Positions 1 to 36,247 of a DNA stretch of 36,247 bases are shown one piece after another. A program made the translations under genes and the position numbers. How positions within the stretch are numbered: position 1 is the stretch's first letter; each line of letters starts with the position of its first letter. The notes under the pieces are model-generated. The model did no database searches, had not been told where the DNA came from, and saw only the letters and a list, made by a program, of their open reading frames with translations. The DNA lies in assembly GCA_028285165.1 (NCBI GenBank), contig JANQQB010000374.1, forward strand, positions 1 through 36,247, in the 5' to 3' direction. Source of the DNA: Rhodobiaceae bacterium (lineage in GTDB: Bacteria; Pseudomonadota; Alphaproteobacteria; Rhizobiales; JANQQB01).

Positions 1-1303
1 CGAAGTGAAACCCTGCCGTTCCGTCTCCCATCAGGACGGCCACGGTCGCGTCCGGGCGGGCAATCTTCGCCGCGATGGCATAGGGCAGGCCGCCGCCGAT
101 CGCGCCGAGCGGTCCGTTAATCACACGGGTCGGTGCCGTACAGAATGCCTGGGCCCATTGGCCGAATTCGCCGCCGTCGCAGATCAGAATGGGATCGTCG
201 GCTTTGCCAAGCAGCGCATCGACGCGTTCACAGACACGGCGCGGGTCCGGTCGGCCATTGGTATTGCCGACGGCGCCTCGAAAGCCGATCGCCGAATGCA
301 CATCCGATGTCCATGACCCGGCCTCGGTCGGGGCGGCGGCAGCGGTCAGGGCATCGATCGCCGCCCGCGTGTCCGCCTGAATGGCCATGGCGAGGCGAGA
401 TCCGCCCAGCCGTCGGGACCGGTCGAGCGCGTCAATATCCGGGTCGATCGCAATGATGCGGGCATCGGCTGAAACAGCCGGGGGCTTTGCAAATCCGAGC
501 ATGAAGTCGAGCGGTTTGCCGAGACAGACCAGAAGGTCGGCCTTGGCAAGGCATTCGGAAAACACGCCGAGCGACGGGTCGCGCAGGCCGCGCGGACTTT
601 CCAGCGCGACGGCCGGTGCGCCGAACGCCCCTTCCAGGGCCGGGATCGCTTGCGGGTCCCGGCTTCTCGAATGCTGCGGTCCCAGCACCACAATCGGCCT
701 TTCCGCCGCGCCGATGGCATCGGCGATAGCTTTGGCGTCCGCGTCGGAAAGAGGATGGGTATCCGGTTCGAGATCCGCCGTATCGGGCAGGGCATTGCCG
801 GCATGTGGTCCCGTCAGGAGATCGAAGGGCAAGGCCAGATGGACCGGGCCCTTGCGGCCCGAACAGGCTGACTTCAGACAGGTCGCAAGGGCGCCGATCA
901 TCTCTTCGGAGCGTGTCGGCCGCAGCGCGGTCTTCACCGTCGGCGCCGTCATCGCCGTCTGGTCGAGTTCCTGGAAGGCGCCCGATCCGTCGCCCGAAAC
1001 CGGTGCATCACCGCTGATCAATAGGACCGGGCTTTCCGACTGGCGGGCCGAGGCAAGCGGCGACAGGCCGTTGGCAAAGCCGGGGCCGGCGGTCAGCAGC
1101 GCCACGCCGGTTTCGCTGGTCACCTGCGCCCAGGCCTCGGCCATGTAAACCGCGGCCGCTTCATGGCGGACATGCACGATACGGATTCCAGCATCGATGC
1201 AGGCATCGTAGATCGGCATGATCTGATTGCCGGAAAGGCTGAAGATAGTCCTCAGGCCGGAATGGGCGAGGGCTTGGGCGAGCGCGGCAGCGCCGGTGGT
1301 CAT
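1..1303 (-). CDS. Thiamine-diphosphate-dependent enzyme, acetolactate synthase/benzoylformate decarboxylase type (partial)
   Basis: The minus-strand frame starts at an ATG at 1303 and stays open to the left edge, giving 434 codons of a protein that is normally about 550 residues. The N-terminal Pyr domain has the usual Gly-rich start and the cofactor-activating glutamate (HEAAA, E48). Next comes a segment resembling the central domain. The TPP-binding motif begins at G426-D427-G428 (MGDGTAGF), just before the cut. AAGGGA lies a suitable distance upstream of the ATG. Members of this superfamily (COG0028) decarboxylate or condense 2-oxo acids with ThDP and magnesium. The substrate cannot be told from the visible part. 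Acetolactate synthase, benzoylformate decarboxylase and other 2-oxoacid decarboxylases are all possible, and no small regulatory subunit is visible. It is separated from the upstream molybdenum hydroxylase operon by a terminator, so it is probably transcribed alone. Confidence 0.85.
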   Translation of the reverse strand, partial: MTTGAAALAQALAHSGLRTIFSLSGNQIMPIYDACIDAGIRIVHVRHEAAAVYMAEAWAQVTSETGVALLTAGPGFANGLSPLASARQSESPVLLISGDAPVSGDGSGAFQELDQTAMTAPTVKTALRPTRSEEMIGALATCLKSACSGRKGPVHLALPFDLLTGPHAGNALPDTADLEPDTHPLSDADAKAIADAIGAAERPIVVLGPQHSRSRDPQAIPALEGAFGAPAVALESPRGLRDPSLGVFSECLAKADLLVCLGKPLDFMLGFAKPPAVSADARIIAIDPDIDALDRSRRLGGSRLAMAIQADTRAAIDALTAAAAPTEAGSWTSDVHSAIGFRGAVGNTNGRPDPRRVCERVDALLGKADDPILICDGGEFGQWAQAFCTAPTRVINGPLGAIGGGLPYAIAAKIARPDATVAVLMGDGTAGFHF

Positions 1304-1391
1304 GGCGGGATCCCTTTTGTCGGGTCCAGCAAACCAAATATCTTGAAAGAATCAAGTTAATTTTTTTTAGTTTAGAAAACTCAAATTAAAA
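1304..1391. promoter_or_regulatory. AT-rich upstream region of the ThDP enzyme with short inverted repeat
   Basis: This short gap is strikingly AT-rich for the window, with runs of T and A at 1357-1390. It lies between the terminator of the molybdenum hydroxylase operon and the ATG at 1303, so it should hold the promoter of the ThDP enzyme. An inverted repeat CTTGA-N5-TCAAG occupies 1342-1356. I could not assign convincing -35/-10 boxes, and the repeat is short enough to be chance. Confidence 0.3.
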
Positions 1392-1420
1392 CGGCGCGTG
1401 GCCGATCTCGCCACGCGCCG
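1392..1420 (-). terminator. Intrinsic terminator of the molybdenum hydroxylase operon
   Basis: An 11-bp perfect GC-rich stem (CGGCGCGTGGC with its complement) and a 7-nt loop lie about 40 nt after the large-subunit stop codon. Read on the minus strand, the stem is followed directly by TTTTAATTT, the usual form of a rho-independent terminator. It insulates the ThDP enzyme gene further downstream. Confidence 0.85.
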
Positions 1421-1461
1421 CAAAAGGGGTCGCCAGCACGATCCCCGATTGTCTTCTCAGA

Positions 1462-3636
1462 TCAGGCGAACTCGATGCCGTTTGCAGTCATGGGCAGCTT
1501 CGTCACCCACTGGCCGGTCGCGGCATGGATCGCATTGGCAAGGGCCGGACCTGAAGGCGGTGTGCCCGGTTCGCCGACACCGGTCGGCGCTTCGCTCGAG
1601 GGCACGATGTGCACCTCGATTGCCGCGATGTCGTTGATGCGCAAGGGCTCGTAATCCGGGAAGTTCGACTGATCGACTTCGCCGTCCGTCAGCGTGATCG
1701 CATCGCGCATGACGGCGCCGATTCCGTAACCGATACCGCCTTCCATCTGCGCCTTGATGACGTCCGGATTGACAGCCGTGCCGCAATCGACCGCGCAGGT
1801 CACTTTCTCGATCTTCACTGCGCCGTCCTGTGTCGAGACCTCGACGACTTCGGCCACATAGGAGTTGAAGGACTTGTGCACGGCGACGCCGCGCCCGCGA
1901 CCTTCCGGAAGCGCTTCGCCCCAGCCGGATTTTTCAGCGGCCAGTTTGAGGACGCCGGAAAGCCGTTGCTGGTCCTTGTCGCCGCCCGACAGGAGGCCGA
2001 GACGGAATTCCACCGGATCGGCGCCCGCGGCCTCGGCCGCCATATCGACCATGACTTCCATGGCGTAGGCCGTGTGTGTATGACCGACAGCTCGCCACCA
2101 CAGGACCGGCATCGGCGATTGGAAGTCGCTGAGCCCGACCGAAAACGCCGGGATCGCGTAATGCGAATCCGACACACCCTCGACGGACGTGTGGTCGATT
2201 CCCTCTTCCACAAGCACGCCTTCGAAGGGTGTGCCCTTGATGATCGACTTGGCGGCGATGCGGTGATCCCATCCGGTCAGCGCGTTTTGGTCGTCCAGGC
2301 CGACGCGAACCCGGTGAACGGCCATCGGCCTGTAATAGCCGCCGGCCAGATCATCTTCGCGGGTCCAGACGAGTTTGACGGGTGTCTGTCCACCGAGCAG
2401 CTGGAAGGCAAGCGCGGCTTCGACCTGATAGTCGGAAGTCGCTGTCGCCCGGCGTCCGAAGGATCCGCCGGCATAGACCGTATTGATCTCCACCTGATCG
2501 GGTTGGAGTTGCAACACACCGGCGATCGTCGGATGCGTGATGCCCGGGAATTGCGAGCCGTCGTGGACGCGCACGCCGGTTTCGGTCGGTTCGATCACGC
2601 AGTTCAGCGTTTCCATTGGCGCGTGGGCGAGGTTGGGGAAGTGGAATTCGGCCTCGACCGTCTTGGCTGACGCATCGATGGCGCTGCCGGTGGCCGCAAG
2701 ATCGGCCTCCTTGCGGGCCTGGAATTCCGGCTTGTCCAGAAGCGCGACATGGTCGGCGATCATCTGATCGGTCGACCGGCTCTCGGCTTTGCTCAGATCC
2801 CATTCGGCCGTGATGGCCTCGCGCGCCTGGATGGCGGCCCACGTGTTTTTTCCGAAGACCGCCACGCCTGCGCCGTTCGGCAGCGCCTTCGCTTCGACGA
2901 ACCCGGCGACGTCCGCCGCTCCGCTCGCGTCGAACGAAGACAGCGTGCCGCCGAAGCGCGGCGACCGCAGGATCACGGCGTAGACCATGCCCGGAACCTT
3001 GACATCGATCGCGAACTGCGCGGTGCCGTTGGTCTTGGAATAGGAATCCTTGCGCCGCAGGTCTTCCCGGCCGATCAGCTTGAATGCGTCGGCCGACTTC
3101 AGAACCGGTTCAGCCGGCGGGGTGAGCTTGGCGGCCGCGGCTGCCATGGCGCCGATCGGGGCCGATTTGTCGCCGGAGCGCAGCACGCCGTTTTCCACTG
3201 TGATCGACCCGGCGTCGACCCCCCATTCCTTGGCGGCGGCCTCGACCAGAACGGCGCGCGCGGCGGCCCCGGCCTTGCGGTATTGCATGTAGGAATTGGC
3301 GATTGCCGTCGAACCGCCGGTGCCCTGGGCACCGAATGCCAGATTGGCATAGCGTTCATTGTCCGACGGCGCGAACTCGATGGCGAGTGTGTCCCAGTCG
3401 GCGTCCAATTCCTCCGCGACCAGCGTCGCCAGGCCGGTCGTCGTGCCCTGGCCCATCTCGAAATGTTTGATAATGACGGAGACCGTGCCGTCGGCACTGA
3501 CCTTCACGAAGGGATTGAACTCAGCGCCCATGCGTCCGCCGGCGAGCACGCCGGCCGGCGTGAAGCCGACGACAAGGGCCGCGCCCGACGCCGCGGCGCC
3601 GGCCAGGAAAGACCGTCTCGTTGCTTGAAAGGTCAT
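1462..3636 (-). CDS. iorB: Molybdopterin-binding xanthine oxidase-family large subunit (isoquinoline 1-oxidoreductase beta-like)
   Basis: The protein is 724 residues, usual for the IorB/aldehyde dehydrogenase large subunit that binds the molybdenum cytosine dinucleotide cofactor. It begins with a twin-arginine signal (R7-R8-S9-F10-L11 then a hydrophobic stretch), so the holoenzyme is probably exported folded to the periplasm. Family landmarks include GGSFGRR, which contacts the cofactor, and the near-C-terminal GVGEPGTPPSGPAL, in which E689 matches the catalytic glutamate of molybdenum hydroxylases. The ATG at 3636 is chosen because the Tat signal follows it and GGAGG precedes it. The open frame continues upstream only because it crosses the small-subunit gene. 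It starts 2 nt after the small-subunit stop. The family hydroxylates N-heterocycles or oxidises aldehydes, and the substrate here is unknown. No cytochrome c electron-acceptor gene is next to it. Confidence 0.88.
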   Translation of the reverse strand: MTFQATRRSFLAGAAASGAALVVGFTPAGVLAGGRMGAEFNPFVKVSADGTVSVIIKHFEMGQGTTTGLATLVAEELDADWDTLAIEFAPSDNERYANLAFGAQGTGGSTAIANSYMQYRKAGAAARAVLVEAAAKEWGVDAGSITVENGVLRSGDKSAPIGAMAAAAAKLTPPAEPVLKSADAFKLIGREDLRRKDSYSKTNGTAQFAIDVKVPGMVYAVILRSPRFGGTLSSFDASGAADVAGFVEAKALPNGAGVAVFGKNTWAAIQAREAITAEWDLSKAESRSTDQMIADHVALLDKPEFQARKEADLAATGSAIDASAKTVEAEFHFPNLAHAPMETLNCVIEPTETGVRVHDGSQFPGITHPTIAGVLQLQPDQVEINTVYAGGSFGRRATATSDYQVEAALAFQLLGGQTPVKLVWTREDDLAGGYYRPMAVHRVRVGLDDQNALTGWDHRIAAKSIIKGTPFEGVLVEEGIDHTSVEGVSDSHYAIPAFSVGLSDFQSPMPVLWWRAVGHTHTAYAMEVMVDMAAEAAGADPVEFRLGLLSGGDKDQQRLSGVLKLAAEKSGWGEALPEGRGRGVAVHKSFNSYVAEVVEVSTQDGAVKIEKVTCAVDCGTAVNPDVIKAQMEGGIGYGIGAVMRDAITLTDGEVDQSNFPDYEPLRINDIAAIEVHIVPSSEAPTGVGEPGTPPSGPALANAIHAATGQWVTKLPMTANGIEFA

Positions 3637-3638
3637 GA

Positions 3639-4100
3639 TCAGGCCTCCAGTTTGCCGGCCGCATCGTGAATGGCCGCGCGAATGCGTTGGTAGGTGGCAC
3701 AGCGACAGGCATTGCCGCTCATATACGCGTCGATATCGGCGTCGGTCGGATTGGGCGTTTCGCTCAACAGGCCGATGGCCGACATAATCTGCCCGGATTG
3801 GCAATAGCCGCATTGCACGACATCGAGGTCGCGCCAGGATTGCTGGACCGCTTCGGCAACCTTGCCGTTGATGCCCTCGATCGTGGTGATCTCGGTTTCG
3901 GCAGCATCCTCGACGAAGGTCATGCAGGAACGGGTCGGCTGACCGTCGATATGGACCGTGCACGCGCCGCAGGCGGCGACGCCGCAGCCGAACTTGGTGC
4001 CCGTCATATCCAGTTCGTCACGCAGCACCCACAACAGGGGCGTGCCGGGTTCAGCGTCGACGTCGCGTCGCTCGCCGTTGATCGTCAGTGTGATGGACAT
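3639..4100 (-). CDS. iorA: [2Fe-2S] small subunit of molybdenum hydroxylase (isoquinoline 1-oxidoreductase alpha-like)
   Basis: The protein is 153 residues, standard for this subunit. It has two cluster-binding regions: a plant-ferredoxin type site (C39, C44, C47, C59) and the alpha-helical site typical of molybdenum hydroxylases (C97-x2-C100 and C132-R-C134). It passes electrons from the molybdenum centre of the adjacent large subunit to an external acceptor. It has no signal peptide, so it would be exported with its Tat-tagged partner, as known for this family. It is the first gene of the operon and faces the TetR regulator across a 132-bp region carrying two inverted repeats, which suggests control by that regulator. 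Confidence 0.92.
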   Translation of the reverse strand: MSITLTINGERRDVDAEPGTPLLWVLRDELDMTGTKFGCGVAACGACTVHIDGQPTRSCMTFVEDAAETEITTIEGINGKVAEAVQQSWRDLDVVQCGYCQSGQIMSAIGLLSETPNPTDADIDAYMSGNACRCATYQRIRAAIHDAAGKLEA

Positions 4101-4157
4101 TGCCTGGAATCTCCCATGCGTTTGAGCGTTGGACGCAACGCTGATGGAAAGGTAAAC

Positions 4158-4173
4158 TACACGGTGCAGTGTA
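4158..4173. promoter_or_regulatory. Inverted repeat, candidate TetR operator 1
   Basis: TACAC-N6-GTGTA is a perfect 5-bp inverted repeat between the divergent iorA (start 4100) and tetR (start 4233) genes. The 6-nt spacer is the same as in the second, longer repeat 16 nt away, which makes a pair of related sites more plausible than chance. The two half-sites differ in sequence, so they need not bind the same protein. Confidence 0.4.
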
Positions 4174-4188
4174 CTTTCAAGTTAGAAA

Positions 4189-4210
4189 ATGTAAACGGCA
4201 TAGTTTACAT
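4189..4210. promoter_or_regulatory. 22-bp inverted repeat, candidate TetR operator 2
   Basis: ATGTAAAC-N6-GTTTACAT is a perfect 8-bp inverted repeat ending 22 nt before the TetR start codon. The size, symmetry and position fit an autoregulatory TetR-family operator that could also control the divergent molybdenum hydroxylase operon. Confidence 0.65.
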
Positions 4211-4232
4211 TGAGCGTGAAATAGGGTTTGCG

Positions 4233-4853
4233 ATGGCAGGAACAAGGGCTGGCTTGCAGAACATGGCACTGACAGAGGAAAAAAACCGGCAGATTCTCGA
4301 CGCGGCCGTGGCCGAGTTCCAGGAGCTCGGCTTTTCGGGCGCCAGCATGGACCGCATTGCCGCCCGCGCGCAGGTATCGAAGCGCACGGTCTACAATCAC
4401 TTTGCCAACAAGGAAGCCCTGTTTCGGGCCATTCTCGACCTGATGGCCGGGCAGGCCGGTCCCGCTCTCGACATCACCTACGATCCGGCGCGTCCGATCG
4501 AGGGTCAGTTGCGGGATCTGGGATGGGGCGAAGGACAGCTCATGACGTCGCCGGTCTTCATGCGCCTGGCGCGCATGGTGGTTGGCGAAATCATCCGCGA
4601 TCCGGTTCTCGCGGCCGAAATGAATGCCCGCATGGACGCGATGGATATCTTTCGCCGATTCATGCAGGCGGCGGCCGAGGACGGTGTGCTGGCGGTCGCG
4701 GACCCGGAGGCGGCGGCCGAACAGTTTCTCGGGCTGATCAAGGCGCGGGCGTTCTGGCCGGTGATCTTTTCCGGAGAGATCGTTTCCGAGGACGAAATGA
4801 ATCGGATCGTCGATGAATCCGTGGCGATGATCCTGAACACCTACGGCCGGTAG
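4233..4853 (+). CDS. TetR/AcrR-family transcriptional regulator
   Basis: The protein is 206 residues. The N-terminal helix-turn-helix is clear: ILDAAVAEFQELGF, then the recognition region ending VSKRTVYNHFANKEALF, the TetR signature. The helical C-terminal ligand and dimer domain resembles the AefR-like C-terminal domain. The ATG at 4233 is preceded by AGGG. A second in-frame ATG at 4263 (MALTEEKNRQ) is also possible and would lose only a short tail. It is divergent from the molybdenum hydroxylase genes with two inverted repeats between them, so it most likely represses that operon and itself until an inducer, perhaps the substrate, binds. An ACGGCC/GGCCGT repeat spans its stop codon. Confidence 0.9.
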   Translation: MAGTRAGLQNMALTEEKNRQILDAAVAEFQELGFSGASMDRIAARAQVSKRTVYNHFANKEALFRAILDLMAGQAGPALDITYDPARPIEGQLRDLGWGEGQLMTSPVFMRLARMVVGEIIRDPVLAAEMNARMDAMDIFRRFMQAAAEDGVLAVADPEAAAEQFLGLIKARAFWPVIFSGEIVSEDEMNRIVDESVAMILNTYGR

Positions 4854-4982
4854 AGGCCGTCACCGGACTCAATCGCGACTTGCGCCGGACCCGGTTTGCA
4901 GGGATCATGGGAGTTGGTCCCAGCGGCGGTCACAAGCGGCGGGGCCTACCGATGATCGTTCCCTTTTATCGGGAGGAAACCC

Positions 4983-5288
4983 ATGTGCAGGGTCTTTGCC
5001 GGACAGGATCCGGAGGGCTACAAATCCGTCAATCGCTCGGTCCGGATTGCCGGCCATTCGACGAGCATCCAGCTTGAGGCTGCGTTCTGGGACCTGATTG
5101 ACGAGATTGCGGTAAGCCAGGATCTGACGACACCGAAATTCCTGAACCAGCTGTACGACGAGGCCATCGAGATCAACGGCGAAGTGCCGAACTTCGCCTC
5201 CATGCTGCGCACCACCTGCGTGTTGTATATCAGCGGCCATCGTCCCTCGCCGGAGGAACTGGAAGCGCCCGGAACCGCGGCTGCCTGA
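4983..5288 (+). CDS. Ribbon-helix-helix domain protein (RHH_4 type)
   Basis: The protein is 101 residues. It opens with MCRVFAGQDPEGY and then RSVRIAGHSTSIQLEAAFWD, the pattern of the alphaproteobacterial RHH_4 (PF13467) family: a short beta strand for DNA contact (SVRIAG), followed by two helices with a conserved Trp/Asp. A strong ribosome site, GGGAGG, precedes the ATG. RHH proteins bind DNA as dimers, but the target of this family is not established. It lies just upstream of a lone ParA ATPase on the same strand, which makes a functional link possible but unproven. The C-terminal half has no recognised domain. Confidence 0.85.
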   Translation: MCRVFAGQDPEGYKSVNRSVRIAGHSTSIQLEAAFWDLIDEIAVSQDLTTPKFLNQLYDEAIEINGEVPNFASMLRTTCVLYISGHRPSPEELEAPGTAAA

Positions 5289-5526
5289 TCCGCTGTTTTC
5301 ACGATCGTCATGCTGCGCTGCGCCGCCTGTGGAAATCGTCACCGGGCTGTGACGTTTGCTTCATAAATCGGGCGCGCCCGCTGGCGCGAGAGGGTGCCGG
5401 CGGCTTGGCGAACGTCCGCTATCGTGCGGGTCCGCCACGGCACCGGATTTGATCCGGCCGACCATGTCCTTTACTCCTATTGAAGGACCGGTGACAGGCT
5501 GGGCGGCGATTCCGGGACGGGACGGC

Positions 5527-6201
5527 ATGCGGTCAATCGGCATATTCAGCAGAAAAGGCGGCGTCGGCAAGTCGACGTTGGCGATCCATCTCAGCACCCT
5601 TGCGCAAAACGGGGGGCGCACGCTTCTGGTCGATACCGATCCGCAAGCGAGTATCGATGTGTGGATGAAGCGGCGCGAGAGCGACACGATGGGCTTTGCC
5701 GCGGTTCCGCTCGGCGACCTGCCGTCGGTTCTTCGGGCGGCCACCGATTCCGATGTGCGATGGGCGCTCGTCGACACGCCGCCGATCGCAGACGATACGG
5801 TTGCCGACGCCATGACCGGTGTCGATTTCGTGCTGATTCCCGTGCGTCCGAGTCTGCTTGATGTGGCATCCGTTGTCGAAACGGTTCGCATGGCGCAAGG
5901 CCGGGACATTGCCTATGGCTGCGTCCTGACGATGTGCCCGCCGCGCCGCGGATTTGCCGTGGCCGACGCGGTCCGTGAGGTACGCAGCATACTTGTTGAT
6001 ATCGGCGCACCGGTGTTTCGCACCGAAATCACGCACCGGGTCGGCTATCAGAATGCAGTGAACAGCGGCGAGAGCGTAACGGAATTCGGCCCGCGCAGTA
6101 TTGCCGCTCGCGAGATCGCCGCGTTGTGGGCGGAAATCCTGGAGGACTTTGAAAAGCGCGACGCCGCCGCCGGCCCACCGCCGATGGCCGTGACCGGTTG
6201 A
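5527..6201 (+). CDS. Orphan ParA/MinD-type ATPase
   Basis: The deviant Walker A motif SRKGGVGKST carries the signature lysine of ParA/MinD proteins and comes directly after the first beta strand. Walker A' is LVDTDPQAS, and the switch region VDTPPIADD follows. From the ATG at 5527 the protein is 224 residues, the small ParA type without an N-terminal DNA-binding domain. An earlier ATG at 5464 would add 21 residues of no obvious fold. I prefer 5527 because ParA proteins normally begin right at the strand before Walker A and because GGGA precedes it. There is no ParB partner next to it, so it is not a standard chromosome or plasmid partition pair. Such orphans can position other cargo. Confidence 0.82.
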   Translation: MRSIGIFSRKGGVGKSTLAIHLSTLAQNGGRTLLVDTDPQASIDVWMKRRESDTMGFAAVPLGDLPSVLRAATDSDVRWALVDTPPIADDTVADAMTGVDFVLIPVRPSLLDVASVVETVRMAQGRDIAYGCVLTMCPPRRGFAVADAVREVRSILVDIGAPVFRTEITHRVGYQNAVNSGESVTEFGPRSIAAREIAALWAEILEDFEKRDAAAGPPPMAVTG

Positions 6202-6263
6202 GTTTCAGATAAGGTCGGCTCAAAAGATTTCAGGACACAATGTGCCCCTGTCAGGACAGGGTG

Positions 6264-6977
6264 TCAGCAGGGCCGGCTGGGGAAAACCCTTGCGCCGCCG
6301 ATCGTATAGATCCAGTCGGGCTCGCCCAGAATACTGTCGTTGAAATCCGACCGTTGCAGGTGGCCCGATGCCAGGAGCGTCAGGACGGCAGCGTTGACCG
6401 GATCGCTGCGGACCTGTTCGGCCGAGGGCTCCGCGCCGGATCCGGCACCGGTGACCGGCAGAAAGATGCGGCGCAAACCGATATTCGCCTTGCGATGGCT
6501 GCGCACCAGTTCGACAAAGCCCGCGCGGAACGGTGTGTCGCAGAGGTTTTCCGTGTGGGAGCGGGCAAGGCATTGGATCGCCTGTGCATTCGTCGTGCCT
6601 TGCAGGATGGTTTCCAGCCTTTGGTCGAGGCTCGCCATGCCGGCTTGCCGTGTCGACGCGTCGGGGCCCTGGCGCGCCATCCGGCGGCTGCGGGCGCAGG
6701 CTTTGAGCGCGAGCGTCATTTCCGGGCTGATATCCTGCACGATCTTCACCGCATTGGTGTCGTCGAGGACCTGACGGACATCGGCCTGCATCTTGCCGCC
6801 CGGATAAAGCACCGCATTCGTTCCCCAGATCGCGATAAGGGCAACGGCGAAACTGGCAACCATGGCGATGGGCGCGGCGATGAAGAGCCAGGTGAACAAT
6901 TGATCGTCGGAGTATGTGCGGCTGGAACTGTCCAGGGCGAATTCCCGCAACCCCCGCATTTCATTGGTGCCAGCCAT
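6264..6977 (-). CDS. Hypothetical membrane-anchored protein
   Basis: The protein is 237 residues and I do not recognise its family. A hydrophilic N-terminus is followed by one strong transmembrane segment at about residues 28-54 (WLFIAAPIAMVASFAVALIAIW). The rest, rich in Arg, Ala and Gln, probably lies on one side of the membrane and includes a pair of cysteines about 11 residues apart (CLARSHTENLC) that could form a disulphide in the periplasm. It stands alone, convergent with the ParA gene. Codon use looks like that of its neighbours. Confidence 0.6.
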   Translation of the reverse strand: MAGTNEMRGLREFALDSSSRTYSDDQLFTWLFIAAPIAMVASFAVALIAIWGTNAVLYPGGKMQADVRQVLDDTNAVKIVQDISPEMTLALKACARSRRMARQGPDASTRQAGMASLDQRLETILQGTTNAQAIQCLARSHTENLCDTPFRAGFVELVRSHRKANIGLRRIFLPVTGAGSGAEPSAEQVRSDPVNAAVLTLLASGHLQRSDFNDSILGEPDWIYTIGGARVFPSRPC

Positions 6978-7326
6978 TCAAACGTGTCCGTTGTTCCGGT
7001 TCAGGAAACCGCCTGACGGGGCTGCTGGAGATCCTGCCTCGATTGACGGAGAGACGGGAAATCGGCGCCGGGTCGGGGCTCCGGATTGCTGCAATCGGTC
7101 CGCGTGGCCGGGCCGCCCCGTTCGGGACGCGACCGGTTGCCTACAGTGTGACAGCGGTGAACTAAAAAAGCTTAAAACCCGCCATTTATTTTTTTACGCC
7201 ACTGTTGCAGGCGGCGACCGGATAAGCCGACCGGGCACGTCTTTGGCCGAATTCAGTTAGAAATCGGGGAACTTAACGTGGGTCATTTCTTGCAGATGCC
7301 ACGAGTCTTGCAAGTGTATCGATCTG
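6978..7326. other. Intergenic region, 349 bp
   Basis: I see no gene here. An AT-rich patch at 7163-7196 (AAAAAAGCTTAAAA, then TTTATTTTTTT on the other side of a short GC core) is probably the promoter of the membrane protein at 6977, or the end region of the DUF1444-like operon. No convincing hairpin plus T-run was found. Confidence 0.4.
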
Positions 7327-8301
7327 CTATCGACCGTAGCGGTCGTCTTCCAACACCATCTGTCCGTAGCAATATCTTGAGTTGATTGGGGAGATGCTGT
7401 GATAGTCCTCACTCGGTTCCTGATTAAGAAAAAAAGCAGGGACGGCGCCTTCACCCGGCTCGTACTGAAACATAATATTGGAGCGGGAAAATCCCTCCTC
7501 GTCCCGCACATCCTGAGCAAAAACACACAGTTCAAGGGCGCTGGGGATATCGTACTCGTCCGCCCGATTGCAGGCCAGGACGGCGTTCCTCGTCGTGGCG
7601 GTAAGCCACAAACCGTCGAGTTTCAGTTCGTCAATGAACCAGTCGAGAAACAGCCGGGAGTCGAGGATGGCGGGCGCCAGACCGGGAAAGCCGGGCAGTG
7701 TGAACTGATAGATTTCGCTGTCGTCAGCTTTGGAGATCTCGATCTCGGGTTGGATGGCATCCACATTTTTCGCAGCGTTATCCCATGCCTCTTCCGGCGG
7801 TATCCCGTAATGGGCCAGCAGTCCGCGCTGGGCGCTGACGAAACGGTCCGGTGTTCGATATTGCAGAAACCAGACAAGGTCGCCGGCAAACGGGATGATG
7901 CGCTGACGAACAGCCAGGTGCGGGTCTTCCTCTCCCGCTCGAAGCGCATCTAAAAACGCAGCGGTCTCGCGGCCGAGCGATCTATAATGGCGGAGCACGG
8001 GATAGAACTGGTCGGGTTCGAACAACAGGTCGTCGAGCCCTGGCTTGAATTCCAGCACTTCGTTGAGGCGCCGTGCGATCTCGTCCGAATCGTCGGCCGC
8101 GCACAGGTAGTCGTAGGCGGGATGCAGGTCAACGCCGGCAAACGAGGTGTCGGTGCGCACAACGGTAAAGCCAAGCGATCCCACCGCATCCGGGACGACT
8201 GACTTCACGCGGGGATCGGACCGGTAATGGTCCATGACCCGTTTTCGAAACGTCCGACGGGAAGGCGCTTTACGGTTTTGGGTCGGGAAGCGAAGCAGCA
8301 T
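7327..8301 (-). CDS. DUF1444-like protein, paralogue 1
   Basis: The protein is 324 residues with no signal peptide or membrane segment. By eye it is a diverged homologue of its upstream neighbour. Shared landmarks are FAGDL[VI]W.LQ, a spaced A[FK].N[FV], the segment DD/DSE-VY.....FPG/DQ, the W(I/L).A.TR(N/D) strand and a C-terminal [RS][NR]I[MI]F(Q/E)Y element. The order 'DL...y.lD...G......A..N......TRD' resembles the DUF1444 (YtpQ) family, but the match is remote and function is unknown. The first ATG at 8301 lacks a good ribosome site, so the internal ATG of VMDHYRSD is an alternative start. It is second in a two-gene unit, 170 bp behind paralogue 2. An 11-kb neighbourhood search shows no toxin or secretion genes to explain it. 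Confidence 0.7.
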   Translation of the reverse strand: MLLRFPTQNRKAPSRRTFRKRVMDHYRSDPRVKSVVPDAVGSLGFTVVRTDTSFAGVDLHPAYDYLCAADDSDEIARRLNEVLEFKPGLDDLLFEPDQFYPVLRHYRSLGRETAAFLDALRAGEEDPHLAVRQRIIPFAGDLVWFLQYRTPDRFVSAQRGLLAHYGIPPEEAWDNAAKNVDAIQPEIEISKADDSEIYQFTLPGFPGLAPAILDSRLFLDWFIDELKLDGLWLTATTRNAVLACNRADEYDIPSALELCVFAQDVRDEEGFSRSNIMFQYEPGEGAVPAFFLNQEPSEDYHSISPINSRYCYGQMVLEDDRYGR

Positions 8302-8471
8302 TGTCGACGGAGTGAGCGGTTCGTGTGGATTGTCACCGGTTTGTGCGAAGTCTCCGAGCGCCGAACATTTGTCTCAGAGAGACGGATAGCGTCCGGGGGA
8401 GCGCGGCAGTCAGGCAGCAACGATGGCGCTCGGGCAAAAGGGCGGTTGGGAGGCGCGGATACAGGGGACGA

Positions 8472-9404
8472 TCAACTGCATAGGTCCGGTCGATGCTCGG
8501 CCCGGTAGGCCTCTATTGTCTCTTCCGGCAGGCAGTATTGCGCAACAAGCGGGCCGCCCTTCGAGTATTCGAAGATGATCCGGGATTGCGGTCGCGCCGC
8601 TTCGGCAAGCTGGGATTTCGCTAAATCCAGCAAGCCTTCGGGACCGCCGGCATCTGCCGCCTGATCCGCCAACAGCACATAATCCCGCGTTGGCGCGGCT
8701 ATCCAGATGCGCGCGAACCGATTTCGATCAAGGATGTGATCAAGCAGCCCGTCGCATCCCAACAGTGAAGCACCCAGGCCCTCCTGATCCGGAAAATGCA
8801 GCACATAGACATTGCTGTCATGCTGAAACAGTTCGACCTGGTGGGCGAGGGCCGCGAAATTGTCGAATGCCCGCTTCCAGGCTGTTTCAACGTCCATTCC
8901 GATGGAGTCCAGCGTCCATTTATAGACAAGGTGGTAATGATCCGGGGCGTCCAGTTGCAGCGACCAGATTAGGTCGCCGGCAAAATAACGCATGACGTGC
9001 TCAAGGTGCTTCTCAGGATGCGGATCCCTCTCCTCAATCAGCTTTGTATAGAGGGGCATCTCCCGCTCGAGGTAATGGTAATGACGCACCATCGGCAGGA
9101 AGCGTGCGGGATCGTAGTCGATCGTCTCATGGCCGGTGTAAGAGAATCGCTCCAGGCATTCGTCCAGCGTTATCTCGAACGCATGATCAGGCATCTCTCG
9201 TTCCGTCAGGATCAGGTAGGCGTTGAGGAGGTCGATCGTTCCGTGTCCTGCCGTCTTCAGGAAATAGTCGAATTTTAAGGGAGAATTCGGATCGGCCCGC
9301 ACGTCCCGAACCTCCGGCTTTTGCCGGAACCGGTCCATGAATAGCGCGCGGAGTCTTTCCTTCGAGATGCGTGGAACAAAGGAGGGCGTTGGGTCGTCTG
9401 ACAA
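8472..9404 (-). CDS. DUF1444-like protein, paralogue 2 (TTG start)
   Basis: From a TTG at 9404 the protein is 310 residues. The frame is open further back to a GTG at 9545, but a good promoter lies inside that extension with a predicted transcription start near 9461, so the GTG would not be transcribed from it. The TTG has GAGG five nt upstream and gives an N-terminus the same length as paralogue 1 (FMDRFRQKPEVRDV against VMDHYRSDPRVKSV). Shared segments include RYFAGDLIWSLQLDAPDHY, IWIAAPTRDYVLLAD and SRIIFEYSKGGPLVAQYCL. The last two strands, with the TRD motif, are the most DUF1444-like part. It has no signal peptide and its function is unknown. Confidence 0.7.
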   Translation of the reverse strand: MSDDPTPSFVPRISKERLRALFMDRFRQKPEVRDVRADPNSPLKFDYFLKTAGHGTIDLLNAYLILTEREMPDHAFEITLDECLERFSYTGHETIDYDPARFLPMVRHYHYLEREMPLYTKLIEERDPHPEKHLEHVMRYFAGDLIWSLQLDAPDHYHLVYKWTLDSIGMDVETAWKRAFDNFAALAHQVELFQHDSNVYVLHFPDQEGLGASLLGCDGLLDHILDRNRFARIWIAAPTRDYVLLADQAADAGGPEGLLDLAKSQLAEAARPQSRIIFEYSKGGPLVAQYCLPEETIEAYRAEHRPDLCS

Positions 9405-9467
9405 GGAAACCTCGCAGGCGGGCTCGATGGGAGAAAAGGTTGTGTGATTCCGATATGCAATTCCAGA

Positions 9468-9496
9468 TTTATATATGGCTGCGCAGGTTGCATCAA
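9468..9496 (-). promoter_or_regulatory. Sigma-70-type promoter for the DUF1444-like pair
   Basis: On the minus strand TTGATG (9496-9491) is separated by exactly 17 nt from TATAAA (9473-9468). Both are close to the housekeeping consensus and lie in a local AT-rich island. The predicted start near 9461 leaves a leader of about 57 nt to the TTG start codon at 9404. Confidence 0.65.
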
Positions 9497-9661
9497 GAGT
9501 GAAATGAAGGGTCGGGGCTAAATCAGCCTCACAAGGCGTTGGCACACGCCGTTACAGCGGCCCGTCGGACCTTGTCGTTCCGGGACAGCAGACAACGCGC
9601 GCAGAATCTGAAACTGCAAAAGGTGTGAACGTTGGCGCTCGGCTTCCGAACTGGCCTGTGA

Positions 9662-10687
9662 TCAGGCAGCCGCTTCGACCCGACGTCCGTCTGCGTCGAA
9701 CAGATGGCGGCGTGTCTCGTCCCAGGTCAGCGCCACAGGCTCGCCGGGTGACGGGATCGTGTCGTGTCCCGACAGACGCACCACGGCCGCGTCCCCGTCC
9801 TCTGTCTTCAAATGCACCAGCGTTTCCGCGCCGAGCGCTTCGGAGAACACGACCTCTCCCTTGATCCGTCCGGCCTCTGTGGCGCAAAGCTCGGCGTGCT
9901 CCGGTCGAACGCCGACAGTGTGAACGGCGTCGACCACGCCGTTTTGAAGGCTTTGCGCCTTGAAGAAGTTCATCGGCGGCGATCCGATAAAACCGGCGAC
10001 AAAGGTCGTAGCGGGCCGGTCATACACTTCCAGCGGCGCTCCGATCTGTTCGGCCACACCATCTTTCATGACGATCATCCGGTCGGCCAGCGTCATCGCC
10101 TCGACCTGGTCATGTGTGACGTAAAGCGCCGTTACGCCGAGATCGCGCTGCAGCGCCTTGATCTCCAGCCGCATTTGCACGCGCAGTTTGGCGTCGAGAT
10201 TGGACAGCGGTTCATCGAACAGGAAAGCGGCCGGCTTGCGCACGATCGCCCGTCCCATGGCAACCCGCTGGCGCTGGCCGCCGGACAATTGCCGCGGCTT
10301 GCGTTTCAGATAGGGTTCCAGTTGCAGCATGCGGGCCGCCTGGTCGACGCGTTCGGCGATTTCGGCTTTCGGCAGGCCCTGGATCTTCAGGCCGTAGGCC
10401 ATGTTGTCGAAGACGCTCATATGCGGATAGAGCGCATAGTTCTGAAACACCATGGCGATATCGCGCTCGCGCGGTTCCAGGTCGTTCACTGTACGCCCGC
10501 CGATCGCGATCTGACCGCCGGTGATCGTTTCCAGCCCGGCCACCATGCGCAACAAGGTGGATTTGCCGCATCCCGACGGTCCGACAATGACGATCAGTTC
10601 GCCGTCCGTGATGTCCATGTCGATGCCATGGATAACGGCGGTCTTGCCGTAGGACTTACGGACATCGGAAAGCGCGATCTCGGCCAT
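9662..10687 (-). CDS. ugpC: sn-glycerol-3-phosphate ABC importer ATP-binding protein UgpC
   Basis: The protein is 341 residues. The nucleotide-binding domain has Walker [10 protein letters not shown] (residues 36-44), signature LSGGQRQRV, Walker [12 protein letters not shown] and the THD switch histidine. It is followed by the MalK-type C-terminal OB-fold domain ([11 protein letters not shown], then a beta-rich tail). It powers import through UgpA/UgpE. The ATG at 10687 is chosen because [14 protein letters not shown] is the usual N-terminus. It starts 7 nt after the ugpE stop and is last in ugpBAEC. MsmK/UgpC ATPases can serve several sugar importers, and a second MalK-type ATPase lies at 14130-15194, so cross-use is possible. 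Confidence 0.92.
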
Positions 10688-10694
10688 GGCGGTT

Positions 10695-11540
10695 CTATTT
10701 CTCGCTCTCGACGAGCCCTTTGACAAACAGGCTCTGCATGAAAACAACGACGAAGACCGGCGGCAGCATGGCGAGGATGGCGGTCGCCAGGATCACAGGC
10801 CATTCGGCGACATCGTCACCGGACGGGAACATCTGCTTGATGCCCATCACGATGGTGTTCATCTCCGGATTTGTGGTGATGAGCAACGGCCACAGATACT
10901 GGTTCCAGCCGTAGATGAAGAGAATGACAAACAATGCCGCGATGTTCGTGCGCGACATCGGCAGAAGGATATCCCAGAAGAACCGCATCGGCCCGGCGCC
11001 GTCGATCCGCGCTGCCTCCGCCAGCTCGTCAGGAATGGTCATGAACAATTGCCGGAACAGGAACGTCGCGGTCGCAGACGCGATCAGCGGCAGGATCAGC
11101 CCGGAATAGGAGTTCAGCATGTTGAAATTGGCGACGACCTCGTAGGTCGGCACGATCCGCACTTCGACCGGCAGCATCAGCGTGACGAATATCAGCCAGA
11201 AGAACATCGAGCGGAACGGGAACCGGAAATAGACGATCGCAAAGGCCGAGATGATGGAGATCACGATTTTGCCGATCGTAATGCCGAGCGCCATGACCAT
11301 GGAATTGACCAGCATGCGCCAGACCGGTGCATTGACCCCTGCCGTCAGTGCTTCGGCGTAATTCTCCACGAAGTATGGGCCGGGAAGCAGCGGCATCGGC
11401 GGGCGCACGATCTCCGGCTGCGTGACTGTCGAGGCGACGAAAGCGAGATAGATCGGAAAGCAGATCACCACGATGCCGAGGATCAGGCCGGCATGCGTCA
11501 GCCACATTCCGATCCCGCGCTTTTCGACCATGCCGCTCAT
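10695..11540 (-). CDS. ugpE: sn-glycerol-3-phosphate ABC importer permease UgpE
   Basis: The protein is 281 residues with six predicted membrane helices, a MalG-type (type I importer) fold. The cytoplasmic coupling EAA loop reads [23 protein letters not shown], here spanning about residues 188-210. It forms the inner-membrane channel with UgpA. The start codon overlaps the ugpA stop (TGATG), indicating translational coupling. An alternative start at the fourth codon (MVEKRG) would change little. Confidence 0.92.
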
Positions 11541-12421
11541 CAGTAATGCACCCGGCGTTCGATATAGCGGAACTGCACCACCGTCAGCGCCCCGACGATC
11601 AGGAGCAGGATCACCGACTGCGCGGCAGACGAGCCGAGATCCTGGCCGACAAAGCCGTCCGAATAGACCTTGTAGACGAGAATGGTGGTCGATTGCTGTG
11701 GCCCGCCGGCCGTGATCGTGTGGATCACGCCGAACGTGTCGAAAAAGGCGTAGACGATGTTGACCACCAAGAGGAAGAAGGTGGTCGGCGACAACAGCGG
11801 GAACACGATGGTCCAGAAACGTTTAGCGAAACTGGCGCCGTCGATCGCGGCGGCCTCGATAACGCTGCGCGGGATCGCCTGCAATCCTGCGAGGAAGAAC
11901 AGGAAATTGTAGCTGATCTGTTTCCACGCCGAGGCGACAACGACGAGGCCCATGGCCTCGGTGCCGTTCAGCACGTGGTTCCAGTTGTAGCCGATCGCGT
12001 TCAGATACCAGGCAAGGATGCCGACATTCGGGTTGAACATGAACAGCCACAGCACGCCGGCCACTGCGGGCGCCACCGCATAGGGCCAGATCAGCAGCGT
12101 GCGGTAGGCGCCCGATCCCTTGATCACCCGGTCCGCCATGACTGCGAGCCACAAGGCCAGTCCCATGGACAGCCCGGTCACCAGGCTGGAAAACACCGCC
12201 GTGGTCTGGAAGGAGGACAGGTAGAACGGATCGGACAAAAGGAATTCGAAATTGCCCATTCCGACGAATTGAGACTTCAGGCCGAACGGATCGGGAATGT
12301 AGAGCGACTGGTAGATCGCCTGGCCGGCGGGCCAGAAAAAGAACAGCGCGGTGACGAGCAATTGCGGCGCCAGCAGGGCATAGGGCAGCCAGCGATTGTC
12401 GAACGTGACGCGCTTTTCCAT
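11540..12421 (-). CDS. ugpA: sn-glycerol-3-phosphate ABC importer permease UgpA
   Basis: The protein is 293 residues, a MalF-type permease without a large periplasmic loop. The N-terminal helix ([20 protein letters not shown]) and the EAA loop ([19 protein letters not shown]) are clear. The sequence [20 protein letters not shown] after helix 1 is typical of UgpA. It follows the ugpB gene after a 63-nt gap that holds a strong hairpin. Confidence 0.93.
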
Positions 12422-12446
12422 GGAAAGATCTCGGAAGGGAAGACGA

Positions 12447-12474
12447 AAGGGCCGGCGACGTGTCGCCGGCCCTT
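12447..12474 (-). terminator. Hairpin between ugpB and ugpA (attenuator or mRNA stabiliser)
   Basis: A 12-bp perfect stem (AAGGGCCGGCGA and its complement) with a CGTG tetraloop lies 10 nt after the ugpB stop. The T-run beyond it is weak (CCTTTCGTCTT). It probably causes partial termination or protects the ugpB transcript from 3' decay, giving more binding protein than permease. Confidence 0.75.
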
Positions 12475-12484
12475 CATTGGCGGA

Positions 12485-13795
12485 TCAGCGGTTGGCCTGC
12501 TCGAAGCGGCGCAGCAATTGGTTGCCGCGCGTCACGGCGCTGTCGAGCGCGACCTGGGCCGTCTTGTCGCCGGCCCACACGGCTTCCAGTTCCTCGTCGA
12601 TGATGCCGCGGATCTGGTCGAAGCTGCCGAGGCGCAGGCCCTTGGAATTGCCTGTCGGCGCCTTGCCGGTCATCTGGATGATGGCGATGTCGGTTCCCGG
12701 ATTGTCGCCGTAAAAGCCGGCGGCCTTGGTTTCTTCAAAGGCTGCCATGGTGATCGGCAGGTAGCCGGTGTTCTGGTGCCAGGCGGCCTGGATGCCCGAG
12801 GTCGACAGGAAGTTCAGGAACTCCGCGACGCCGGAATATTCGGCCGATTCGTGTCCAGCCATCACCCAAAGCGAAGCACCACCGATAATGGTATTCTGCG
12901 GTGCGCCGTCGGCCGCCGGCCAATAGGGCAGCGGGCGGATCTCGAAGTCGAATTCCGCTTCGGCCTTCACACCGGCATAGCCGGCGGAGGATTCTGTGAA
13001 GAAGGCGCATTCGCCGGAGCGGAAGCGGGCGCCGCCTTCGTTGCGGCGGCCGGCATAGATGAACTTGCCGTCCTTGGCCCAGTCGCCCATCTTCTGGATG
13101 TGCGTCACCTGCAGCGGGCTGTTGAAGCTGAGTTCGGTGTCGAGGCCGCCAAAACCGTTATCCTTCGAGGCGAAGGCGACGTTGTGATAGGCGGAGAAGT
13201 TCTCCAGATGCACCCAGCTCTGCCAGGCGGTCGTCAGCGGGCAGGCATGGCCGGCCGCCTTCAGCGAGTCCAGCGCGCCCTCCACCTTGTCCCAGGTCGT
13301 CAGGTCCATGTCCGGATCGAGGCCGGCACCGGACAGCGCGTCGCGGTTCACGTAGAGCACCGGCGTGGAGGAATTGTAAGGAAGCGACAGCATCTTGCCG
13401 TCCGGCGTCGTGTAATAGCCGGTGACCGCCGCCAGATAGGCCGACGGATCGAACGATTTTTCGGTTTCCGCCATCAGCTGGTAGACCGGTTTGACCGCGC
13501 CTTCGGCCGCCATCATGGTCGCGGTGCCGACCTCGAAAACCTGAAGGATATGGGGCTGTTCACCGGCACGGAACGCCGCAATCCCGGCATTCAGCGTTTC
13601 GGAATAATTGCCCTTGTGCGAAGCCACGACCTTGTAGTCGGACTGGGAGGCGTTGAACGCCTCGACCTGTTCGTTCAGCAACTCGCCGAGCCGTCCGGTA
13701 AAGGCGTGCCACCACTGGATTTCGGTCGCCGCCAGAGCCGGCGCGGCCCCAAACGTTGTGAGCGCCAGAAATCCGACGCAAAACCGCTTCAACAT
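12485..13795 (-). CDS. ugpB: sn-glycerol-3-phosphate-binding periplasmic protein UgpB
   Basis: The protein is 436 residues. A Sec signal peptide is predicted to be cleaved after A22 (APALA). The mature start EIQWWHAFTGRLGELLNE and the segments HKGNYSETLNAGIAAFR and EGAVKPVY are characteristic of UgpB. It binds sn-glycerol-3-phosphate or glycerophosphodiesters and delivers them to UgpAE. The ATG at 13795 follows GGGAGA at good spacing, and the open frame upstream has no signal-peptide character. It is the first gene of ugpBAEC. In many proteobacteria this operon is phosphate-regulated, and a Pho-box-like repeat lies about 150 bp upstream, but in the opposite orientation. Confidence 0.92.
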   Translation of the reverse strand: MLKRFCVGFLALTTFGAAPALAATEIQWWHAFTGRLGELLNEQVEAFNASQSDYKVVASHKGNYSETLNAGIAAFRAGEQPHILQVFEVGTATMMAAEGAVKPVYQLMAETEKSFDPSAYLAAVTGYYTTPDGKMLSLPYNSSTPVLYVNRDALSGAGLDPDMDLTTWDKVEGALDSLKAAGHACPLTTAWQSWVHLENFSAYHNVAFASKDNGFGGLDTELSFNSPLQVTHIQKMGDWAKDGKFIYAGRRNEGGARFRSGECAFFTESSAGYAGVKAEAEFDFEIRPLPYWPAADGAPQNTIIGGASLWVMAGHESAEYSGVAEFLNFLSTSGIQAAWHQNTGYLPITMAAFEETKAAGFYGDNPGTDIAIIQMTGKAPTGNSKGLRLGSFDQIRGIIDEELEAVWAGDKTAQVALDSAVTRGNQLLRRFEQANR

Positions 13796-14129
13796 GAATA
13801 TCTCCCTGATAGATGGTCGTGTTTTCCAGGCTTGTGACCACCCAGAAACCTTAGGATACTTCGCCCTGGAAAACAATTAGAACGCGCGTAAATCCCGGGC
13901 GCGCCGTCGCGGCCACCCGGGATCGGTGACGCTGATAGATCGTATTCCTGTTACAGGTTTGTGACGCCGGCAAACGGTCCGGATTCCGGCCGGTGACAGG
14001 GAGCGATCAGAGCTCGGGGTGCTGCCCGGCGAACGCCCTGAGGGCCGCCTGTCGGTCTAAACCGGAACCGCTCCAGGATTCCGATGCGCCCCGATCCGCA
14101 CAACCGGAAACGGGCCGGCGCCGGCCGAC
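13796..14129. other. Intergenic region, 334 bp, between ugpB and the sugar operon
   Basis: No gene is seen. The region should contain the ugpB promoter in its left part. Other contents are a Pho-box-like direct repeat at 13948-13965 and a GC-rich palindrome GGCCGGCGCCGGCC at 14113-14126, just after the malK-type gene stop. The palindrome has almost no loop and no T-run, so it is a doubtful terminator. Confidence 0.4.
13948..13965 (+). promoter_or_regulatory. Pho-box-like direct repeat
   Basis: CTGTTAC-N4-TTGTGAC gives two 7-nt units spaced 11 nt apart, the geometry of a PhoB box (CTGTCAT-N4-CTGTCAT). The match to consensus is partial, and the repeat points away from ugpB, about 150 bp before its start. 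Confidence 0.25.
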
Positions 14130-15194
14130 CTAAGCCGCGACCGCGATGCTCTGCTCGTCGGCGCCGAACAGATGGATAAGGTCCTTCGGAAAATCGAGCC
14201 CGACTGTGCTGCCTTGAACGACGTCCTGGCTGCCCGGGACCCGCACGGTCAAGGTGCCGAGGCCATCGACGTCGACATAGACGAAGGAATCCGCGCCGAG
14301 ATATTCCACCACTTCGATCCGCCCGGTGCAGGCGCCGTCGGCCGCGTCGACCAGACCGATATGTTCCGGCCTGATGCCGAGTTTGACCGGGGCGGCGTCG
14401 TCGGCCGGTGTCGCTTCGACCCCGGCATGACCGGTGAATACGATCCGGTTTTGGGCGTGCGAACAGGGCAGCACGTTCATCTTGGGGCTGCCGATGAACT
14501 GGGCGACGAACAGGTTGTCGGGATGTTCGTAAAGCGTGCGCGGCGAGCCGACCTGCATGATGCGCCCGGCCTGCAGGACGACGATCTTGTCGGCCAGCGT
14601 CATTGCCTCGACCTGATCGTGGGTGACGTAGATCATGGTCGTGTCGAGCGTCTGGTGCAGGCGTGCGATCTCGAACCGCATTTCGACCCTGAGCGCCGCA
14701 TCCAGGTTGGACAGCGGTTCGTCGAACAGGAACCCTTTCGGCTCACGCACGATCGCCCGGCCGATGGCGACCCGCTGCCGCTGGCCGCCGGACAGCGCCT
14801 TCGGGCGCCGGTCGAGCAGGGCGTCGAGTTTGCGCACCCGCGCCGCCTCGTCGACCTTGGTCTTGATTTCGGCCCGCGGCGTGCCGGCGGTCTTCAGGCC
14901 GAAGCCCATATTCTCGCCGACCGACATATGCGGATAGAGCGCGTAGGATTGAAAGACCATCGACAATTGCCGGCCGGACGGTGGTTCGGCCGTCACGTCC
15001 CGGTCGTCGAGATAGATCCGGCCGCGGCTCGTCTCCTCCAGACCGGCGATCATGCGCAAAAGCGTTGACTTTCCGCAGCCGGACGGGCCGACGAAGATGA
15101 CGAATTCGCCGTCATCGATCGTCAGGTCGATTCCCTTGATCACCTGCAATTCGTTGAACCATTTCTCGACGCCTTCGAGGCGGATCGCGCCCAT
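14130..15194 (-). CDS. MalK/UgpC-type sugar ABC importer ATPase
   Basis: The protein is 354 residues. It has Walker [10 protein letters not shown] (36-44), Q-loop QSYALYPH, signature LSGGQRQRV, Walker [12 protein letters not shown] and switch THD. A C-terminal regulatory OB-fold domain contains [11 protein letters not shown]. It starts at the ATG at 15194, 11 nt after the glycoside hydrolase stop, and is the last gene of the LacI-controlled operon. Its length and motif set are close to UgpC at 9662-10687, but the N- and C-terminal regions differ clearly. It should energise the permease pair at 16489-19012. Confidence 0.9.
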
Positions 15195-15205
15195 GATCGT
15201 TCCCC

Positions 15206-16483
15206 CTATGCGGCTGCGGCAACCCGGGTGGGTGAGGCCCAGGCCAGCCATATCGCGGCGGTCCAGGAGAAATCCGCCCCGCCGCATCCATTTCCGGTTG
15301 TCGGATCGAAGTTTTCGTAGAACCCGGCTCGTTCAATGAGTGCGGCGGTGTCCCGGCGAATCCTGTCCGCCAGGGCATCCTCGCCCGCCTCGCGAAACCC
15401 GTCCGCGATCATGTAGTTCATCACGCACCAGATCGGGCCGCGCCAATAGCGCCGCGGTTCGAATTCGCTGCGCGCCGGATCCCAGCTCGGCATCAGGAAC
15501 GGCACGCTATCCGCGATGCGCCGCGCTTCGGCTGCCAGCCGTGTGCGCTGGGCCGGCGATCCCGCGCCGGCATAAAATGCCAGCATCGACGCGTTGGTCA
15601 GCGCCGGAGAAATCACGTCGTCATGCATGTTGCGGGCGCAAAAGCCGTGTGCGGCTTCGTTCCACATGTAGTCGGCGCCGGCTTCGGCCAACGAGATCCA
15701 GCCTTCGATTTCGCCTGTGGCATCATGCCGGCCAAGCGTGTTGGCAAGGGCCAGCAGATCGCGGTCGGCGCGCAGGAGAATGAAGGTCAGTCCCGGATCG
15801 GCGACGAGGAAGGGCCCGCGGCGCGCGATCGTATCGGCATCCCAGGCCGCGTTGCGTCCGAACGAGACAATGGTCAGATAGCGGTCGTATTCATCCTTGT
15901 GCGGGCGTTCGGAGGCATCGACATGGTCGAGGTCCCGCCGCTCATAGGGCTCCAGATCGGGTGCAACAGCGACCGCGCGCAGGCTTTCGTCCCAATCCGG
16001 AGAATTGTCCCGGCCGGATTCCCAAGGATGTGCCAATCCGATCACGCCGCGGCGAAACGGATCCCGATAGGTGTGGAACCAGCGGTGCCAGGCGAGCGTC
16101 TTGTCGAACAGGGCGGCCGCGCGGCGCGTGTCGTCCGGATTACCCTCGCGCAGAAGCCGGCGAATGATGGTCGCGACGACCGGCGGTTGCGAATAGCCCG
16201 ATGTCGGCGGCTCCGCAGGCGTGCGCCAGACCGAGGGGCCGGGAAAATAGTCCGGGTCGTCCCGCCGGAAAATGATGTGCGGGACCATGCCGTCGGCCCA
16301 CTGACCTTCGAACAGCGTTTCGATTTCCTGCCACGCCCGGTCCGGGTCGAACGTGGCAAAGCCGAGCGCACAAAACGCCGAATCCCAGTTCCACTGGAAG
16401 GGATAGAGGCGCCGGGTCGGGATGGTGAACCCGCCCCGGTCGTTTTCCTGCAGAATGGCGATGGCACGCCCGTCCAGATCCAT
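15206..16483 (-). CDS. Clan GH-G glycoside hydrolase (GH63/MGH1-like; possible glucosyl- or mannosylglycerate hydrolase)
   Basis: The protein is 425 residues with no signal peptide, so it is cytoplasmic. It has the (alpha/alpha)6-barrel pattern of MGH1-like GH63 enzymes: FQWNWDSAF (29-37), [20 protein letters not shown] (152-165, with D159 the likely general acid), RRYWRGPIW, and [22 protein letters not shown] near the C-terminus, where E390 is the likely base. Relatives hydrolyse glucosylglycerate, mannosylglycerate or alpha-glucosides by inversion. The specificity here is inferred only. The ATG at 16483 lies 5 nt after the upstream permease stop, so the gene is embedded in the import operon and should hydrolyse the imported glycoside. 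Confidence 0.82.
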
Positions 16484-16488
16484 GAACG

Positions 16489-17718
16489 TCACCCTTTCAC
16501 GCTCCCCGCCGTCAGTCCGGCGACGAGGAACCGTTCGAACCATAGGAAGATGATGAGTACCGGAATGGTCGCCACGACCGCGCCGGCCATCAAATGCTGG
16601 CGCGGCACTTCGGAGGAATTCAAGGAGACGACCCCCCGGGAGAGCGTAAAGATATCGACATTGTCGAGGAACATGAACGCGAACAGGAATTCGTTCCAGG
16701 CGATCATGAAGACGTAGAGCGAGACGGAGGCAAGCGCTGGCAGGGACAGGGGCAGTGTGATCTTCAGGATCACTCCGAGACGGCTGAGCCCATCCATCAG
16801 CCCGGCCTCTTCGAGTTCGGCCGGAATGCCGCGGAAATAACCTTGCAGCATGTAGAGCGCCACCGGGATGGTCGTCGCCGGATAGACGATCATCAGGCCG
16901 GTGAGCGTGTTGCGCAGCCCCATTTGCGAAAACGCGGAATAGAGCGGGATCACCAAGACGATCGCCGGCACCATGTAGATGAGCAGGATCGACCGTGACA
17001 GGAAGGCCTGGCCCGGAAACTTCAGGCGGGCAACCGCATAGGCGCCCGGCACGGAAAACAACAGCGTCAGGATCACCGTCGCCACGGAGACGATCGCCGA
17101 ATTCACCAGGAACGTGCCGAAACCGTAGGTCGTGAACAATTCGATGTAGGATCGGAACAGGTCCGCCGGGGCCTGGCTGAGATCGATCGAAAGGTCGAGC
17201 GGATTGGCAAGCAGCGCCTGCTGGCTTTTCAGGCTGGTCATCACCATGACGTAGAAGGGCAGGGCGACCAGCACCGAAAAGAACAGGAGGCCGAGCCCCT
17301 TCATGACGCGGATGAACAGGCTTTCCAGCTGGTAGCGGGGCAGCGGGCCGGCTGAAAACCCCTTCAGGCAGAGATGGCTCGAAATCCAGATCAGGCCGAT
17401 CAGGAGAGCGGCGAACAGCGCCTGGTAGACCGGCGCCGCCGAGACAGCGAGGCCGAAGGGCTCACCAAACGAAGCTGCGCCGAGCACGATCAGGATCGTC
17501 GTCAGGCCGGCAATGGCGACGCCGAGCGCGGGGCGATCCTCGCCGAGCACCATCATCAGGCCGGCCCCGACGGCGCCGGCGAGCGCTGCCGCGCCGACCC
17601 GCGGCACGCCGATGGCGCCGGAGACGAACATGAACAGGACGCCGATGACGATCATCCAGGCCGCGCCCCACACGGCGCCGGTCAGCACACCCGCAATCGC
17701 GCCCGATCCGATCCGCAT
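16489..17718 (-). CDS. Sugar ABC importer permease, MalG type, with an extra N-terminal membrane domain
   Basis: From the ATG at 17718 the protein is 409 residues, against about 280 for an ordinary MalG-type permease. Residues 1 to about 135 form an added hydrophobic region with roughly four helices rich in Gly and Ala (GAIAGVLTGAVWGAAWMIVI, AALAGAVGAGLMMVLG, VAIAGLTTILIVLGAASF, LFAALLIGLIWISSHL). The canonical permease begins near residue 136 and contains the EAA loop (ELEEAGLMDGLSRLGVILKI) and the C-terminal VAGLTAGSVKG typical of the family. An upstream in-frame ATG at 17727 overlaps the neighbour's stop. I prefer 17718 because AAGGA precedes it. It pairs with the permease at 17720-19012, which is also unusual. 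Confidence 0.85.
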   Translation of the reverse strand: MRIGSGAIAGVLTGAVWGAAWMIVIGVLFMFVSGAIGVPRVGAAALAGAVGAGLMMVLGEDRPALGVAIAGLTTILIVLGAASFGEPFGLAVSAAPVYQALFAALLIGLIWISSHLCLKGFSAGPLPRYQLESLFIRVMKGLGLLFFSVLVALPFYVMVMTSLKSQQALLANPLDLSIDLSQAPADLFRSYIELFTTYGFGTFLVNSAIVSVATVILTLLFSVPGAYAVARLKFPGQAFLSRSILLIYMVPAIVLVIPLYSAFSQMGLRNTLTGLMIVYPATTIPVALYMLQGYFRGIPAELEEAGLMDGLSRLGVILKITLPLSLPALASVSLYVFMIAWNEFLFAFMFLDNVDIFTLSRGVVSLNSSEVPRQHLMAGAVVATIPVLIIFLWFERFLVAGLTAGSVKG

Positions 17719-17719
17719 G

Positions 17720-19012
17720 TCATTCATCCTTCGGCGAGAACGTGAAGAACAGGGTGGCAAAGATGAGAAGCACGATGAACACAACGACAGCAACGGCCGC
17801 GCCGGCCCCCAGGTTCGAGACGGCAAAACCCTGTTCGTAGACGTCGACGGTGAGAGTGCGTGTTCCCGCGGCGCCGCCGGTCAGGAGGAAGATGTCGTCG
17901 AACTTGTTGAACGTCCAGATGAAGCGCAGCAGGAACAGCACCGCCAGGATGCCGACCAGCTGCGGGATCGATATGTACCAGAACTGCTGCAGCGGGGTCG
18001 CACCGTCGATTTCCGCTGCCTCGTACATATCGGTTGAGATCGACTGCATCCGGGCCAGGATGAACAGGAACGACAGCGGGAAATACCGCCAGGCCTCGAA
18101 CGCGATCACCGTTGTCAGCGCCACCGGGAATTCGAAGGTCAGCCCGAACACGGTCACGGGCACGGCGCGCTGACCGAGGAAGTTGATCGAGCCGTCGATC
18201 ACGCCCATCTGCCGCAGCACCGAATTGAGCGTGCCGGAAAACGGATCGAGCAGGATGATCCAGGTAAACGCGACGGCGATCACGGGCGCCACATAGGGAA
18301 ACAGGAACAGGCCGCGCAGGATGCTGCGGCCGGCAAAGGCGGTGTTCAGCAATTGCGCGGCGAACAGACCGAGCACCAGGGCGCCGGCGGTCGCAAAGAC
18401 GGTGTAGTAGAGCGTCACGCGCAGCACGAACCAGAACTCGCCGGAATCGAAGATCCGCGCGTAATTGTCGAGCGTGAAGGTGAAATTGGTGAGGAGATTG
18501 TCCGCATCGCCGGTCATCACCGGGCGCGAATCCCGCGGATTGACGGGATCGGCCAGATAGGCTTCGCCCACGATCGCCTCAAGACGCAGGCGCTCGCGTT
18601 TGCCGCCCTCGAAATCGCCGAGCGTACAGGTCAGCGTACGGCCTTCGACGGCGCAGCGGTCGTCAAGGTCGGGAAGCGTCAGACCGGCCGGCAGCGTATC
18701 GGTCAGCGTCACGTCCGCGATCGCTTGGGTGCGCGATGAATTGCGCAGCCGGTAATCGAGTGTCACCCGGTCGCCGACGGCTTCCGCGTCGCCGCGCAGT
18801 CGTTCGTTTGCGACGGGTGTCGGCGGGCGCAGATCGCCCAGTTGAACCGGCTTGAAGGAAATCCAGAAATTGGCGAGCAGCGGGCCGAGCACGATCGTCA
18901 GGACGATGAGAAATGTCGGCGCAAGCAGGCCGTAGGCAAGCCGCATTTCGCGGCGCTGGATCGGCCCGATGCCGGTCGGCGGCCGGGATGAGGAAAGGGG
19001 CTGGCTGCTCAT
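17720..19012 (-). CDS. Sugar ABC importer permease, MalF type, with a DUF11-like periplasmic insert
   Basis: The protein is 430 residues, about 130 longer than usual. Helix 1 is at about residues 26-50. Then comes a hydrophilic stretch at about 58-175, before the region (FTLDNYARIFDSGEFW) that normally directly precedes helix 2. The insert core (80-148) reads as a DUF11-like beta sandwich: VTLDYRLRNSS, then TLTDTLPAGLTLPDL, C120, then LTCTLGDFEGGKRERLRLEA with C130. The two cysteines could pair in the periplasm. The remaining helices and the EAA loop (MYEAAEIDGATPLQQFWYI) are standard. MalF has a periplasmic P2 domain in a different loop that contacts the binding protein, so this insert could have the same role by another route. 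It starts 127 nt after the binding-protein gene. Confidence 0.88.
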   Translation of the reverse strand: MSSQPLSSSRPPTGIGPIQRREMRLAYGLLAPTFLIVLTIVLGPLLANFWISFKPVQLGDLRPPTPVANERLRGDAEAVGDRVTLDYRLRNSSRTQAIADVTLTDTLPAGLTLPDLDDRCAVEGRTLTCTLGDFEGGKRERLRLEAIVGEAYLADPVNPRDSRPVMTGDADNLLTNFTFTLDNYARIFDSGEFWFVLRVTLYYTVFATAGALVLGLFAAQLLNTAFAGRSILRGLFLFPYVAPVIAVAFTWIILLDPFSGTLNSVLRQMGVIDGSINFLGQRAVPVTVFGLTFEFPVALTTVIAFEAWRYFPLSFLFILARMQSISTDMYEAAEIDGATPLQQFWYISIPQLVGILAVLFLLRFIWTFNKFDDIFLLTGGAAGTRTLTVDVYEQGFAVSNLGAGAAVAVVVFIVLLIFATLFFTFSPKDE

Positions 19013-19092
19013 GATCGTATCCGTTCGGTGCGCCGGTCCGACCCGGTCCTATGGGTCGCCCGGCGGAAACCATAATCGGAGAGGGGCAGAGA

Positions 19093-19124
19093 GCCGGCCG
19101 GCCTTTGGTGAGAGGCCGGCCGGC
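19093..19124 (-). terminator. Hairpin between the binding-protein gene and the MalF-type permease
   Basis: A 12-bp perfect stem (GCCGGCCGGCCT and its complement) with an 8-nt loop lies 15 nt after the binding-protein stop. No T-run follows, so it more likely stabilises the upstream mRNA segment than terminates it, as the malE-malF hairpins of enterobacteria do. Confidence 0.7.
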
Positions 19125-19139
19125 GGTTCGCCGATCCGC

Positions 19140-20486
19140 CTAGCGTATGGCCGCAAGCTCTTCGTTCAGGCGGGCCACTGTAGCCGCAGCGTCCCGTTCC
19201 CCCTCGATGAACTCGCGCACCAGCCGGTTGATCACCTGGCTGTTGACGAGTTTGGAAGCGAGCGCCAGTTGGCCTTCCTTGACGCCCCATCGATCAGCGG
19301 TTTCCAGGCCGGTGGTGATGCGGCCGAGGGTCTCCGCCGGATAGAGCGCCGAGAGCGGTGCCTTGCGGTCCACGCCGACCGGCAGGTCGGCCCAGGCATC
19401 GACGAATTGGGTCGGGTTGTCCGCCGTGCCGCGCCGCACCGGGAACTTGCCTTCCGGGGCGATCGACAACGTCGCCATGTAGCCTTCGCTCATGGAAAAC
19501 TTCACGAAGTCGGCGGCGACGTCTGTGTTGGCATCAGCCGTCACGCCGAAATAGCGGATGTCGGCCCAGGCCGCACCATCCGGATTCGACGGGCCGGCAA
19601 AGGTCGTCACCACATCGGTTTTCTGGGCGAGTTCTGCGCTGGTCGGATCGTCGGTAATGGTTGGCGGGGCGGAATCCCTGAGGCCGGCCAATTCGTCCAG
19701 AATGAACGGCGACCAGATGATCATCGCGGCTTTGCCGGCAAAATATAGCTCGCGCGATTGTTTCCAGAAGAGTTCGCCCTCGGGCGAAGCCTCTGCGATC
19801 GCCTTGTAGAATTCGAGCGCCTCGATGGTTTTCTTTTCGTCCAGCGGCGCGAACCCGTCGGCATTGACCGGCGACACGCCATTGGCCAGGAAGACGTGTT
19901 CGAGCACCTGGCTCATGAAGTTCTCGTCAACTTTCGTCGCCGCGACGAACCCAAACATTTCCGGCGGATTGTGCAGTTTTCCAATCGCCGCGAGGATGGC
20001 GTCGTAGGTCGTCGGTGCGGCAAGGCCGGCCGCATCGAACAGATCCTTGCGATAGACGATCATCTGGGTCCAGCCGTCGGCCGGCACAGCGGCCACCTGG
20101 TCGTCCGACGAGGCCATGGCCACGGCGCCCGGTGCGAACGTGTCCAAACCGAGGTCTTCGACAATATCGGCGTTGGTGTCGATATCGAGGATGCCGGCAT
20201 CCGCCCAGGGCAGGACGTATTGCAGCGTATGGTAGATCACGTCCGGCAAGTCATTTGCGGCAAAGGCCGCGGTGGCGCGCTTGCCGAGATCCTTTTCCGT
20301 GATCGGAATCACCTCGACATCGTGCCCGGACTGTTCCTTGAACTTGGCTGCCATTTCCTGCTGCTTGGCGAGCCGTTCCGGTTGTTCCTCCGTGGTCCAG
20401 AACCGGATCGTGTCGGCGTGCGCCGCCGAGGCAAAACTCGCCGCGGTGAGAAGCACGGCGGCCAGGTGCGTCAAACGTTTCATCAT
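19140..20486 (-). CDS. Extracellular sugar-binding protein (family 1)
   Basis: The protein is 448 residues with a Sec signal cleaved around AHA (residue 24). The mature part begins DTIRFWTTEEQPERLAKQQEMA, the usual first strand of type I sugar-binding proteins, and has the hinge and binding-cleft layout of the MalE/UgpB fold. There are two adjacent ATGs (20486 and 20483) after GGGAGGGA. The second has the better ribosome spacing. It is the first transporter gene after lacI, 44 nt downstream, and feeds the permease pair. The ligand is unknown, though the operon's glycoside hydrolase suggests a small alpha-glycoside or glycosylated solute. Confidence 0.9.
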   Translation of the reverse strand: MMKRLTHLAAVLLTAASFASAAHADTIRFWTTEEQPERLAKQQEMAAKFKEQSGHDVEVIPITEKDLGKRATAAFAANDLPDVIYHTLQYVLPWADAGILDIDTNADIVEDLGLDTFAPGAVAMASSDDQVAAVPADGWTQMIVYRKDLFDAAGLAAPTTYDAILAAIGKLHNPPEMFGFVAATKVDENFMSQVLEHVFLANGVSPVNADGFAPLDEKKTIEALEFYKAIAEASPEGELFWKQSRELYFAGKAAMIIWSPFILDELAGLRDSAPPTITDDPTSAELAQKTDVVTTFAGPSNPDGAAWADIRYFGVTADANTDVAADFVKFSMSEGYMATLSIAPEGKFPVRRGTADNPTQFVDAWADLPVGVDRKAPLSALYPAETLGRITTGLETADRWGVKEGQLALASKLVNSQVINRLVREFIEGERDAAATVARLNEELAAIR

Positions 20487-20530
20487 TCCCTCCCGTCTTG
20501 CCCGTTCTACGGGCTCGTCGATCCGTCCTT

Positions 20531-21550
20531 TCAGGCGGGCGGACCGTCTGATTGCCGGCGGACCAGGTCAGCCTGCCGGAGTTCCTGCAAGGTCGTGCGA
20601 TCGGCGCCGTCGACCAGCGCCAGAAGCATTTCGCCAAGCCGCCGTCCCGATTGGGTGAGCGGCTGGGCCATGGTCGTCAGTGGCGGATTGGCATGTTCCC
20701 CGAGCGGCAGTCCGTCATAGCCGATCACCGAAACATCGTGTCCGATCACCAGGCCGGCTTCGCGGGCGGCTTTCATGGCACCGAGCGCAACCCGGTCCGA
20801 GACGCAAACGAGCGCCGTTGGCGGCGTATCGAGCGAAAGCAGCCGTGTCGTTGCCGCCTCGCCGCCGGCATCGGTCATGTCCGCGACTTGCACGTAATCC
20901 GTAGGCACATCGAGGCCGTGGGCCTGCATGGCGGACCAATACCCGAGGGCGCGCAGACGCGCGAAATTGTAGGCGTGCGGTCCGGCGATATGCGCAATGC
21001 GCCGATGCCCGAGATGGAAAAGATGATCGACGGCAATCCGAAACGCTTCCTCGTTGTCGACATCGAACCAGGCATGATCGTCGGATTGCGCCGTGCGTCC
21101 ATGCGTGACAAACGGCAGATCAAGATCCCGCATCAGATCGACGCGGGGGTCTTCGGTCAACGTCCGCGACAGCACAAAGCCACTGACCCGGCCGCTCTGG
21201 GCGAGACGGCGGATGACGGCCAGTTCGTCCTCGCCGGACAATGCGACGGCGACGGTCAGATCCCAATTGCGCTCCGAGAGGGCTTCGGCCAGCCCGTCCA
21301 ACACCTCGCCCAGGAACGGTTCCGACAGGTTGCCGCCGTGCCGGGACAGCACATAGCCGACGCATTCGGCCTGTCCGGTGGCCAGGCGGCGGGCGTTGGA
21401 ATTCGGCCGGTAGCCGAGTTCGCGGGCAGCCGTGTGCACCCGCTCGCGGGTCTTGGAACTGATATCGGGATAATTGTTCAATGCACGGGAAACGGTGCCC
21501 TCTGTCAGGCCGAGATGATCCGACAATACTTTCAGGGTGACCGTGTTCAT
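20531..21550 (-). CDS. LacI-family transcriptional regulator
   Basis: The protein is 339 residues. The N-terminal helix-turn-helix and hinge read TLKVLSDHLGLTEGTVSRAL, then TRERVHTAARELGYRPNSNARRLATG, the LacI/GalR signature. The remainder is a periplasmic-binding-protein-like sensor domain (GYVLSRHGGN through IGYDGLPLGEHANPPLTT). The ATG at 21550 gives the canonical start MNTVTLKVLSDH. It lacks an obvious ribosome site, so it may be leaderless or weakly translated. It is the first gene of the operon, and a perfect 22-bp palindrome lies 12-33 nt before its start, indicating autoregulation and repression of the whole import and hydrolysis operon. Confidence 0.93.
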   Translation of the reverse strand: MNTVTLKVLSDHLGLTEGTVSRALNNYPDISSKTRERVHTAARELGYRPNSNARRLATGQAECVGYVLSRHGGNLSEPFLGEVLDGLAEALSERNWDLTVAVALSGEDELAVIRRLAQSGRVSGFVLSRTLTEDPRVDLMRDLDLPFVTHGRTAQSDDHAWFDVDNEEAFRIAVDHLFHLGHRRIAHIAGPHAYNFARLRALGYWSAMQAHGLDVPTDYVQVADMTDAGGEAATTRLLSLDTPPTALVCVSDRVALGAMKAAREAGLVIGHDVSVIGYDGLPLGEHANPPLTTMAQPLTQSGRRLGEMLLALVDGADRTTLQELRQADLVRRQSDGPPA

Positions 21551-21561
21551 GGCCAAAGGGT

Positions 21562-21583
21562 ATTCCGAAAGCGCTTTCGGAAT
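21562..21583. promoter_or_regulatory. LacI-family operator, perfect 22-bp palindrome
   Basis: ATTCCGAAAGC is followed directly by its reverse complement, so the site is a perfect palindrome with a central CpG, the hallmark of LacI/GalR operators (core AAAGCGCTTT). It lies 12-33 nt upstream of the regulator's start codon, and a possible -35 box TTGATT is on its upstream side. No second copy was seen before the binding-protein gene. Confidence 0.88.
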
Positions 21584-21779
21584 CAATACGGCGCGCAAGA
21601 CATTCGTTGCTGCGATGCGCAAAAAGCGTCGGTTTCTATCGCTCAACGTGCTGATTCTTCGGGCGTTAGCATTCGGCCGCAATGCAGCAAAAAAAATCCG
21701 CCATACGCCGAGCGAACATCGGAAGACGCTCCATCATGCATCATCAATCTGTTGTTTCGTTTCGGATAGGGATCGGTTA

Positions 21780-21803
21780 ACATATTCAAAAATTCAAATA
21801 TGT
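21780..21803. promoter_or_regulatory. Inverted repeat upstream of the metallo-hydrolase
   Basis: ACATATT-N10-AATATGT is a perfect 7-bp AT-rich inverted repeat ending 13 nt before the start codon. The spacer carries part of a direct repeat of ATTCAAA. Its position over the ribosome-site approach suggests a repressor operator. No regulator gene for it is visible nearby except the LacI protein, whose operator is quite different. Confidence 0.5.
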
Positions 21804-21816
21804 AGAGGAAAGCGCC

Positions 21817-22743
21817 ATGTCCCTGACCCGTCGTTCGCTGTTGACCTCCGCAATGGTCGGCGCCGCCGGCCTTGCCGGACCCGAAATCCTCTCGGCGCCC
21901 GCCTGGGCCGCAACCGGTCTGGAGGGCGGGGGGCGCCGCATTGATGTCGTCAGGGACGGGTCGCTGATGCTGCCGATGTCCTTCCTTTACCCGGATTTTG
22001 ACCGGGACAGGCATGGCAAGGTTTTGACCGAATACGGGCTTGCCGGTGACATGCTGGAACCCGATTGCAATCTGACGCTGGTCCGTGACGGCGAGCGCAT
22101 TGTTCTGTTCGATGTCGGCTCCGGTCCGAACTTCATGCCGAGTTCGGGCAAGGTTCTGGAGGGCCTGGACCAGCTCGGCATCGATCCCGCCGAGATCACC
22201 CACGTGGTGTTTACCCATGCCCATCCCGATCACCTGTGGGGAGTGATGGACGAATTCGACGAACCGCTGTTTTCCGAAGCCGAATACCGGATCTCGCGGC
22301 TGGAATGGGACTACTGGACGGATCCGCGGACGGTGGAGACCATCGCAGAGGCGCGCAAGGGCCATGCCGCCGGCGCCCGACGTCTGCTGACGGCGTTGGA
22401 GGACAGGCTCGAGCGGTTCGACTTCGGACAGGAAATCCTGCCGGGCATCGCCGCGGTGGACACGTCCGGCCATACGCCGGGCCACACCGCGTTCGAGGTA
22501 AGGCTCGGCAGCGAGAATGTCATGCTCATCGGCGATTGCGTGCCCAACCATCATATCGCCTTCGCGCATCCGGACTGGGCGTTCGGCGGAGACCAGGACC
22601 GCGAGGCCGGCAGTGCAACCCGCAAGGCCCTGCTCGACCGGTTGGTAGCCGAGCAGATGCGCTTTGTCGGTTTCCATCTGCCGCATCCCGGTCTTGGGCG
22701 TGCGGAGCGGGTCGGTCAGGGGTATCGGTTTGTCATGGATTGA
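21817..22743 (+). CDS. Tat-exported MBL-fold metallo-hydrolase
   Basis: The protein is 308 residues. It opens MSLTRRSLLTSAMVGAAGLAG, a twin-arginine signal (R5-R6) cleaved near AWA (about residue 31), so it acts in the periplasm. The metal-binding motif is H134-A-H136-P-D138-H139 (HAHPDH), with further ligands H219 or H223 (SGHTPGHT), D240 and H287 or H290 (FHLPHPG), a complete set for a dinuclear site. The substrate is unknown. Relatives include lactonases and arylsulphatase-like or sulphur-related hydrolases. An AT-rich inverted repeat precedes it and GAGGAAAG supplies the ribosome site. It is divergent from the LacI operon and convergent with the livF gene, so it is a single-gene unit. Confidence 0.88.
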   Translation: MSLTRRSLLTSAMVGAAGLAGPEILSAPAWAATGLEGGGRRIDVVRDGSLMLPMSFLYPDFDRDRHGKVLTEYGLAGDMLEPDCNLTLVRDGERIVLFDVGSGPNFMPSSGKVLEGLDQLGIDPAEITHVVFTHAHPDHLWGVMDEFDEPLFSEAEYRISRLEWDYWTDPRTVETIAEARKGHAAGARRLLTALEDRLERFDFGQEILPGIAAVDTSGHTPGHTAFEVRLGSENVMLIGDCVPNHHIAFAHPDWAFGGDQDREAGSATRKALLDRLVAEQMRFVGFHLPHPGLGRAERVGQGYRFVMD

Positions 22744-22770
22744 GCGCGATGCAAGCGCCGGGCGGGGATG

Positions 22771-23478
22771 TCAGTCTCCGACACCAAGGTAGCGGTGCTG
22801 CAGGTCGTGATCGTCCTTGAGCAGATCGGACGTGCCGGTCCAGACGACCTTGCCTTTTTCCACGATGATATGCCGGTCGGCGAAGGCGACCAGGTCGGCG
22901 ACGTTCTTGTCCACGACCAGGATCGACAGGCCTTCGGCCTTCAGGGCCTTGAGGCAGGACCAGATTTCGGTCCGCACCATCGGCGCCAGGCCCTCGGTTG
23001 CCTCGTCCAGGATCAGGAGTTTCGGGTTGGTCATCAAGGCCCGGCCGATCGCCAGCATTTGCTGTTCGCCGCCCGACAGGAGGTTGGCCATGGAATCCTG
23101 CCGGCTGTGCAGTTCCGGAAACATTGCGTAGATGCGGTCCAGCGTCCAGGGATTGTCCGCGCCGCGTCTGTTGGCGGCGGTGGCGATGAGGTTTTCGTAG
23201 ACCGTCAGGTTCGGAAACACCTGCCGGCCTTCCGGCACGAGGCCGATGCCGAGCCGGGCGATGCGGTAGGAGCCGAGTGTACGGATCGCATTGCCGTCGA
23301 ACGTGATCTCGCCGGCCGTCGACGGCACGATCCCGAGGATCGAATTGATCGTCGTGGTCTTGCCCATGCCGTTGCGGCCAAGCAGCGTGACCACTTCCCC
23401 GTCGTCGACGGAAAAGTCCATGCCGAACAAAACCTGGTTCAGACCGTAGGCGGTCTCCAGCCCGGATACGCTCAGCAT
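22771..23478 (-). CDS. livF: Branched-chain-type ABC importer ATPase LivF
   Basis: The protein is 235 residues, typical LivF length. It has Walker A GRNGMGKTT, Q-loop VPEGRQVFPNLTV (the LivF-specific form), signature LSGGEQQMLAIGRAL and Walker B LLILDEATEGLAP. The catalytic-histidine position of the switch region has VVDKN where many relatives have VEQN or VEHN. It starts inside the livG stop (TGATG), so translation is coupled. It is the last gene of livKHMGF and ends 27 bp from the metallo-hydrolase. Confidence 0.92.
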   Translation of the reverse strand: MLSVSGLETAYGLNQVLFGMDFSVDDGEVVTLLGRNGMGKTTTINSILGIVPSTAGEITFDGNAIRTLGSYRIARLGIGLVPEGRQVFPNLTVYENLIATAANRRGADNPWTLDRIYAMFPELHSRQDSMANLLSGGEQQMLAIGRALMTNPKLLILDEATEGLAPMVRTEIWSCLKALKAEGLSILVVDKNVADLVAFADRHIIVEKGKVVWTGTSDLLKDDHDLQHRYLGVGD

Positions 23479-24230
23479 CAGGCGGCCTCGTCGCCGAGAT
23501 AGGCGCGTTTGACCGAGGCGTCGTTGCGGATCGCTTCCGGCGTTCCGGACGCGATCACCTTGCCGTAGACCAGGACGCTGATCCGGTCGGCGAGCCGGAA
23601 GACGGCATCCATGTCATGTTCGACCAGGAGCATCGTTTTGTTGCCTTTCAACGCTGACAAGGTTGCGATCATGCGCTGGGATTCTTCCGGTCCCATGCCG
23701 GCCATCGGTTCGTCGAGCAGGAGCAGTTTCGGATCGGTGGCCAGCGCCATGGCGATTTCCAGTTGCCGCCGTTCGCCGTGCGACAGCGCGCGCGCCGGTT
23801 CGGATGCGCGCGCGGCAAGGCCGACCTGGTCGAGAAAACCCCGTGCCGGATCGACCAGCGACCGGTCGCGCGCGGCCGCCGTCCAGAAGCGGAAGGAATG
23901 GCCCTGCCGCGCCTGGATCGCGAGCGCCACATTGGTGACCACCGGCATGTCCATCAGGACGCTGGTGATCTGGAAGGATCGGGCAAGGCCCAGCCGGCTA
24001 CGCCGGTGTACCGGCAGGTGTTCGATGGCTTTGCCGTCGAACAGGATCGATCCCGTATCCGCTGTCAGCGCCCCGTTCAGGAGACTGATCAACGTCGTCT
24101 TGCCGGCACCGTTCGGGCCGATCACGGCGTGGCATTCGCCGGGTTTGACGTCGAGGCTGACATTGTCCGTGGCGGTGACGCCGCCGAACCGTTTGCGCAA
24201 TTCCTTGACGACGAGGAGGGCGTCAGTCAT
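23478..24230 (-). CDS. livG: Branched-chain-type ABC importer ATPase LivG
   Basis: The protein is 250 residues. It has Walker A GPNGAGKTT, the LivG-type loop SLARSFQITSVLMDMPV, signature LSHGERRQLEIAMAL and Walker B LLLLDEPMAGMGPEES, then VEHDMD with the switch histidine. The LSHGERR form of the signature is common in LivG ATPases of aromatic-acid and amide importers. Its start overlaps the end of livM by 8 nt. It pairs with LivF to drive the LivHM channel. Confidence 0.93.
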   Translation of the reverse strand: MTDALLVVKELRKRFGGVTATDNVSLDVKPGECHAVIGPNGAGKTTLISLLNGALTADTGSILFDGKAIEHLPVHRRSRLGLARSFQITSVLMDMPVVTNVALAIQARQGHSFRFWTAAARDRSLVDPARGFLDQVGLAARASEPARALSHGERRQLEIAMALATDPKLLLLDEPMAGMGPEESQRMIATLSALKGNKTMLLVEHDMDAVFRLADRISVLVYGKVIASGTPEAIRNDASVKRAYLGDEAA

Positions 24231-25215
24231 CGCCGCCCTCCCGGCCGCTGATCAGGCCGCTGATTCCGCCTTTCATGAAAAGCACCGCGAGGATAAGGAG
24301 CACGCCGAAGATCAGGTGCCAGTGCACGGTGATACCCGACAGAACCTCCTCCAGCAGCAGGAAGGCGGCGGTTCCGAACAGCGGACCGAAAAACGTGCCG
24401 GCCCCGCCGAGGATGACCATGAACATCAATTCGCCGGACCGGTTCCAGGCCATGGCGTCCGGCGAGATGAAGCTGGAGAAATTGGCATAGAGCGCTCCCG
24501 CATATCCGCAGATCGCGCCGGCGATGACGTAGGCCGTCAGCCGGTAGACATAGGTGTTGTAGCCGATTGCGCGCATGCGCGCCTCGTTGCTGCGCGCCCC
24601 GCGGATCACCATGCCGAAGCGCGAATTGATCAGCCGGTGCACCAGGAACAGGACGGCGAGCAGCGATACGTAGCAGACGAGGAACAGGGTGAGATTGTCC
24701 TCCATGTCCAGGAACGGGATCTCGCTGCGCAGAAAGATCGTCAGGCCGTCGTCGCCGCCATATTCGTCGAGCGAGACCATCGTAAAGAAGGCCATCTGCG
24801 CGAACGCCATGGTGATCATGATGAAGTAGACACCCTTGGTCCTGAGCGAAATCGCTCCGGTGACAAGCGCGAACAGGGCACAGATGCCGACCGCGATCGG
24901 GATCTGGATGAGCCCGTTATAGACATCGTAATAGGCGGGGATGCCGACGGCATAGGCGCCGATGCCGATATAGGCCGCGTGACCGAAACTGATCATGCCG
25001 CCATAGCCGAGGATAAGGTTCAGGCTGACAGCCGCGATCGCAAGAATGGTCAACCGCGTCGCGATGTCGAGATAAAACGCGTTGCCGGTGAAATGGGCCG
25101 TCAGCGAGCCGAAGAACAGCAGCGCCAGGGCGGCAAGTCCCATGGTTGTCCGCAACGGCATCCGCGACCCGGTCTTGGCCGGTTGGGCGAGCGCATCGAG
25201 TGTGTTGTCGGTCAT
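24223..25215 (-). CDS. livM: Branched-chain-type ABC importer permease LivM
   Basis: The protein is 330 residues with about nine membrane helices. LivM landmarks are LNLILGYGGMISFGHAAYIG, GAISLRTKGVYFIMITMAFAQM and VIRGARSNEARMRAIGYN, followed by VILGGAGTFFGPLFG. The start codon overlaps the livH stop (ATGA). It forms the translocation channel with LivH. Confidence 0.93.
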   Translation of the reverse strand: MTDNTLDALAQPAKTGSRMPLRTTMGLAALALLFFGSLTAHFTGNAFYLDIATRLTILAIAAVSLNLILGYGGMISFGHAAYIGIGAYAVGIPAYYDVYNGLIQIPIAVGICALFALVTGAISLRTKGVYFIMITMAFAQMAFFTMVSLDEYGGDDGLTIFLRSEIPFLDMEDNLTLFLVCYVSLLAVLFLVHRLINSRFGMVIRGARSNEARMRAIGYNTYVYRLTAYVIAGAICGYAGALYANFSSFISPDAMAWNRSGELMFMVILGGAGTFFGPLFGTAAFLLLEEVLSGITVHWHLIFGVLLILAVLFMKGGISGLISGREGGDD

Positions 25216-26138
25216 GCGCGAGCCTTCGGCGGAAACAGGCCTTGCGGCCGCACGGCAAGAATGATCGCCATCAGCACATAGATCAGCATGGCGGACACGG
25301 CCGGTGCCGACGTTTCCGCGGCGTCGCTGGACATGAAGACGGCGAACAAGGTGTCGAGAAAGGACCGGCCCATCGTATCGATCAGGCCGACGACGATGGC
25401 AGCGATGAAGGCGCCCTTGATGGAGCCGATGCCGCCGACGATGATGACGACGAAGGCAAGGATGATGATGTCGTTGCCCATGCCGATGCCGGCTTCGGTG
25501 ATCGGCGAGATCAGCATGCCGGCAAGCCCGGCGAGCACCGCGCCGAGCGCAAAGATCATCGCGAACAGCAATTGGATGTTGATGCCGAGCGCGGACACCA
25601 TCGTCCGGTTCGAGGCGCCGGCCCGGATCAGCATGCCGATCCGCGTGTGGTTGACCAAGAGGTAAAGCCCGAGCGCGACCGCCAGGCCGGTTCCGATGAT
25701 CAGCAGCCGGAAAGTCGGAAACACGATGCCGCCGGCGAGCACGATCTGACCGTCAAGCCAGTCCGGCAGCGGCACGGTGATGCCCTCGGTGCCGAAGACG
25801 ATCTGCACGATCGTGTCGAAGCACAGGATCAGGCCGAACGTCGCCAGCACCTGGTCGAGGTGATCGCGCTGGTAGAGAAACCGCACGATGCCGAATTCAA
25901 TGATCAGACCGACGACGACCATGGCCGGCAGCGCCAAGAGCAGCGCCAGGATGTAATCCCCGGTCTGCAGGGTCAGCCAGCCGCAGAAGAAGGCGCCGAT
26001 CATGTAGAGCGAGCCGTGCGCCAGATTGACGAAATCCATGATTCCGAAAACCAGGGTCAGGCCCGACGCCAGCAGAAACAGCAAAATGCCGAGTTGCAGG
26101 CCGTTGAGGAGCTGGGTGACGACGAGGGCGGTATCCAT
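25212..26138 (-). CDS. livH: Branched-chain-type ABC importer permease LivH
   Basis: The protein is 308 residues with eight or so membrane helices. LivH landmarks are GLTLVFGIMDFVNLAHGSLYM, RIGMLIRAGASNRTMVSALGIN and VVIIVGGIGSIKGAFIAAIVVGL. It follows the binding-protein gene livK after a 158-nt gap containing an intrinsic-terminator-like hairpin. The four downstream genes overlap or nearly touch, so it heads the membrane-complex part of the operon. Confidence 0.93.
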   Translation of the reverse strand: MDTALVVTQLLNGLQLGILLFLLASGLTLVFGIMDFVNLAHGSLYMIGAFFCGWLTLQTGDYILALLLALPAMVVVGLIIEFGIVRFLYQRDHLDQVLATFGLILCFDTIVQIVFGTEGITVPLPDWLDGQIVLAGGIVFPTFRLLIIGTGLAVALGLYLLVNHTRIGMLIRAGASNRTMVSALGINIQLLFAMIFALGAVLAGLAGMLISPITEAGIGMGNDIIILAFVVIIVGGIGSIKGAFIAAIVVGLIDTMGRSFLDTLFAVFMSSDAAETSAPAVSAMLIYVLMAIILAVRPQGLFPPKARA

Positions 26139-26243
26139 TGCGAGGTCCGATCTGTGTCCTGCGCCGGGGGAGTCGGGCTGGAGAGCGGGGCGCGTTCAGA
26201 GCGCGGCGGGCACCGGGATCCGAACCGTGATCTGCCGCGCTTG

Positions 26244-26278
26244 CAAAAACCGCCGGCCCGATGAGTCGGACCGGCGGT
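26244..26278 (-). terminator. Attenuating terminator between livK and livH
   Basis: On the minus strand ACCGCCGG pairs with CCGGCGGT (8 bp). After one mismatch, four inner pairs close a 4-nt loop, and the stem is followed directly by TTTTTGC. This is a good intrinsic terminator about 20 nt after the livK stop. Since livHMGF have no obvious promoter of their own, it probably acts partially, lowering permease relative to binding protein. Confidence 0.78.
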
Positions 26279-26296
26279 CGGGAAGGATCGGAATCC

Positions 26297-27472
26297 TCAG
26301 TTCATCCGGCACTCGCCGACATAGGGGTCCTTGTGATCCTCGAAAACGGTCTTGACCACTTTCGAGGTCCAATTGCCATCGGCGTCTTCAACAACTTCCC
26401 GCAGGTAGAAGTCCTGCACCGGCATATGGTTGGTGCCGAAGGCGAAGTCGCCCCGCACGGAACTGAAGTCGGCTGCTTTCAGCGCTGCGCGGACGGCGTT
26501 CTGGTCGGACAGGTCGCCGTTGACGGCGTCGACCGCAGACTTGATCAGCATGATCGCGTCATAGGCCTGCGCCGCGTAGAACGACGGGTAGCGGTTGTGC
26601 TTGGCGCGGAAGTCGGCAACGAACTTCTTGTTCGCCGCATTGTCGAGGGTCGGGTCCCATTGCTGGGTCATTTGCGATCCGAGCACGCCTTCCATATTCG
26701 CTTCCTGCAGCTTCGGCAGCGCGATCGCATCCACCGTGAAAGTGGTGTAGAGCGGCATGACGCCCCGCAGCCCGGCCTGCTGGTATTGCTGGATGAACGC
26801 ACCGCCCGCGCGTCCCGGATAGAACACAAAAAGCCCTTCCGCACCGGAGGCCTTGGCTTTCGCCAGTTCCGCGGAGAAGTCGAGCTGGCCCGGCCACTTG
26901 GTCAGGTCCTTGCCGAGCACTTCGCCTTTGAACGTGCGTTCGACGCCGGCCACCATGTTCTTACCGGCCGCATAATTGGGTGCCAGGATGTAAAGCGATT
27001 TCACGCCCTGCTGGTTCAGCACCTCGCCCATGGCCATCGGTGTCTGGTCGTTCTGCCAGGAGGTCGAGAAGAAGTTCTCGTTGCACAATTTTCCGGCGAT
27101 CTGCGAAGGGCCGGCATTGGCCGAGATCAGGAACTTGCCGGCACCGAGCACCGATTTCTGGGACGCCATGAGGACGTTGCTCCAGATGAAGCCGGTGACG
27201 AAGTCGACATCGTCCTGCTTGACCAGCTTGTCGGTCTTCTGTTTGCCGATTTCCGGTTTGAACCCATCGTCTTCGAAGATGATTTCGGTGGTTTTGCCGC
27301 CCATCTGCCCGCCGATATGCTCCATGGCGAGTTCGGCGGCATCCTTCATGTCGTTGCCGATGACGGCGGCGCCGGTCGTCAACGTGGTGACAAAACCGAT
27401 CTTGATGTCCTCGGCAAGTGCTGTGCCGGTCATCAGCGCAGTGATGAACGCGGCTGTCAGTGCTTTTTTCAT
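26297..27472 (-). CDS. livK: Branched-chain-type ABC importer binding protein (LivK family)
   Basis: The protein is 391 residues with a Sec signal (MKKALTAAFITALMTGTALA, cleaved after residue 20). The mature start EDIKIGFVTTLTTGAAVIGND is the type I (LivJ/AmiC-like) fold, and the segment DFVTGFIWSNVLMASQKSVL and its neighbours form the cleft. The ligand is unknown. Proteins of this type in aerobic benzoate clusters bind aromatic acids, and the box operon begins 3 kb away, so benzoate or a related acid is a fair guess but not shown. There is a perfect -35 box upstream with a palindrome in the promoter. Confidence 0.9.
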   Translation of the reverse strand: MKKALTAAFITALMTGTALAEDIKIGFVTTLTTGAAVIGNDMKDAAELAMEHIGGQMGGKTTEIIFEDDGFKPEIGKQKTDKLVKQDDVDFVTGFIWSNVLMASQKSVLGAGKFLISANAGPSQIAGKLCNENFFSTSWQNDQTPMAMGEVLNQQGVKSLYILAPNYAAGKNMVAGVERTFKGEVLGKDLTKWPGQLDFSAELAKAKASGAEGLFVFYPGRAGGAFIQQYQQAGLRGVMPLYTTFTVDAIALPKLQEANMEGVLGSQMTQQWDPTLDNAANKKFVADFRAKHNRYPSFYAAQAYDAIMLIKSAVDAVNGDLSDQNAVRAALKAADFSSVRGDFAFGTNHMPVQDFYLREVVEDADGNWTSKVVKTVFEDHKDPYVGECRMN

Positions 27473-28110
27473 GTCTCCCTCATGCCTTTGTTGGGGCGGG
27501 ATTTCCAGCGCCCGGATTGGTGCGTCAACTTAGCTGCATTCCAGACAGGGTGACCACTCAAATGTCGGTCAGGGTTAAGGCCGGTTGCGGTGACGCGGGT
27601 TTGGTTTCGCATTACCCGCGAGGAAGATATTTTAAGCTTAAAGTAATTGTCAAGGAAATGCGACGGGCAATCCCAAGGCTTCGGACGAACTGCGGCCCGG
27701 TGTGCGGCCTCGGGGCGACTTTCACTGTCAGGAGCGCAGACCGTGCCCTCTGTCTCGCAGCGATCCGTTGTCCAAGCGTCTCAGTGTCATTGTGGAGATC
27801 GAAGGGCTCGAAGGATGCAGACGTCAAAAACGAACTAATCCGGCAGATCTCGTTAGAAAAAGGAGAAAAACTTGGGAATTTTATGAATGTTCGAATGGTT
27901 TGCCGCAAAATAGCAATCTGTTAACCGTTTGCCCGGCAACTATTCCTGGTTGGTAGTAAATTGCATCCGGGCCGGTGGACAACGATATCGGTTTCGATAG
28001 GGAGCCCGGGGCAATTCTCCACACGGCGAGCACGCGCAAGGGCCGTCTTGCCGCTGCGAACGATAACCTGGCGGCTTGAGTGAGCGGCCGGATTTGCCAT
28101 GAGGGAAGCC
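27473..28110. other. Intergenic region, 638 bp, between livK and the unknown tandem family
   Basis: The left part is the leader and promoter of livK (predicted start near 27617). The right part should hold the promoter of the plus-strand gene at 28111. It contains an AT-rich patch around 27840-27960, but I could not assign firm boxes. Short frames here have no ribosome site at correct spacing. The tiny frame at 27884 (13 codons) has AAGGAG too far upstream to be convincing. Confidence 0.4.
27624..27653 (-). promoter_or_regulatory. livK promoter with palindromic operator in the spacer
   Basis: On the minus strand a perfect TTGACA (27653-27648) is followed after 18 nt by TATCTT (27629-27624). 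The spacer contains the perfect 12-bp palindrome TTTAAGCTTAAA (27642-27631). A protein bound there would block RNA polymerase, so the importer is probably repressed until needed. The -10 box is only a partial match. Confidence 0.55.
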
Positions 28111-29010
28111 ATGTCCACCGCCCCGATGCGTTCGGCGATTCGAGTCCTGTCCAATTCCCCCGTTGTGGAAAGGATCGCACGCCGTCCCGAAACCAACAAA
28201 ATCCAGGTCGTCTGCAACGAGGTGTCCGGCAATACGCAATCGGTCGAAGACGTCGTCAAAATGCTGAATTACTATTTCGGCAAGGCCTACAACGTACCCG
28301 ACGCATTGGAATTTGTTCAATCCGCAGGCGGGTCGACCGCTGGCGGAAAAAACTGTTATTATATAAGTAGTTATAACTGTCTCGGAACGCGATTGCTGCG
28401 CGCGGAGATTGCCAGCGACTTCGCAAGAAAGACCCATCCCGGCTCGGTATCCGAGCTTCTTGCGGAAATCGAACTGCTGTGCCTGGAAAGCGCCAAGGAT
28501 TTCCTGTCTTTGCAAAGGTCGAGCGGACGCAAGTCGAACAGGGCGGTGGTCGAATTCGACTATACGAACATCCGCGATCTCCTGCTGTTCCATGAGTATG
28601 AAAGCCGATTGCGCTCCCTGCCTGCGCCGGTCGCAAGGCAGCTCGACGTGTCGCTGGCGCGGATCAGACCGGCCACCAGGACCGAGGACATCAATGCAAT
28701 CCTGAACCACCTGGCCGCCATACAGCCCGCACCGGGCATCTCGGTGGACTATGACGAAAACCTGCATTTCATCGAGGACATGCTCAATACCGAGGCCAAG
28801 AAGATGTACGTCACCATGGATGTCCAAAAAGTCGGCAACATCGGCGACGTATTGCAGACGCAGAACTACATCCAGGAATCAGCCCCAACTAAGAGGGTCT
28901 ACTTTGTATTGAAGAACCTCGATGCCAATTCCCGGATGCGATATCAGAAGGATCCCGATGCGTTCCTGTTTCTGGGACGTCATAGGGTCGACAAAGTAAG
29001 TCCGATGTAA
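28111..29010 (+). CDS. Unrecognised protein family, tandem copy 1
   Basis: The protein is 299 residues with no signal peptide, membrane segment or motif I recognise. It is clearly a paralogue of the next gene: 27 of the first 34 residues are identical by eye (APMRS-IRVLS-SPVVERI, then PETN-IQVV). Conservation continues in E-ELLCLE-AK-F, VEFDYTNIRD, VSLARIRP, a Y-NL-F-E-LL region, AKK-YVTMD--K-GN-GD and the C-terminal FLF-GR. The ATG at 28111 is chosen over 28099 because copy 2 starts at the equivalent MSAAPMRS and GAGGGA lies just before it. The fold appears mixed alpha/beta and cytoplasmic. It lies between an importer and the benzoate operon, with no evident operon partner except its copy. 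Confidence 0.75.
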   Translation: MSTAPMRSAIRVLSNSPVVERIARRPETNKIQVVCNEVSGNTQSVEDVVKMLNYYFGKAYNVPDALEFVQSAGGSTAGGKNCYYISSYNCLGTRLLRAEIASDFARKTHPGSVSELLAEIELLCLESAKDFLSLQRSSGRKSNRAVVEFDYTNIRDLLLFHEYESRLRSLPAPVARQLDVSLARIRPATRTEDINAILNHLAAIQPAPGISVDYDENLHFIEDMLNTEAKKMYVTMDVQKVGNIGDVLQTQNYIQESAPTKRVYFVLKNLDANSRMRYQKDPDAFLFLGRHRVDKVSPM

Positions 29011-29391
29011 CGCATCTCCGCGAGGTCGATACCGCATGTTCCGATCGTGGCGCATCGTCCATGGTTTGCCCGGGCTCTTGGGCGCGTATCAATCCGTGTC
29101 CGCGATCCGTTCGGTGATCGTGAAAAGACCGAAACAAGATGACCGGCCCTCGGGGAATCCGAGCGACGATCTATCGTTGAATTGTGATCAAGATACTCGC
29201 TCAGGTTACATCTATTGTAAATTTTTAAGAAAGACCGTTATAGGATCACGCCACTTCGAGGGGAGCGCATGCCCTGGATGCGCTGGAATGGGGATTTCTG
29301 CTGGAATTCGAACGACACTCCGGGAAATGCTACCGGGAATTGGCGTCTGGTCTGCCGAGTGAGAGCACTTAAGGGCAGCCAAGGAGGGACA
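29011..29391. other. Intergenic region, 381 bp, between the two tandem copies
   Basis: No gene or clear remnant of a third copy was found. A candidate promoter for copy 2 is TTGTAA (29215-29220), 17 nt, then TTATAG (29238-29243) in an AT-rich island, giving a leader of about 140 nt. A short CTCGG-N5-CCGAG hairpin near 29149 is too weak to call a terminator of copy 1. Confidence 0.4.
29215..29243 (+). promoter_or_regulatory. Candidate promoter of tandem copy 2
   Basis: TTGTAA and TTATAG are separated by 17 nt inside the only AT-rich stretch before the gene. Each is a partial match to the sigma-70 consensus. It implies that copy 2 can be expressed separately from copy 1. Confidence 0.4.
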
Positions 29392-30279
29392 ATGTCTGCT
29401 GCGCCCATGCGCTCTGTCATCCGTGTGTTGTCTGACTCTCCGGTCGTAGAGCGCATATCGCACGTGCCGGAGACCAATCGCATACAGGTTGTCTACAAGA
29501 GGCAAGCGAAGAACACCGACTCCGTCAAAGACGTGGTCGATATGCTGAACTTCTACTTCGAGAAGCTTTTCAATACGCCGGAGGCGCTGGAATTCGTCTG
29601 CGAGACCGATTGCGCCAACAAGCCGGAAAAGAAGCGCTATTATATCAACACGTTCGCCGGGCGTGGCAGCCGTCTCTTCCGGATCGACATTCAGCAGGAT
29701 TTTGTGCTCAAGGGCGACTATTACGAATCGTCGAAGGAACTCGTCGATGTCGAATTGCTGTGCCTGGAAAACGCCAAGACATTCATCATCAAGGAACTCG
29801 GGTCCGGTGGATCGAAAAAGCGCGCGATCATCGAGTTCAACTATGCGAATGTTCAGGACCCATTGCTGTCGAGAAAATATGAGATGAGTTTTCGCGACAT
29901 GCCCAATTCAATTGTCGAGAATGCCGAGATTTCGCTGGCGCGGATCAAGCCGACTTTGAGTGTCGAAGAGATCAACAGGGCCATAGTGCATGCATCCGCC
30001 ACGCGGGCCGACCCTAATCTTTCCGTGTTTTACGACAAGAATCTCGACTTCGTCGAAAAGCTGCTGCGGACCGACGCCAAGAAGCTGTTTGTCACGATGG
30101 ACTTCAAGAAGATCGGCAATCTGGGCGATCTTAGACAGACCCAGAAACACATCAGGGACAATGCCGGCGAGACGGAAGTGTACTTCGTTATGAGGAATGT
30201 CGAGCCCAGCGACCGGCCGACCTTCGAGATCGATACGGACAACTTTCTGTTCTACGGGCGCCAGATGATCGAGTACTGA
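29392..30279 (+). CDS. Unrecognised protein family, tandem copy 2
   Basis: The protein is 295 residues, the same family and almost the same length as copy 1. A strong ribosome site (AAGGAGG, 5 nt before the ATG at 29392) fixes the start. Longer frames upstream have no ribosome site. Compared with copy 1 the N-terminus and the C-terminal third are best conserved (AKKLFVTMDFKKIGNLGDL, then VYFVMRNVE and FLFYGR), while the middle is more divergent and more charged (KPEKKRYYINT, KELGSGGSKKR). No catalytic motif or membrane segment is evident. It ends 82 bp from the convergent alpha/beta hydrolase gene, where a CATCCGG/CCGGATG repeat (30323-30354) could be a weak terminator. Confidence 0.78.
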   Translation: MSAAPMRSVIRVLSDSPVVERISHVPETNRIQVVYKRQAKNTDSVKDVVDMLNFYFEKLFNTPEALEFVCETDCANKPEKKRYYINTFAGRGSRLFRIDIQQDFVLKGDYYESSKELVDVELLCLENAKTFIIKELGSGGSKKRAIIEFNYANVQDPLLSRKYEMSFRDMPNSIVENAEISLARIKPTLSVEEINRAIVHASATRADPNLSVFYDKNLDFVEKLLRTDAKKLFVTMDFKKIGNLGDLRQTQKHIRDNAGETEVYFVMRNVEPSDRPTFEIDTDNFLFYGRQMIEY

Positions 30280-30361
30280 ACAAGCGCGTATGACAGCTGT
30301 TGAAATTATCCCTGCTTGACCGCATCCGGCGGCTTCAAACGGACACTCCGGATGGCGTGGT

Positions 30362-31168
30362 CTACGCCGCCGGTTCCATGGCGTGCAGCCGATCGATGAA
30401 CGCCTTGGTGACGGCGAGCGTCTCTTCGGGCTTTTCCATATGCGGAGCATGGCCGCAGCCGGGGATCAATTCGGCATCGACCGGCGAATAGGCTTCATCG
30501 ACGGCCATCTCGATCTGAGCCACCGTGCCGTAGGCATCGTCCTCACCCTGGACGATCTGGGTCGGGACCCGGATATGGGCGATCGCATCTTCGATGCTCC
30601 AGTCGCGAAACGCCGGATCGAGCCAGGCATCGGCCCAGCCGTTGAATGCGATATCGACATTGGCGCCATGATAGGGCGCAAGCTTGTCGCGGAGCGCGCC
30701 GGAATCGAAATCGGCCTTGGCTTTGCGGATGCTGTCGATCGAAACGTCCTCCACGAAGAAATGCGGGGCATAGAGCACCAGGCCGCGGATGCGGTGATCC
30801 TGGATGCTGCCGGTATAGATCGTCGCGATCGAGCCGCCGTCGCTGTGCCCGAGCAGCACGCCACGCTGAAAACCAATGGCATCGAGCAGGTCCGGCAAGA
30901 CGCGCGTGGCTTCGTCGTGCATGTAGGAAACCGGACGGGGCAGCGATACCGGATCTGACGCGCCGTAGCCGGCACGGGAATAGACGAAGACACCCATGCC
31001 GGTGGCTTCTGACAGCGCCTCCGGGAACGCCTTCCACATCTTCACGCATCCGAGGCCCTCGTGCAGCGCGACGATCGTCTGGGCTTCATCGGCGCGTGGA
31101 CCGACCCACCGGCATTCCAGTTTCGTACCTGCAATCTCGATGATCTCGTCGCCCGGTGCGTAGGCCAT
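30362..31168 (-). CDS. Alpha/beta-hydrolase of the box operon
   Basis: The protein is 268 residues and cytoplasmic. The nucleophile elbow is GHSDG (S109), the acid is in QGEDDAYG (D210 or D211) and the histidine is in GCGHAPHMEKPEE (H240), a complete triad. The oxyanion region is HEGLG rather than the usual HG(x)G, so the active site may be adapted. Alpha/beta hydrolases are frequent in box clusters and could hydrolyse a lactone or CoA-ester by-product of ring cleavage. Which reaction applies here is unknown. It follows benzoate-CoA ligase by 17 nt and ends the operon. Confidence 0.87.
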   Translation of the reverse strand: MAYAPGDEIIEIAGTKLECRWVGPRADEAQTIVALHEGLGCVKMWKAFPEALSEATGMGVFVYSRAGYGASDPVSLPRPVSYMHDEATRVLPDLLDAIGFQRGVLLGHSDGGSIATIYTGSIQDHRIRGLVLYAPHFFVEDVSIDSIRKAKADFDSGALRDKLAPYHGANVDIAFNGWADAWLDPAFRDWSIEDAIAHIRVPTQIVQGEDDAYGTVAQIEMAVDEAYSPVDAELIPGCGHAPHMEKPEETLAVTKAFIDRLHAMEPAA

Positions 31169-31185
31169 GGCCGTTGCTCCTTTTG

Positions 31186-32760
31186 TTACTCGGCAGCTTC
31201 GCGCAGTTTGAACCGTTGGATCTTGCCGGTTGCCGTTTTCGGCAGGGCATCCCGAATCTCGATCCAGCGTGGATATTTCCAGGGACCGGACGCGGCTTTC
31301 ACATGGTCCTTGAGAGCGGTGAACAACGCTTCGTCGGCGGCAAAGCCGTCATTCAGGACGACAAAGGCCTTGGGTTTCAGCAGGCCGTCTCCGTCGGGAT
31401 GGCCGACCACGGCCGCTTCCAGTACGGCAGAATGGGTCATCAGCGCGGATTCGACATCGAACGGCGAGACCCAATTGCCGCTGACCTTGAACATGTCGTC
31501 GGTCCGCCCGCAATAATAGTAGAGCCCATCCGCGCCTTGCCGGTACTTGTCGCCCGTATGGGTCCATTCGCCGGCAAAGGTCGCAGCGCTCTTCGCCCGC
31601 TGGTTCCAATAGCCGTCGCCGGCGCTCGGGCCGCGCACCAGCAATTCGCCGATTTCGTCGACCCCGAGGTCGCGCCCGTCATCGTCGACGATGCGTGCCG
31701 CATAGCCCGGCACCGGGCTGCCCGACGCCCCGTAGGTGATCGCATCCGGCCGGTTGGACACGAAGATGTGCAGCATCTCGGTGGAGCCGATCCCGTCGAC
31801 GATGTCGCAACCGACCCGGGCTTTCCAGCGCTCGCCCACATCCTGCGGCAGCGCTTCACCCGCCGAAACGCAGAGCCGCAGCGCGTCGGAGCCGGCACCC
31901 GACCCGAGTGCCGGATGCGCCAGAAGCGCGGTGTAGAGCGTCGGCACGCCGAAGAACAGGCTCGGCTGGCGGGTCTTCATAAGGTCTATGACGGCATCCG
32001 GCGTCGGCCGTCCCGGCAGCAAGAGCGTGGTCGCGCCGACCGCCATCGGAAACGACATCGCATTGCCGAGGCCGTAGGCAAAGAAGATCTTGGCAGCAGA
32101 GTAGATGACGTCGTCCTCGTGCATGCCAAGGACACGTTTGCCGAACAGGTCTGCGGTCTGGATCAGACTGGCATGGCGGTGGCGCACGCCCTTCGGCATG
32201 CCGGTCGAGCCGGACGAATAGAGCCAGAAGGCGGTTTCGTCGGCAATCGTCGCGACGGTTTCGAAACCGGGATCGCTTTGCGCCAGAAGGTCCTCGAATT
32301 TCGGATCGTCGCGCCACCCGTCGCCGTCTGCGACAATGACGTGCCGCAGGTCCGGCAGGTCGTCCAGGATCGGGCTCAGAACGTCCAGGAGCCCGGCGGA
32401 AACCACAAGGCATACGGCCCGGCAATCCTGAAGAATGTAGCGATACTGGTCGGCTGCAAGCAGAGTGTTGACCGGCACGGGCACGATACCCGCCTTCAGC
32501 GCGCCCCAGAAGGCGACGGGCATGGCGACCGTGTCGAACATGACCAGCGCAATGCGCTGTTCCCGGTGCACGCCAAGGCCGACGAGCGCCGACCCGAAGC
32601 GCGCAGCCCGTTCATTGAGGCCGCCATAGGTGAGCGTCTGATGCGGATCGATGAACGCGGGCTTGTCGGCGCGGCCTTCCGCAAGGTTGCGGTCGATGAA
32701 ATCCGTGACCGCGTTGTAGTGTCTGGGCACGGCCACCCATTCCTTCGAGACGTCCTCCAT
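31186..32760 (-). CDS. bclA: Benzoate-CoA ligase family protein
   Basis: The protein is 524 residues, typical of aromatic acyl-CoA ligases. Adenylate-forming motifs are the P-loop YSSGSTGMPKG (181-191), DGIGSTEMLHIF for acyl and adenine binding, YCGRTDDMFKVSG as the hinge, and the catalytic lysine K513 in LPKTATGKIQRFKL. It converts benzoate, ATP and CoA to benzoyl-CoA, the entry step of the aerobic box pathway. The position directly after boxB supports benzoate over other aromatic acids. A 111-nt gap with a hairpin separates it from boxB. Confidence 0.9.
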   Translation of the reverse strand: MEDVSKEWVAVPRHYNAVTDFIDRNLAEGRADKPAFIDPHQTLTYGGLNERAARFGSALVGLGVHREQRIALVMFDTVAMPVAFWGALKAGIVPVPVNTLLAADQYRYILQDCRAVCLVVSAGLLDVLSPILDDLPDLRHVIVADGDGWRDDPKFEDLLAQSDPGFETVATIADETAFWLYSSGSTGMPKGVRHRHASLIQTADLFGKRVLGMHEDDVIYSAAKIFFAYGLGNAMSFPMAVGATTLLLPGRPTPDAVIDLMKTRQPSLFFGVPTLYTALLAHPALGSGAGSDALRLCVSAGEALPQDVGERWKARVGCDIVDGIGSTEMLHIFVSNRPDAITYGASGSPVPGYAARIVDDDGRDLGVDEIGELLVRGPSAGDGYWNQRAKSAATFAGEWTHTGDKYRQGADGLYYYCGRTDDMFKVSGNWVSPFDVESALMTHSAVLEAAVVGHPDGDGLLKPKAFVVLNDGFAADEALFTALKDHVKAASGPWKYPRWIEIRDALPKTATGKIQRFKLREAAE

Positions 32761-32806
32761 GGACCGACCTTCTCCCGTTTTGTTGTTGTGGGCCGGAAGG
32801 GGCAGG

Positions 32807-32827
32807 GCGCTGCGGTTTGCGCAGCGC
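32807..32827 (-). other. Hairpin between boxB and the benzoate-CoA ligase gene
   Basis: GCGCTGCG pairs perfectly with CGCAGCGC across a 5-nt loop in the 111-nt gap of the operon. There is no T-run, so it may protect the upstream boxCB message or set its level rather than terminate. Confidence 0.45.
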
Positions 32828-32871
32828 GCGGTCGTCCGGCTGAATCGTCGAACGACCGTGTCGTGGTGCGC

Positions 32872-34314
32872 CTAGAGACGCACGTATTCGAAATCCCCCG
32901 GCCGGTTGTCGATGCCCATTTTCGGCGGTGCGATCCAGCCGGCGAATTGGCCGGGTTCATAGACCGGTGTCATGAGCGAATCGATGAAATCACCGTCCGC
33001 CTTGGTCGGCAACCAGTCTGATTGCTTTTCTTCCCATTGCGCTTCGCTCAGCACGTCGCCGCGCGGCGACGCCTTGATCGTCGAGAACTCGCCGATATGC
33101 CGGTGGAACGCGACATGAGGCAGGATGATTTCGAAGTCGATGCCGTTCTTCTTGATCGTCTTGTTCCACATGTCGATGCCTTTCATGCAATCCCGCACGT
33201 AGTCGTCGCGCAGCCGCATGTTGAGCGCCGAAAGGGCGGGGGTATCGACCAGCTTGATCTCGCCGTCGACGCAGCGCAGGACCGGGTAGGTATCCGACGT
33301 CAGGCGGTGATCGTCGTTGATCCGGTCTTCGCGGTACCGGCCTTTGACGCTGGCATTGAAGGCATTTGCCGCATTCGTTGAAATCTCCGAACCGAACAGG
33401 TCGAGCGACAGGGTGAAGTGCAGGTTGGCCTTCTTCTGGATCGTCGGCAGGTCGATGACGCCGAGTGCGCGCACCCGTTCGATGTCGTAGGGGTCTTCAA
33501 TGCCGGCATCGCGCATCGCCTGTGTGGTGCGGTTGACCACCCGCTGCACCCCGGTCACGCCGACAAACATGTGATGGGCTTCCTCCATCAGCATGAAGCG
33601 GGTCGTGCGCGCCAGCGGATCGAAGGCCGATTGTGCCAGAGCTTCGAGTTGCATCTTGCCGTCGCGGTCCGTGAACGTCGTGAACATGAAGAAGGACAGC
33701 CAGTCCGGTGTCGCCTCGTTGAAGGCGCCCAGCATGCGCGGGGCATCCTCGTTGCCCGATTGCCTGCGCAGCAGCTCGTCCGCTTCTTCGCGGCCATCCG
33801 TCCCGAAATACTTTTGCAGAAGATAGACCATGGCCCACAGATGGCGGCCTTCCTCGACGTTGACCTGGAACAGGTTGCGCAGGTCATAGAGCGACGGGGC
33901 GGTCGCGCCGAGATGGCGCTGCTGTTCGACCGAGGCCGGTTCGGTGTCGCCCTGGATCACGATCAGCCGGCGCAACATGGCCCGGTATTCGCCGGGCACT
34001 TCCTGCCAGGCCGGTTCGCCGAAATGTTCGCCGCAGGGAATCGTCCGGTTTTCCTCTTGCGGTGCCAAGAGGATTCCCCACCGGTAATCCGGCATTTTGA
34101 CGTAGTCGAACTTGGCCCAACCGCCGACATCCGCGCTCATGGCCGTGCGCAGATAGACCGGATTGTTCTGGAACCCTTCCGGACCCATCGACATCCACCA
34201 ATCGATATATCCGGGATGCCACTTTTCCAGCGCCTTCAGGACGCGCCGGTCGTCTGCGAGATTGACGTTGTTGGGGATCGACGTCCCGTAATCGACTTTC
34301 GTCAGGGATTCCAT
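32872..34314 (-). CDS. boxB: Benzoyl-CoA 2,3-epoxidase, oxygenase component BoxB
   Basis: The protein is 480 residues, close to known BoxB proteins. It is a class I di-iron protein: motif 1 is EEGRH (154-158) and motif 2 EEAHH (244-248), each supplying Glu and His ligands to the iron pair. NVEEGRHLWAMVYLLQKYF and LMEEAHHMFVGVTGVQRVV are characteristic of BoxB. It adds one oxygen atom of O2 to benzoyl-CoA to form the 2,3-epoxide, using electrons from the BoxA reductase, whose gene is not in this window. The ATG at 34314 follows boxC by 22 nt with AGGAGG upstream. Confidence 0.95.
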   Translation of the reverse strand: MESLTKVDYGTSIPNNVNLADDRRVLKALEKWHPGYIDWWMSMGPEGFQNNPVYLRTAMSADVGGWAKFDYVKMPDYRWGILLAPQEENRTIPCGEHFGEPAWQEVPGEYRAMLRRLIVIQGDTEPASVEQQRHLGATAPSLYDLRNLFQVNVEEGRHLWAMVYLLQKYFGTDGREEADELLRRQSGNEDAPRMLGAFNEATPDWLSFFMFTTFTDRDGKMQLEALAQSAFDPLARTTRFMLMEEAHHMFVGVTGVQRVVNRTTQAMRDAGIEDPYDIERVRALGVIDLPTIQKKANLHFTLSLDLFGSEISTNAANAFNASVKGRYREDRINDDHRLTSDTYPVLRCVDGEIKLVDTPALSALNMRLRDDYVRDCMKGIDMWNKTIKKNGIDFEIILPHVAFHRHIGEFSTIKASPRGDVLSEAQWEEKQSDWLPTKADGDFIDSLMTPVYEPGQFAGWIAPPKMGIDNRPGDFEYVRL

Positions 34315-34336
34315 AGGTGTCCTCCTTGGCGTGGGA

Positions 34337-35986
34337 TCAGACCCGTTCGCGATTGTAATGGGGTTGCAGACCGGAACCGTAACGGCTGAGCGCGCCGTCC
34401 TCGCCGACGGCGTTCGGGCGCTGGAAGATCCAATTCTGCCAGGCCGTCAGCCGGCCGAAGATTTTCGTTTCCATGGTTTCCGGGCCGGCAAAGCGCAGAT
34501 TGGCTTCCATCCCGGTGAGCGCGTCCGGCGAGAATTTGGCGCGCTCCTCCAGCATCAGCCGGACCTCGTCTTCCATGTCGATCTCGTCGAAAACAAACGT
34601 GACGAGCCCCGCCGCGCCGGCGTCTTCGGCTTCGAGCGGTTCGCCGATTCTTTCCTCGGCAGCCGTCAGGAGGTCGGCATCGCCCCAGAACCGTGTCGCC
34701 AGCCGCGACAGCCCGTTTGCCATCGGATAGGCGCCGAAATTGAGCGGGCTCAGCGTCAGCGTCGCCGGCGGCAGGTTGGATCCTTCATAGGTGTCTTCCA
34801 GCATGATCGAGCGATCGGCGACAAAGACCAGTTCGGCCAGCGTGCCGGCAAAACAGCTGCCCGGTTCGACCCGGGCGACCATCGTACGCGACGTGACGTC
34901 GATGCGCTTGAACACGCGTTTCAGGTAATGCCGGACCTCGTTGACGAACCAATGATCTTTCTGTGCGTCCAGGAAGGCGTCGAAGGCCAGCACGGCGGCG
35001 CTGTCGCCGTCGGTCTCGAACACCCAGATGCCGATCTGGTTTTCGTTGGTGCGCAGGTGCAGGATCGCGTCGTCGAGTTCGCGCGCGATCGTCATCGGCC
35101 AGAATGCACAGCCTTCCTTGGCCGCCGCTTCGCCATCGGACGGTGGCGCGGAATTCGGTGCGGTAATCTGGATCCGGGCGAGTGCCTTGTCGCGGTCTAT
35201 GTCGACCCGGACACGGGAATAGGTGACGCCGTTGTCTTCGAACTGGCGTTTCAACGGCGTCAGCGGCACGCCGTCGGCACCCTCCGGCCGAATGGAGCCG
35301 GCGCCGAGATTGTGCGCGGCCTCTGTGACCCGGTCTTCCCATTTCGATTTCGGCACCACTTCATCGACGAGCCGCCAGTCCACCGCGCGTTTGCCCTTGA
35401 CGCCTTCCTCGGTCGAACAGAAGACATCGGCGAGATCCCGCCGGACCTTTCGCTTGTCGGTGACCCGGGTCAGCCCGCCGGTGCCCGGCAGGACCGCCAA
35501 CAGCGGCGTCTCCGGCAGCGCCACTGTCGACGAGCGGTCGTCGATCAGCATGATGTAATCGGCGGCAAGCGCCAGTTCGTATCCGCCGCCGGCGGCCGAT
35601 CCGGTCACCGCGCACAGATATTTCTGGCCGCTTGCTTCGCTGGCGTCTTCAATGGCGTTGCGCGTCTCGTTGGTGAACTTGCAGAAATTCACCTTGTGGG
35701 CATGGCTAGACTGGCCGAGCATGCGGATATTGGCGCCGGCGCAGAACACCCGGTCCTTGCCGGATTTCATGATCACGGTCTTGACGCCCGGATGCTCGAA
35801 CCGCAGCCGCTGGACGGCATCATAGAGCTCGATGTCGACCCCCAGATCGTAGGAATTCAACTTCAATTCATAGCCGTCGAACAGGCCGCCGCTCTCGTCG
35901 ACATCCATGATGAGCGTCGCGATCGGACCGTCGACTTCGTACCGCCAGTGACGGTAGCGGTCAGGGGAGGTTTCGAAATCGATCAT
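34337..35986 (-). CDS. boxC: 2,3-epoxybenzoyl-CoA dihydrolase BoxC
   Basis: The protein is 549 residues, the size of BoxC and far longer than ordinary enoyl-CoA hydratases. The N-terminal crotonase domain shows KLNSYDLGVDIELYDA, VFCAGANIRMLG, KFTNETRNAIEDA and GGGYELALAADYIMLIDDRSS, matching BoxC. A second crotonase-like region follows. It hydrolytically opens the epoxide ring to an open-chain CoA semialdehyde, releasing formate. The start at 35986 (MIDFETSPDRYRHW) matches the BoxC N-terminus. An upstream in-frame ATG at 36052 would add 22 residues unlike the family. It is the first gene of the operon. Confidence 0.95.
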   Translation of the reverse strand: MIDFETSPDRYRHWRYEVDGPIATLIMDVDESGGLFDGYELKLNSYDLGVDIELYDAVQRLRFEHPGVKTVIMKSGKDRVFCAGANIRMLGQSSHAHKVNFCKFTNETRNAIEDASEASGQKYLCAVTGSAAGGGYELALAADYIMLIDDRSSTVALPETPLLAVLPGTGGLTRVTDKRKVRRDLADVFCSTEEGVKGKRAVDWRLVDEVVPKSKWEDRVTEAAHNLGAGSIRPEGADGVPLTPLKRQFEDNGVTYSRVRVDIDRDKALARIQITAPNSAPPSDGEAAAKEGCAFWPMTIARELDDAILHLRTNENQIGIWVFETDGDSAAVLAFDAFLDAQKDHWFVNEVRHYLKRVFKRIDVTSRTMVARVEPGSCFAGTLAELVFVADRSIMLEDTYEGSNLPPATLTLSPLNFGAYPMANGLSRLATRFWGDADLLTAAEERIGEPLEAEDAGAAGLVTFVFDEIDMEDEVRLMLEERAKFSPDALTGMEANLRFAGPETMETKIFGRLTAWQNWIFQRPNAVGEDGALSRYGSGLQPHYNRERV

Positions 35987-36193
35987 GATAAGCCGTTGAA
36001 TTATATTTGTTAACGGGGATGTGTCGCGCAGAGACCTAAATACGCATGGCAATACCGGTTTCCAGAAATGGGGTTATAGGGCGCTGACCGGGCGCTGTCC
36101 AGCAATTAACACGCATTCGCAGCTATGCGCGCCGGCTCCGGACTTTGCCTTGCGATCCGGCGCAGTGGCATTACGGTGCCGAGCCACATTGAC
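35987..36193. promoter_or_regulatory. Divergent control region of the box operon
   Basis: This 207-bp region separates boxC from the plus-strand frame at the edge. It contains an 8-bp direct repeat GGGCGCTG at 36079-36086 and 36090-36097, 11 nt apart, and an inverted repeat CGCAT-N8-ATGCG at 36112-36129. Both have the geometry of regulator-binding sites. I could not identify firm -35/-10 boxes. In known box clusters a BoxR repressor responds to benzoyl-CoA. Whether these are its sites is inference. Confidence 0.45.
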
Positions 36194-36247
36194 ATGCAGC
36201 GAGATAACACGATGACCGTGCCGGATCCTGGTGCCTCTTGCCTGGCC
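36194..36247 (+). CDS. Partial frame at right edge, divergent from boxC
   Basis: A plus-strand frame opens with ATG at 36194 (MQRDNTM, second ATG at 36212) and is still open at the window end after 18 codons. Its divergent position next to boxC is where a BoxR-type regulator or boxA is often found, but 18 residues are too few to identify it, and the ribosome site is weak. Confidence 0.3.
   Translation, partial: MQRDNTMTVPDPGASCLA

Follow-up and report, generated by a model that had tools for sequence, protein, structure and literature searches.

A tandem pair of divergent proteins in a Rhodobiaceae genome, most likely degenerate EAL-like pseudo-enzymes

The tandem gene pair and its third paralogue

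The window, that is, the whole stretch of 36,247 nucleotides analysed here from a Rhodobiaceae bacterium, carries two intact, adjacent open reading frames, each preceded by a Shine-Dalgarno-like sequence (Table 1), whose products align without gaps over 294 residues at 47% identity (BLASTP, E 1e-98). The tandem paralogous pair proposed in the original prediction is therefore real, and the count of 27 identical residues among the first 34 given there is correct. Non-synonymous divergence between the two genes amounts to 0.35 per site against a (saturated) synonymous divergence of 0.75, a ratio of about half, which argues for protein-level constraint on both paralogues and against the alternative, raised at the outset, that they are pseudogenes; both look functional as genes. 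The further proposal that the two genes are differentially expressed was not borne out, promoter and terminator scans of the gap between them having returned nothing exceeding chance, and independent expression of the two is plausible.

Table 1. Coordinates of the gene pair and of its predicted domains in the window.
Feature	Coordinates	Strand	Description	Evidence
Paralogue 1	28111..29010	+	299 aa, putative degenerate EAL-like protein; stop codon included	Intact ORF and RBS; AF2 model, Foldseek EAL matches
Paralogue 2	29392..30279	+	295 aa, putative degenerate EAL-like protein; stop codon included	Intact ORF and RBS; AF2 model, Foldseek EAL matches
Shine-Dalgarno-like GAGGGA of paralogue 1	28101..28106	+		Sequence reading
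Shine-Dalgarno-like AAGGAGGG of paralogue 2	29381..29388	+		Sequence reading
Intergenic gap	29011..29391	+	381 bp	Promoter/terminator: none above chance
Paralogue 1, N-terminal segment	28111..28353	+	Residues 1-81	Predicted alpha-beta-beta-alpha-beta, pLDDT 40-65
Paralogue 1, predicted EAL-like TIM barrel	28354..28992	+	Residues 82-294	pLDDT, EAL strand order, Foldseek, degenerate-family profile match
Paralogue 2, N-terminal segment	29392..29634	+	Residues 1-81	AF2 model; no GGDEF sequence signal
Paralogue 2, predicted EAL-like TIM barrel	29635..30273	+	Residues 82-294	AF2 model, Foldseek, own profile match at 29713-29946

A third copy of 294 residues, 35% identical to paralogue 2, is encoded on a different contig of the host genome (G000:C165:386-1267, minus strand; genome of 5.9 Mb in 508 contigs), and the three proteins are referred to below as the trio. 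Of the two terminal blocks that had been thought to be under strong constraint, the N-terminal one is retained in the third copy (20-22 of 35 residues) and the C-terminal one is lost: where the pair carries AKKxxVTMDxxKxGNxGD, the third copy reads ASRVFVAIDFKRIQDEKT, so that the block supposed to form a C-terminal active site varies within the trio. The G+C content of the three genes (48-54%) lies below that of four neighbouring genes (60-64%), and their GC3 is likewise under that of the neighbouring genes in the window, possibly a sign of acquired or relaxed genes.

All neighbours of the pair lie on the opposite strand and encode BoxB (TIGR03225), benzoate-CoA ligase (TIGR02262), an alpha/beta hydrolase and an ABC importer, whereas the third copy adjoins genes for carboxynorspermidine decarboxylase and synthase. 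Because the paralogues thus adjoin different pathways, a pathway link was rejected, and a functional connection to benzoate degradation or polyamine synthesis was dropped for want of evidence. That benzoate and importer genes lie next to the pair is probably incidental, in agreement with the earlier suggestion that the placement of the pair between an importer and a benzoate operon may be chance.

Database searches and distribution

Profile libraries (Pfam, NCBIfam and PHROGs) returned only chance-level matches for the trio; the Pfam model of EAL (PF00563), a phosphodiesterase domain that breaks down cyclic-di-GMP, matched none of the three proteins at E <= 10, and hence none above its gathering cut-off, and sequence searches of the PDB gave no significant match. 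A profile of the trio found nothing in 397 other genomes of the order, none of which belongs to the same genus or family, and a sample of about 1,000 relatives yielded no close one. Scans for short patterns across 85,000 species genomes, together with genome, viral contig and plasmid scans, also detected no relative, although the contig scans depend on near-exact short peptides and so exclude close relatives only. One weak match to the trio profile, in G511, was discarded, the protein that contains it being OmpA-like in look and devoid of EAL features. As far as tested, the trio is confined, at its own level of similarity, to one genome. The description of an unrecognised, well-conserved family accordingly stands as regards the profile libraries, but its conservation extends only across this genome.

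A sequence chain to GGDEF-EAL proteins

When the trio profile was run against a class-wide sample, two orthologous proteins of 401-402 residues from one genus (L006 and L007) were recovered at E 1.8e-5 and 1.4e-4, and these in turn match Pfam EAL at E 1.3e-5 and 1.2e-3, under the curated cut-off. A profile of L006 and L007 led to three further relatives, and the resulting five-member profile, built without the trio, found matches in 19 genomes in an order-wide scan, the host included, where it recovered paralogue 2 (29713-29946) at E 6.7e-4. Besides the host, these genomes comprise nine with ordinary GGDEF proteins as judged by motif (L040-L043, L045, L048, L050-L052), one with an ordinary GGDEF-EAL protein by Pfam (L046) and eight with members of the degenerate family, two of which are only about 245 residues long.

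A profile of eleven degenerate family members (L006, L007 and L031-L039; 378-603 residues; trio excluded) scored 31.6, 16.2 and 11.4 bits against the three proteins, and in each case none of 3000 shuffles scored as well. HHalign comparison of this family gave a probability of 91% (E 1e-6) with the trio and of 98.7% (E 3.2e-16, 360 columns) with the canonical GGDEF-EAL proteins of the host. Within the trio, only the barrel half gives this signal; for that half of paralogue 1, none of 2000 shuffles did as well. Direct HHalign comparison of the trio with the EAL domains of the host yielded only E 0.15-0.18, and HMM scores fell within the shuffle range, so that the argument depends on the intermediates. 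Read through them, the profile alignments establish the trio as distant members of a degenerate GGDEF-EAL set of Alphaproteobacteria.

The eleven intermediates are the closest sequence relatives of the trio and had previously gone unflagged. L006 and L007, although only 18-19% identical to the pair, share with the trio a strand-4 L[AV]R[IV] in place of LEITE, the N, Y and P positions in and after strand 3, and a start reading MSxAP. Unlike in the trio, the N-terminal region of most of the eleven is longer and can be aligned with GGDEF domains; two (L036 and L038) carry receiver domains, and one covers most of the Pfam EAL model yet scores under the cut-off.

Predicted fold

The AF2 model of paralogue 1, computed from an alignment of the three paralogues only, has a mean pLDDT of 77, with values of about 90 across most of the barrel (about 81-94 for most of residues 81-290, low near 101-120), and its order of strands and helices is that of a TIM-like barrel, as in EAL domains. 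In Foldseek searches of the PDB, the best 20 matches of this model were all EAL or GGDEF-EAL proteins, at probabilities of 0.99-1.00, among them LapD (6pwk, E 4.6e-6), FimX (4fok, E 7e-6) and YdiV (3tlq, E 1e-3). The model of paralogue 2, built on a different alignment, gave 34 top matches that all contain EAL (best E 3.9e-6), and ordinary TIM barrels ranked later and weaker in both lists; the underlying alignments are shallow (3-5 rows) and the TM-scores moderate (0.4-0.5). An EAL-type barrel is therefore a feature of both paralogues by prediction only, and, taken together with the sequence chain, EAL-like fold and ancestry of the proteins appear very probable. The notion of an unknown fold is displaced by these models, and that of an unknown family by models and profile chain alike, since both lead to EAL or GGDEF-EAL proteins, the kind of match that the original prediction had itself named as counting against it.

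The first 80 or so residues are less readily placed. Foldseek alignments to the GGDEF-EAL part of LapD span about 295 columns, yet residues 1-82 carry no sequence signal above shuffles. The reading of residues 1-80 as a C-terminal GGDEF half found no support from sequence comparison; a GGDEF remnant in this segment is a possibility and would fit the span of the Foldseek alignments. It is here, rather than in the barrel, that the best-conserved stretch among the three proteins lies.

Active-site residues

Residues were mapped transitively onto a canonical protein of the host by way of the intermediates, with a register that may be off by a few residues in strands 2, 3, 5 and 6 and by 1-2 residues at some positions. 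In this mapping the Glu of the EAL motif is replaced by N, A and T in the three copies, the Glu of EITE by S throughout, the catalytic Lys by Y, F and F (T, T and A in the adjacent register), the first Glu of EGVE by K, R and M, and the Gln of QGY by L, Y and T; the second Glu of EGVE (D, E and E) and the Gly of QGY are kept, and the positions of DDFG, KID and EGVE that line the site are replaced. Alternative registers could restore the strand-3 Asn (that of VNLS, in two copies) and the strand-5 Asp, though not the catalytic set. The mapped catalytic and metal-binding positions thus appear to be replaced, except where strands 3 and 5 leave doubt. Compared with Pfam EAL phosphodiesterases, the trio would share fold and strand order, as predicted, but has neither the mapped catalytic residues nor a Pfam score. 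Because the residues of EAL, EITE, DDFG, LKID, EGVE and QGY are lost in the alignment, hydrolysis of c-di-GMP is not expected, and the trio is almost certainly devoid of phosphodiesterase activity. The C-terminal block, taken in the original prediction for a possible active site, corresponds to the LKID strand, which has no catalytic Lys in any of the three copies and is itself lost in the third paralogue.

The ExLxR motif, described in a review as determinative for binding (PMC10333796), has lost its Glu in all three copies, and its Arg is gone too (T, S and L) in the profile-based register. R97 of an 'LLR' that follows the EAL position is invariant in the trio and may correspond to this Arg, in which case there may be room for ligand binding.

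Proposed function and alternatives

The explanation that best accommodates these observations, and which is judged probable, is that the pair and the third copy are catalytically dead EAL-like proteins that would work as regulators through protein contact, each consisting of a degenerate barrel (about residues 82-294) behind an 80-residue N-terminal segment. By analogy with YdiV and STM1697, the barrel would bind another protein and thereby control it, the partner being for instance a transcription factor or a component of motility or biofilm formation, and the copies would differ in partner or in the timing of expression. The narrower claim that such a contact regulator does not bind c-di-GMP, drawn from the same analogy, has slightly better than even prospects. 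The host has c-di-GMP signalling, since 18 of its EAL proteins exceed the Pfam cut-off, and motility is a possible target because it has flagellin genes.

Precedents exist in enterobacteria. In YdiV, 8 of the 10 catalytic residues are missing, and the protein binds FlhD4C2 but not c-di-GMP (PMC3510510); two EAL-like proteins of 29% identity work together in Salmonella (PMC10100727). A review describes cases of this kind as an accelerated evolution of signature motifs by comparison with the domain (PMC10333796). As enterobacterial anti-FlhD4C2 proteins, YdiV (STM1344) and STM1697 resemble the trio in being small and soluble, in having more than one paralogue per genome and in an EAL barrel without catalytic residues, which in the trio is a matter of model and alignment; YdiV is also among the structural matches of paralogue 1, somewhat lower than LapD and FimX. 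In contrast to these EAL-only proteins, the trio has an N-terminal extension of about 80 residues that is shared by the three copies and conserved among them, is more divergent, with no Pfam EAL score, and is alphaproteobacterial.

The chief rival, rather unlikely in our estimation, is that the proteins are degenerate EAL receptors which bind but do not hydrolyse c-di-GMP or another nucleotide and signal by a change of shape, as LapD and FimX do. That these two non-catalytic proteins, both of whose catalytic domains are degenerate, are the best structural matches and rank above active enzymes is in keeping with such a role, as are the invariant R97 and the wealth of c-di-GMP enzymes in the host. 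Against it stand the losses in ExLxR, DDFG, KID and EGVE described above. LapD and FimX differ from the trio, which has no detectable GGDEF sequence, in that their GGDEF domain is still recognisable and their c-di-GMP site is kept; LapD has HAMP and periplasmic parts besides.

TIM barrels often switch function, and new enzymes with a repurposed active site on the EAL scaffold could explain why Y214, D215 and D237 are invariant across the trio; this reading is nonetheless quite improbable, as the C-terminal ends of the barrel strands show no recognisable group of invariant polar residues that would make up for the loss, and conservation is strongest outside the barrel. Least probable of all is an unrelated fold, the EAL match being spurious because AlphaFold had guessed a common barrel: shallow alignments, TM-scores of about 0.45-0.5 and the lack of a direct EAL sequence match would fit it, but the two models, each with its own query and alignment, both place EAL ahead of all other TIM barrels, and the independent sequence chain arrives at the same family. 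Altogether, the pair is real and unrecognised by the libraries yet explicable, most likely as divergent EAL-like pseudo-enzymes rather than a wholly new kind of protein. What had been an unknown family thereby becomes a named hypothesis, that of dead EAL domains which have been retained and duplicated to serve as regulators, and known chemistry is unchanged by the finding.

Degenerate relatives and other loci

The proteins L006, L007, L031-L039, L044 and L047 are scattered in Alphaproteobacteria and all fall below the Pfam EAL cut-off, and the degenerate GGDEF-EAL group is probably under-counted in c-di-GMP censuses. Tandem copies recur, since L033, from an unrelated genome, carries two degenerate GGDEF-EAL-like ORFs side by side (2-1099 and 1189-2748, both on the minus strand). 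In L032, a degenerate GGDEF-EAL gene (610-2076, minus strand) is divergent from a FliG-like (flagellar motor switch) gene (2162-3214, plus strand), an arrangement that hints at a link to motility. L044 and L047 encode a degenerate EAL-only protein of 244-245 residues between methyltransferase-like and uvrB-like genes in two genomes of one genus. That the trio and these relatives belong to one widespread pseudo-enzyme family of Alphaproteobacteria that has moved past c-di-GMP chemistry to one common new regulatory mechanism, in which the N-terminal segment of the trio would confer specificity, is a speculative and on balance unlikely extension.

One of the 18 EAL proteins of the host (L026; G000:C214:8488-9189) is itself degenerate, with SIDQIRDL replacing the DDFG region, and resembles TipF, its N-terminus having membrane and coiled-coil parts. 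The window also contains a second tandem paralogous pair (7327-8301 and 8472-9545, both on the minus strand), 28% identical over 290 residues (BLASTP, E 3e-31), which has no Pfam match and shares the core 'FAGDLxWxLQ...PDxF/Y'.
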